Positions 1-46,199 of a DNA stretch of 46,199 nucleotides are shown here, piece after piece. A program made the translations under genes and the position numbers. Each line of letters begins with the position of its first letter. The stretch's first letter is position 1. The stretch lies in assembly GCA_905480165.1 (NCBI GenBank), contig CAJQPH010000148.1, positions 1 to 46,199 of the forward strand. Direction: 5' to 3'. The stretch is from an uncultured Flavobacteriales bacterium. GTDB lineage: Bacteria > Bacteroidota > Bacteroidia > Flavobacteriales_D > Crocinitomicaceae. The notes under the pieces were generated by a model, which was not told the origin of the DNA, did not search any database, and saw nothing but the letters and a program-made list of their open reading frames with translations.

Positions 1-2
1 GT

Positions 3-1178
3 CCATATTGTGAGGGTGATGCGATCCCTAACTTAAATACAACTTCAAATGAAGGTATAACAGGGAGCTGGTCACCGGCGATTGATAATACACAAACGGT
101 TACCTACACCTTTGCACCAGATGTGGGTCAGTGTTCGAATACACAGACCATGGAGATTGCAATAGATCCCTTAGTAACCCCAACCTTTACCCAGCAGGGC
201 CCTTATTGTGAGGGTGATGTTATATCTAATTTAAGTACAAGTTCCAATGAGGGAGTAACAGGTAGCTGGTCCCCGGCGATTGATAATACACAAACTACTA
301 CCTATACTTTTACACCAGATTTGGGTCAATGTTCGAATACACAGACGATGGAAATTACAATAGACCCCTTAGTTACCCCTTCCTTTGACCAAGTAGGACC
401 TTATTGCGAGGGAAGTAATCCACCTGCACTTACCACTAATTCTCTTGAGGGGATTGATGGGGTTTGGGGCCCTCCAGGAATAAATACAACTATCATAGGT
501 CCATCGACATTTGCCTTTGTTCCAAATACCGGTCAATGCGCTACCAACCAGACTATGGAGATTATTATTACTGCTTTACAAAACCCCAGTTTTAATCAAA
601 TTGGGCCATATTGTGAAGGAACTGTCATATCTGACTTGAATACCATTTCAATTGAGGGTGTTACTGGTAATTGGTCTCCATCGATAGACAATACACAAAC
701 AACCACATATACTTTTACTCCAGATGCTGGTCAGTGTTCTGATATACAAACGATGGAGATTGTGATAGACCTGTTGGAGACACCTACTTTTGTTCAACAA
801 CCACCTATATGCGTTGGAGATAATTTCTCCTTGTCAAATGTTTCTAATGAAGGTATAACTGGATCTTGGTCCCCTACTATTGACAATACCCAAACGACCC
901 CTTATACTTTTATTCCTGATGCCGGTCAATGCTCAAACGAACAGACCATGGAGGTATCAGTTGGCCCTCCTGAAACACCTACTTTTGCAATTATGGGGCC
1001 GTATTGTCAAACAGGGAATATTGATGACTTACCTTTAACTTCTTTAGAGGGTTTTACAGGAACATGGAACCCAAATACAGTCGATAATACCTCAACAGGA
1101 GTATTTACTAGCACCTTTACACCTGATGTAGGTCTTTGTGCAACATTAGCATCTATAGATATTACGATTACGGATGCT
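3..1178 (+). repeat. Tandem ~198-bp coding repeats (six Ig-like units)
   Basis: Unit boundaries, taken at the TPTF/NPSF codons, fall at about 3 (partial), 177, 375, 582, 780 and 975. Units 0, 1 and 3 are close at DNA level; for example the stretch coding SPAIDNTQT at ~70 and ~268 is nearly identical. Units 2 and 5 have diverged and are 2-3 codons longer. This is the usual pattern of unit duplication and gene conversion in surface-repeat genes. Confidence 0.85.
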
Positions 1179-2903
1179 CCTTCAATTACAGCTGCTGCTT
1201 TGGATAGCACATTGTGTGAAGGGGAATCTGCCGTTTTATTTGCTATGGATATTACAGGAGGACAATTAGTCGAAACCTTTACGATGGATGTTACTGCTCC
1301 GTTTAATTATACGACCTCCAACACGAATGCTGTAGGTAGTTATTATGTAATTGTAAGTGGTACCATCATGGCTATGAGTGGAGAAGAAAGAGATGCCAAC
1401 TATCAATTTATTTTTAATAACAATCCTGTAAATCCTCCCGTCCCTGGAACTTTTTGGCAGTGGAATGGCTCTAGTGCGGCATCTCAATCAACCGTTCCAT
1501 TTGTTTATAATCCAGCCCATATTTATAACTACTTTTTTAGTGGTGGAGCACCTCAAACTTTCACTTTTTCAGATAGTGGACCTTACATCGATAACTCAGG
1601 AAGCTTAGTATTTGAAATATATTATATGGGAGACTTATTGTGGTCAACAGGTGCTACTGAAATAGGAGATACAATTGTTCCTCCTTCAGGAAACAATATT
1701 TATACGGTCTCAATAGATTTTGGAAATGGCTGTGTTGCAAGTGATGAGGTGGATGTATTGGTGAATTCATTGGATTCTCCCACTTTTGAGCCTATACCTC
1801 CAATTTGTGTTGGTGGTGACATTATATTACCCATTATTTCGAACGAAGGATATACAGGGACATGGTCTCCTGCTATTGACAATACCCAAACGACCGAATA
1901 TACTTTTACCCCAGATGCGGGGCAGTGTGCGAGTGAGCAGTTCGTTTCTGTAGAAGTAGGACCGCCAAGCACCCCTACTTTTGACGTGATTCCTCCAATT
2001 TGTTCAGGTATAGATGTATCTCTGCCATCAGAATCCTTAGAGGGCTTTACGGGTACCTGGTCTCCTGTAATTAACAATCTTGAAACGACAACCTACACCT
2101 TTACTCCAGATGCTAATCAATGTGCATTAGTGACTGACCTCACTATTGAGGTATTGGAAAATCCAATTATATCAACAGGAGACCCTCTAATAGCATGTAT
2201 TGGTGATATTGTAACGCTTTTAGGAAGTGGTGCTGGTTCAGGCGGGACTTATTCATGGGACAATGGGGTAGTAGACGGTGTTTCCTTCACTGTTTCAGAG
2301 ACCTTGCTTTATACGGTTACAGGTACAGATGAAAACGGTTGTATAGGTACTGCATCAATAATGGTAACTGGCTTGCCTGTTCCGATAGCCGGAATATCTG
2401 CATCACCAGAGAGTGGCGGAGTTCCATTAGAAGTGATTTTCACCAATACGAGTCAAAATGCCACAAATTATCAATGGGATTTTGGTAATGATGAATTTAA
2501 CACTGTTAATAATCAAAGTGCTCAAAACAGTACTTATTTAGATTTTGGAAGTTACACGGTATGGTTGATTGCAGATAATGGAGTTTGTGATGATTCTATT
2601 TCGATTGTTATTTCAACAACTGTAGAGCCACAAATTTTTGTGCCAAATGTATTTACACCAAATTCGGACGGTTCGAATGAGACCTTTATGATTTCAACAG
2701 AAAATATGCAGTCTATTGAATTGTTAATTGTGAATCGATGGGGTAACCTTATGGCAACAATTGATGATTTAAATGGTGGCTGGGATGGAATAACCCCAGG
2801 TGGAAGAGATGCAAAGGAGGGAGTTTATTTCTATAGATATTCGGCCACAGGATTAGATGGTTCAGAATGGGTGGGGCACGGATTCTTTAGTCTCGTTCGT
2901 TAG
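3..2903 (+). CDS. Giant secreted Ig-like repeat protein with PKD and T9SS type B C-terminal domain (5' end outside window)
   Basis: The reading frame is already open at base 3 and runs to TAG at 2903, so this is the C-terminal ~966 residues of a larger protein; any ATG/GTG near 123 is internal. Eight copies of a ~66-residue Ig-like unit are visible (TPTF..GPYCEG..GSWSPAIDNTQTTTYTFTPDAGQC), six at 3-1178 and two at 1776-2159. A non-repeat insert lies between the two blocks. A further Ig-like unit, a PKD domain (about 2376-2625) and a gliding-motility-associated C-terminal sorting domain (about 2631-2900, with FVPNVFTPNSDG and GVYFYRY) follow. Proteins with this architecture are exported by the type IX secretion system and are usually large surface or released adhesins. 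The specific ligand cannot be read from the sequence. The gene converges on the TPR gene downstream and overlaps it by 4 bases. Confidence 0.9.
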   Translation, partial: PYCEGDAIPNLNTTSNEGITGSWSPAIDNTQTVTYTFAPDVGQCSNTQTMEIAIDPLVTPTFTQQGPYCEGDVISNLSTSSNEGVTGSWSPAIDNTQTTTYTFTPDLGQCSNTQTMEITIDPLVTPSFDQVGPYCEGSNPPALTTNSLEGIDGVWGPPGINTTIIGPSTFAFVPNTGQCATNQTMEIIITALQNPSFNQIGPYCEGTVISDLNTISIEGVTGNWSPSIDNTQTTTYTFTPDAGQCSDIQTMEIVIDLLETPTFVQQPPICVGDNFSLSNVSNEGITGSWSPTIDNTQTTPYTFIPDAGQCSNEQTMEVSVGPPETPTFAIMGPYCQTGNIDDLPLTSLEGFTGTWNPNTVDNTSTGVFTSTFTPDVGLCATLASIDITITDAPSITAAALDSTLCEGESAVLFAMDITGGQLVETFTMDVTAPFNYTTSNTNAVGSYYVIVSGTIMAMSGEERDANYQFIFNNNPVNPPVPGTFWQWNGSSAASQSTVPFVYNPAHIYNYFFSGGAPQTFTFSDSGPYIDNSGSLVFEIYYMGDLLWSTGATEIGDTIVPPSGNNIYTVSIDFGNGCVASDEVDVLVNSLDSPTFEPIPPICVGGDIILPIISNEGYTGTWSPAIDNTQTTEYTFTPDAGQCASEQFVSVEVGPPSTPTFDVIPPICSGIDVSLPSESLEGFTGTWSPVINNLETTTYTFTPDANQCALVTDLTIEVLENPIISTGDPLIACIGDIVTLLGSGAGSGGTYSWDNGVVDGVSFTVSETLLYTVTGTDENGCIGTASIMVTGLPVPIAGISASPESGGVPLEVIFTNTSQNATNYQWDFGNDEFNTVNNQSAQNSTYLDFGSYTVWLIADNGVCDDSISIVISTTVEPQIFVPNVFTPNSDGSNETFMISTENMQSIELLIVNRWGNLMATIDDLNGGWDGITPGGRDAKEGVYFYRYSATGLDGSEWVGHGFFSLVR
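1776..2159 (+). repeat. Second block of two Ig-like coding repeats
   Basis: Units start at about 1776 (SPTFEPIPPICVGG) and 1971 (TPTFDVIPPICSG) and are 65 and 63 codons long. They belong to the same family as the first block, but carry PPIC in place of GPYC, like unit 4 at 780. They are separated from the first block by a unique ~200-codon insert. Confidence 0.8.
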
Positions 2904-4066
2904 TCTTTGGTGTATAACCACCACAATAGAATAGGAATGATTAAAAGGCTCAGCATAATATAATGAGTTGAACTTTCAGTTTTATTCTTTTTTGCGTTAA
3001 ATGATTTTCGTCTGTTGTTGTTTCGATCTATAGTCTGTTTTCTTTTTTGTTTTAATACTGCAAGTTTTTGTCTTAATTCGGAAGTTTTTTCATATTCAAT
3101 ATTTAATTCAAGAGCTTCAATTTGTGTTAATAACAGGTTATGTCGTTCTGCAAGGAAAATGCATGAATCAATGTATTGTGACCCTTTAACCATGTTGGCC
3201 GTTTCAAAATAGAAATTGGCTATGTTCATGTAGGCCTCACAGGTGTAAAATTGAAAACCTTGCAATTTGCGTTGTTCTAATACTTCAAAAAATAGCTTTA
3301 TTGATTTTTCGTATTCGGATCCAATAAATGCCAATATTGCTTGATTATTAATCGCTCTTGTTTTAATAAAAGGGGCATCACATAACATGGAATTCTCTAG
3401 TTGTTTTGTAAAACAAAACTTGGCCCGTTTCATTTGATTTTTATCTAATGCAATTTGACCAAGAAACGAGTATGCATTTGCCACAGATTCATGTTTTTGA
3501 TCATCAATGGCCTGTCGAATGTAATGTTCAGTCAACATTTGGGAAAGAGCAATTTTCCCTGCTTTTAATTCGGTTTTAGCAAGATTGATTTCTGCCATAT
3601 ATGCCATTTCTTTGGTCTCTGAATTCCTTCCGTGTGACAATGAGCGTTCAAAATGTAAACGAGCGGTTTCATGGTCACCAAGTAGGAGGTAAGCTATTCC
3701 TATTTCATTGTATGCTTCAGAGATTAGTTTTTCATCTCCTAAGTTTAAAAAAATAGATTTTGATGATTCTAATAATTTGAGACCTTTGTTTATTTCGCCA
3801 TAACGAACATCATAACACCCCAATAGCCTGTATGCAACGGCTTGACAAAAAGGATCGATGGGTTTTTGTTGGCTTTCAAGAAGATCTAATCCAATACTAT
3901 TTAATGAATCTACATGGTAACGGGAATAATATGCCCAAAGCTCTAGTGCGATTTTAGATTTAGATATCACATTAGTCTCCTTTTTATATGACTGAATCAC
4001 TGATTGTCCATACAAGTCACAATTATATAAGGTGAAAATAAAAATGAAAAAGAGAAAGTGTTTCAT
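2900..4066 (-). CDS. TPR-repeat protein with signal peptide and C-terminal membrane segment
   Basis: 388 aa. The N-terminal ~20 residues form a Sec signal peptide ending near YGQS. Helical TPR units follow; the clearest is ISEAYNEIGIAYLLLGDHET and later ones cover about residues 110-310. A basic, coiled-coil-like stretch (about 315-365) leads to one transmembrane segment (YIMLSLLIIPILLWWLY) and then only three residues. In Bacteroidota this layout normally continues past the membrane into a LuxR-type HTH or histidine kinase. Here the output domain is missing, so it is either a sensor half that works with a partner or a decayed regulator. Function is inferred from layout only. Its stop interlocks with the stop of the convergent adhesin gene. 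Confidence 0.7.
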   Translation of the reverse strand: MKHFLFFIFIFTLYNCDLYGQSVIQSYKKETNVISKSKIALELWAYYSRYHVDSLNSIGLDLLESQQKPIDPFCQAVAYRLLGCYDVRYGEINKGLKLLESSKSIFLNLGDEKLISEAYNEIGIAYLLLGDHETARLHFERSLSHGRNSETKEMAYMAEINLAKTELKAGKIALSQMLTEHYIRQAIDDQKHESVANAYSFLGQIALDKNQMKRAKFCFTKQLENSMLCDAPFIKTRAINNQAILAFIGSEYEKSIKLFFEVLEQRKLQGFQFYTCEAYMNIANFYFETANMVKGSQYIDSCIFLAERHNLLLTQIEALELNIEYEKTSELRQKLAVLKQKRKQTIDRNNNRRKSFNAKKNKTESSTHYIMLSLLIIPILLWWLYTKD

Positions 4067-4085
4067 TTATAATTAGTTAGCGCAG

Positions 4086-4116
4086 TTGCAAGGATAGTTA
4101 ACAATCGTTACTTTTG
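4086..4116 (+). promoter_or_regulatory. Bacteroidota-type promoter of pruA
   Basis: TTG at 4086-4088, 20 bases, then TACTTTTG at 4109-4116, matching the -33 TTG / -7 TAnnTTTG consensus. The predicted start of transcription is about 4120-4122, roughly 10 bases before the ATG at 4132. Confidence 0.6.
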
Positions 4117-4131
4117 CAACAAAAAAAAGAC

Positions 4132-5760
4132 ATGTCAAACGCTTTCTATAAAGTACCCGTTGCAATCAATGAACCGGTAAAATCCTATGCTCCGAATTCA
4201 CCAGAAAAGAGTTCACTTATAAATAAATACAAGGAAATGTACAATCAAAAAGAGATTGATGTTCCTATGTATATTGGAAAAGAAGAGATTCGAACTGAGG
4301 ATAAAAGACCGATGACGCCTCCACATGATCATAAAAAAGTGTTGGGTCATTTCAATTACGGAGACGCATCTCATGTCGAATTGGCTATTGAAAAAGCACT
4401 TGAGGCAAAATCAGCATGGGCAAACCTGCCTTGGGAACAAAGAGCCGCTATCTTTTTGAAAGCAGCAGATTTACTTGCAGGACCATTCAGAGACAGAATG
4501 AATGCTGCAACGATGCTCGCTCAATCAAAAAATGTGTTCCAAGCAGAAATAGATGCATCATGTGAGATGATTGATTTTTTCAGATTCAATGTTCAGTATA
4601 TGACACAAGTTTACAAGGAACAACCTGATTCTCAACCTGGATTATGGAATAGATTAGAGTATAGACCCTTAGAAGGTTTTGTATTTGCCTTGACTCCTTT
4701 TAATTTCACTTCAATTGCGGCAAATTTATGTGCTGCTCCAGCAATGATGGGAAATGTTATTATATGGAAGCCTGCTGATTCTCAGGTATATTCGGCTCAG
4801 GTAATTATGGATCTGTTCAAAGCTGCAGGTTTGCCTGATGGTGTTGTGAATATGGTCACTGTAGACGGTCCTACTGCTGGAGAGGTTATTTTTAAACATA
4901 AAATGTTTTCTGGACTTCATTTTACTGGTTCTACGGGTGTTTTTAGAACACTTTGGAAAAACATTGCTAGTAATTTAGATACTTATAGAAGCTACCCAAG
5001 AATAGTTGGAGAAACAGGGGGTAAAGATTTTGTTATGGTTCACAAATCATCAATCCCTGCTGAAGTAGCAACGGCACTTACTCGTGGTTCTTTTGAATTT
5101 CAAGGGCAGAAATGTTCAGCGGCATCAAGAGCTTATATACCGTCAAACTTATGGCCTGAAGTCAAAGCTATAGTACTTGACCAGGTTAATTCGTTCAAGA
5201 TGGGAACCCCTGAGGATACCTCCAATTATATTAATGCCGTCATTGACGAAAGAGCTTTTGATAAAATATCCGCGTATATAGATTATTGCAAAGAAAATGA
5301 TGATGCAGAAATTATAGTTGGGGGAGATTATGATAAATCTAATGGATATTTTATTCAACCAACAGTAGTCGTGGCATCTAATCCAAAATTCAAAACAATG
5401 TGTGAAGAGATTTTTGGACCTGTTTTAACGATCTATGTTTATCCCGAAAATGATTTTGAGGAGACCTTAGACATTGTAGATGACACTTCTGAGTATGCTT
5501 TAACTGGATCTATAATTTCTCAAGATAGATATGCTATCAATTTAGCAACCAAGAAATTAGAAAACGCTGCCGGTAATTTTTATGTTAACGATAAACCGAC
5601 AGGTGCGGTAGTTGGACAGCAGCCCTTTGGAGGAGCAAGAGGTTCAGGAACGAATGATAAAGCCGGTGCAGCAATGAATTTATTACGTTGGGTTCAGGCA
5701 AGAACGATTAAGGAAACCTTCGTTCCGGCTACAGATTATCGTTATCCATTTCTAGGATAA
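4132..5760 (+). CDS. pruA: L-glutamate gamma-semialdehyde (1-pyrroline-5-carboxylate) dehydrogenase
   Basis: 542 aa; oxidises glutamate semialdehyde/P5C to glutamate with NAD+, the second step of proline catabolism. ALDH-superfamily landmarks are present: TPFNFT cofactor-loop region, GSTGVF, GETGGKDFV with the general-base Glu, and FQGQKCSAASR with catalytic Cys at residue 328. The N-terminus (MSNAFYKVPVAINEPVKSYA) and overall length match the PruA group rather than generic ALDHs. A TTG further upstream (4114) overlaps the -7 box, so the ATG at 4132 is chosen. Proline dehydrogenase (putA/prodh) is not in the window. The gene stands alone between the convergent TPR/adhesin pair and the FkbM operon. 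Confidence 0.95.
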   Translation: MSNAFYKVPVAINEPVKSYAPNSPEKSSLINKYKEMYNQKEIDVPMYIGKEEIRTEDKRPMTPPHDHKKVLGHFNYGDASHVELAIEKALEAKSAWANLPWEQRAAIFLKAADLLAGPFRDRMNAATMLAQSKNVFQAEIDASCEMIDFFRFNVQYMTQVYKEQPDSQPGLWNRLEYRPLEGFVFALTPFNFTSIAANLCAAPAMMGNVIIWKPADSQVYSAQVIMDLFKAAGLPDGVVNMVTVDGPTAGEVIFKHKMFSGLHFTGSTGVFRTLWKNIASNLDTYRSYPRIVGETGGKDFVMVHKSSIPAEVATALTRGSFEFQGQKCSAASRAYIPSNLWPEVKAIVLDQVNSFKMGTPEDTSNYINAVIDERAFDKISAYIDYCKENDDAEIIVGGDYDKSNGYFIQPTVVVASNPKFKTMCEEIFGPVLTIYVYPENDFEETLDIVDDTSEYALTGSIISQDRYAINLATKKLENAAGNFYVNDKPTGAVVGQQPFGGARGSGTNDKAGAAMNLLRWVQARTIKETFVPATDYRYPFLG

Positions 5761-5785
5761 TCTTTGCCTAGGTGTATTTTAAGTG

Positions 5786-5797
5786 ATCAAATTTGAT
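5786..5797. promoter_or_regulatory. 12-bp perfect palindrome upstream of the FkbM operon
   Basis: ATCAAATTTGAT is a perfect palindrome. It lies just before a near-consensus -7 box (TATTTTAG at 5798-5805) and is flanked by AGTGA (5782-5786) and TCACT (5807-5811). It could be an operator for this operon or chance in AT-rich DNA. Confidence 0.25.
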
Positions 5798-5813
5798 TAT
5801 TTTAGGTCACTCT

Positions 5814-6614
5814 ATGATGACCAAAACAACCTTAAATGACGGCACCCCAGTTTTTTGCTTAAGAAAACCTGAAGCTAAAATGCTAGACCATCACGTTGAT
5901 GGTTACTTACAAAATGGAATTTCTATCAATGATAATGACGTTGTTTTTGACGTTGGTGCGAACGTTGGTGTTTTTGGCTTGAGAGCCATTCAAAAAGCAA
6001 AAAATGTAAATGCCTATTGCTTTGAACCCATTCCTGATATTTTTTCTGTATTAAAAAAGAATGCGGAAGAATATGGAGACAATCGTATACACGTATACGA
6101 ATTTGGAGTATCCGATAAATTGGCCAATGCCAGTTTTACCTACTTTCCGAATACCCCAGCCCTGTCTACATTGCATCCCGAGCAATGGGATGAAGATCCA
6201 GCAGCATTTTCAAGAGCCGTAAAAGGCACAATGAAAAACCCACCTGATGGAATGAAGTGGATGAAACTGATTCCCCCATTTTTTTCAGGAGTTATAGCCC
6301 ATTTTTTAGTTAGAGGAAAAAAGCAAGTTGCATGTAAACTTGTTCCTTTGTCTGATGTCATTGAAAAAGAAAATATCAGCCAAATTGACTTGCTGAAAAT
6401 TGATTGTGAAGGAGCAGAGTGGTCTGTTTTAAAAGGAATTAGAGAAAGTGATTGGCCGAAAATAAAAAGTCTGGTAATCGAGGTTCATGATATTGATGGG
6501 CGTTTAGAACATGTTCGTCAGCTCTTAAGTGACAAGGGTTTTTCTCAGTTGCATACTGAGAGTGAAGTGGGGCTTGAAGATACAGGAATGTTTAACATAT
6601 TTGCATTGAGATGA
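5814..6614 (+). CDS. FkbM family SAM-dependent methyltransferase
   Basis: 266 aa. The class I Rossmann methyltransferase core is seen in FDVGANVGVFGLRAI (SAM glycine loop), YCFEPIPDIFSVLKKN (acidic loop) and the typical FkbM C-terminal half IDLLKIDCEGAEWSVLKGI followed by SLVIEVHD. FkbM enzymes O-methylate sugars, polyketides or lipids; the substrate here is unknown. Between the two halves lies a ~40-residue hydrophobic/proline-rich insertion (KWMKLIPPFFSGVIAHFLV) that may dock to membrane or substrate. Start: ATG at 5814 (or 5817); the TTG at 5793 sits in the promoter region. Its stop overlaps the next start (ATGA at 6611), so translation is coupled to the desaturase-like gene. Confidence 0.85.
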   Translation: MMTKTTLNDGTPVFCLRKPEAKMLDHHVDGYLQNGISINDNDVVFDVGANVGVFGLRAIQKAKNVNAYCFEPIPDIFSVLKKNAEEYGDNRIHVYEFGVSDKLANASFTYFPNTPALSTLHPEQWDEDPAAFSRAVKGTMKNPPDGMKWMKLIPPFFSGVIAHFLVRGKKQVACKLVPLSDVIEKENISQIDLLKIDCEGAEWSVLKGIRESDWPKIKSLVIEVHDIDGRLEHVRQLLSDKGFSQLHTESEVGLEDTGMFNIFALR

Positions 6615-7306
6615 CTAGAGAATGGGTAGCAATAGGAACAATTATTATGCTATTGGGGTCTAATTTATTTGGTCTTTTGTATAGTATGGTAGTCTTAAAG
6701 ACCAAGTTTTTTGAACCATATGTATTACAGGTAAAATCATATCAAAAGTCTATTTTTAGTAAAAGAATGCCTTTATTTCTACTGAATTTTATTTTGTTGT
6801 TGGTCGTTTCGGGTTCAGGTGCATATTTTTTATTTGACTTAATGGAGGTAGAATGGTCGAGCTGGTGGATCATCGGATTGCAAGTATTATTTGCTTTTGT
6901 TTTGGATGACATTTGGTTTTATTTTTATCACAAATGGCTTCATGACAATAAGTTTATGTTAAAACACATTCATTCAATTCATCATAGAGCAATAAAACCA
7001 TTTCCTCTAGAATATTTATACGGACATCCGTTAGAATGGATGATGGGAATGATAGGTGTGGTAATAGCATTTTCAATTATTTTAATTTTCATGCCAATTA
7101 ACCTTTATGCGTTCTGGATATTTGGATTGTTGAGGAACCTTCACGAAATACACATACATTCAAATATAGAATTGCCTTTACTGAGTAGGATCCCTTTATT
7201 AAGCAAAACAAAACATCACGATGACCATCATGCTTATCTTGATGGCAACTATGCCTCTACTTTTGTATGGATGGATCGGATTTTTAAAACCAATTTTAAT
7301 AAATGA
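6611..7306 (+). CDS. Sterol desaturase / fatty-acid hydroxylase superfamily membrane protein
   Basis: 231 aa with about four hydrophobic segments. The di-iron histidine clusters of the superfamily are complete: YHKWLH (HX3H), HSIHH (HX2HH) and KHHDDHHAY (HX2HH), with an extra HEIHIH between them. Members hydroxylate or desaturate sterols, carotenoids, fatty acids or alkylglycerols in the inner membrane, using O2. The C-terminal ASTFVWMDRIFKTNF is typical of the family. It is translationally coupled on both sides (ATGA overlaps at 6611 and 7303), so it should be made together with the FkbM methyltransferase and the DUF2141 protein. Substrate not determinable from sequence. Confidence 0.88.
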   Translation: MTREWVAIGTIIMLLGSNLFGLLYSMVVLKTKFFEPYVLQVKSYQKSIFSKRMPLFLLNFILLLVVSGSGAYFLFDLMEVEWSSWWIIGLQVLFAFVLDDIWFYFYHKWLHDNKFMLKHIHSIHHRAIKPFPLEYLYGHPLEWMMGMIGVVIAFSIILIFMPINLYAFWIFGLLRNLHEIHIHSNIELPLLSRIPLLSKTKHHDDHHAYLDGNYASTFVWMDRIFKTNFNK

Positions 7307-7734
7307 TAGACCTTTTTAAAATATGCTGTTTTGTTTTTATTTCATTTTCGATGCAATTGAATGCACAGCTTAATTTTGACCTGACGGTAAATGTTACCGG
7401 TCTTGAAAATAATGATGGGGTTCTTCAATTTGGTTTATATAATAATGCTGATAAATTTCCGAATGTAGGTGAAACCTATAAAATGATAAGGGTAAAAACC
7501 AATGGTCCTTCTCGAAAGTATACTTTTGAAAGTTTACCTAAAGGAAGGTATGCTGTTGCCATTTACCAAGATGAAAACAACAATGACAATTGTGATAAAA
7601 ATTTCATAGGCATACCCACAGAGCCTTATGCTTTTTCTAATGATATGCGCCCCAAGTTGTCTGCACCGTCATTCGAAGACTGTATGTTAAATTTGGATAG
7701 AAACAAAACGGTTTCAATCAAACTTGTTTACTGA
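7303..7734 (+). CDS. DUF2141 domain secreted protein
   Basis: 143 aa. The signal peptide (about residues 1-21) ends near NAQLN. The remaining ~120 residues are the DUF2141 fold: LTVNVTGLENNDGVLQFGLY, FESLPKGRYAVAIYQDENNN, then CDKNFIGIPTEPYAFSND. It is predicted to be a periplasmic or outer-surface beta-sandwich; the function of the family is unknown. It is the last gene of the FkbM-hydroxylase operon, starting within the previous stop (ATGA). Its own stop lies inside the 3' end of the convergent coaE (7-base overlap). Confidence 0.85.
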   Translation: MIDLFKICCFVFISFSMQLNAQLNFDLTVNVTGLENNDGVLQFGLYNNADKFPNVGETYKMIRVKTNGPSRKYTFESLPKGRYAVAIYQDENNNDNCDKNFIGIPTEPYAFSNDMRPKLSAPSFEDCMLNLDRNKTVSIKLVY

Positions 7735-8309
7735 TTTAGCCTTATTAATATTTCTTCTATCTGGCTTAATAATGGAGTTTCTCCGTCATTTAGAATATGG
7801 TGCCGCGTTAAACTCATCTTTTTTGAATCACTCCATTGGGCATTCATTTTTGTTAAAATAGTCTCTTTAGACATTTGATCTCTTTTTAATAGACGTTCCA
7901 TTTTAATGTCTTGAGGTGCATATACCAAAATATTGTCATCAAAAGTTTTAAAAGCCTTTGTTTCAAATAAAATAGCGGCCTCATTGAAAATGAGAGAATG
8001 ATTTGAATGATTTTTGGCCCATGCAAGGAAGTCTTCGCGGACAACGGGATGTATAATAGAATTTACGATTTCTCTTAAGTTGGGTGATGTAAATATCTGA
8101 TCACTCAAAAAAGATTTGTTTAGATTCCCATTCTCGTATACATTTTTTCCAAAAACAGTTTTAAGTTTAACCTGAATTTCAGGATGTTCATTGCTTAGCT
8201 CTTTAGCTCTTTTATCTGAATTATAAATCGGGTAGCCTATCTTTTCAAGGATAGTAGCGACATATGTCTTTCCGCTTCCAATACCTCCTGTCAAACCAAT
8301 CTTCTTCAT
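7728..8309 (-). CDS. coaE: Dephospho-CoA kinase
   Basis: 193 aa; phosphorylates dephospho-CoA at the 3'-hydroxyl, the last step of CoA synthesis. The P-loop GGIGSGK lies at residues 8-14, followed by YNSDKRAKEL (substrate Asp) and the lid region MERLLKRDQMSKE. An upstream in-frame start at 8372 would add 21 residues before the P-loop. The ATG at 8309 is preferred because CoaE proteins begin right at MKKIGLTGGIG and because a consensus promoter ends 5 bases before it. Transcribed divergently from the methyltransferase gene at 8392. Confidence 0.93.
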   Translation of the reverse strand: MKKIGLTGGIGSGKTYVATILEKIGYPIYNSDKRAKELSNEHPEIQVKLKTVFGKNVYENGNLNKSFLSDQIFTSPNLREIVNSIIHPVVREDFLAWAKNHSNHSLIFNEAAILFETKAFKTFDDNILVYAPQDIKMERLLKRDQMSKETILTKMNAQWSDSKKMSLTRHHILNDGETPLLSQIEEILIRLNQ

Positions 8310-8314
8310 ATCTT

Positions 8315-8344
8315 CAAATTTAATGGTTTTGTGATTGATTTCAA
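8315..8344 (-). promoter_or_regulatory. Perfect Bacteroidota promoter of coaE, probably leaderless
   Basis: Read on the minus strand: TTG (8344-8342), exactly 19 bases, then TAAATTTG (8322-8315). The -7 box ends 5 bases before the coaE ATG at 8309, so the transcript should start at or within 1-2 bases of the start codon. Confidence 0.65.
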
Positions 8345-8358
8345 TGAGTGTTAGGAAT

Positions 8359-8387
8359 TTGAATAAAGTCAATTAGTTGTATTTTTG
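8359..8387 (+). promoter_or_regulatory. Bacteroidota promoter of the methyltransferase-ZIP operon, probably leaderless
   Basis: TTG at 8359-8361, 18 bases, then TATTTTTG at 8380-8387, with only 4 bases before the ATG at 8392. Together with the coaE promoter it forms a compact divergent promoter region of about 80 bases. Confidence 0.6.
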
Positions 8388-8391
8388 ATTT

Positions 8392-9126
8392 ATGTCAGAA
8401 AAAGATTGGTTTATAGATTGGTTTAACACCTCTTATTATCACATATTATATCAGAATAGGAATGAATCTGAAGCAAAAGAATTCATCATAAACTTAATGA
8501 ATCACCTTGAGTTGGAATCTGAATCAAACATCCTTGATTTGGCTTGTGGTAAGGGGCGTCATTCGAAGACCTTGAATGAATTGGGATTTGAAGTGTTGGG
8601 AGTAGATTTATCTGAAAATAGTATCATAGAAGCTCAGAAATGGTCAAGTGATTCTCTTTCTTTTGAAGTCCATGACATGAGATATAAAATAGAAAACCGT
8701 CAATTTAATGCCATTTTTAATCTATTTACAAGTTTTGGGTATTTTGATACTTTTAACGAAAACCAGCTCGTTTGTGAGGCTATGCATCAGATGTTAGAAG
8801 TAGGAGGAAAGCTAGTGATAGATTTCATGAATGTATTTAAGGTAATCAGCTCTCTAGTAAGAGAAGAGGAGAAAAAAATCAATGAAATTAACTTTAAGAT
8901 TTCTCGAAATCATGATGATTCACACATCTTCAAGCATATTAAATTTGTCGATCAGGGAAATGATTATCACTTTACAGAAAGGGTCCAAGTATTAAGACTA
9001 GAAGATTTTCAATCTTTATTGGAGCCCTATTTTATTATTGAAGATGTATTTGGTTCTTTAGATTTGCAGCCATTTATACTTGAAAAATCAGATCGTTTGA
9101 TTATTATTGCAAGCAGAAAAAAATGA
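8392..9126 (+). CDS. Class I SAM-dependent methyltransferase
   Basis: 244 aa. The N-terminal DWFIDWFNTSYYHILYQNRN is a signature of a Bacteroidota methyltransferase group. SAM-binding motif I is ILDLACGKGRHS, followed by GFEVLGVDLSENSI (motif II) and HQMLEVGGKLVIDFMN. The substrate is unknown; it is likely a cytosolic small-molecule methylase. The ATG lies 4 bases after the -7 box, and the family's conserved N-terminus begins at this ATG, which supports a leaderless start. The stop overlaps the ZIP start (ATGA at 9123), so the two are coupled, but no functional link is obvious. Confidence 0.85.
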   Translation: MSEKDWFIDWFNTSYYHILYQNRNESEAKEFIINLMNHLELESESNILDLACGKGRHSKTLNELGFEVLGVDLSENSIIEAQKWSSDSLSFEVHDMRYKIENRQFNAIFNLFTSFGYFDTFNENQLVCEAMHQMLEVGGKLVIDFMNVFKVISSLVREEEKKINEINFKISRNHDDSHIFKHIKFVDQGNDYHFTERVQVLRLEDFQSLLEPYFIIEDVFGSLDLQPFILEKSDRLIIIASRKK

Positions 9127-9848
9127 ATTTTACTTTTATAATTTTAGGTCTAATTGCATCTGTCTTGAGTGGCGGTGTGATTGTGGGGTATTTTAATGCC
9201 ACCAACAATAGTCAAATGATAAAATTGGCATTGGCTTTTAGTGGCGGATTTCTTCTGGCTATTATTTTTCAGCATTTATTACCTGATATATATCACGATG
9301 GAGCTGAGCAGGTTGGTATATTTATTCTTATTGGTTTCCTTGTTCAATTGATTTTAGAATATTTTTCTGGTGGTATTGAACATGGGCATGTTCACGTTCA
9401 CAAAGGACAGTCATTGCCATGGGCTTTGTTTATTTCTTTGTCTGTTCATTCAATAATTGAAGGTCTTCCTCTTGGGAATCAATATGCAGGAATTGTAAGT
9501 GAACATCATCATGTACATGAATCATTATTTTGGGGAATAATATTTCACCAAATACCTGTGTCAATTGCCTTAATGACTTTATTGATGAATACGAAATTGA
9601 ATCATTTAAAGTCGTGGTTATTTCTTTTGTTCTTTGGTATGATGACTCCAGTTGGTGCCTTAATTGGTCTTAAGTTTACACCAGAACAGTTTGGATTGGA
9701 TTTACATATTATTCTTGCGGTAGTCGTAGGTATGTTTTTACATATTTCTACGACGATTATTTTTGAGACATCTGAAAATCATAAATTCAATTTGCTTAAG
9801 TTAGTGAGTATTTTAATAGGATGCGGACTCGCTATGACGTTATACTAA
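9123..9848 (+). CDS. ZIP family divalent metal transporter
   Basis: 241 aa, about eight transmembrane segments. ZIP family residues are visible: FSGGFLLAIIFQHLLPD early, a cytoplasmic His-rich loop (HGHVHVHK), SVHSIIEGLPLG in TM4 (HSxxEG metal site) and FHQIPVSIAL in TM5 (HxxP). A second His cluster (EHHHVHES) lies between TM4 and TM5. It is predicted to import zinc, iron or manganese across the inner membrane. The upstream methyltransferase overlaps it by 4 bases. Confidence 0.9.
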   Translation: MNFTFIILGLIASVLSGGVIVGYFNATNNSQMIKLALAFSGGFLLAIIFQHLLPDIYHDGAEQVGIFILIGFLVQLILEYFSGGIEHGHVHVHKGQSLPWALFISLSVHSIIEGLPLGNQYAGIVSEHHHVHESLFWGIIFHQIPVSIALMTLLMNTKLNHLKSWLFLLFFGMMTPVGALIGLKFTPEQFGLDLHIILAVVVGMFLHISTTIIFETSENHKFNLLKLVSILIGCGLAMTLY

Positions 9849-9979
9849 CGAACTTGATAAAATGCTCTTTCACAAGTGATGTGTGGAATAAATGGCATCA
9901 CCCTTCCCTTGTTTAATTAGTCATATGTAATTAAAAATCAAATGATTAGTTGTATTTTCGCTTTACACGTTCTTTTGCT

Positions 9980-10858
9980 ATGAAATTATTTCTTCAATTT
10001 TCAATTACTTTGCTTTTGTTTCTTTCAATTTGCAATGATTCATTTTCCCAGAATTATAATTCAATATTTGGGATAGAAAACACGAATTGGAAAATGCCAT
10101 TTTGTAATTTGGATATAGCTGATGTCAAGGAGCAAATGTCAGAAGTCGAAACCGTTATTAACGGATTGAATTATAAAAAGGTCGGAACAGTAACTCCTAA
10201 TGGAGTATTTTACGATTTAAATGGCTTTGATACCAATGGGTTTACTCGTGAGGATGTATCTTCCGGAAAGGCATGGTTTATGAGCACGATGGAAACGATT
10301 TTGGGGATGGATACTCTAGAGTTTTTAGTCATGGATTTATCTCTCAATATAGGTGACACATTCATGATTCACAAACCGTGGAACGATGTGATTACCTCAA
10401 TCATTGATTCTGTATATTTTATTTCTGGGGTCAAACATGTTCAGACGGATTATCATTTTTGGGGGAGTAGTCAGCCGCTTACATTTATTGAGGGTATTGG
10501 TACCAATTATGGACTCTCTTACATGCACGATTCGTTTAACATGTGTCGTTGTTTGATATCAATTAATAAAGACTTTGATGAAGTCTATTCTAATAATAAT
10601 TGTTTTCCACCCATGGTAGGAAATGAACATTTAATGGAGGATTTTAAGACATCTATTTTCCCGAATCCTGTATCTACTTATCTTACTGTAGAATCAAACC
10701 TTAAAAGCGTTCAAGATTATGCGATATATTCTATTCTGGGTGAAAAGGTAATGAGCGGAAGAATCAGCTCAAATAGAATCGATATTTCAGGTCTTCCATC
10801 TAGTTCATATATTTTAAGAATAGGTGATCAGTCCTTTAAATTATTTGTCACCAAATAA
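9980..10858 (+). CDS. Secreted protein with T9SS type A sorting domain
   Basis: 292 aa from the ATG at 9980. An upstream in-frame non-ATG start (9950) would put ten residues ahead of a clean signal peptide (MKLFLQFSITLLLFLSICND, cleavage near SFSQ), so 9980 is preferred. Residues ~25-215 form an uncharacterised domain seen in many Bacteroidota secreted proteins (GVFYDLNGFD, FLVMDLSLNIGDTF, FIEGIGTNYGL). The last ~70 residues (SIFPNPVSTYLTVES..GLPSSSYILRIG) are the type A Por secretion/T9SS sorting domain, directing the protein across the outer membrane. A weak -7 box (TATTTTCG, 9953-9960) precedes it. Function unknown. Confidence 0.85.
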   Translation: MKLFLQFSITLLLFLSICNDSFSQNYNSIFGIENTNWKMPFCNLDIADVKEQMSEVETVINGLNYKKVGTVTPNGVFYDLNGFDTNGFTREDVSSGKAWFMSTMETILGMDTLEFLVMDLSLNIGDTFMIHKPWNDVITSIIDSVYFISGVKHVQTDYHFWGSSQPLTFIEGIGTNYGLSYMHDSFNMCRCLISINKDFDEVYSNNNCFPPMVGNEHLMEDFKTSIFPNPVSTYLTVESNLKSVQDYAIYSILGEKVMSGRISSNRIDISGLPSSSYILRIGDQSFKLFVTK

Positions 10859-10888
10859 CTTTCTGTTTTCAAATCTTAATTTTAGGTC

Positions 10889-10914
10889 AAAAAAAAAACG
10901 GGGCATTCACCCCG
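10889..10914 (-). terminator. Rho-independent terminator of the flavin reductase-DUF3127 operon
   Basis: CGGGG (10899-10903), loop CATTCA, CCCCG (10910-10914). On the minus strand the hairpin is followed by about ten T residues (the A run at 10889-10898). It lies just past the DUF3127 stop. The short T-rich stretch on the other side may also let it stop the convergent gene ending at 10858. Confidence 0.75.
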
Positions 10915-10939
10915 CTTAGTTTTGTAAATATGAATTCAT

Positions 10940-11332
10940 TTAAAAAGGCAAATCATCGCTTTTTTCACCATTTGAATCAGGTGTACTTGTTGCTGCCGTT
11001 TCTGGATTAAGATCCATTGCTCCAGCACCACCGGCAGGTATACCACTTCCTTGCCCCATTTTTTCTATTCTCCACGCATCAAGTGTGTTGAAGTATTTAA
11101 CAACACCATCAGGGCTCGTCCACTCTCTCCCTCTTAAGTTAAAAGAAACCTCTACTTCATCTTCAACAGAGTATCCATCTAACATTGCACATTTGTCTTG
11201 AACGGATTGAAACATCACATCTTGAGGGTACATTGATGAGGTATCGGTAACCACGAATTCTCGTTTTTTAAATTTTTCACTTATTTCTTGAATATCATTA
11301 ATGACTTTGATTTTTCCTTGGAACTTGTACAT
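10940..11332 (-). CDS. DUF3127 protein with SSB-like acidic C-terminal tip
   Basis: 130 aa. Residues ~1-95 match the DUF3127 family, predicted to be an OB-like beta barrel (MYKFQGKIKVI, KKREFVVTD, DEVEVSFNLRGREW, FNTLDAWRIEK). A low-complexity Gly/Ala/Pro/Thr linker follows and the protein ends in EKSDDLPF. This is the same layout as SSB: OB fold, disordered linker and an acidic DD-x-PF tip, through which SSB recruits repair and replication proteins. Function is unproven. It is the second gene of the operon, 11 bases behind the flavin reductase gene, and is followed by a strong terminator. Confidence 0.8.
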   Translation of the reverse strand: MYKFQGKIKVINDIQEISEKFKKREFVVTDTSSMYPQDVMFQSVQDKCAMLDGYSVEDEVEVSFNLRGREWTSPDGVVKYFNTLDAWRIEKMGQGSGIPAGGAGAMDLNPETAATSTPDSNGEKSDDLPF

Positions 11333-11343
11333 ATTATTTATTA

Positions 11344-12237
11344 TTAATTATTAAAAGAAAGCAAGGTCATCCATGCTTCCTCGAGTAGATTTCTTTTTAA
11401 AAGGTCTTGAGCTCTTTTGTGAATTTTTATTTCTAGTTGAACTGCGTCCTCTTCTAAAGATAAAAACAATTCACTTAATTCGAGCAATTTATATTCGTTA
11501 ACATCAGTTTCATTTGGAAGTTCTTCAATTCCTGCCAATTGGCCCAAATCATTTCCTGTAAGTATCGAGCTATTTAATACGTCTTTTGGCAATGCTTCGA
11601 AGCCAATTCCACATGTCGTTATCGGCTTTTGAATTTCAAACATTGAATTTTTATCAGCTCGACAATACCAATTCCCTCCCATCCTTGAGACCAAATCAAT
11701 CTTATGCTGGTCAATCATTTGTTTCTCATCGAGAAGGTCCTCTTGGATGTGAATACGAACTACTTCGCAGATGATTAGATTACCCGCACCTCCTTGCTGT
11801 CCCAACTCAATGACTTCATTCACTTTACATTCAAATTGAACAGGAGATTCTTTTACTCGAGGGGGGGCAATTAGTTCGGAGTCAAGTGGAGTAAATCCAG
11901 ATTTTTCGAATTCACTAACATCTGATGGATATGGAGAGCTCGCTAAGCTCATTTGGTGGACCATATTATGGTTCACAACATTAATGACGGTCTCAGGAAT
12001 ATTTTTTACATTATTATAAGTATCCTTCGTTGTATTTGTTCTTCCAGATCTTGCAGGTGAAAAAATCATAATCGGAGGGTTTGCACTGAAGACATTAAAA
12101 AAACTAAATGGTGCCAAGTTCACATTACCATGCTCATCAATCGTAGATGCAAAAGCAATCGGTCTGGGACCGATTGAGCCAAGCAAATACCGATGTAATT
12201 TAGGTATTTCTATTTCTTTTGGATTAATTGATAACAT
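11344..12237 (-). CDS. Flavin reductase family (FMN-binding split-barrel) protein
   Basis: 297 aa from the ATG at 12237. The longer frame to 12270 would run into the promoter region, and the alternative N-terminus is not family-like. The FMN-binding split barrel is seen in YLLGSIGPRPIAFASTIDEH, LAPFSFFNVFSANPPIMIFS, KDTYNNVKNIPETVINVV and ESPVQFECKVNEVIELG. About 90 C-terminal residues (Glu/Leu-rich helix) extend beyond the barrel, as is usual in the Bacteroidota members. It probably reduces flavin or uses a flavin cofactor in the cytosol; the physiological partner is unknown. Confidence 0.85.
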   Translation of the reverse strand: MLSINPKEIEIPKLHRYLLGSIGPRPIAFASTIDEHGNVNLAPFSFFNVFSANPPIMIFSPARSGRTNTTKDTYNNVKNIPETVINVVNHNMVHQMSLASSPYPSDVSEFEKSGFTPLDSELIAPPRVKESPVQFECKVNEVIELGQQGGAGNLIICEVVRIHIQEDLLDEKQMIDQHKIDLVSRMGGNWYCRADKNSMFEIQKPITTCGIGFEALPKDVLNSSILTGNDLGQLAGIEELPNETDVNEYKLLELSELFLSLEEDAVQLEIKIHKRAQDLLKRNLLEEAWMTLLSFNN

Positions 12238-12256
12238 AAGTGTAAAAATGTAAGTA

Positions 12257-12264
12257 CAAAAATA
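12257..12264 (-). promoter_or_regulatory. -7 box of the flavin reductase operon
   Basis: CAAAAATA on the plus strand is TATTTTTG on the minus strand, an exact TAnnTTTG match 19 bases before the ATG at 12237. No TTG at the expected -33 distance is seen. Confidence 0.45.
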
Positions 12265-12353
12265 ATTCAATCATTCATTTGACCTATGTAAAATCACAAT
12301 TTTTTATTCACAACATTCTAACTGAGTACATAATAGATTTCATTTAAGATTTG

Positions 12354-12361
12354 TAACTTTG
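12354..12361 (+). promoter_or_regulatory. -7 box of the MORN-protein gene
   Basis: TAACTTTG, an exact TAnnTTTG match, 4 bases before an in-frame GTG (12366) and 10 before the preferred ATG (12372). No clear -33 TTG. Confidence 0.45.
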
Positions 12362-12371
12362 ATTTGTGAAT

Positions 12372-13214
12372 ATGAGGTTAGTTTTCGGTCTAATTTGTAC
12401 TCTGTTGTTATGGCAACAAAATTCTTGTTATGCTCAAAACGGGTATGATTCTAATGGTAAAAAAACAGGTAAATGGGTTTTTAAAGGAAAAGATCACCCC
12501 CTTTCAGGATATGCGACGACGAATAAGGTCGAGGAAGGCAATTTCATAAAGGGAAGAAAGGAAGGGATGTGGATTAAATACCACAAGGATGGAAAGACTA
12601 TGAGGATAAAAGGACATTATTCTAATAACAGGCCATCAGGATTCTACATTCGTTATTATAAAAACGCCAAAAAATTTGAAGAAGCAAATTTCATTCAGGA
12701 CAAATACAAGGGAGTTTACAACAGGTATTATAGTAATGGCAAATTGGCATATACCGGAAATTATAATAACAAGGGTGAAGAATCTGGTCTAATTAAGTAC
12801 TATTTTAAAAATGGGAAAATCCAAATGGAATACATGGCAAAAGACGGAAAGCCATTCGGGAAGATTAAAAACTATTATAAAAATGGCTCATTGAAAAGTG
12901 AAATTATTCTTAATGGAGATGGCAAGAAAAAATCAACTATAAATCATGCTCCCTCTATCGAAAAACCTGATCAGATTATTGAAAAAAAACCAATAGGGCC
13001 GCCTGTAGTTAATAATCCAAATACACATGGTGTAGTTTTTGAGTTTTTTGGATATAACAAGGTTTATAATTTGAATGATGAAATTTGGATGGACGGAATA
13101 TTTAAGAATGGAAAATTATGGGATGGTAAACTGTATGTTTATGATGAGGATGGTATTATTCAAAAAGTAAAAGTATTTAAAAAAGGAGTATACCATTCTG
13201 ATGGTCAATTGTAG
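12372..13214 (+). CDS. Secreted MORN-repeat protein (YwqK family)
   Basis: 280 aa. The signal peptide ends near NSCYAQNG. At least six MORN-2-type repeats follow (GNFIKGRKEGMWIKYHKDGK, GHYSNNRPSGFYIRYYKNAK, GVYNRYYSNGKLAYTGNY, SGLIKYYFKNGKI), then a Lys/Pro-rich linker and a last pair (WMDGIFKNGKLWDGKLYVYD). Databases call such proteins the YwqK antitoxin family, but an exported protein with no toxin gene beside it is unlikely to be an antitoxin; a cell-envelope role is more plausible. A GTG start at 12366 adds only two residues. fabD follows in the same direction with its own promoter. Confidence 0.8.
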   Translation: MRLVFGLICTLLLWQQNSCYAQNGYDSNGKKTGKWVFKGKDHPLSGYATTNKVEEGNFIKGRKEGMWIKYHKDGKTMRIKGHYSNNRPSGFYIRYYKNAKKFEEANFIQDKYKGVYNRYYSNGKLAYTGNYNNKGEESGLIKYYFKNGKIQMEYMAKDGKPFGKIKNYYKNGSLKSEIILNGDGKKKSTINHAPSIEKPDQIIEKKPIGPPVVNNPNTHGVVFEFFGYNKVYNLNDEIWMDGIFKNGKLWDGKLYVYDEDGIIQKVKVFKKGVYHSDGQL

Positions 13215-13240
13215 TTTGTCTCATACTTCTATTATTTTTG
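13209..13240 (+). promoter_or_regulatory. Candidate promoter of fabD
   Basis: TTG at 13209-13211 (overlapping the end of the upstream gene), 21 bases, then TATTTTTG at 13233-13240. The ATG follows 21 bases later at 13262. Confidence 0.5.
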
Positions 13241-13261
13241 TAAGTAAAATTTAGATTCATC

Positions 13262-14143
13262 ATGAAAGCATATGTTTTTCCAGGGCAAGGAGCTCAATTT
13301 TCAGGTATGGGAAAAGACCTATACGACAATTCTCAAATCGCCAGAGATTTATTTTTAAGGAGTAGGGACATACTCGGTTTTGATATACAAAAAATCATGT
13401 TTGAAGGCTCTGATGAGGAACTCAAGCAAACGAAAGTAACTCAACCCGCCATATTTTTACATTCAACAATTTTGGCAGCATGTCTTGGAGAGGCCTTTCA
13501 ACCAGATATGGTTGCCGGACATTCTTTGGGCGAATTATCAGCTTTAGTGGCTAATAAAACATTGAGTTTCGAAGATGGTCTTTTACTCGTTTCAAAGAGA
13601 GCTTCAGCCATGCAAAAAGCATGTGAGCTAGAACCGTCAACCATGGCTGCTATTCTTGGGCTAGAAGATCATATGGTAGAAAAGGTTTGTTCAGAAATAC
13701 CAGGAATTGTTGTTCCTGCAAACTATAATTGTCCAGGACAGTTGGTTATTTCCGGGTCTGTTTCGTCCGTAGAATTGGCTTGTGAGAAATTAAAAGAGGA
13801 AGGAGCACGAAGAGCTCTTGTTCTTCCCGTCGGTGGCGCATTTCATTCCCCTTTGATGGAGCCTGCGAGAGAAGAGCTTGCGGCGGCAATCGAAAACACC
13901 ATGTTTAATAAACCCTTGTGTCCAGTGTATCAAAATGTGAATGCCTTGGCGGTTTCGAATCCAGATGATATAAAGAAAAACCTAGTGCTTCAGCTGACGG
14001 GAGCAGTACGCTGGACTCAAATTATGGAAAACATGATTAAGGATGGAGCGACCCACGTTATCGAGGTAGGTCCTGGTAGAGTATTGCAAGGTCTATTTAA
14101 GAAGGTCAATCGAGAATTAGAAACTGAAAGCGCTTCTATTTAG
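13262..14143 (+). CDS. fabD: Malonyl-CoA:acyl carrier protein transacylase
   Basis: 293 aa; loads malonate onto ACP for fatty-acid synthesis in the cytosol. Family hallmarks: FPGQGAQ (residues 6-12), QPAIF, the nucleophile elbow GHSLGE with Ser88, GGAFHSPLMEPA with the catalytic His, and EVGPGRVLQGL near the end. Length is normal. No other fab gene is adjacent. It converges on truA with stop codons interlocked in TTAG (14140-14143). Confidence 0.95.
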   Translation: MKAYVFPGQGAQFSGMGKDLYDNSQIARDLFLRSRDILGFDIQKIMFEGSDEELKQTKVTQPAIFLHSTILAACLGEAFQPDMVAGHSLGELSALVANKTLSFEDGLLLVSKRASAMQKACELEPSTMAAILGLEDHMVEKVCSEIPGIVVPANYNCPGQLVISGSVSSVELACEKLKEEGARRALVLPVGGAFHSPLMEPAREELAAAIENTMFNKPLCPVYQNVNALAVSNPDDIKKNLVLQLTGAVRWTQIMENMIKDGATHVIEVGPGRVLQGLFKKVNRELETESASI

Positions 14144-14889
14144 TTTTTGAGTTCGAGATCATAAGTTACTTTGCTAAGATAAAGTCCTTTGGCAGGAGCC
14201 GAGCCAGAAGCTTGTTGACGTTCTTTCGATTCAATTATTCTTTTGAATTCGTCAAGTTGAATTTTATTGAATCCAACATCTACGCATGTGCCAACAATGG
14301 CCCTAACCATGTTTCTTAAGAATCTGTTTGCTCTAATTTCAAAAGTTATTTGATTTCCCTTTTGAACCCATTTTGCATAATTCAGCTGACACATATGATT
14401 GTTAACATCTGTATGTATTTTTGCAAAAGAGGAGAAGTCTTTCGTTCCGATGAGCAGACTTGCGGCGGCATTCATTTTATCGAGATCTAACTTTTGATGA
14501 ATATACCAGCTATGATTAGCAGTAAAGGGATTTTTTGAGGTATTGATTAAGTACTCATAACTTCTCTCTTTTGCACTAAACCTAGCATGAACATCAATGG
14601 AAACCTCATAAATGTTTTGAATACAAATATCCCTTGGAAGCATTTTATTCAGTTTGTATTTGATTTCAGATTTGTTAATGGCTTTTTCACACTCCCAATG
14701 AAAATAATACTCTTTGGCATGAACGCCTGCATCTGTTCTTCCACAACCTACAATACTCATCTCCTTCAATGAATGAATTTTCGAAAGATCCTTTTCTATA
14801 GTTTCTTGAATACTAATTTGTTTGGGTTGTTTCTGCCAGCCAAAGTAAGAAGTTCCATCGTAAGAAATTTTAAAGAAATATCGTTTCAT
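14140..14889 (-). CDS. truA: tRNA pseudouridine(38-40) synthase
   Basis: 249 aa; isomerises uridine to pseudouridine in the tRNA anticodon stem-loop. The catalytic motif GCGRTDAGVHA has Asp53. Other family marks are YDGTSYFGWQKQP at the N-terminus, NKMLPRDI, FSAKERSYEY, DFSSFAK and RFLRNMVRAIVGT. Full length. It is the last gene of a minus-strand run (metK, PD40 protein, truA) and overlaps the 3' end of fabD by 4 bases. Confidence 0.95.
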   Translation of the reverse strand: MKRYFFKISYDGTSYFGWQKQPKQISIQETIEKDLSKIHSLKEMSIVGCGRTDAGVHAKEYYFHWECEKAINKSEIKYKLNKMLPRDICIQNIYEVSIDVHARFSAKERSYEYLINTSKNPFTANHSWYIHQKLDLDKMNAAASLLIGTKDFSSFAKIHTDVNNHMCQLNYAKWVQKGNQITFEIRANRFLRNMVRAIVGTCVDVGFNKIQLDEFKRIIESKERQQASGSAPAKGLYLSKVTYDLELKN

Positions 14890-14923
14890 GATTCACTGCG
14901 CTTATTGTAGAAACTTGATTTTT

Positions 14924-16339
14924 CTATTCGTCTTTCTTTAAAAAGGGATAGTTTGAGTTTTCTAAATTGATTTCAAAAACGTCGTAGCTAAAATAGCCAT
15001 CAAAATTATAGATTCCTGAAATCACGCCTTTATTGAGCTCGGGATAGTATTGAAAATGGGTATCATCATTTACCGTATTTATTTCTGCTCCCATATTTAT
15101 TGGTGCGCTCCATTTTCCATTTGTGTTTTCACAATAGTATACATCATATCCTCCCATTCCTGGCAGGGCATCACTGCTAAAAAATAGATATTTTCCATCT
15201 CCAGTAACAAAAGGTGTAGTTTCTCTACCGAGTGTATTTAAAGAAGTTTCTGACTTGGCAATACCCCAACGATCATCAATTCGTTGTATAGAATAAATAT
15301 CTGTAAGGCTTCGATCTCCCTTTCGGTCAGTGATAAAATACATGGTTTGCGTATAAGATTCATCCTCATCAAAAAGACTGTCTGTTATCGTAGCTGCGCC
15401 CTCAAAATAGCTGGTGTTTATGGTTTCATTTATTATCGGGTCTACATACCATGAGCTGTCTTCTTCATCTACTTCAAATTCATAAATTTCTGAGCTTGAA
15501 GTTGTTTTTTCAGAGGATGCGGAGGTGTTAACGGTAATTAATCCATACATACCATTTCTAGAGATGAAATTCAATGCATCAAATCCTTCAGTGTTATAAT
15601 CTTCCATCCATTCTGTATTTAAAACCCAGTTATTGCTTTTTTCATCCCAATCGGCCATGTACATATCTTCAAAAAACTTTTGATCATCAGGATTCATATT
15701 GTTCCCAGTTGTTTCAGGTTGTCTTGCTGTAAAATATAATCGCTTGCCACCATAAACCAGGATGGCTCCATACTCTTCATATTTTGAGTTGATTTTTCTT
15801 GAAAAAGGTTTACGTAGGTTTACGACTCCGTTTTTGTTTTCGTTTTTTACAAAGTCACATTGTTGAATGAGAATATCTAAGTCATAGTCTTTGGAAAATC
15901 TTTTGCCAAATATTTCTCTTGATTTTACGTAATACGTCTTGGCTGAATCTATCTTATTTAATGTGTGATTAATTCTACCAAGCATGTAATAAAGCTCTCC
16001 ATCACCTTTATCTCCCGCTAGCTTCAAAGCGGAAATAATATTTTCTTCAGCACTGAGATAACTCTTTAAATAGAATTGAGACATGGCCAAATGATAATTG
16101 GCTTTCCATGAATTTGGGTTTTTCATTTTAGCTCTCTTGAATGTAAACATCGCCTCGCTCGTTCGACCCGCATAAAACAACTCATTACCGTTGCCAATGA
16201 GTTTTTTACACATGATTTTATCAAAAAAGCCTACTTTCGATTGACCCAATACTTGCATTTGAATAAAAAAAGTAAAGCAAAATAAAATGAGCTTATTAGA
16301 ATAAGATAAATAGTTTTTGGGACGAATAGTTTTTGACAT
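14924..16339 (-). CDS. Secreted TPR + PD40 (WD40-like beta-propeller) protein
   Basis: 471 aa. The N-terminal signal segment (LILFCFTFFIQMQVLGQ, about residues 18-34) is followed by a TPR part (about 50-150: AMFTFKRAKMKNPNSWKANY, ENIISALKLAGDKGDGELYY). After that comes a propeller-like part with PD40 blades (KRLYFTARQPE, MYFITDRKGDRSLTDIYSI, GKYLFFSSDALPGMGGYDVY). The layout resembles the PorE/OmpA-linked PD40 proteins of Bacteroidota, but the C-terminal OmpA peptidoglycan-binding domain is absent. It could be a periplasmic scaffold component; function unknown. Lies between metK and truA. Confidence 0.75.
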   Translation of the reverse strand: MSKTIRPKNYLSYSNKLILFCFTFFIQMQVLGQSKVGFFDKIMCKKLIGNGNELFYAGRTSEAMFTFKRAKMKNPNSWKANYHLAMSQFYLKSYLSAEENIISALKLAGDKGDGELYYMLGRINHTLNKIDSAKTYYVKSREIFGKRFSKDYDLDILIQQCDFVKNENKNGVVNLRKPFSRKINSKYEEYGAILVYGGKRLYFTARQPETTGNNMNPDDQKFFEDMYMADWDEKSNNWVLNTEWMEDYNTEGFDALNFISRNGMYGLITVNTSASSEKTTSSSEIYEFEVDEEDSSWYVDPIINETINTSYFEGAATITDSLFDEDESYTQTMYFITDRKGDRSLTDIYSIQRIDDRWGIAKSETSLNTLGRETTPFVTGDGKYLFFSSDALPGMGGYDVYYCENTNGKWSAPINMGAEINTVNDDTHFQYYPELNKGVISGIYNFDGYFSYDVFEINLENSNYPFLKKDE

Positions 16340-16406
16340 GATGTAAAAATATCATTTTTCTACTTTAATCACAATAGACATCAAGGTGTTGGAGTAAGAT
16401 TTTATC

Positions 16407-16434
16407 AAAAAAAAAGGCCTTAAAAAAGGCCTTT
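16407..16434 (-). terminator. Rho-independent terminator downstream of metK
   Basis: Nine-base-pair stem AAAGGCCTT (16413-16421), loop AAAA, AAGGCCTTT (16426-16434). On the minus strand it is followed by a T run (A run at 16407-16415). It lies between the metK stop and the PD40 gene. Confidence 0.75.
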
Positions 16435-16454
16435 ACATAATTGAATGTTTTTTG

Positions 16455-17708
16455 TTACAGATTGAATGCCTCTTTAACAGCCGAAACGTAGTCTGTATCT
16501 TCCCATGGGAATAACTTGACGGTTATGTTTTTTGTTTGTCCGGCTGCGTCTTTAAATTCTTTATTAATTGTTTCGCATGTTCTTCCCATGTGACCATATG
16601 CCGCAGTTTCGGAGTAAATAGGTGTTCTTAAACTGAATCGTGTTTCAATTGCATAAGGCCTCATGTCAAAAATGGCTTCTAATTTTCTAGCGATTTCTCC
16701 ATCCGTTAATCCTATTTTAGACGTGCCGTAGGTATCTACATAAAGTCCCATAGGCTTTGCAACTCCAATGGCATAAGCAACTTGAACAAGAATTTCATCA
16801 CATAGTCCAGCAGCTACCGCATTTTTAGCAATATGTCTTGTTGCATATGCAGCCGACCTGTCTACCTTTGAAGGGTCTTTTCCGGAAAATGCACCTCCAC
16901 CATGAGCTCCTTTTCCACCATAGGTATCTACTATGATTTTTCTTCCCGTTAAACCAGTGTCACCATGCGGGCCACCAATAACAAATATTCCCGTAGGATT
17001 TACGTGATACGTGATTTGATCATTAAATAAATCTTGAATATGCTTTGGTAATTTTGCTTTAACTCTTGGAATTAGAATTTCAATAACATCACGTTTTATT
17101 TTTTCGAGCATGGCCTGTTCACCACCAAAATCATCGTGTTGGGTTGAAAGAACAATGGCATCAATTCTAATGGGCTTGTTTTCATCTGAATATTCTATGG
17201 TAACCTGTGATTTTGAATCAGGTCTCAAATACGTAATATCATTGTTTTCTCTTCTTAAAGCCGCGAGTTCCTTTAAAAGTAAATGAGAAATTTCTAGAGG
17301 CAGTGGCATATAGCTCTCAGTCTCATTTGTCGCATATCCAAACATCATTCCTTGATCGCCAGCACCTTGTTCCTCTTTATCTTTTCTTTCAACACCTTGA
17401 TTGATATCAGGAGATTGCTCATGAATTGCAGAAAATACTCCACAAGAATTTCCATCAAACATGTATTCACTTTTGGTGTATCCAATTTTGTTGATTACAT
17501 CTCTTGCTATCTTTTGCACGTCTAAATAAGTCTTTGATTTAACTTCTCCTGCAAGAACTACCTGGCCGGTTGTAACTAGGGTTTCACAAGCTACTTTTGA
17601 TTCAGGATCAAAGGCTAGAAAGTTATCAATTAATGCATCCGAGATTTGATCGGCAACTTTATCTGGGTGTCCTTCTGAAACGGATTCAGAAGTAAATAAA
17701 TAAGACAT
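16455..17708 (-). CDS. metK: S-adenosylmethionine synthetase
   Basis: 417 aa; makes SAM from methionine and ATP. The N-terminal [21 protein letters not shown], the hexapeptide region [12 protein letters not shown] and the P-loop-like [19 protein letters not shown] are all present and the gene is full length. It has its own -7 box and a terminator, so it is probably transcribed alone. No SAM riboswitch is visible in the 41 bases upstream. It supplies the several SAM methyltransferases in the window (5814, 8392, 33304). Confidence 0.97.
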
Positions 17709-17728
17709 ATTTTTTTTGTTTAAGACTG

Positions 17729-17736
17729 CAAATCTA
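17729..17736 (-). promoter_or_regulatory. -7 box of metK
   Basis: CAAATCTA on the plus strand is TAGATTTG on the minus strand, an exact TAnnTTTG match 20 bases before the metK ATG. No -33 TTG at standard spacing. Confidence 0.5.
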
Positions 17737-17749
17737 ATAAAAACAGACC

Positions 17750-18916
17750 TTAATGAGGGAAAAATTTAGTTTTATTCGCTACCATTCTACGAAGTAGCGG
17801 ATTTGGTCGGTATCGATCTTCTCCATAATAGTCAAAAAGATGTTGCAGTTGGTCCAAGATTTCTTTATGCCCCAATTCATCCACCCATGTTAAAAGCCCT
17901 TTCGGATAATTTACTCCTTTTGTCATTGCGAGATCAATATCAACAGGAGAGCCAACATTCATGAAAACAGCATCAATGGCTTCATTGATTAACATACATC
18001 TAACTCGATCCAATATGTAATTCCCCAATACTCTGTCTTTATTTGCCTCTTTGTTCGAATTCGGTTCTTTGTAGTTATAATAACCACGTCCTGATTTTCT
18101 TCCTAAAAATCCTGCTTCAGCGTATCGTTTCTGAGTAAAAGAGGGTTTAAATCTTGAGTCATAGTAAAAAGCTTTAAAAACGGATTCAGTTACCGCGTAA
18201 TTTACATCATTACAGATATAATCCATCAATGTAAAGGGTCCCATCTTAAACCCACCTAACTCTGTTAGCGCCCAATCAATTGTTGCGAAGTCTGCGATAC
18301 CTTCTTCATAAATACGAAGGGCTTCACCGTAAAATGGGCGTGCAACTCGATTAACAATAAAGCCTGGTGTATCTTTACATGTTACTACGGTTTTTTTCCA
18401 GTTTTTAATCAGTTCAACAGCGCTATTTAGGGTTTCCTCATCGGTTTGCACAGCCGGTATGATTTCAACTAGAGGCATGAGCGGTGCTGGATTAAAAAAG
18501 TGTATTCCAATGCAACGATTGGCTTTATTTAAAGCTGAACCTATTGACGCTATGGATAATGAGGAAGTGTTCGAGGCTAGAATACAAGATTCGTTTACTA
18601 ATGATTCCACAGCCTTAAACACTTCATGTTTGATACCAATATTTTCAACAATTGCCTCAATTACTAAATCAGAATCAGACAGTTGTTTTAATTCTGATGT
18701 GAACCTGATTCTGTTGAGTATTGCTATTTTATCTTCTGATGTAATTCTCTCTTTTTCACAAAGACGGCTTAATATTTTGTCCAATCCGGCTTTCGCTTTT
18801 TCTAATTGCAACGTTTCTTTATCCACCACCACCACCTCATGTCCATTTTGTGAAGCGATTTGAGCAATTCCACATCCCATGGTGCCTGCTCCAATTATTC
18901 CAATTTTACTAATCAT
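17750..18916 (-). CDS. paaH: 3-hydroxyacyl-CoA dehydrogenase (PaaH-type)
   Basis: 388 aa. The N-terminal NAD-binding Rossmann motif is [17 protein letters not shown] (residues 6-22). The 3HCDH catalytic region carries [18 protein letters not shown], followed by [16 protein letters not shown] second, shorter 3HCDH-like C-terminal domain (about 285-388: [30 protein letters not shown]) is typical of PaaH/FadB-type proteins. It oxidises a 3-hydroxyacyl-CoA with NAD+. Its start overlaps the stop of the paaG-like gene (ATGA at 18913), so the pair makes two consecutive steps. Whether the pathway is phenylacetate or general beta-oxidation is not certain. Confidence 0.85.
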
Positions 18917-19686
18917 TTTCCTTTGAATTTGGCTTTTCTTTTTTCAAGAAATGCTTGTACACCTTCTTGAAAATCTTCTGTTTTACCCGCCTCAGTTTGA
19001 AGCTTTTCTTCTAGGTTGAGTTGTTCCTCTAATGTGTTATCTAGACTTTGATTAACCGCTTTTTTGGTTAAACCAAAGGCCCTTGTAGGCATCAGTGCCA
19101 TTTTCTCCGCAATTTTTAATATGAAATCCTCAAACTCTTCCTCTGAAATGCATTTATAAATCATATTGAGTTCTTCTGCCTCTTTTGCTGATATTTTATC
19201 TCCAGTAAACATTAAAGCCAGGGCTTTTTGGACGCCAATTATTCTCGGCAGGAAATAAGTGCCTCCTGAATCAGGAATCAATCCGATTTTAGAAAAAGCT
19301 TGAATAAACGATGCGTTTTCTTGAGCAATGGTGAGATCACAGGCCAAAGCAATATTCGCCCCAGCTCCTGCCGCAACTCCGTTAACAGCAGCAATTACTG
19401 GCTTTTCTAGTGATCTTATTTTTAATATAATAGGGTTGTAATGGTCTCTAACGATGGATTCAAGTTCAGGCCCATTGGGGTCCGTAGCTTCTGAAAGATC
19501 TTGTCCTGCGCAAAAAGCCTTTCCTGATCCAGTGATAATGATGGTTCTAATTTCATCATTTTGAGCACAATAATCCAGTTCTTTTTGCAAGGAAAATGCC
19601 ATGGCTTGATTAAATGAATTATAGACTTCGGGTCGGTTTAGCGTGATCTTAAACACACCATTATTTAGGGAAGTTATCAGTTCCAT
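18913..19686 (-). CDS. paaG: Enoyl-CoA hydratase/isomerase (PaaG-type)
   Basis: 257 aa crotonase-fold enzyme. Oxyanion-hole segments are GSGKAFCAGQDLSE and VNGVAAGAGANIALACD. The catalytic Asp occurs in GLIPDSGGTYFLPRIIG. The AGQDL and PDSGGT sequences are typical of PaaG, the epoxyphenylacetyl-CoA/oxepin-CoA isomerase, rather than of simple crotonases, which use Glu at these sites. It is the first gene of the two-gene unit with the 3-hydroxyacyl-CoA dehydrogenase. The rest of a paa gene cluster (paaABCDE, paaK, paaZ) is not in the window. Confidence 0.8.
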   Translation of the reverse strand: MELITSLNNGVFKITLNRPEVYNSFNQAMAFSLQKELDYCAQNDEIRTIIITGSGKAFCAGQDLSEATDPNGPELESIVRDHYNPIILKIRSLEKPVIAAVNGVAAGAGANIALACDLTIAQENASFIQAFSKIGLIPDSGGTYFLPRIIGVQKALALMFTGDKISAKEAEELNMIYKCISEEEFEDFILKIAEKMALMPTRAFGLTKKAVNQSLDNTLEEQLNLEEKLQTEAGKTEDFQEGVQAFLEKRKAKFKGK

Positions 19687-19713
19687 TCTTTTGTAATACT
19701 AATTTTTATTCTG

Positions 19714-20724
19714 CTAATTTACTTTATATAACTTATTCATACCGGAAATACGCTCTTGAATTACTTTTCGGAGTTCAAGGGGCTCAACAATTTCAATTTC
19801 ACCTCCATAGCTTAATATTGTTCGAATAAGTTCTTCTGAAATAAGCAAAGTCAAGACAAAAAGGGTGAACTCCTTTGTTTCTTCTTCTATTTCTTGAGAT
19901 TCATGTATGGGTTGACTGCTAATATATCTTGCTGCAATGGTGTTTGCCTTGAGAATAATTTTACTTGACTTGCCTTTGTATGATGTTATTCCCATCGAAT
20001 GTTTAAAATAGTTTTCAGCATCAAAGTCACCAGGGTAATGGGTTTCCTCTTCAAGTATTTTCGGAGTATCCATTCTATCTAGGGCATAAGTTCTAATTTC
20101 TTTTTGTTTTGCATCGAATGATATGAGATACCATCTGTTTCTATATTCTTTTAAAAAGAGAGGAGAAACTTTTCTCGGTTTTTCTTCAGCCTTGATGTAG
20201 CTTGTATATAAAAACCATATCTGTTTTTTACGTTGAATGGCTTCTAGTAAGATAGGTAAGAATTCATTACCGCCAATTGAGGTAGCCGATTCAAATTGAA
20301 TGTATTGACTTATTTCGTTTTCTGATGTGCCTACAGAGATTCTATCGACGATTTTGTCAATGGCATTTCCAAATTCTTTGAAGAAGGGTGCGTCTTTAAA
20401 TTGATGCAAGGTATCCACAGCATATTTAATTGAATGCAGCTCATCTTCAGTTAATGGGATGTCATTAATGCTGTAGTTAGTATCTTCATAGAAATAGCCT
20501 CGTTCTCTTTTGCTGTATTTGATTGGTGCATCGTGTTCCATTTTCATGTTGAACAGATCTTTTTCTATAGTGCTATCACATATATGTTCTCCGCTAATAG
20601 AGCCATATAACGACTCTTCACAAGCTTCTCTAAGTTCTTTCTTTGAAGGGAATGGTCTGTATTTGTTCCGTAACATTTTATCTATGATACGGAATCGGAT
20701 CAATGCATTCTTAATATGTGGCAT
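19714..20724 (-). CDS. WYL-domain transcriptional regulator
   Basis: 336 aa. The N-terminal ~90 residues look like a winged-helix DNA-binding region (IRFRIIDKMLRNKYRPFPSK, STIEKDLFNMK). The central and C-terminal part is a WYL domain (RKKQIWFLYTSYI, PRKVSPLFLKEYRNRWYLIS, TYALDRMDTPKILEE) with its C-terminal extension (ELIRTILSYGGEIEIVEP). WYL proteins sense nucleotide-like ligands or ssDNA and are repressors or activators. The ATG directly abuts the stop of the 473-aa gene (TAAATG), so that gene is its likely regulatory partner or target. Confidence 0.85.
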   Translation of the reverse strand: MPHIKNALIRFRIIDKMLRNKYRPFPSKKELREACEESLYGSISGEHICDSTIEKDLFNMKMEHDAPIKYSKRERGYFYEDTNYSINDIPLTEDELHSIKYAVDTLHQFKDAPFFKEFGNAIDKIVDRISVGTSENEISQYIQFESATSIGGNEFLPILLEAIQRKKQIWFLYTSYIKAEEKPRKVSPLFLKEYRNRWYLISFDAKQKEIRTYALDRMDTPKILEEETHYPGDFDAENYFKHSMGITSYKGKSSKIILKANTIAARYISSQPIHESQEIEEETKEFTLFVLTLLISEELIRTILSYGGEIEIVEPLELRKVIQERISGMNKLYKVN

Positions 20725-22146
20725 TTAGATTTTAACTTCTTTTTTTTGATAACCAAATAGTTCATAAAATTTAATCGCTTTTCCAACAGATTCCGGAACG
20801 TCTTCTTCCCAGCTAGAGGCTCCTGCTTTTATTTTGGATAAGACATCGTCTGACATTATGTGTAACAGTTTAGGGTTAAATTCCTTAATCTCTATTATTT
20901 TATCGTTGTCTCTCATGTAATTTAACAATCCAATAAGATTAGGCGCAATTTCTATATTGTTCAAGTCATAAATCTCACCATCTTCAACATTGAAAGCAGG
21001 ATATACATAAATCTTCATGTGGTGACCAAACCCTCTTCCGAAAGCCTCCAAAAGCCCACCGGGTAGATTTCCATAATATTTCTCCTCAAAAATGGTATTT
21101 AAATTATAAACACCGAGAATCACACCAATCAATTTTCCTTTGGCTATAGGCGCTAGGTATTCTACCATTTTATAGTGCTTGAGATAATTAGAAACCATTA
21201 CGGTGTATCCCAAAGAGCTTAGTAAATCAGCCCTATCAATGAAGTCTTGCACTAATATTTTCCCGTCGGCTGTTAGGTCTTTTAAGGTCAATTCAAAAAC
21301 GACTGAGACGTCTTCCTCTTCCACATCATTTTCTTCCATAAATGCTTTACGACCATTTTCAATCATATCAATATGGACCTTTGTTACGGGTCGAAATCTT
21401 CCTCTTGTGAGCAATATGTTCTTTTTGTAAAGGGCAGTAGTCGGTTGTAAAACATTTTTAGATAAATCAAACATAGTGGAATCCGTTATGCCTCTTTTTA
21501 CCAAGTTTAATGCGATTACTCGATTATCTACGTTCTCAAAATCTGGTCCCTTGATACTGAGCATATCGATTTCTATTCGATCTCTAGGAATTCGATGGAT
21601 CAAATTGTTTAGAAATTCCTCAATGTTTTCATGTTTATGATAGCAAGAATATATAAGATTAACACCTAAGATACCTAAAGCTTCTTGCTGTCCTCTATGA
21701 CTATTGTCATGCATTTTCACATGCAATACGATATTATTTGGTTTACTTCCTGGTTTTAATTGGAAACGAATACCTACCCAGCCTTTACCTTGATTTGTTT
21801 TATGATAGTTTAAGGATTCTACCGTATTACAAAAGGCAAAAAACTTAGACTCTTTGTATTTATCAGGAAGGGTTGTTTTCAGATTCTCAAATTCAGTATC
21901 GAGCATCGTTTGAAGCCGTTCTTCACAAACATATCTTTTTGCTTTTCCATACATGGAATCCGACACTTTCATGTCATAAGCAGAATGTGTGAATGCGATT
22001 GTTCCCGAACTCCCTCCAGCTTTAAAAAAATTTGCAGCAACTTCTTGTCCAGCACCAATCTCCGCAAAGCACCCATAAATGTCCGTTTGAAGATTGATTT
22101 TTAAGGCCTTTTCTTCTGTTGTTAAATGTCTTGTTGTATTTTCCAT
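20725..22146 (-). CDS. Conserved 473-aa protein of unknown function with a nucleotidyltransferase-like motif
   Basis: 473 aa, cytosolic, without signal peptide or membrane segments. The N-terminus (LQTDIYGCFAEIGAGQEVAANFF, GGSSGTIAFTHSAYDMKVSD) belongs to a conserved bacterial family whose database names are unreliable. Residues ~243-262 read NILLTRGRFRPVTKVHIDMI. The segment RGRF-x-P-x-T-x-x-H resembles the ATP-binding loop of NMN/nicotinate-mononucleotide adenylyltransferases (GRFQPFHxGH), so nucleotide transfer is possible but not shown. It is immediately followed by the WYL regulator with no gap. The start could not be checked against a promoter. Confidence 0.6.
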   Translation of the reverse strand: MENTTRHLTTEEKALKINLQTDIYGCFAEIGAGQEVAANFFKAGGSSGTIAFTHSAYDMKVSDSMYGKAKRYVCEERLQTMLDTEFENLKTTLPDKYKESKFFAFCNTVESLNYHKTNQGKGWVGIRFQLKPGSKPNNIVLHVKMHDNSHRGQQEALGILGVNLIYSCYHKHENIEEFLNNLIHRIPRDRIEIDMLSIKGPDFENVDNRVIALNLVKRGITDSTMFDLSKNVLQPTTALYKKNILLTRGRFRPVTKVHIDMIENGRKAFMEENDVEEEDVSVVFELTLKDLTADGKILVQDFIDRADLLSSLGYTVMVSNYLKHYKMVEYLAPIAKGKLIGVILGVYNLNTIFEEKYYGNLPGGLLEAFGRGFGHHMKIYVYPAFNVEDGEIYDLNNIEIAPNLIGLLNYMRDNDKIIEIKEFNPKLLHIMSDDVLSKIKAGASSWEEDVPESVGKAIKFYELFGYQKKEVKI

Positions 22147-22148
22147 AA

Positions 22149-23222
22149 TTAATTGAAGGGATCCTTAAAATTAGGATTATTAATGAAAGTGGTATCGGTT
22201 AAGGTCAATAAGAATTTTTTAAGTAGAACTTTTTCCTGAGCATCTAATTGAACTCCACCTTGACTGGCATATTCAATTAATGGATCAATGGTTGGAGAAG
22301 TATGAACCCCAGATGAGTAATGCTCAATGACTTCATCGAGTGTAGTAAACCTTCCGTCATGCATGTATGGAGCAGTCAGTTCAATATTTCGAAGACTTGG
22401 AACCTTAAATTTCCCATCATCATTAGGGTTATTGGTAACTAGAGATCTTCCTAAATCAGAAAAAGTGTTGTCTAATCCGTTATTACTGAATTTTTTCACC
22501 CTCATTAAAGGTCCGTTATGACAATGAAAACAATCCGCTCCATTTAAGCTTTTAAATAAATCGTATCCCGCCCATTCTTCTACTTCAATACTTTGCAGAA
22601 TACTGTTTTCATTAGATGAAAGAGGAATGTTGTACTCATATTTATACATCACATCAAATTTTGAACTTGAAGAGATAATCGTTCTAAGAAATTGTGCAAT
22701 TGCCTTTGACACCTTAGTGGCATCAATGCCTTCCTCGCCAAAAGCTCTGAAAAAATGGTTTCTATAAAAAAGGTCAGCACTTAATTTATCTACAGCCTCT
22801 TGCCATTCTTGATGCATTTCAATAGGGTTTGGAACAGGTTCAAGAATTTGAGCTTCTAGTGAGCTTTCTCGACCATCCCAAAAGAAAAAATCTTCCCATC
22901 CCAAGTTAAATAAAGGCATCGCATTTCTAGTACCAGAAATCCCATCAATTCCAACAGAGTATTGTGAGCTTTCTGCAAAGGCATTTTCGGGTAAATGACA
23001 ACTTGCACAATTCATTGTATTATCACCACTTAATCTTTTTTCATAAAAAAGAAACCTGCCTAATTCAATACCTTCCTCTGTCATCGGGTTATTTGAAGGA
23101 ATGACCATGCTCGGAAAATGAGATGGTGTGGACATTGAATATGGGGTTGGGGTATACACCTCATCCTTGTTGCATGATAGGCATATACCAAGAAATATAA
23201 ATATATAAATGGAATGTTTCAT
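22149..23222 (-). CDS. Dihaem cytochrome c peroxidase, MauG/MbnH-like lipoprotein
   Basis: 357 aa. The N-terminal signal has a lipobox-like end (ICLSC, Cys17), so it is probably membrane-anchored on the periplasmic side. Two c-type haem sites are visible: CASCH at 72-76 and CFHCH at 231-235, each in a typical cytochrome c peroxidase/MauG domain (ELGRFLFYEKRLSGDNTMNC, FKVPSLRNIELTAPYMHDGR). It reduces H2O2 or, in the MauG/MbnH branch, oxidises residues of a partner protein. It follows the MbnP-like gene by 2 bases in one operon, which favours the partner-modifying role. The DGR and APYMHDGRF segments carry the distal-haem region. Confidence 0.85.
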   Translation of the reverse strand: MKHSIYIFIFLGICLSCNKDEVYTPTPYSMSTPSHFPSMVIPSNNPMTEEGIELGRFLFYEKRLSGDNTMNCASCHLPENAFAESSQYSVGIDGISGTRNAMPLFNLGWEDFFFWDGRESSLEAQILEPVPNPIEMHQEWQEAVDKLSADLFYRNHFFRAFGEEGIDATKVSKAIAQFLRTIISSSSKFDVMYKYEYNIPLSSNENSILQSIEVEEWAGYDLFKSLNGADCFHCHNGPLMRVKKFSNNGLDNTFSDLGRSLVTNNPNDDGKFKVPSLRNIELTAPYMHDGRFTTLDEVIEHYSSGVHTSPTIDPLIEYASQGGVQLDAQEKVLLKKFLLTLTDTTFINNPNFKDPFN

Positions 23223-23224
23223 GG

Positions 23225-24013
23225 TTAGGGAGTTAAGGCAATCATGAAATTGTTTTTAACCTTCTCGGCCAAAACGATTTGACCACTTCCTGTGTGGGTA
23301 AGGAATTCGGTTTTTAAATCAATACTTGACTCGGAGTTTTTAAGAAATTCAGCCATATCTAAAGACCATTCTAATTTGTGTCCATCAGTCGTAGGGGTCC
23401 AATTAAGGTCATTAAAATTAAAATCCTCCATGAATTCATCGGTTCCAATGTGAAAACTAAAGTTGTGATTAAAGTTTTCTCCTGAAGACAGGGTATCAAC
23501 TTTTCCTTCGATACTAATAAAAATATACCCAGTATTCCATCCCCAATGCATTAATCCAGCATTACTGATATTTAAAGGGCTTTCATTTGGAAATAAAGAG
23601 GGGTCTGCATGATTGATACTAGAATCCAAACCTACTTTTCCAAAAATCGAATGAAATTTAGTGTAATCACCAGAAGTGCTAAAAAGGTGATTTGTACTGT
23701 TTCTATAGTCGTACAACGACGCTCCATTCAAGGTGTCTTGTCCATTCGTTAAATCTGACAAATAAAATTTCAAATCTGTAAATTTTACAGTATATCCTTC
23801 ATCTGTTTGATATGAAGAGTCCAGATAAAAGCTTTGAGTTCCATAGCTTGGATTAATTTTTATTTGTAATTCATCTAATGGATAAGTACAGCTACCATCA
23901 TCAGTATTCGCATTTTTGTTATAGTTATCCGCTTGCGGATCAGTACACCCTTCTTTCTTACATGAAAATGTAAAAATCGAGAAAATAAAAAGTAACGTTA
24001 TTAATCGAATCAT
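23225..24013 (-). CDS. MbnP-like lipoprotein
   Basis: 262 aa from the ATG at 24013 (a longer frame to 24064 lacks a proper signal sequence start). The signal peptide ends in TFSC (Cys18), indicating a lipoprotein. A short Cys-Asp-rich calcium-type segment follows (CTDPQADNYNKNANTDDGSC). The rest matches the MbnP family: FTDLKFYLSDL near the N-terminus, the hallmark MHWGWNTGYIFISIEGK and a C-terminal LEWSLDMAEF. MbnP proteins are periplasmic partners of MbnH dihaem enzymes; in methanotrophs MbnH converts a Trp of MbnP to kynurenine and MbnP binds copper. The paired MauG-like gene follows 2 bases downstream. Confidence 0.82.
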   Translation of the reverse strand: MIRLITLLFIFSIFTFSCKKEGCTDPQADNYNKNANTDDGSCTYPLDELQIKINPSYGTQSFYLDSSYQTDEGYTVKFTDLKFYLSDLTNGQDTLNGASLYDYRNSTNHLFSTSGDYTKFHSIFGKVGLDSSINHADPSLFPNESPLNISNAGLMHWGWNTGYIFISIEGKVDTLSSGENFNHNFSFHIGTDEFMEDFNFNDLNWTPTTDGHKLEWSLDMAEFLKNSESSIDLKTEFLTHTGSGQIVLAEKVKNNFMIALTP

Positions 24014-24019
24014 TCTTAA

Positions 24020-24027
24020 CAAAATTA
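24020..24027 (-). promoter_or_regulatory. -7 box of the mbnP-peroxidase operon
   Basis: CAAAATTA on the plus strand is TAATTTTG on the minus strand, an exact TAnnTTTG match that ends 6 bases before the ATG at 24013, suggesting a leaderless or nearly leaderless transcript. No -33 TTG found. Confidence 0.45.
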
Positions 24028-24080
24028 AGCTAAAATTCTCGTAAATTCCTATTTTTATGGGCATAGATTAGGACTTGAGT

Positions 24081-27000
24081 ATGCTGTCAACAATTAATAG
24101 AGAAAAGTATCCCTTATTTGTTTTAAGTGCTTCTGCAGGAAGTGGTAAAACGTATCAATTGGTATTACAATACTTATCCATAGTACTCAAAACAAAATCA
24201 CCAAATAACTTTAAAGGAATCGTAGCCATTACATTTACCAATAAGGCTTCCCTTGAAATGAAAACAAGGATTATTGATGCTTTGTTCAAGTTGGCTAAGT
24301 ATAAGTCTCCTAGCGAAGATAAAAATACAGCAGAAATAATTATTGAGTTAAAGAAACTGGTTAAGATTGATGAAAAGGAAATTGTAAAACGAAGTGGTAA
24401 CGTATTAAAATCGATCCTTCATGGATATGAAAATTTTAATGTGTCGACAATTGATAAATTTAATTTACGCTTAATCAAATCTTTTTCAAATGATTTAGAT
24501 TTACCAAATGAATTTGAGGTTTCCCTCAATGAAAATGAAGTTCTTGAAGAAGTTGTCGATTTACTCCTAAATTCTATTGGTGAAAATGGCAATAAGGATT
24601 TAACAAAGTTGGTTCAAGAATATGCCAAGTCAAATTTTAGAGATGGTAATCAATGGAATTTCAAACGACAGTTAATGTCATTTGCCTCTTCATTGAATAA
24701 GGAGAAAAACCAAGGTTTTATAAAGACGCTAATGGATATTTCCTTTGATAAAAAGGAATACAATAAGATTCAAAATAGGATTGACCAATTAAATGAGGTG
24801 TTTAAACCCAAAGTCGAGCAATTTTCAGGCGCGTTTCATGCCCAACGAATCAACGAAGTGGATCTTCCTTATAAGGGTCAGACATATAATGCCCTCGTAA
24901 AGATCGCCAAATTGACCAAATGTCCCATGCACAATAATGAGAAAGGGATTCTTTCAACAAGGCTAATAAATTATTGTGAAGAAGAAGGAGATACTCAGGC
25001 TTTAAATCGAAATTTAAAGGATTTACTTTTGGAAATCCATAAGTGCTACTTAGAAATTTCTTCTGAAATGACCTTACTTGTGAAATATAAAGCCAACTTC
25101 TTTAATATGGCATTATTGAGGTACGTTTTTGATTCATTGGCAGAGCACAAGGAGAAAAATAAAATAATTAGAATTTCAGAGTTTAATGCCCTGATAGGAA
25201 ATCTTGTTCAGAAAGAAGAAGCACCTTATATATATGAGAGATTTGGTGTAAAATACGAGCATTTTTTATTAGATGAATTTCAAGATACATCTCGCTTACA
25301 GTGGTTAAACCTGCTGCCTTTACTCAGAGAATCATTGAGTAATAAAAAAGAGAATTTAATCGTTGGAGATCCAAAACAATCTATTTATAGGTTTAATAAC
25401 GGTTTGGCTGAACAATTTGTCAGCTTACCTGAAATATATAATCCTGAAGAAGATGAGTATGTAGCTGAAGTGTCACGGTTTTTTAATCAAATGGGGATTA
25501 AGAAACCATTGGTTGATAATTATAGGTCATGTTCTGAAGTTGTTCTATTTAATGAGAAGATATTTACTGATTTCAGTAGTAAACTCGATAATAAATTCGA
25601 AAAGTTTTATGACTCCGTAGCTCAAAATCCAATTTCAAGCAAACAAGGTTTTGTTCGCGTGGTTTCTGAAAAGCAGAAGAGGGATCTTGATCAAATGGTC
25701 ACAGATATATCAGCAATCATAAAGAAATCAGAAACGGAAAATTTCGATCTTGGTGATATCTGTATTTTAACAGCTAAAAATGATTTGAGTGTTAAAATTG
25801 CTAATGAACTTACAAAAAAAGGTGTTTCAGTTTTTTCTCAGGAATCCTTGCTCATTTCGAAAAACATTCAAGTACGACTCCTTCTTTCTTATTTGAAATG
25901 GAGAATGCGTCCGACTATGGATACTGCCAAAAGACAGTTTGGGGAATTGTTTTTTAGGATGCAAGAAAATGTTGATGATCGTTATTTTGACTTCATTGTT
26001 GAGAAAGTAATCCCACCTGGTTATTCGATTAAGGTTTTTAACGACAAAGCATTTTTAGATGAGTTTTTTAAGGGGCGGGATTCGTTTTTTAAGCCTTTTG
26101 AAAATATTTATGAGCTCGCTCTTCAATTTCTGAACATGATGTCGTGGACAGATGTCAACAATCCATTTTTACATCAATTTTTGGATTTGGTCTTTCAGTT
26201 TCAAAATAATCGTCAGTCAGATCTTTCCAAGTTTCTAGAATATTACGAAGAAAATAAGTCATCATTTGCTTTAAAAATGCCGGATACTAAAAACGCAGTG
26301 CAGATTATGACAATTCATAAAGCGAAAGGTTTGGAATTTCCAATTGTTATAATTCCCGAGATGGACTTTGGCTTATCTTTAAGAAGTGATTCCAAATTCT
26401 TTGTGAAAACCGAGGATAAAATACTCTATACGAATTTATCAGAAACGAGTCTAATTGAGGACATCAACTCTAAGGCAGAGGATGAAAAGAATCTCATTCT
26501 TTTGGATAAGTTGAATATGCTTTATGTTGCATTTACAAGAGCTGAAAGGCGGTTGTATATCTTTAATCGATATGAGGGCAAGTCTAGTCTTGGAGCAATG
26601 TTTCACGATTGTTTGAAAAATGCTTTTGAACTTAATAAAGACGATAAAAGTCTGGAGTATATTTCAGGATCAGAGGTAAATAAATTTATGGGAACGGTAT
26701 CAAAGCCTAAAGGAGATACTGATTTTTATATTCCTGAAGATATTGAAATTGACAGCTCAATGGTGAAGCTCATTTTAGATGATGATTCCGATGAAGATTA
26801 TAGCACTCAGGAAGAAAGGTTATTTGGGATTTATTTCCATCAATTTATGGCTGAAATCAATGACTCCTCAGAAATGTCCGAGGTACTAAACCGTTATCAA
26901 TCGAACGATGCCATTGACAATTCAATCCTTCTAAAAATGAAAGATGCTGCTCAGTTGTTTTTTGAAATAGCGAATAACAAAGGGTTTTTTGAAGAATCTG

Positions 27001-27233
27001 TTAAAGTCTATAATGAACAGTCAATTTTAATAAATGGTGCCAACACCTTACGTCCAGATAAAATAATCGAAAGAAGAGACGATGTGATCGTAGTTGATTT
27101 TAAAACCGGCAGTGCCTCACCCAAGCATAATGAGCAAGTTTGGAACTATAAGTCCGTTCTGGAGGATGTTTTTGATAAACCCGTTAAATCTATTTTGTAT
27201 TATACTCAACAAAATCAATTAATCGAGATTTGA
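24081..27233 (+). CDS. addA: UvrD/RecB-type helicase-nuclease (AddA-like)
   Basis: 1050 aa from the ATG at 24081. Walker A SASAGSGKT lies at the N-terminus, followed by VAITFTNKASLEMKTRI (motif Ia), LLDEFQDTSRLQW (Walker B/DExx), VGDPKQSIYRF (motif III), IMTIHKAKGLEFPIVIIP and LYVAFTRAERRLYIF (motifs V-VI). The C-terminal PD-(D/E)XK nuclease site is seen at about residues 990-1010 (RPDKII, VVDFKTG). It processes double-strand DNA ends for recombination. Bacteroidota usually place addB next to it; no addB is in the window. The last 15 bases overlap the convergent GATase-like gene. Confidence 0.9.
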   Translation: MLSTINREKYPLFVLSASAGSGKTYQLVLQYLSIVLKTKSPNNFKGIVAITFTNKASLEMKTRIIDALFKLAKYKSPSEDKNTAEIIIELKKLVKIDEKEIVKRSGNVLKSILHGYENFNVSTIDKFNLRLIKSFSNDLDLPNEFEVSLNENEVLEEVVDLLLNSIGENGNKDLTKLVQEYAKSNFRDGNQWNFKRQLMSFASSLNKEKNQGFIKTLMDISFDKKEYNKIQNRIDQLNEVFKPKVEQFSGAFHAQRINEVDLPYKGQTYNALVKIAKLTKCPMHNNEKGILSTRLINYCEEEGDTQALNRNLKDLLLEIHKCYLEISSEMTLLVKYKANFFNMALLRYVFDSLAEHKEKNKIIRISEFNALIGNLVQKEEAPYIYERFGVKYEHFLLDEFQDTSRLQWLNLLPLLRESLSNKKENLIVGDPKQSIYRFNNGLAEQFVSLPEIYNPEEDEYVAEVSRFFNQMGIKKPLVDNYRSCSEVVLFNEKIFTDFSSKLDNKFEKFYDSVAQNPISSKQGFVRVVSEKQKRDLDQMVTDISAIIKKSETENFDLGDICILTAKNDLSVKIANELTKKGVSVFSQESLLISKNIQVRLLLSYLKWRMRPTMDTAKRQFGELFFRMQENVDDRYFDFIVEKVIPPGYSIKVFNDKAFLDEFFKGRDSFFKPFENIYELALQFLNMMSWTDVNNPFLHQFLDLVFQFQNNRQSDLSKFLEYYEENKSSFALKMPDTKNAVQIMTIHKAKGLEFPIVIIPEMDFGLSLRSDSKFFVKTEDKILYTNLSETSLIEDINSKAEDEKNLILLDKLNMLYVAFTRAERRLYIFNRYEGKSSLGAMFHDCLKNAFELNKDDKSLEYISGSEVNKFMGTVSKPKGDTDFYIPEDIEIDSSMVKLILDDDSDEDYSTQEERLFGIYFHQFMAEINDSSEMSEVLNRYQSNDAIDNSILLKMKDAAQLFFEIANNKGFFEESVKVYNEQSILINGANTLRPDKIIERRDDVIVVDFKTGSASPKHNEQVWNYKSVLEDVFDKPVKSILYYTQQNQLIEI

Positions 27234-27908
27234 TTTTTTAGTTTTATTACACATTTTTAGAAAAGTGTAAATTATTGGGTGTGGAATATCTCGAGTTGAT
27301 GAAATTTGGGGACAAAATGCACAGCTAACAAAGAAATCACTTTTCCTTAAACTAATGATTTCAGGGTCTTCAAATTGATTAACCGCTTCGATGTCTACAA
27401 GGCCGAGTTCAAGCTGTTCAACCAGTTGGGGATAAAGGCTGTACCTCGATGAAGAGAGTTCTACATTGTTGAAGTTTTCATAAAGCTGATGAAATGTTTT
27501 GCTTCTTGGTTCAATGGTAATTCTTTCAAAACTACTTCCGGAAATCAAGTTTTCACTGATTAATTTCTCTTGTTGAGAAAGCAACTGATTCTGTGTGATA
27601 AGGTGTTCTAGAAAAATTTTAAACCCCTCACCCGTTATCAATACCGGTATATTCTTGTTTGAGATTTTTTTAAAAATTCCATTTAAATAGAAAGGGTTTT
27701 CAATCGGTCCTGGGGCAACCCAGATACCATCATACTGATTAAAGTAACCTTCTTTGTGTTTAAGAGCTTCACTTATTTTTATCCAATAATAATTGAGTTC
27801 AACTTCAAGGAATTCGGAAGAATGGTCAAGAGATAAATTTGTAGCATGGTGAGCATTAAAGGTAAAATTATAATCTCCTATAATAGCTATTTTGAGTGCC
27901 TCACTCAT
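27219..27908 (-). CDS. CTP-synthase C-terminal-like glutamine amidotransferase fold, catalytic Cys missing
   Basis: 229 aa. The N-terminal IAIIGDYNFTFNAHHATN, the central YDGIWVAPGPIENPFYLNGI and the C-terminal FFVSCAFCPQISST..PHPI follow the 'CTP synthase C-terminal region-related' family of class I GATases. In that family the nucleophile sits in GTCGGFQ; here the aligned segment is VLITGEGFKIFLEH, with Gly93 in place of Cys and Lys/Ile following. It is therefore probably a non-catalytic relative that still binds a ligand. It is the last gene of the holB-ricT-gldH run. It may also be simply a diverged member with unknown function. Confidence 0.65.
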   Translation of the reverse strand: MSEALKIAIIGDYNFTFNAHHATNLSLDHSSEFLEVELNYYWIKISEALKHKEGYFNQYDGIWVAPGPIENPFYLNGIFKKISNKNIPVLITGEGFKIFLEHLITQNQLLSQQEKLISENLISGSSFERITIEPRSKTFHQLYENFNNVELSSSRYSLYPQLVEQLELGLVDIEAVNQFEDPEIISLRKSDFFVSCAFCPQISSTRDIPHPIIYTFLKMCNKTKKSNLD

Positions 27909-27923
27909 TTATTTGTTTTTGAA

Positions 27924-28556
27924 CTATCTCTTAAACCAAGATGTAAATTTGGCATTTGTAATGTCTAGTGACTCCTCTTGGCTCGTTTGGGCGTTAAACC
28001 TCCAAACTTTACAGGTAAAATTACATTCAAATAAGGAATAGTCACCTGTATTGTCAGAAGCTTGACTTAAAATGTTAAATGTTGCCTCTTGACCAGGATC
28101 CGTTTCTCTAGAGAGCCAAGTAATTCCATTGTTGTCAATATATTCAATTTCAATTCCATTAAGTCCATCGTCAGAAAAACTTATAGGGCTTAATGTTGCA
28201 TCTTGATGATAATCATTAAACATAGATACGGTAGGTTGAGAATTGGCAGCAGCATCCCATTCTAATGTCCCGTAGTTCACTGTTACCGCTTGAGGATAAT
28301 AAAAAGATTTTATTTTAGAACCGTATGTTTTTTTAGAAGGCGTGGGTGAAGGGTTGATATCTTCAACGTTCACGTCTACGGAGCCGTATCCTTGAACATT
28401 TTGTGTAAATTCTACTTGAGTTCCGTTTACGAAACCAACAAAGTAACAATTTAAATCTACCGTATTTACTGGTGGAGGAATCACCTCATGTTCGATGCAT
28501 GAGGAGGTAAATAAAATCACCAAAAATAAAAATGGATATATGCTTTTAGTTTTCAT
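27924..28556 (-). CDS. Hypothetical lipoprotein
   Basis: 210 aa. The signal peptide ends in FTSSC (Cys20), so it is a predicted lipoprotein. The mature part is Thr/Asn/Ser-rich with predicted beta strands (VDLNCYFVGFVNGTQVEFTQ, VTVNYGTLEWDA, DYSLFECNFTCKVWRFNA) and ends in WFKR. I do not recognise a family. It lies in the gldH gene run on the same strand, between a DUF6495 gene (55 bases upstream) and the GATase-like gene. Confidence 0.7.
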   Translation of the reverse strand: MKTKSIYPFLFLVILFTSSCIEHEVIPPPVNTVDLNCYFVGFVNGTQVEFTQNVQGYGSVDVNVEDINPSPTPSKKTYGSKIKSFYYPQAVTVNYGTLEWDAAANSQPTVSMFNDYHQDATLSPISFSDDGLNGIEIEYIDNNGITWLSRETDPGQEATFNILSQASDNTGDYSLFECNFTCKVWRFNAQTSQEESLDITNAKFTSWFKR

Positions 28557-28611
28557 GAGAAAAAAAATCTTTAATACAATCTATAAATATAACCTTTAAA
28601 CGAAAATTATC

Positions 28612-29103
28612 CTAAAAAGATGCTTTTTTTGATGCTTTTTTATGGAAATCATAGAATATATTCCATGTTTCTTCTTTCGAAATCTGACAACCTTGAGTAA
28701 CTAATTTGTGGATTTCATCAGTAACTTTTTCACCTAATTGCTTGGTTGAGGAATACAATTCCCAGGAATTATGATGGTTATTTAATAGTTCTGGAATCAA
28801 ATTTTCATTTTTAAAAGCGAAAGTTGGTTCAGTACTTTTTATTAATATGAGGTTCATGTTATCCTTATTTATTCTAAAAATAGAATAGACTTTGTCGGAA
28901 ACATAGCTTAAATATTTAATTTTTGAGTAGACTTTTGCTAAGACGGTATCACTAAAAATTTCTACAATTTGAATGGCTTTTTCCTTATTATCGAGATTCA
29001 TTTTCCTCCACGATTCATCATCTATCCCTTGAACAACGAGGAATTGAGTAAAATCTTCTGATAATACGTTCAATTCTTCTTCTGTCAACATGCGGTACCT
29101 CAT
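28612..29103 (-). CDS. DUF6495-like conserved Bacteroidota protein
   Basis: 163 aa from the ATG at 29103 (MRYRMLTEEELNVLSEDFTQ; a start two codons upstream is possible). The N-terminal MRYRxLTxEEL, the middle EIFSDTVLAKVYSKIKYLSY and the C-terminal helices follow the DUF6495 family, whose members sit beside gldH in many flavobacteria. No known motif is present. Its ATG overlaps the gldH stop by one base (TAATG), so translation is coupled. Possibly linked with gliding or T9SS function by context only. Confidence 0.7.
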   Translation of the reverse strand: MRYRMLTEEELNVLSEDFTQFLVVQGIDDESWRKMNLDNKEKAIQIVEIFSDTVLAKVYSKIKYLSYVSDKVYSIFRINKDNMNLILIKSTEPTFAFKNENLIPELLNNHHNSWELYSSTKQLGEKVTDEIHKLVTQGCQISKEETWNIFYDFHKKASKKASF

Positions 29104-29603
29104 TACCAAATAGTAGGTTTGACTTCAATCGTCAAATCAGACAGCTCATCAAGCTGACCAATAGTCACGGCTTGCTCTAGCTGAAAGCTGTATGAGCCTT
29201 TACAGAATCTTCGTTGTCTAAATTTAAGCTTATGATCAATGTAAGTACCGGATTTGGAACCGATCCATTCTCCATTGGGTTTGGCCATTTTGATCTCAAC
29301 AGGAGTTTTTCCTAAAATTGATTTGGATTTGGAAAGCTTTTTACAATCGGGTCCCTTGGTTGTAATGTAAAGCCAGATATTGTTGTAGGCATAATCAGTG
29401 GTGCTTCTTAGGGTAAATATCACATCATAGGTTGTTGTATCCCCAGGAAAGTCTACTTTAAATATTGGTTTTTCATTTTGCTTCCAAGTGTTGTTACTAA
29501 ACTTATGGGTGTGCATGTATAGGGTATCATCCGTACAGGATTGCAAAGCGAAAAGGATAGCCAATAAAGAGATAAAAAAAATATTTTGTTTTTTTTTGCG
29601 CAT
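29103..29603 (-). CDS. gldH: Gliding motility lipoprotein GldH
   Basis: 166 aa. The N-terminal basic region and hydrophobic core end in LQSCTDDTLY (lipobox Cys22). The remaining sequence (NTWKQNEKPIFKVDFPGDTT, YNNIWLYITTKGP, GEWIGSKSGTYIDHKLKFRQ) matches GldH. GldH is an outer-envelope lipoprotein needed for gliding and chitin use in Flavobacterium. It directly follows ricT (one base gap) and overlaps the DUF6495 start, the usual flavobacterial order. Whether this organism glides is not shown; gldH also occurs in non-gliding strains. Confidence 0.88.
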   Translation of the reverse strand: MRKKKQNIFFISLLAILFALQSCTDDTLYMHTHKFSNNTWKQNEKPIFKVDFPGDTTTYDVIFTLRSTTDYAYNNIWLYITTKGPDCKKLSKSKSILGKTPVEIKMAKPNGEWIGSKSGTYIDHKLKFRQRRFCKGSYSFQLEQAVTIGQLDELSDLTIEVKPTIW

Positions 29604-30752
29604 CTAATTGCTCTTGTTTGGTTTTTTACCCTTGTATTTTTTCTTTGTTTTCTTTTTCTTGAATTTACTTTCGAACCTACTCACACTGTCCTGTCCTACT
29701 ACATTTGAGTATCCTACATCTTCGCTCACAAGCTCTTTTTGAATTTCATAATCTGCCAAATTACTTGGTGTTTTTCCATTCCTATTCATTTCAATAATTT
29801 CCTTCACTCGGTCAGGAGATAAAGAGTAAAGTTCACTTTCTCCAGGATAGGCATACCACATTGTTTTCCTGAATACGTCTGTTTTGAAGTGATAAGCATT
29901 CCCTTTTTGTGTTTTTAATTTTATATCAGTTTTAGGAAACTCGCTTAGCCCTTCCAAATACATATCAAGTTCATAATTTAAACAACATTTTAATCTGCCA
30001 CATTGACCTGCTAATTTTTGAGGATTCAAAGACAGTTGTTGGTAGCGTGCTGCTGAGGTGGAAACACTCCTGAAGTCTGAAAGCCAAGTAGAACAGCACA
30101 ATTCTCTTCCGCAAGATCCTATTCCCCCTAGTCGAGCAGATTCTTGTCTTGCGCCAATTTGTTTCATTTCAATTCGAATTCTGAACTCGCCTGCCATGTC
30201 TTTTATCAATTGGCGAAAATCAACCCTTCCTTCTGCGGTATAATAAAACGTTGCCTTTGATAAGTCTCCCTGATATTCTACATCTGATATTTTCATTTGT
30301 AAATTCAGATTCAAAGCAAGCGTTCTAGACTTGTACATGAGATCTTTTTCTTTGTCTCTGGCCTTAATCCAGAGGTCCATATCCTTTTGTTCAGCGATCC
30401 GAATTACTTTTTTCGCCTCAAGGGGTTTGAAGTTTTTTCTTTTTTTTGCTACTTGTATTTTTGCCAGTTCTCCGCTAACAGATACGACTCCTACATCATA
30501 CCCTTTTATGGCGTCAACCACAATAACATCGCCAGCTTGTAGCTTTTTGTCCAAAGTGTTTCTGTAGAAATCCTTTCTGGAGTTTTTAAAACGTACTTCA
30601 ATAATGTTATACGGCTTTTGGCCGCTGGGCAACTCAATATTAGAGAGCCAATCATATACTTCTAGTTTATTACAGCCGCTTGTATTGCAAGTCCCATTCA
30701 TCTTACAACCACCGGATTTCCCATTCCCACTACTACAAGAATTACAACTCAT
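29604..30752 (-). CDS. ricT: PSP1/RicT (YaaT) family protein
   Basis: 382 aa. The N-terminal Cys-rich leader (MSCNSCSSGNG..CKMNGTCNTSGC) is typical of the Bacteroidota version. The PSP1 domain follows (YNIIEVRFKNSRKDFYRN, VDFRQLIKDMAGEFRIRIEM, RLGGIGSCGRELCCSTWL, CGRLKCCLNYE). In Bacillus, RicT forms a complex with RicA and RicF that binds Fe-S clusters and promotes RNA processing; the Cys residues for that are present. The C-terminus is a Lys-rich tail. It follows holB by 35 bases and precedes gldH. Confidence 0.88.
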   Translation of the reverse strand: MSCNSCSSGNGKSGGCKMNGTCNTSGCNKLEVYDWLSNIELPSGQKPYNIIEVRFKNSRKDFYRNTLDKKLQAGDVIVVDAIKGYDVGVVSVSGELAKIQVAKKRKNFKPLEAKKVIRIAEQKDMDLWIKARDKEKDLMYKSRTLALNLNLQMKISDVEYQGDLSKATFYYTAEGRVDFRQLIKDMAGEFRIRIEMKQIGARQESARLGGIGSCGRELCCSTWLSDFRSVSTSAARYQQLSLNPQKLAGQCGRLKCCLNYELDMYLEGLSEFPKTDIKLKTQKGNAYHFKTDVFRKTMWYAYPGESELYSLSPDRVKEIIEMNRNGKTPSNLADYEIQKELVSEDVGYSNVVGQDSVSRFESKFKKKKTKKKYKGKKPNKSN

Positions 30753-30787
30753 TTTTTTTTTGTTTAAAAATATAAATATTTAAGGAA

Positions 30788-31906
30788 TTATGCTTTATGA
30801 AGGAATCTCATAGATTGAAAACACATCAGTGTAAATAGAATTTTGGGATTTGCATTTCGATCGAGTTGATAATAGGCATCGTCTATGGATTTCATGAATT
30901 CTCTAATATTATTTCCATTAATAAAAGGTGAAAATTTCTTTAAAAAAGAAAGTTCACTTTCAGAGAGCTTTACCTTTTCAGCGTTTCCATAATTTTTAAT
31001 GATACATTGGCGAAGCATATGAGAACAGTATATTAGAAACATTTTTTGGCGCTCTTTTCCTACTTGTGCCATGCCTTCTGCCCAATTCATCATTTCTAAC
31101 ACGTTTTTTTTGTAGCTCGATCTCATTAGGCCAATAAAATTATCGCAGAGAGATCCTTCTTGCTCGTCTAAATTAATGAGCTCTTCAGCTTTGATTATAT
31201 TTCCTTCGGAAAATGAGGCGATAGACTCTGATTGCTTCTGGTCGAGATGATATTTCGTTTTTAAATGCAATTTAAGAGAAGCATTATCTACTCTATTTAA
31301 ATGAAGCATTTGACAACGGGATTTTATTGTGTCGAGTAAGTTTTCACTGTCTTGACTTACCAAAATAAAGATGGTTTTACTTGTTGGCTCCTCTTAAATC
31401 TTGAGAATTTTATTTGAACATTGCGAATTCATTTGTTCAGCCATCCAAATAATCGTGATCTTATATCCACCTTCGTAAGATTTTAGACTTAGTTTTCTTT
31501 GAATCTCAGCACTTTCAAAAACAGAAATAATGGGCTGACGTCCTTTGATATCTATAGCTTGCGTCCAGTCCAACAAGGTGAAGTACGAGTTTTTTTTTAT
31601 TTGTTCTCTCCAGTGAGAAAGAAAAGGATTTGAAGTATTACTTTCAATTTGTACAGTTGGAAAGCTAAAGTGTAGATCGGGATGCTGCAATTCATTAATT
31701 TTCAAACAAGATGAGCAGGTGCCACAGCTGTCGTTCTCTTTTTTTTCCAAACAAAGTACATATTGAGCATAAGCAATACTTAAACCCAAGGTTCCGTATC
31801 CTAAATCACCGGAAAACAGTTGAGCGTGGCTGACTTTGTTTTTTTGAATTCCGTGAATCAGCTTTTCCTTAATGTTCTGGTGACCAATAACGTCTTTGAA
31901 TTGCAT
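30788..31906 (-). pseudogene. holB: DNA polymerase III subunit delta' interrupted by an in-frame TAA
   Basis: One reading frame of 373 codons, broken only by TAA at codon 171 (31396-31394). The upstream piece (31394-31906) has the delta' N-terminus VIGHQNIKEKL, a degenerate P-loop, the zinc-binding Cys set (CLEKKENDSCGTCSSC) and IIWMAEQMNSQCSNKILKI. The frame continues EEPTSKTIFIL after the stop, then VSQDSENLLDTIKSRCQ (SRC motif) and the collar-domain part (ORF from TTG, 30788-31363). The family has LEEP here, so the stop is a Leu codon (TTA) changed by one base. The first piece lacks the sensor/lid and collar, so a working clamp-loader subunit is not made unless the stop is read through or is an error. 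Confidence 0.85.
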
Positions 31907-31910
31907 AAAT

Positions 31911-31918
31911 CAAATTTA
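31911..31918 (-). promoter_or_regulatory. -7 box of the holB-ricT-gldH operon
   Basis: CAAATTTA on the plus strand is TAAATTTG on the minus strand, an exact match ending 4 bases before the holB ATG at 31906, suggesting a leaderless transcript. A CAA (TTG on the minus strand) lies 23 bases further, longer than usual spacing. Confidence 0.5.
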
Positions 31919-31973
31919 CTAATGTTTTCTAGTATTGAAATCAAAAAGAAGATATAAATTAGCTTAAAAAAAC

Positions 31974-32636
31974 ATGAAATTACTGATCTTCATTTCCTTT
32001 GCCATTATTTGCTACTCATCCCATAGTCAAAAGGCTGTGGTTCAGGAAGAAAATTTTAATTTTTCAGCGTCTTCGAATGTGAATTCTCTATCGGTTGAGA
32101 TTCCTTATGCTCAAAAAGATTTTGTGGATAGTAGGTTGAAAAAACTTCTTAAAGGTTGGGGGAAGCATAAAGAGAGTAAAGGAGAACATAGCTCATTAAT
32201 GGTGGAGATAAAGGATATGGGCAAGATGCCTTTTAATGTTTTTGCGAGATTGACAGAAGGTAATAATGAAATCATAAGCGTCCATTTTGGATTTGATCTT
32301 GGAGGTGCATTTTTATCCAAAAGAGAGCATCCAGAAAAATATAAAATAATGGAATCGAAAATAGTCGATTTCGCCTCCAGTATTGTAAAAGATTGGATAT
32401 CCTCAGAGTTGAAAAACGAAGAGAAGATATTGAATCAATTAGAAAAAGATCAAAAAGATCTTGAAAAGCAAAAAGAACATCTTGAGAAACAAATTGAAGA
32501 CTTTCAAAAGAAAATCATTGAAAATGAAAAAGATATAAAAGAGAATATTGATTTACAGGGCAAAAAAAAGGAGGCCATTCAGCTTCAAGATAAAAAAGTA
32601 AAAAAAGTAGATCAAAAACTTAAAGACTTAAACTAG
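31974..32636 (+). CDS. Secreted protein with C-terminal coiled coil, unknown function
   Basis: 220 aa. The signal peptide ends near SSHSQKAV. Residues ~20-135 are a globular part with VEIPYAQKDFVDSRLKKLLK and VFARLTEGNNEIISVHFGFD. From about 140 to the end it is a highly charged Lys/Glu heptad-type coiled coil (EEKILNQLEKDQKDLEKQKE). I do not recognise a family with confidence. The stop is interlocked with the rsmI stop (CTAG, 32633-32636). A weak -7-like box (TAAATTAG) precedes it. Confidence 0.75.
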   Translation: MKLLIFISFAIICYSSHSQKAVVQEENFNFSASSNVNSLSVEIPYAQKDFVDSRLKKLLKGWGKHKESKGEHSSLMVEIKDMGKMPFNVFARLTEGNNEIISVHFGFDLGGAFLSKREHPEKYKIMESKIVDFASSIVKDWISSELKNEEKILNQLEKDQKDLEKQKEHLEKQIEDFQKKIIENEKDIKENIDLQGKKKEAIQLQDKKVKKVDQKLKDLN

Positions 32637-33304
32637 TCTTTTCCAGACACTAATAGGACAATTTCTCCTTTGGGTTTGTTTTCAGTAAAATAATCAATCA
32701 GGCTAGATAAATTACCATGATGGTAGGTCTCATATATTTTCGAGATCTCTCTAACCACACAGGCTTTTCTATCAGAATCAAAAATCTTGAGCATTTGACT
32801 TAATGTTTTTAGAATTCGATGTGGTGATTCATAGTAAATTACTGTGCAATCAAGCTCCATGACGTTTTTTAGTCTTGTCTCTCTGCCTTTTTTATGTGGA
32901 AGAAACCCTTCAAAATGAAACCTTTCTGAAGGGAATCCAGAAGCAACTAAAGCGGGTATAATCGCTGTTGGTCCTGGAAGGCATTCAACTTCAATACCCT
33001 CCTCAATACATTTATGAATCAACAAATATCCCGGGTCTGAAATGCCAGGTGTTCCAGCGTCTGAAACAAGACCTGTTAATTCTTTTTCTTTAATGGACTC
33101 GATGCATTTCTCTAAAATACGATGTTCGTTATGAGCGTGAAAGGCAATAACATGGTTCTGAATTTCGAGATGGTTTAAAAGTCGTTTCGTTACACGAGTG
33201 TCCTCCGCATAAATGACTTGACATTCCTTCAACATTCTAATTGATCGCAATGTAATGTCTTCAAGGTTGCCGATTGGAGTTGGTATAATTACAAGTCTAC
33301 CCAT
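32633..33304 (-). CDS. rsmI: 16S rRNA (cytidine(1402)-2'-O)-methyltransferase
   Basis: 223 aa; SAM-dependent 2'-O-methylation of C1402 in the ribosomal decoding region. Tetrapyrrole-methylase fold signatures: IIPTPIGNLEDITLRSI, IYAEDTRVTKRLL, GLVSDAGTPGISDPGYLL and VECLPGPTAIIPALVASGF. Full length for the shorter Bacteroidota form. It follows radA by 9 bases in the run OMP-radA-rsmI and converges on the coiled-coil gene. Confidence 0.95.
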   Translation of the reverse strand: MGRLVIIPTPIGNLEDITLRSIRMLKECQVIYAEDTRVTKRLLNHLEIQNHVIAFHAHNEHRILEKCIESIKEKELTGLVSDAGTPGISDPGYLLIHKCIEEGIEVECLPGPTAIIPALVASGFPSERFHFEGFLPHKKGRETRLKNVMELDCTVIYYESPHRILKTLSQMLKIFDSDRKACVVREISKIYETYHHGNLSSLIDYFTENKPKGEIVLLVSGKD

Positions 33305-33313
33305 TATCTATAT

Positions 33314-34669
33314 TTATGAAAAAACGTTTCGAACAACTTCATCAATTTTAGAACACTGAACAATTTCAATTCCGTATTTCTTTGAGTCAAATCCTTTGAT
33401 CTTGTTGGAGATGATGATTTTTTTAAAACCAAGTTTTTCAACTTCACCAATTCTTTGATCAATTCTATTCACTGGTCTTATTTCTCCAGACAAACCAACT
33501 TCAGCTGAAAAGGCAATTCCTTCAGGTATGGCTAAATTGGCGTTAGAAGAAAGAACAGCCATGGATACGGCAAGATCAATACCAGGATCATCTACTTTTA
33601 TTCCCCCTGCAATATTTAAAAACACATCTTTAGCTCCAAGTTTAAAACCACATCTTTTTTCTAAAACAGCCAACAACATGTTGAGTCTTTTTGAGTCATA
33701 CCCCGTTGATGATCTTTGTGGCGTGCCATAAACTGCTGAACTCACCAGTGCTTGGATTTCTATTAGAAATGGTCTAAGACCTTCTAATGTTGCTGAAATA
33801 GCGACCCCACTCAATTCTGAATCACTATTTGTAACAAGAATTTCTGAGGGATTTTCAACTATTCTCAAACCATTATTTTGCATTTCGTAAATACCTATTT
33901 CATTTGTTGATCCGAAACGGTTTTTACTGGTTCGGAGCAGGCGATACATGTGATTTCGATCACCTTCAAATTGCAGGACCGTATCAACCATATGTTCCAA
34001 AACTTTTGGACCAGCAATACTTCCATCTTTAGTGATGTGACCAATTAATAAGATGGCTATGTTTTTTTCTTTTGCCATTCTCAAAAGTTGACTAGTACAC
34101 TCCCTCACTTGTGATACGCTTCCTGGTGCACTTTCAATTTGGTTGCTATGAAGTGTTTGGATGGAATCAATTACGATTAATTTCGGTTCAATTGATGAGG
34201 TGTGATTAAGTATGGCGTCAAGATTCGTTTCAGTAAGTATAAAGCAACTCTGATTTTCTATTCCAATTCTTTCTGCCCTCATTTTTATTTGTTGCTCACT
34301 TTCTTCTCCAGAAACATACAATATTTTGATGCTTTCTTTTATGGCCAATTGTAGCATCAATGTGGATTTTCCAATTCCAGGATCTCCACCTATTAAAATA
34401 AGAGATCCTTGAACAACTCCACCTCCCAAAACACGATTGAGTTCAGAATCGTTCAGGCTGAATTTAGGGTTGTCTTCTTGCTTTATCTCGTTTAAGTGTT
34501 TAGGATTTGCCTCAGAAGCCTTTCTGGAAAATGGTGTTGAGCTGCTTTTTTTGACTTTAATTTCTTCAATTAATGTATTCCATGAATGACAACCCGGACA
34601 TTTTCCGAGCCATTTCGGTGATTCATGGCCGCAATCTTGACAAAAAAAAGCTGATTTGGTTTTTGACAT
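33314..34669 (-). CDS. radA: DNA repair protein RadA
   Basis: 451 aa; RecA-related branch-migration helicase. Zinc finger with Cys10, 13, 24 and 27 (CQDCGH..GKCPGCHSW), Walker A GGDPGIGKST (about 93-102), the RadA-specific KNRFG loop and a Lon-protease-like C-terminal domain (GGIKVDDPGIDLAVSMAVLS, FSAEVGLSGEIRPVNR). Full length. A near-consensus -7 box (TAAATTCG, 34673-34680) lies 3 bases before the ATG. Confidence 0.96.
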   Translation of the reverse strand: MSKTKSAFFCQDCGHESPKWLGKCPGCHSWNTLIEEIKVKKSSSTPFSRKASEANPKHLNEIKQEDNPKFSLNDSELNRVLGGGVVQGSLILIGGDPGIGKSTLMLQLAIKESIKILYVSGEESEQQIKMRAERIGIENQSCFILTETNLDAILNHTSSIEPKLIVIDSIQTLHSNQIESAPGSVSQVRECTSQLLRMAKEKNIAILLIGHITKDGSIAGPKVLEHMVDTVLQFEGDRNHMYRLLRTSKNRFGSTNEIGIYEMQNNGLRIVENPSEILVTNSDSELSGVAISATLEGLRPFLIEIQALVSSAVYGTPQRSSTGYDSKRLNMLLAVLEKRCGFKLGAKDVFLNIAGGIKVDDPGIDLAVSMAVLSSNANLAIPEGIAFSAEVGLSGEIRPVNRIDQRIGEVEKLGFKKIIISNKIKGFDSKKYGIEIVQCSKIDEVVRNVFS

Positions 34670-34690
34670 CTACGAATTTAACAAAAGGAT

Positions 34691-35284
34691 TTAAAAGGCG
34701 TAAGCAAATTTGAATCCCAATCCAAAATGTAGCTTTGTGTTTTTAATGGGCGCATTAGATCCAAATTGGAAGTCTTTTATAAAAGTCAATCCTATATTGG
34801 CACTCATGTCAAATAAAAAGTGTTTGTCTAAATACAGTTGATAACCCAGCCCAAGGCGTGGAATAAATTTTCTTTCATATTCATCAATGGTTTCGCTATT
34901 ACCAGAGCCACTAACTTCTTGATATACCTCTTTGTATTTTCGGTATTTTAATTCCCCTTTACAGTAAAGATAGTCCGCTCTTCTGAAGGGATAGTACCTC
35001 GCACCAAATAAAAAGCTTGGCCCAATTTTCATCAAACGTGTATTGCCAAAGTTTGATTCTTTAATGAATTGATCTAGGTAGTTCTCGGTTAGGAATCCAA
35101 TTCCTGCCTCAAGTCCAAATTTATCGGTGAAAATGTATTCATAGGAGGGTAATATTTCTCCAACAAAAATTGGAGTAATACCCAATTTCACAACATGTTT
35201 AGGTTTTGATGTATTCGATTTCTGAGCATGCATTTGCACGCAAAGTGCAAATAAAAAAAGAAAAGAAATCTGAAAGGTTCTCAT
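34691..35284 (-). CDS. Outer-membrane beta-barrel-type protein
   Basis: 197 aa from the ATG at 35284 (a TTG two codons earlier is possible). The signal peptide ends near VQMHAQKS. The mature part alternates beta strands rich in Tyr/Phe/Gly (VVKLGITPIFVGEILPSYEY, FGLEAGIGF, GARYYPFRR, FIPRLGLGYQLYL, FLFDMSANIGLTFI) and ends KFAYAF, a terminal aromatic typical of outer-membrane barrels. Family unknown; similar small OMPs occur widely in Bacteroidota. It is 21 bases ahead of radA and may be co-transcribed. Confidence 0.7.
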   Translation of the reverse strand: MRTFQISFLFLFALCVQMHAQKSNTSKPKHVVKLGITPIFVGEILPSYEYIFTDKFGLEAGIGFLTENYLDQFIKESNFGNTRLMKIGPSFLFGARYYPFRRADYLYCKGELKYRKYKEVYQEVSGSGNSETIDEYERKFIPRLGLGYQLYLDKHFLFDMSANIGLTFIKDFQFGSNAPIKNTKLHFGLGFKFAYAF

Positions 35285-35431
35285 TTTCAAAAGTTAATTA
35301 ATTTAAAAATAACGAGTTTTAATGTGATATTACACTTTCTTCTCATAAATCTATAAACGATTTGACACGAATTAAATTTACAGCCAAATGTCTAGATTGA
35401 TTTATACGTTTTAAAAACAGTTCTTTTTCAG

Positions 35432-35439
35432 TATATTTG
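35432..35439 (+). promoter_or_regulatory. -7 box of deoC
   Basis: TATATTTG, an exact TAnnTTTG match 16 bases before the ATG at 35456. The rest of the 171-base gap (35285-35455) is AT-rich with no terminator or clear operator. Confidence 0.45.
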
Positions 35440-35455
35440 AGCGTATTCAATCTGC

Positions 35456-36367
35456 ATGAAAAATCAAAATAATTTTAATTCGTTGCCCCTATCTCCATCA
35501 GTTGACAAAGTAGGAGTGGAGGAACGGGTATCTCGTTTTCAAAAAAGAAGCATTAAAACGAATTCCAAAATGGATGGTCTTAAAATGGTTCTTAATATGA
35601 TCGACTTGACTACCTTAGAAGGTAAAGACACCCCGGGTAAAGTGAGGCAAATGTGTTATAAAGCCATTCATTTACATGATAGTTTTCCTGGATTACCTAC
35701 TGTAGCTGCAGTGTGTGTTTATCCTTCAATGGTAGGATTGGCCAAATCTATGGTAAAAGATTCGGGCGTAAAAGTAGCATCTGTATCTACAGCCTTTCCT
35801 TCCGGTCAGGCTCCTTTAGATGTAAAGATTACAGACACAAAATACGCTGTGGATCAGGGGGCAGATGAGATTGACATGGTGATTTCCAGAGGTAAGTTTT
35901 TAGCTGGTGAATATGCCTTTGTATTTGATGAAATAGCTCAAATAAAAGAGGTGTGTGGACAAGCACGTTTAAAAGTGATTCTTGAAACTGGTGAATTGGC
36001 AACCTTAGATAATGTGCGTAAAGCGAGTGACCTTGCTATATATGCCGGGGCTGATTTCATTAAAACATCAACAGGTAAAATTCAACCAGCCGCTACAATG
36101 CAGGTAACATACACTATGCTTATGGCCATTAGAGATTATTATGATGAAACAGGCATTATGATCGGAATGAAGCCCGCAGGTGGGATTTCAAATTCCAAAT
36201 TGGCTTTGCATAATTTGGTCATGGTTAAGGAACTACTTGGAGATGATTGGCTTACGAATAAGTGGTTCCGATTTGGAGCAAGTAGTTTAGCAAATGACGT
36301 TCTGATGCAAATATTAAAAACAGATACGGGTAAATATCAATCATCTGATTACTTTACAATTGATTAA
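35456..36367 (+). CDS. deoC: Deoxyribose-phosphate aldolase
   Basis: 303 aa; splits 2-deoxyribose 5-phosphate to glyceraldehyde 3-phosphate and acetaldehyde. Class I DERA barrel: MIDLTTLEGKDTPGKV, VAAVCVYPSMVG, KVASVSTAFPSGQAP, ADEIDMVISRGKFL, RLKVILETGEL, GADFIKTSTGK (Schiff-base Lys) and GMKPAGGISN. It is longer than the E. coli enzyme, matching the group with an N-terminal extension. It is the first gene of an operon with an aldehyde dehydrogenase (3-base gap) and a half-length ALDH, which fits oxidation of the acetaldehyde product. Confidence 0.93.
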   Translation: MKNQNNFNSLPLSPSVDKVGVEERVSRFQKRSIKTNSKMDGLKMVLNMIDLTTLEGKDTPGKVRQMCYKAIHLHDSFPGLPTVAAVCVYPSMVGLAKSMVKDSGVKVASVSTAFPSGQAPLDVKITDTKYAVDQGADEIDMVISRGKFLAGEYAFVFDEIAQIKEVCGQARLKVILETGELATLDNVRKASDLAIYAGADFIKTSTGKIQPAATMQVTYTMLMAIRDYYDETGIMIGMKPAGGISNSKLALHNLVMVKELLGDDWLTNKWFRFGASSLANDVLMQILKTDTGKYQSSDYFTID

Positions 36368-36370
36368 AAT

Positions 36371-37822
36371 ATGACATCGAAAAATAAAAACTGGGAATAT
36401 TCACCATCTCTTGAGGGTACCGGACACATCAAACTCAAAAAGAAGTATGATTTATTTATTAACGGAAAATGGGTTAAATCATCTTCAAAAAAATATTTTA
36501 AAACGATCAACCCCAATGATGAAAAATTAATAGCAGAAATTTCTCATGCAAATCAAAAGGATGTTGATTTGGCGGTGAATTCGGCTCGTAAAGCATATGA
36601 CACGGTTTGGTCAAAGATGCCAGCCAACGAGCGAGGTAAATACATTTATCGGATTGCACGAATCATGCAAGAAAGGGCAAAGGAATTGGCTGTCATCGAA
36701 TCTTTGGATTCGGGTAAACCTATTAGAGAGGCAAGAGATATTGATATTCCTCTGGCATGCAATCACTTTTTTTACTATGCAGGATGGGCCGACAAATTGG
36801 ATTATGCATTTCCAAATAGAAAAACAAAACCTTTGGGTGTTGCTGGTCAAATTATTCCCTGGAATTTCCCATTATTAATGGCTGCATGGAAGATCGCTCC
36901 AGCTCTTGCTGCAGGAAACACTGTAGTCTTGAAGCCTGCGGAAACCACCTCGTTAACAGCGCTTAAATTGGCTGAAATCATTGAAGAATCAGGGCTTCCG
37001 GCTGGGGTTGTGAATATAATTACAGGACATGGAGATACAGGAGCATCAATAGTAAATCATCCTGATATCAATAAAATTGCTTTTACAGGTTCGACTGGTG
37101 TAGGTAAAATTATACAAAAAGCCATTGCGGGTACTGATAAGAAAGCGACCTTGGAACTTGGCGGAAAATCAGCAAATATTATTTTTGATGATGCCCCATT
37201 AGATCAAGCCATTGAAGGGATAGTAAATGGTATTTTCTTCAATCAAGGTCATGTGTGCTGTGCAGGGTCTAGATTATTTGTTCAAGAAAACATTGCAGAT
37301 AAAGTGATTCGCAAATTAAAACACCGTATGAAATCACTGGTTGTTGGTAATCCCTTGGATAAAAACACGGACGTAGGGGCCATTAATTCAAAAGAACAAC
37401 TACATATTATCAATAAGTATATTAAACTCGGCAAAAAGGAAGGTGCAGAAATATATCAAAGTGAATGTTCCATTCCTAAAAAAGGTTTTTTCTGTCCACC
37501 TACGATTTTTACTAATGTTGCTCAGTCTAGCATTATTGTACAAGAAGAAATTTTTGGACCCGTATTAACGATTCAAACTTTTAGAACGGTTGATGAGGTC
37601 ATACAAAAAGCCAATAATACACCTTTCGGATTAGCTGCAGGTGTATGGACAGATAAAGGATCTCGAATTTTTAATTTGACCACTAAGTTAAAAGCAGGCG
37701 TTGTTTGGGCCAATACATACAATAAATTTGATCCAGCGTCTCCATTTGGGGGGTATAAAGAGAGTGGTTTTGGTAGAGAAGGTGGTATGCATGGCTTATC
37801 GGCATATCTTAAATTAAGCTGA
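36371..37822 (+). CDS. Aldehyde dehydrogenase, ALDH16-type catalytic half
   Basis: 483 aa NAD(P)-dependent aldehyde dehydrogenase. Motifs: GVAGQIIPWNFPLLM (cofactor and oxyanion Asn), AGNTVVLKPAE, AFTGSTGVGK, TLELGGKSANII with the base Glu, NQGHVCCAGSRL with catalytic Cys296, EEIFGPVLTI and the C-terminal SPFGGYKESGFGREGG. The gene sits 3 bases after deoC and 2 bases before a ~292-aa ALDH-like gene without an active site. Together they reproduce, as two genes, the two-lobe layout of ALDH16. The likely substrate is acetaldehyde from DeoC, by context. Confidence 0.9.
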   Translation: MTSKNKNWEYSPSLEGTGHIKLKKKYDLFINGKWVKSSSKKYFKTINPNDEKLIAEISHANQKDVDLAVNSARKAYDTVWSKMPANERGKYIYRIARIMQERAKELAVIESLDSGKPIREARDIDIPLACNHFFYYAGWADKLDYAFPNRKTKPLGVAGQIIPWNFPLLMAAWKIAPALAAGNTVVLKPAETTSLTALKLAEIIEESGLPAGVVNIITGHGDTGASIVNHPDINKIAFTGSTGVGKIIQKAIAGTDKKATLELGGKSANIIFDDAPLDQAIEGIVNGIFFNQGHVCCAGSRLFVQENIADKVIRKLKHRMKSLVVGNPLDKNTDVGAINSKEQLHIINKYIKLGKKEGAEIYQSECSIPKKGFFCPPTIFTNVAQSSIIVQEEIFGPVLTIQTFRTVDEVIQKANNTPFGLAAGVWTDKGSRIFNLTTKLKAGVVWANTYNKFDPASPFGGYKESGFGREGGMHGLSAYLKLS

Positions 37823-37824
37823 AT

Positions 37825-38703
37825 ATGAAAAGAGTGGAAATTTTGAAAACGTATAAAATATATTCTGGTGGTAAATTCCCTAGAACAGAGTCAGGTCGAT
37901 ATTATCTGGCCTTAGATAAAAAAGGCAATCCGATTGCAAATATGTGTATGGGGTCAAGAAAAGACGTACGCAATGCAGTTGTTTCCGCCCGAAAGGCCCT
38001 TGGCGCATGGTCTGGAAAAACAGCATTCAATAGAAGTCAAATTCTCTACAGAATTGCTGAAGTTTTAGAAGGGAGGAAATCACAGTTTGTTGAGGAATTG
38101 ATTCTTCAGGGAAGTCAAAAAAATATGGCAATTAAAGAGGTTGAGGATTCAATTGATAGAATTGTTTACTATGCAGGTTGGTGTGATAAGTTTTGTCAGA
38201 TTGGTAGCTCTGTAAATCCAGTAAGCTCATCTCATTTTAATTTTTCAACTTACGAGCCTGTTGGGGTGGTAGGACTTATTGCTCCTCAAGATTCATCTTT
38301 ACTCGGTCTTGTATCATTACTGATGCCTATTATTGCTGGCGGGAATACTTGCGTGGTCTTGGCCAATGAATCCTTACCATTATGTTCTATTACGTTTTCG
38401 GAGGTCCTTCATGCATCTGATGTGCCGGGAGGTGCAGTGAATATTATAACGGGGCATATTTCTGAGCTTATAAAACCTTTGTCTACTCATATGGATGTAA
38501 ATGCCCTTGCATTTTCAGGATTAAACGAACTCAAAAAAGAAATTGATCTTTTTAGCGTGGAAAATTTAAAGAGGGTTCGATCGTATGATTTGAATTGGAA
38601 AAACACAGATACACAAGGCCTGCATTACATAACAGATTTTCAAGAAGTTAAAACGACTTGGCACCCTATAGAAAATATTGGTGGTGCAACAAGTACCTAT
38701 TAG
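37825..38703 (+). CDS. Non-catalytic ALDH-like protein (ALDH16 C-terminal-lobe type)
   Basis: 292 aa. It resembles the N-terminal, cofactor-binding half of ALDHs (IYSGGKFPRTESGRYYLA, RKDVRNAVVSARKALGAWSG, YEPVGVVGLIAPQDSSLLGL, IIAGGNTCVVLANE, GGAVNIITGHISELIKP) and then stops. The segment with the base Glu and catalytic Cys and the whole catalytic domain are absent, and PWN is replaced by PQD, so it cannot be an enzyme. It has a clean C-terminus and sits 2 bases behind the catalytic ALDH, arguing for a structural partner subunit rather than a broken gene. Its stop interlocks with the next minus-strand gene (TTAG at 38700). Confidence 0.85.
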   Translation: MKRVEILKTYKIYSGGKFPRTESGRYYLALDKKGNPIANMCMGSRKDVRNAVVSARKALGAWSGKTAFNRSQILYRIAEVLEGRKSQFVEELILQGSQKNMAIKEVEDSIDRIVYYAGWCDKFCQIGSSVNPVSSSHFNFSTYEPVGVVGLIAPQDSSLLGLVSLLMPIIAGGNTCVVLANESLPLCSITFSEVLHASDVPGGAVNIITGHISELIKPLSTHMDVNALAFSGLNELKKEIDLFSVENLKRVRSYDLNWKNTDTQGLHYITDFQEVKTTWHPIENIGGATSTY

Positions 38704-39170
38704 ATAAATGGGCTTTCTTTTACAGGGATAATCCATTTTTGTCTTAAATCCCCCAATGAATCAATGTTTGGATTAAAAAGATTTTCTTCTTTATGACTTA
38801 CCAGGTCATGAAATGAAATCATAGTTGGTTTTCCATTTTTTAAAATAAGCATGTTTAGTCTATTGAAAAAATCAACACCAAATCGGAGTCCAATAGACTT
38901 GACAAAATTAACAGAGCTGTCAATTGAGCATCCTGAAGCGGCCTCAGTTTTTTCGTCAACCGCTAAAATCAAAAACCTGTTCAAGATAAGGGTTCCTGAT
39001 GCGTTTAAATTTTTTTGATGTGCTTTCCATGAAGAAACAAATGAATCGACCTCAGTCAATATAACTTCAGACTCTTCCTGGGTAAATAAGCGATCTGATA
39101 AATAGATCCAAACCCTTGAGTGTTCGGGTAGTGATTTGAAAATATTTTTATAATTCTGCTGCATTTGCAA
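38700..39170 (-). CDS. Small conserved Bacteroidota protein (often mislabelled ABC transporter ATPase)
   Basis: 156 aa, cytosolic. No Walker motifs, so the ABC-ATPase name in databases is not supported by the sequence. Visible features are SLPEHSRVWIYLSDRLFTQE, FVSSWKAHQKNLNASG, FLILAVDEKTEAASGCSIDS and GVDFFNRLNMLILKNG. Homologues accompany the CCG-domain Fe-S gene in this position in many Bacteroidota. Its start lies inside the 3' end of that gene (about 23-base overlap); a start at 39164 is equally possible. Function unknown. Confidence 0.7.
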   Translation of the reverse strand: MQMQQNYKNIFKSLPEHSRVWIYLSDRLFTQEESEVILTEVDSFVSSWKAHQKNLNASGTLILNRFLILAVDEKTEAASGCSIDSSVNFVKSIGLRFGVDFFNRLNMLILKNGKPTMISFHDLVSHKEENLFNPNIDSLGDLRQKWIIPVKESPFI

Positions 39171-39936
39171 TTAATTCAGCTACGTCTAAAACCTTAATTT
39201 TGTCCTCTTTTTCGAAGTTTTTTACTCCATCGGTCATCATTGTATTACAAAAAGGGCAGCCTGTTGCAATGTAATGTGCGGCCGTTCCCAACGCATCTTC
39301 AGTTCGTTCAATATTTATTTCTTTGTTTCCTTTTTCAGCTTCTTTAAACATTTGAGCACCACCAGCACCACAACATAAACCTTTTGATTTACACCTTTTC
39401 ATCTCTACGAGCTCCGCATCTAATTTTTCAATAAGTTTTCGAGGAGCTTCGTAAACATCATTAGCTCGGCCTAGATAACACGGATCATGAAAAGTTATTT
39501 TTTTCCCTTTAAAGGTTTCGTTTTTTTCGAGTGACAGTTTCCCTTGATTAATTAAATCTTGAATAAGTTGGGTGTGATGAATAACCTCATAATTTCCTCC
39601 AAGTTCTGGGTATTCATTTTTTAAAGTGTTAAAACAATGCGGACAAGCTGTTACAATCTTTTTTACTTCATAGCCATTCAATATTTGAATATTCATCATG
39701 GCCTGCATTTGATAGGTAAACTCATTACCAGCTCTTTTTGCGGGGTCGCCCGAACAACTTTCTTCAGTCCCTAAAACTGCGAAAGAAACATTACAATGAT
39801 TTAATATTTTAACAACGGCTTTTGTGATTTTTTTGGCTCGATCATCAAAACTTCCTGAGCAGCCTACCCAAAACAAAATGTCTGGAGACTCTCCTTTTGC
39901 GATCATTTCAGCCATAGTTGGTACCTGCAAACTCAT
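39148..39936 (-). CDS. CCG-domain Fe-S protein (HdrB/GlcF-like)
   Basis: 262 aa. Two cysteine-rich CCG-type domains are visible: CSGSFDDRAK, EESCSGDPAKRAGNE and TACPHCFNTLKNEYPELGG in the first, then FHDPCYLGRAND, KGLCCGAGGAQMF and ATGCPFCNTMMTDG in the second. Such domains bind unusual [4Fe-4S] clusters in heterodisulfide reductase B, glycolate oxidase and lactate-utilisation proteins. It is the probable soluble partner of the membrane Fe-S protein at 40364-41695, from which it is separated by a HAD gene. The electron donor and acceptor are unknown. Confidence 0.88.
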   Translation of the reverse strand: MSLQVPTMAEMIAKGESPDILFWVGCSGSFDDRAKKITKAVVKILNHCNVSFAVLGTEESCSGDPAKRAGNEFTYQMQAMMNIQILNGYEVKKIVTACPHCFNTLKNEYPELGGNYEVIHHTQLIQDLINQGKLSLEKNETFKGKKITFHDPCYLGRANDVYEAPRKLIEKLDAELVEMKRCKSKGLCCGAGGAQMFKEAEKGNKEINIERTEDALGTAAHYIATGCPFCNTMMTDGVKNFEKEDKIKVLDVAELIANAAEL

Positions 39937-39939
39937 TTT

Positions 39940-40374
39940 TTATTTTTTAAAGACTTGAATACTAGCACTTTTTTCGATGAGATTGGTGAATTTACCTTCA
40001 TATCTAGTTGCTCGTACAATGTGATTATCTATCCAATGGTAATTTCCTCCTCTGGGTTTACCCATTAGTAATCCATGATATTTAAAACCATTTTTATTTA
40101 ACCAATTTTCAGTGACTTCTCGATGGGATTCGATTCTGGAAGTGAAAAAAGTGATAATATGACCTTCGTCGTACCAGTGGTTAATGGTTTCAAGGGCGTC
40201 ATCGAACAATGCTGCTGTTTCCATTCGTTCGGGTTGTTCATTGGGTATGTCGTCACAAATGGTACCATCTATGTCAATTAAATAATTTTTAACCTCATCG
40301 GGAAGAACTGGTGATATTTCTTGACCATCTTCTGATTTTTTAATTAACGATACGTTTTTCTCTTCATTCTTCAT
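39940..40374 (-). CDS. HAD-superfamily phosphatase-like protein
   Basis: 144 aa. HAD motif I IDIDGTICDD is near residue 33, followed by a motif II-like Thr/Ser (FFTSRIESHR) and GKPRGGNYHWIDNH in the motif III/IV region. It is short and lacks a large cap, like small nucleotide or sugar-phosphate HAD proteins. Database neighbours are sometimes called phosphoheptose isomerase, which the sequence does not support. It lies between two Fe-S genes, overlapping the upstream one by 11 bases and spaced 3 bases from the next. Role in this cluster unknown. Confidence 0.7.
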   Translation of the reverse strand: MKNEEKNVSLIKKSEDGQEISPVLPDEVKNYLIDIDGTICDDIPNEQPERMETAALFDDALETINHWYDEGHIITFFTSRIESHREVTENWLNKNGFKYHGLLMGKPRGGNYHWIDNHIVRATRYEGKFTNLIEKSASIQVFKK

Positions 40375-41695
40375 TGGCCCAATTTAATCTGTCGTTTTGT
40401 GAAAATTGCCAGGGTGCACCATTGTTTTCTATATTGGTAAGCATTCCTGTTAACTCGTTAGGTATCTTCGATTCCTCCATTACAAGAAAGCGTCTTAAGT
40501 CAATGATAATGGATAAAGGGTCTATATTCACAGGACATTCATCCACGCAGGCGTTACACGATGTACAAGCCCATAATTCTTCTTGGGTTATATAATCTCC
40601 CAATAATGATTTCCCATCATCATATTCTTTGCCATTTTTTCTTTTTCCTTCGCCAAATTCGACCAGACGGTCACGAGTATCCATCATTATTTTTCTAGGG
40701 GAAAGAAGTTTACCTGTGATATTTGCCGGGCAGGAAGAAGTACAACGCCCACATTCGGTGCAGGTGTAAGCGTCCATTAAGTTCTTCCAGGTTAAATCAT
40801 TCACGTCTTTTGCTCCAAACCGAGACGGTGGTGCTGCGTTAGGATCTACCGCATAAGGATCTGCGCTGGGATCGAGCATAAGTTTTACCTCGTTGGTAAC
40901 ACTCTCCATGTTCTCGAACTTCCCTTTCTTTTCCAAGTTTGAATAATAAGTGTTTGGAAAAGCCAAAAGAATGTGAAAGTGTTTGGAATAAGGCAGATAA
41001 TTTAAAAATCCGATGACCATAAATAAATGCCCCCACCATCCCATGCGTTCAAGCAAGAAAAGAGACGAGTTGCTCATTGAATCGAAGAATAAAGGGCCGA
41101 TAATTGAGGAGATACTAAAACCAAATGATCCTTGTATATCAGAGGCATGGGAAACACCTCTATTAAACAATACTTCGTCAGTACCATTCATTGTGAAAAT
41201 ACAGACCAGTAAAATGAGTTCAAAAATTAAAATAAGATTGGCATCTTTAGTTGGCCAGCCAATCATCTCTTTCATTTTTAGTCGGGGCAGTTTGAGTAAA
41301 TTTCTTCTTGCTAAAAAAATAATGGTCGCGAAGAATGCTGCAACGGATAAGATTTCAATGAAGCTAATTGTGAACACATAAAACGAACCCAAAGATTCAG
41401 AAAAAACCCGATGGTCTCCGCTAAGACCATCCGCAAAGATTTCAATAAGCTCTATTTGAGTAATTACAAAAGCAACATAAAGACATAAATGTAATAACGC
41501 AGGTATTGGACGGGAAAACATTTTTTTTTGACCAAAGGCAACAAGGAGCATAGTTTTTAACCGTTCTCCTTTTTTATCATTTCGATTTAAATCGCGTCCA
41601 AGCCTAATGTTGTAACGTATTTTCCAGAGATTATAGGAAAAAAAACCAAGTCCACAAATACTTAGAAGTAAAAATAAAATGAGTTGAATATTCAT
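40364..41695 (-). CDS. Membrane-bound Fe-S oxidoreductase subunit
   Basis: 443 aa. The first ~240 residues hold about five transmembrane segments (ILFLLLSICGLGFFSYNLW, LHLCLYVAFVITQIELIEIF, FVIT..ILSVAAFFATIIFL, LILIFELILLVCIFTM), with His residues that could ligate haem b, as in HdrE/NarI-like proteins. Two ferredoxin-type [4Fe-4S] motifs follow: CTECGRCTSSCP and CTSCNACVDECP. This fusion of a membrane anchor with a dicluster ferredoxin resembles HdrDE/DsrMK-type quinone-linked complexes. The catalytic CCG half is the separate gene at 39148-39936. It sits 7 bases downstream of the MlaD gene. Confidence 0.85.
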   Translation of the reverse strand: MNIQLILFLLLSICGLGFFSYNLWKIRYNIRLGRDLNRNDKKGERLKTMLLVAFGQKKMFSRPIPALLHLCLYVAFVITQIELIEIFADGLSGDHRVFSESLGSFYVFTISFIEILSVAAFFATIIFLARRNLLKLPRLKMKEMIGWPTKDANLILIFELILLVCIFTMNGTDEVLFNRGVSHASDIQGSFGFSISSIIGPLFFDSMSNSSLFLLERMGWWGHLFMVIGFLNYLPYSKHFHILLAFPNTYYSNLEKKGKFENMESVTNEVKLMLDPSADPYAVDPNAAPPSRFGAKDVNDLTWKNLMDAYTCTECGRCTSSCPANITGKLLSPRKIMMDTRDRLVEFGEGKRKNGKEYDDGKSLLGDYITQEELWACTSCNACVDECPVNIDPLSIIIDLRRFLVMEESKIPNELTGMLTNIENNGAPWQFSQNDRLNWANEE

Positions 41696-41702
41696 TAAAA
41701 AA

Positions 41703-42740
41703 TTAGTCTTGTATGGTATCTAATATCTTTCTTAATTTTTTCTCTTCTCTTGGGGTCAATGTAGCTCCTTTTGTTTTTGAACCCATAAGAGAGAAGTGTA
41801 TGTACCTTTCAGGATGAAGCTTTAAATCAGAGACAAGATCTTGAAGTTTTTTATTGCTTTCAACAAGCTCATTGTACAAGGCATCATCATGAAGTAATTT
41901 ACTCATTGATCCGCTTCCATTCTGTAATTCTTCCATAATTGTATTTAATTTCTGAATGGTCGAATTGGCATCTGTAATAACTGATTTGAAGTCTGCAGAA
42001 ACCAAATCGTCAGTTATCTTTTTAGTGTTTCCAATAATTTCTGACACTTGTTCGTTGCTTTTCTTAAGATTAGAGGTGATGTTTTCAACATTAGACATGA
42101 TACGAGCAAATTGAATTTTTTCCTCAGCAACAAATACACCTATCTCTTCAGCGGCATCACCCAATTGGTTAATGGTCTGTTTTACCCTACTGAAGCTTCC
42201 CTCAATTTCAGATGTAGCTGTAGAATCCCAAAATGCAGACAAAGAATTTACCATATTATCTACAGAAATCATCATGCTCTGAAGTTTTTGGGCTATAGGG
42301 TCTGCGTATTCCTTGACTTGATAAGCGATGTCTTGACTTGATTTTACCCCAGGTATTTCAGAGCCTACGTCGTAAATATTTTTGTTGTTTGGATTTGTTT
42401 TAAGAACAAGGCCCTTTGAGAAAAAGTCCGGAGAACCTATTTCCACTGTACTTCCCCTGGCGATTTTTATATTTTTATTTTGAATATTGAAAGTAACCTT
42501 TACACGCCGGTTAGGGGAGTTTTGAGGTAAGATTTCAATATCGGTTACCTTACCAACGATTACCCCATTTAAGGTGACATCAGAAGCCACCATGAGCTGA
42601 TTGGTGTTTTCAAAATAGGAGTGATACGTGTCGTCTCCCCCAAAAAAACTGGAGCCTTTAAGGAAATTGATGCCTAACACCAACAAAGCAATTGAAAATG
42701 TAGCAATTATACCTGCCTTTATTTCTTTTTGAAATTTCAA
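41703..42740 (-). CDS. MlaD/MCE-domain protein
   Basis: 345 aa. One N-terminal transmembrane segment (IKAGIIATFSIALLVLGINF) anchors a single MCE domain (about 35-115: YHSYFENTNQLMVASDVTLN, GVIVGKVTDIEIL, GSPDFFSKGLVL). A long helical C-terminal region (about 135-330) with heptad-like repeats follows. MCE proteins form rings or tubes that carry phospholipids between the membranes. It is placed 3 bases after the amidase gene; no MlaE/MlaF permease or ATPase is in the window. It is probably part of an envelope-maintenance operon with the divergent lptD. Confidence 0.88.
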   Translation of the reverse strand: MKFQKEIKAGIIATFSIALLVLGINFLKGSSFFGGDDTYHSYFENTNQLMVASDVTLNGVIVGKVTDIEILPQNSPNRRVKVTFNIQNKNIKIARGSTVEIGSPDFFSKGLVLKTNPNNKNIYDVGSEIPGVKSSQDIAYQVKEYADPIAQKLQSMMISVDNMVNSLSAFWDSTATSEIEGSFSRVKQTINQLGDAAEEIGVFVAEEKIQFARIMSNVENITSNLKKSNEQVSEIIGNTKKITDDLVSADFKSVITDANSTIQKLNTIMEELQNGSGSMSKLLHDDALYNELVESNKKLQDLVSDLKLHPERYIHFSLMGSKTKGATLTPREEKKLRKILDTIQD

Positions 42741-42743
42741 ATC

Positions 42744-43928
42744 TTAATTTTCTACTAATTTAATAGCTTTTTCAATACCAATTCGCTCTCCATCCAAGAA
42801 AGCCACAACAAATGCACCATTAAAGCCCATATTTCTCATTTTTATCTTGTGATTTTTAGCCAAATCTAGATTTTGCCCAAAATTTCCTGCACAGTATTTA
42901 TAAAGACCACTTTGAAAATATTTATAAATGTCTTTTTCATTTTTGAATCTACTTGACTGAGATGGTAGGTTTTTGGTAGAGCTTATGATCTGAACTCTAA
43001 AAATTAATCCAGAATTTTCTTTCTCTACTTTATCAATGTTATCAGTAATCTCGGAATCAGTATTGGTTTCTTTGTCCATTTCTTCAGGCTCTCCTTTTGT
43101 TTCACTGATATCTGAATCGGTGCCTTCTATTTTGTTTTTATACTTTACAAAAGCATCAAACATCGCATTTGCCATTTTATTTTGACCCAAATCCTTTCCT
43201 ATAAAGTTTTCTTCTTTTGGATTGGTTAAAAAGCCAGTTTCTACTAAAACAGAGGGCATTGTGGTTCTATATAATACTACGAAACCAGCCTGCTTAACAC
43301 CTCTGTCATGCCTCCCCAATTTTTTAAACTCTCTCTGTATATTTTGGGCAAATAAAATGGCATGGTCTAAGAAAACAGATAGCTGTAAACGTTTTGCTAT
43401 AATGGCATCCGCAGAGATGTTGAAATTTTCATATTGAGCACCTCCATCATTTTCAAGCTTTATGATTGAGTTTTCTCTTGATGCTACTTTTTGTTGAGCA
43501 TCAGTTCGGTGCAAGCCTAAAACATATGTTTCTGTTCCATAAGCTGCAGGCGAGGCTGCATTTGCATGAATACAAATAAATAAATCGGCTTTTGCTTTGT
43601 TTGCAATATTGGCTCTTTCTGCGAGTTCGACAAAAACATCCGTATCCCTTGTGTAAATAACTTTAACGCTTGGATATTTCTTTTTTATTAATTCGCCTAA
43701 TTTCAAGGCCATAGATAAGCAAACATGTTTTTCTTTTGAATACTTTCCATGACATCCAGGATCTTTTCCTCCATGTCCAGCGTCGATTACTATAGTTTGA
43801 ACTGCATTCTGTCCAAATAGAGAATTGGTATTATTTGTAAAAAGTAAAACCAGAACAATTAAAAGAGATGTTCTTACGTTTACACAATACATTGTGAAAA
43901 TTGGTAGCTTTGTCTTTACATTCTGCAT
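42744..43928 (-). CDS. N-acetylmuramoyl-L-alanine amidase (Amidase_3)
   Basis: 394 aa; cleaves the amide bond between MurNAc and the stem peptide. The catalytic zinc site is visible in VIDAGHGGKDPGC (His), ELAERANIANKAKADLFICI, HANAA (His) and SVLVETGFLTN (Glu). An acidic linker (about 265-310) leads to a C-terminal SPOR-like region (IFRVQIISSTKNLP). The ATG at 43928 gives a long n-region before the signal peptide. The ATG at 43892 (MYCVNVRTSLLIVLVLLF) is an equally good start with a 36-base leader. It is the first gene of the envelope/Fe-S run and divergent from lptD. Confidence 0.92.
   Translation of the reverse strand: MQNVKTKLPIFTMYCVNVRTSLLIVLVLLFTNNTNSLFGQNAVQTIVIDAGHGGKDPGCHGKYSKEKHVCLSMALKLGELIKKKYPSVKVIYTRDTDVFVELAERANIANKAKADLFICIHANAASPAAYGTETYVLGLHRTDAQQKVASRENSIIKLENDGGAQYENFNISADAIIAKRLQLSVFLDHAILFAQNIQREFKKLGRHDRGVKQAGFVVLYRTTMPSVLVETGFLTNPKEENFIGKDLGQNKMANAMFDAFVKYKNKIEGTDSDISETKGEPEEMDKETNTDSEITDNIDKVEKENSGLIFRVQIISSTKNLPSQSSRFKNEKDIYKYFQSGLYKYCAGNFGQNLDLAKNHKIKMRNMGFNGAFVVAFLDGERIGIEKAIKLVEN
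43905..43912 (+). promoter_or_regulatory. -7 box of lptD
   Basis: TAGCTTTG, an exact TAnnTTTG match, about 40 bases before the TTG start at 43953. It lies inside the 5' end of the amidase gene (between its two candidate starts). No -33 TTG at standard spacing. Confidence 0.4.
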
Positions 43929-43933
43929 ACAAA

Positions 43934-43941
43934 CAAATTTA
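43934..43941 (-). promoter_or_regulatory. -7 box of the amidase operon
   Basis: CAAATTTA on the plus strand is TAAATTTG on the minus strand, an exact match 5 bases before the ATG at 43928. It also lies inside the leader of lptD, so the two divergent transcripts should overlap by about 12 bases. Confidence 0.5.
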
Positions 43942-43952
43942 GTTCACTCCTA

Positions 43953-46199
43953 TTGAGCAAACTTCATTCCATACTATATTTTATACTCTTTGTTTTGTTA
44001 ATAATACAGAATTCCTTCACGGTTACCTGTCAAGTTGATACTCGGGACACCCTTTATGTAAATGATTCTGACTTTAATGATATCATAAACTATTCGGCAC
44101 GTGATTCAATATACACAGACGTGAAAAACAAGCTGGTCTTCTTGTATGGGGGCGCTGAAGTTAAGATGGGGGATATATTGCTAACTGCTGGTTTTATAGA
44201 AATAGACTTAAATAAGAATGAATTAAGTGCAAAGTTTATCTTGGATTCAATTGGAAACCCTGTTGAATTCCCAGAGTTTAAAGATGGACAACAAGAAATG
44301 GTTTGTCAAGAGATGCGTTATAATCTCAAAACCAAAAAAGGATTTATTCAAGAACTCAACTTAAAAGAGGATGAGTTTTATTTTCAGATGGAAACGGCCA
44401 AAAAACATTCAAATGATGAAATTCATTTATTGAAAGGCAAGCTCACTACCTGTGATCAAAAAGAACCACATTATCATTTTCAGCTATCGAAAGGGGTAAT
44501 TGTTCCTGAGGAGAGGGTAGCTACTGGGCCTATGAATTTATGGATAAATGGAATTCCAACCCCTTTAGGTTTGCCATTTGCATTGATACCAAATCAAAAG
44601 GAACGAACCCATGGTTTACTTTTTCCTGAAATGGTGCCGATATCAGCTTATGGTTTTGGCTTCCAAAATCTTGGCTATTATTTCCCAATCAATGAAAATT
44701 TTCAAACATCTGTTTATGCGAACCTATACAGTAGGGGGAGTTGGGGGATAAGAAATGATTTAGATTATGCAAAAAGGTATGCATACACAGGAAGGTTGTC
44801 GCTTGGGTTTCAGCAATTCCGAACTGGTTTTCCGGAGAATCAAAGTCAAAATAAGGCAACAGTTATTTGGTCTCATAGAAAAGCGCCTAAATCTAACCCG
44901 AGTTGGGCTTTTTCATCAAATGTTAATTTTATTTCCGATAATCAATCTAAAAACAACCTTGACCCCATTAATCCAAGCTATTTTAATAATTCCTTCAACT
45001 CGGATATTAATTTAAATAAGAGCTTTCCAGGAAAACCCATCAATATGGGTATGAAAATTTCATTAAGACAAAATTCTTTAGCGGAGAGTATTTCATTAGT
45101 AAGTCCAATATTGACTGCAAATGTCACACGTGTTTTCCCTTTTAAAAAATTCATAAAGAGGTCAAATAATGAATTTAAAAAGATGATAGAGCGTCTCGGG
45201 TTTTCCTATAATTTTGATGGTCAGAACAGGTCAAATTTTTCGGATTCGTTACTAAGTCAGGGCGATTTTTCGCGTATTTCTGATCAGTTCATGTATGGTA
45301 TGAAACAGTCCATGACCATTCAAACTACCGGAGGATTATTTAACAATATTGTTAAAATAACACCGAGTGCTTTTTATGCAAGTAAATTGAATTTTCAAGA
45401 AATATCTAAGTCTTATAATTCGATTGATAATAACACTCAAATAGACACTCTTAAAAAGGCCTCTTTGTCTCATGAGTTTAATTTAAATGTCAATGCCACA
45501 ACAATGCTTTATTCTTACTTTGACTTTATTGGTAGGAAAAAGGCCAAAATGAGGCATATTATGACTCCAACTATTGGTTATCGTTATGTACCAATACTTA
45601 ATCCATTGATTTCCGTAGATGCTGGAGTAAATCAATCAACGATTACATATTCCAAATTTGAGAGGAGTCTTTATAATGTTTCTAATATTTCAGAGTCCTC
45701 TTTCTTGACCTTTGCAATCAACAATACATTGGAACTCAAATTTAAATCAGATGAGGATACGGTTACTGGTTTTAAAAAGGTCAGGCTTTTAGATCAATTT
45801 TCAATTGTGGGTAATTATAATTTTAAAAAAGACTCAATGAAATTGTCTAATATCAATTTAAATATGAGGGTAAGCCCCAAAGACTATTTAAACTTTGTTG
45901 CTACAGCTTCTTTTAGTCCATACGCCTGGGACAGCCTATCTGGAAAAACTATGGGGAATTATGCCGTTTCTAATGATCAAGGGTTAGGGCGTTTTCTAAA
46001 TGTGAATTTATCAACAACCTTATTGTTGGCTCCAAAAAAATCGAGAGAAAAGATAGAGGAGGAGAAGGCAAAAAGAAACGATGTATGGAATGCAGATTTT
46101 AATTATTTTGCTCTTCATCCAGAGGAGATTGTTTTCTTTGATATTCCTTGGAAGATGAGTATGTCTCACATATACTCTATTCAGGCCAATCAGAATGTT
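43953..46199 (+). CDS. lptD: LPS-assembly protein LptD, Bacteroidota type (3' end outside window)
   Basis: 749 codons are open to the window edge, with no stop in the frame. There is no ATG before the conserved part, so the start is taken as TTG at 43953, giving the signal peptide MSKLHSILYFILFVLLIIQN. The N-terminal periplasmic part has the OstA-like segments SARDSIYTDVKNKLVFLYGG, GDILLTAGFIEIDLNKNELS, DGQQEMVCQEMRYNLKTKKG and LKGKLTTCDQ. The rest is a long series of Tyr/Phe/Asn-rich strands of the outer-membrane barrel (MTPTIGYRYVPILNP, FDIPWKMSMSHIYSI). LptD places LPS in the outer leaflet. Divergent from the amidase operon, the usual order in this phylum. Confidence 0.9.
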   Translation, partial: MSKLHSILYFILFVLLIIQNSFTVTCQVDTRDTLYVNDSDFNDIINYSARDSIYTDVKNKLVFLYGGAEVKMGDILLTAGFIEIDLNKNELSAKFILDSIGNPVEFPEFKDGQQEMVCQEMRYNLKTKKGFIQELNLKEDEFYFQMETAKKHSNDEIHLLKGKLTTCDQKEPHYHFQLSKGVIVPEERVATGPMNLWINGIPTPLGLPFALIPNQKERTHGLLFPEMVPISAYGFGFQNLGYYFPINENFQTSVYANLYSRGSWGIRNDLDYAKRYAYTGRLSLGFQQFRTGFPENQSQNKATVIWSHRKAPKSNPSWAFSSNVNFISDNQSKNNLDPINPSYFNNSFNSDINLNKSFPGKPINMGMKISLRQNSLAESISLVSPILTANVTRVFPFKKFIKRSNNEFKKMIERLGFSYNFDGQNRSNFSDSLLSQGDFSRISDQFMYGMKQSMTIQTTGGLFNNIVKITPSAFYASKLNFQEISKSYNSIDNNTQIDTLKKASLSHEFNLNVNATTMLYSYFDFIGRKKAKMRHIMTPTIGYRYVPILNPLISVDAGVNQSTITYSKFERSLYNVSNISESSFLTFAINNTLELKFKSDEDTVTGFKKVRLLDQFSIVGNYNFKKDSMKLSNINLNMRVSPKDYLNFVATASFSPYAWDSLSGKTMGNYAVSNDQGLGRFLNVNLSTTLLLAPKKSREKIEEEKAKRNDVWNADFNYFALHPEEIVFFDIPWKMSMSHIYSIQANQNV

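Follow-up and report, generated by a model that had tools for sequence, protein, structure and literature searches.

The gene holB, which codes for the delta' subunit of DNA polymerase III, lies on the minus strand of the window, a term used here for the whole stretch of 46,199 nucleotides that was analyzed. Contig C148, which the window covers in its entirety, belongs to a draft Flavobacteriales genome that amounts to 2.07 Mb in 240 contigs and is 81% complete. When positions 30788-31906 are translated, they yield one delta' frame of 372 codons closed by a natural TAA. The frame is interrupted at codon 171 (31396-31394), where the translation runs ...SNKILKI-stop-EEPTSKTIFIL...; this TAA is the sole internal stop, and the frame carries no frameshift. 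In the neighborhood formed by holB, ricT, and gldH, a DUF6495 gene (28612-29109) is situated downstream from gldH. The features relevant to the interruption are given below.

30788..31906, minus strand: holB frame, DNA polymerase III subunit delta'; 372 codons plus the natural stop, with one interruption; matches delta' profiles and is 89.5% identical in protein sequence, over its full length, to the intact sister gene.
31394..31396, minus strand: in-frame TAA at codon 171, replacing the hydrophobic residue of the LEEP motif; no stop in the other holB copies of the genus.
31397..31906, minus strand: N-terminal piece of 170 amino acids with the degenerate P-loop region, cysteine-rich zinc module, and Walker-B region; matches TIGR00678 3-119 and PF13177 2-124.
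30791..31393, minus strand: C-terminal piece of 201 stop-free codons with the sensor-1 strand, the SRC arginine finger (R197), and the lid and collar domains; profile match, with 40 of 40 genus-invariant residues kept.
31361..31363, minus strand: TTG at codon 182, the proposed internal start; an unchanged leucine codon in the intact sister.
31384..31384, minus strand: first base of codon 175, where threonine replaces the near-invariant proline after LEEP; 11 bases from the second base of the stop.

The labels given to the N-terminal piece (degenerate P-loop, cysteine-rich zinc module, and Walker-B region) come from general knowledge of delta' proteins, and we take them to apply here. Assignment to the delta' family is supported by profile matches of both halves to TIGR00678 and PF13177, and the two pieces cover adjoining stretches (3-119 and 121-187) of TIGR00678. 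Read across the stop, holB scores 163 bits against the curated TIGR00678 cut-off of 180.6, a threshold that just six of 14 control genomes pass. As had been claimed in the original prediction, a single in-frame TAA occupies the hydrophobic position of the LEEP motif, and both the translation and the alignment of relatives bear this out. Among 29 relatives, this position of the L-L-K-x-[L/I]-E-E-P motif is held by leucine in 21, by isoleucine in seven, and by methionine in one.

Representatives of holB were matched in 83 of the 86 genomes available for the genus, including the source genome, and the three genomes that gave no match are incomplete drafts. A stop inside the match is found in the source genome and in none of the 82 others, whose copies have the uninterrupted reading frame that is broken here. 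Sampling more widely, across the order, likewise revealed no stop in the other holB copies. The nearest named relatives are metagenome-assembled Flavobacteriales and Crocinitomicaceae, and the closest is isolate SI073_bin95 (hereafter the sister), with 93.4% DNA identity over 5.8 kb around holB. Its holB is intact, exists as a single copy, and sits in the same gene neighborhood. Comparison with sister genomes had been proposed as a check on the stop, and it is informative: At the stop site the sister carries a leucine codon that differs from TAA by one base, and the stop is likewise absent from the other genus copies. The interruption is thus a lone stop, private to one genome; apart from it, the gene is intact and both of its halves are conserved.

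Purifying selection is evident on either side of the stop. Relative to the sister, dN/dS is 0.139 before the stop and 0.122 after it, and all of the 40 genus-invariant residues that lie past the stop are retained. Relaxed selection or additional lesions beyond the stop, as would be expected of a pseudogene, were not found, given the nearly equal ratios and the lack of any frameshift. Because selection is equal in the two halves and the invariant residues are kept, selection must have maintained full-length delta' up to the very recent past, or maintains it still. When amino acid changes were polarized with an outgroup, the C-terminal half showed 10 on the window branch versus four on the sister branch, and the N-terminal half showed six versus four. 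Judging from these alignments, the excess in the C-terminal half does not amount to a clear acceleration, and many of the changes fall in a divergent patch.

Several short patches of this type, sharply bounded, distinguish the window from the sister (31194-31313, 31614-31673, and 31794-31853, and also 28737-28796, 10600-10999, and 41400-41599). Divergence within such patches (e.g., 31194-31313 and 10600-10999) is ~15%-40%, compared to a mean of 5.6%, and nearly no indels are present. Their appearance suggests brief tracts of recombination, or strains mixed in one of the assemblies. Elsewhere in the window, a gene for a UvrD-like helicase (24075-27233) finds sister matches that are only 65%-68% identical, versus ~95% for its flanks, and the ortholog may be missing from the sister draft or may have been replaced.

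The original prediction also held that the gene has no other lesions. This is correct for stops and frameshifts, and requires a small qualification in that residue 175 is threonine here and proline in 36 of the other ~38 homologs. Besides the stop, this is the only departure from a column conserved at 92% or more. Between 31380 and 31395, three nonsynonymous differences from the sister are crowded into 16 bases: the stop, residue 175 (threonine versus proline in the sister), and residue 176 (serine versus asparagine). This cluster could mean that the consensus is unreliable over a short stretch, or that constraint has begun to relax in the wake of a real stop.

To gauge how often lone stops occur in this genome, the window was considered together with other parts of the assembly. 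Approximately 35 kb of the window can be aligned to the sister, and the ~40 genes it holds are free of frameshifts and of any further premature stop. The gene at 23225-24064 was also flagged for a "stop" at its end; this is trivial, as the frame merely ends two residues before that of the sister at the C terminus. A length-based scan of 218 kb, comprising the window and 20 sampled stretches of the source genome, returned 14 pairs of in-frame neighbors split by one stop. On inspection, all except holB look like ordinary gene borders, such that no further lone mid-gene stop was encountered in the 218 kb. Errors are evidently rare in this assembly, yet one wrong base in 2 Mb would be unsurprising, and the holB stop was picked precisely because it is conspicuous.

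Four explanations had been offered at the outset, namely sequencing or assembly error, a very recent mutation, readthrough, and two polypeptides working together. The first two are supported jointly, and the latter two are disfavored because the stop is private, the sister and genus copies are intact, selection is equal on the two halves, and no recoding signal was detected. If the stop were real but read through or suppressed, enough full-length delta' could still be made, and both the conserved coding sequence past the stop and the interpretation of comparable cases as readthrough (PMC7918605) fit such a scheme. Nevertheless, we consider it quite unlikely. A stop that is not conserved in relatives does not constitute a programmed readthrough site. 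Nor is TAA reassigned, because it is the commonest ordinary stop in the window (23 of 42 frames of at least 150 codons), and the other scanned genes end normally. No tRNA with a stop anticodon is present among the ~20 tRNA genes found in this 81% complete genome, the RNA fold at the stop is ordinary (z = -1.06), and no RNA families were found in the window. Viral contigs searched for this stretch, with the base at the stop site left free, yielded no match.

A related scheme, in which two separately translated pieces reassemble and the second is reinitiated near TTG 31363, has in its favor that the second piece is conserved and that an in-frame TTG does exist 10 codons past the stop. This codon (182) was not newly gained, however, as it is an unchanged leucine codon of the intact sister. 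Searches near the stop revealed no promoter or terminator above shuffled controls, with the promoter scan giving fewer sites than shuffled sequence, and a stop-split holB occurs in no relative examined. The alignment with E. coli delta' (1A5T) puts the stop at position 132 of that protein and R197 at residue 158. The break would therefore fall inside the AAA+ core, 26 residues ahead of the SRC arginine finger and not at a domain border. Such a position is ill suited to a functional split, and working halves seem highly improbable. Equally improbable is a true pseudogene whose function has moved to another subunit or to a second holB. The missing part of the genome leaves room for such a copy, but the gene shows purifying selection in both halves rather than decay, and the sister has just one holB at the same location. 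The original prediction had named a second holB elsewhere in the genome as the mark of a true pseudogene, and a search of the 240 contigs (81% complete) gave a negative answer, the sole other match being a dnaX-like gene on contig C35. This is a different gene despite the match, and it was rejected as a second copy. Even taken together, readthrough, split, and replaced-gene schemes are unlikely.

A real and very recent nonsense mutation ranks second among the explanations, and we regard it as possible but less probable than an error. The allele would be at low frequency, or carried by cells that, at the time of sampling, were dying or had been compensated in part, in a gene that has not yet decayed. 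A single substitution with no further lesions and equal dN/dS in both halves is what such an event would leave, and the somewhat larger number of C-terminal changes on the window branch points in the same direction, despite its lack of clear significance and the concentration of many changes in a divergent patch. Lone in-frame stops are also widespread in bacterial genes and mostly short-lived (PMC7918605). In opposition to this reading, a fixed null allele should kill the cell, given that delta' is expected to be essential and that the search turned up no further copy, and nothing positive separates mutation from error.

We favor the explanation that the TAA arose through a mistake in consensus or assembly, or else is a minority variant taken into the contig, and assign this a probability of roughly 0.6. 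Specifically, we infer that the base itself is wrong at the stop site. The source is a fragmented draft, and the holB copies of the sister and of other close relatives in the genus were found without a stop. Both halves remain constrained, and no other holB turned up that could stand in for this one. Delta' is essential in the bacteria tested. In E. coli and B. subtilis alike, it forms part of the clamp loader (PMC13220808). Furthermore, the second anomalous base, which creates the sole broken near-invariant residue, is only 11 bases away, as a short bad patch of consensus would give. Set against an artifact are the cleanness of the remaining contig and scanned sequence, which indicates that errors are rare, and the fact that a single true mutation would look alike. 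The nearby proline-to-threonine change could also mark early relaxed constraint after a real stop. Comparison of sequences does not separate error from recent mutation.

In relation to known delta' proteins (TIGR00678, PF13177; 1A5T), the holB product is alike in its full-length architecture across the stop, its LEEP and SRC motifs, its cysteine-rich zinc module, and its length of 372 amino acids, which matches that of its congeners. It is unlike them in the TAA at codon 171 and the threonine in place of proline at residue 175. Delta' proteins shorter than usual are a known kind (NF006296/PRK08485, a model of 206 positions), whereas this gene is interrupted within the AAA+ core and has a C-terminal half that is both present and conserved. 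A survey of bacterial genes found in-frame stops to be widespread, with most persisting no longer than polymorphisms do within populations (Belinky et al. 2021; PMC7918605). The holB case resembles the isolated stops in selected genes of that study in that one stop stands alone, the dN/dS of the surrounding sequence is well below 1, and lesions have not accumulated. In contrast, the survey kept stops common to orthologs of at least two species, which removes artifacts, and the private holB stop would be filtered out. A literature search on stops in metagenome-assembled genomes found nothing direct.

Should the TAA be an error or a minority variant, then a wrong consensus base, or a variant picked up by the assembler, would have yielded the stop in a draft metagenome assembly, and the living population would most likely make ordinary full-length delta' from holB. 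Most likely, the holB stop represents no new mechanism and is probably no real feature. The case serves as a caution that, when an essential gene in a draft metagenome-assembled genome shows a lone in-frame stop, sister genomes and reads should be consulted before recoding or a pseudogene is called. It is very unlikely that the stop is real and fixed in the species, with the cell living on trace amounts of readthrough delta' or on a delta' of two pieces broken inside the AAA+ core. If it were real and fixed, this bacterium would be able to replicate with very little delta' or with a split one.
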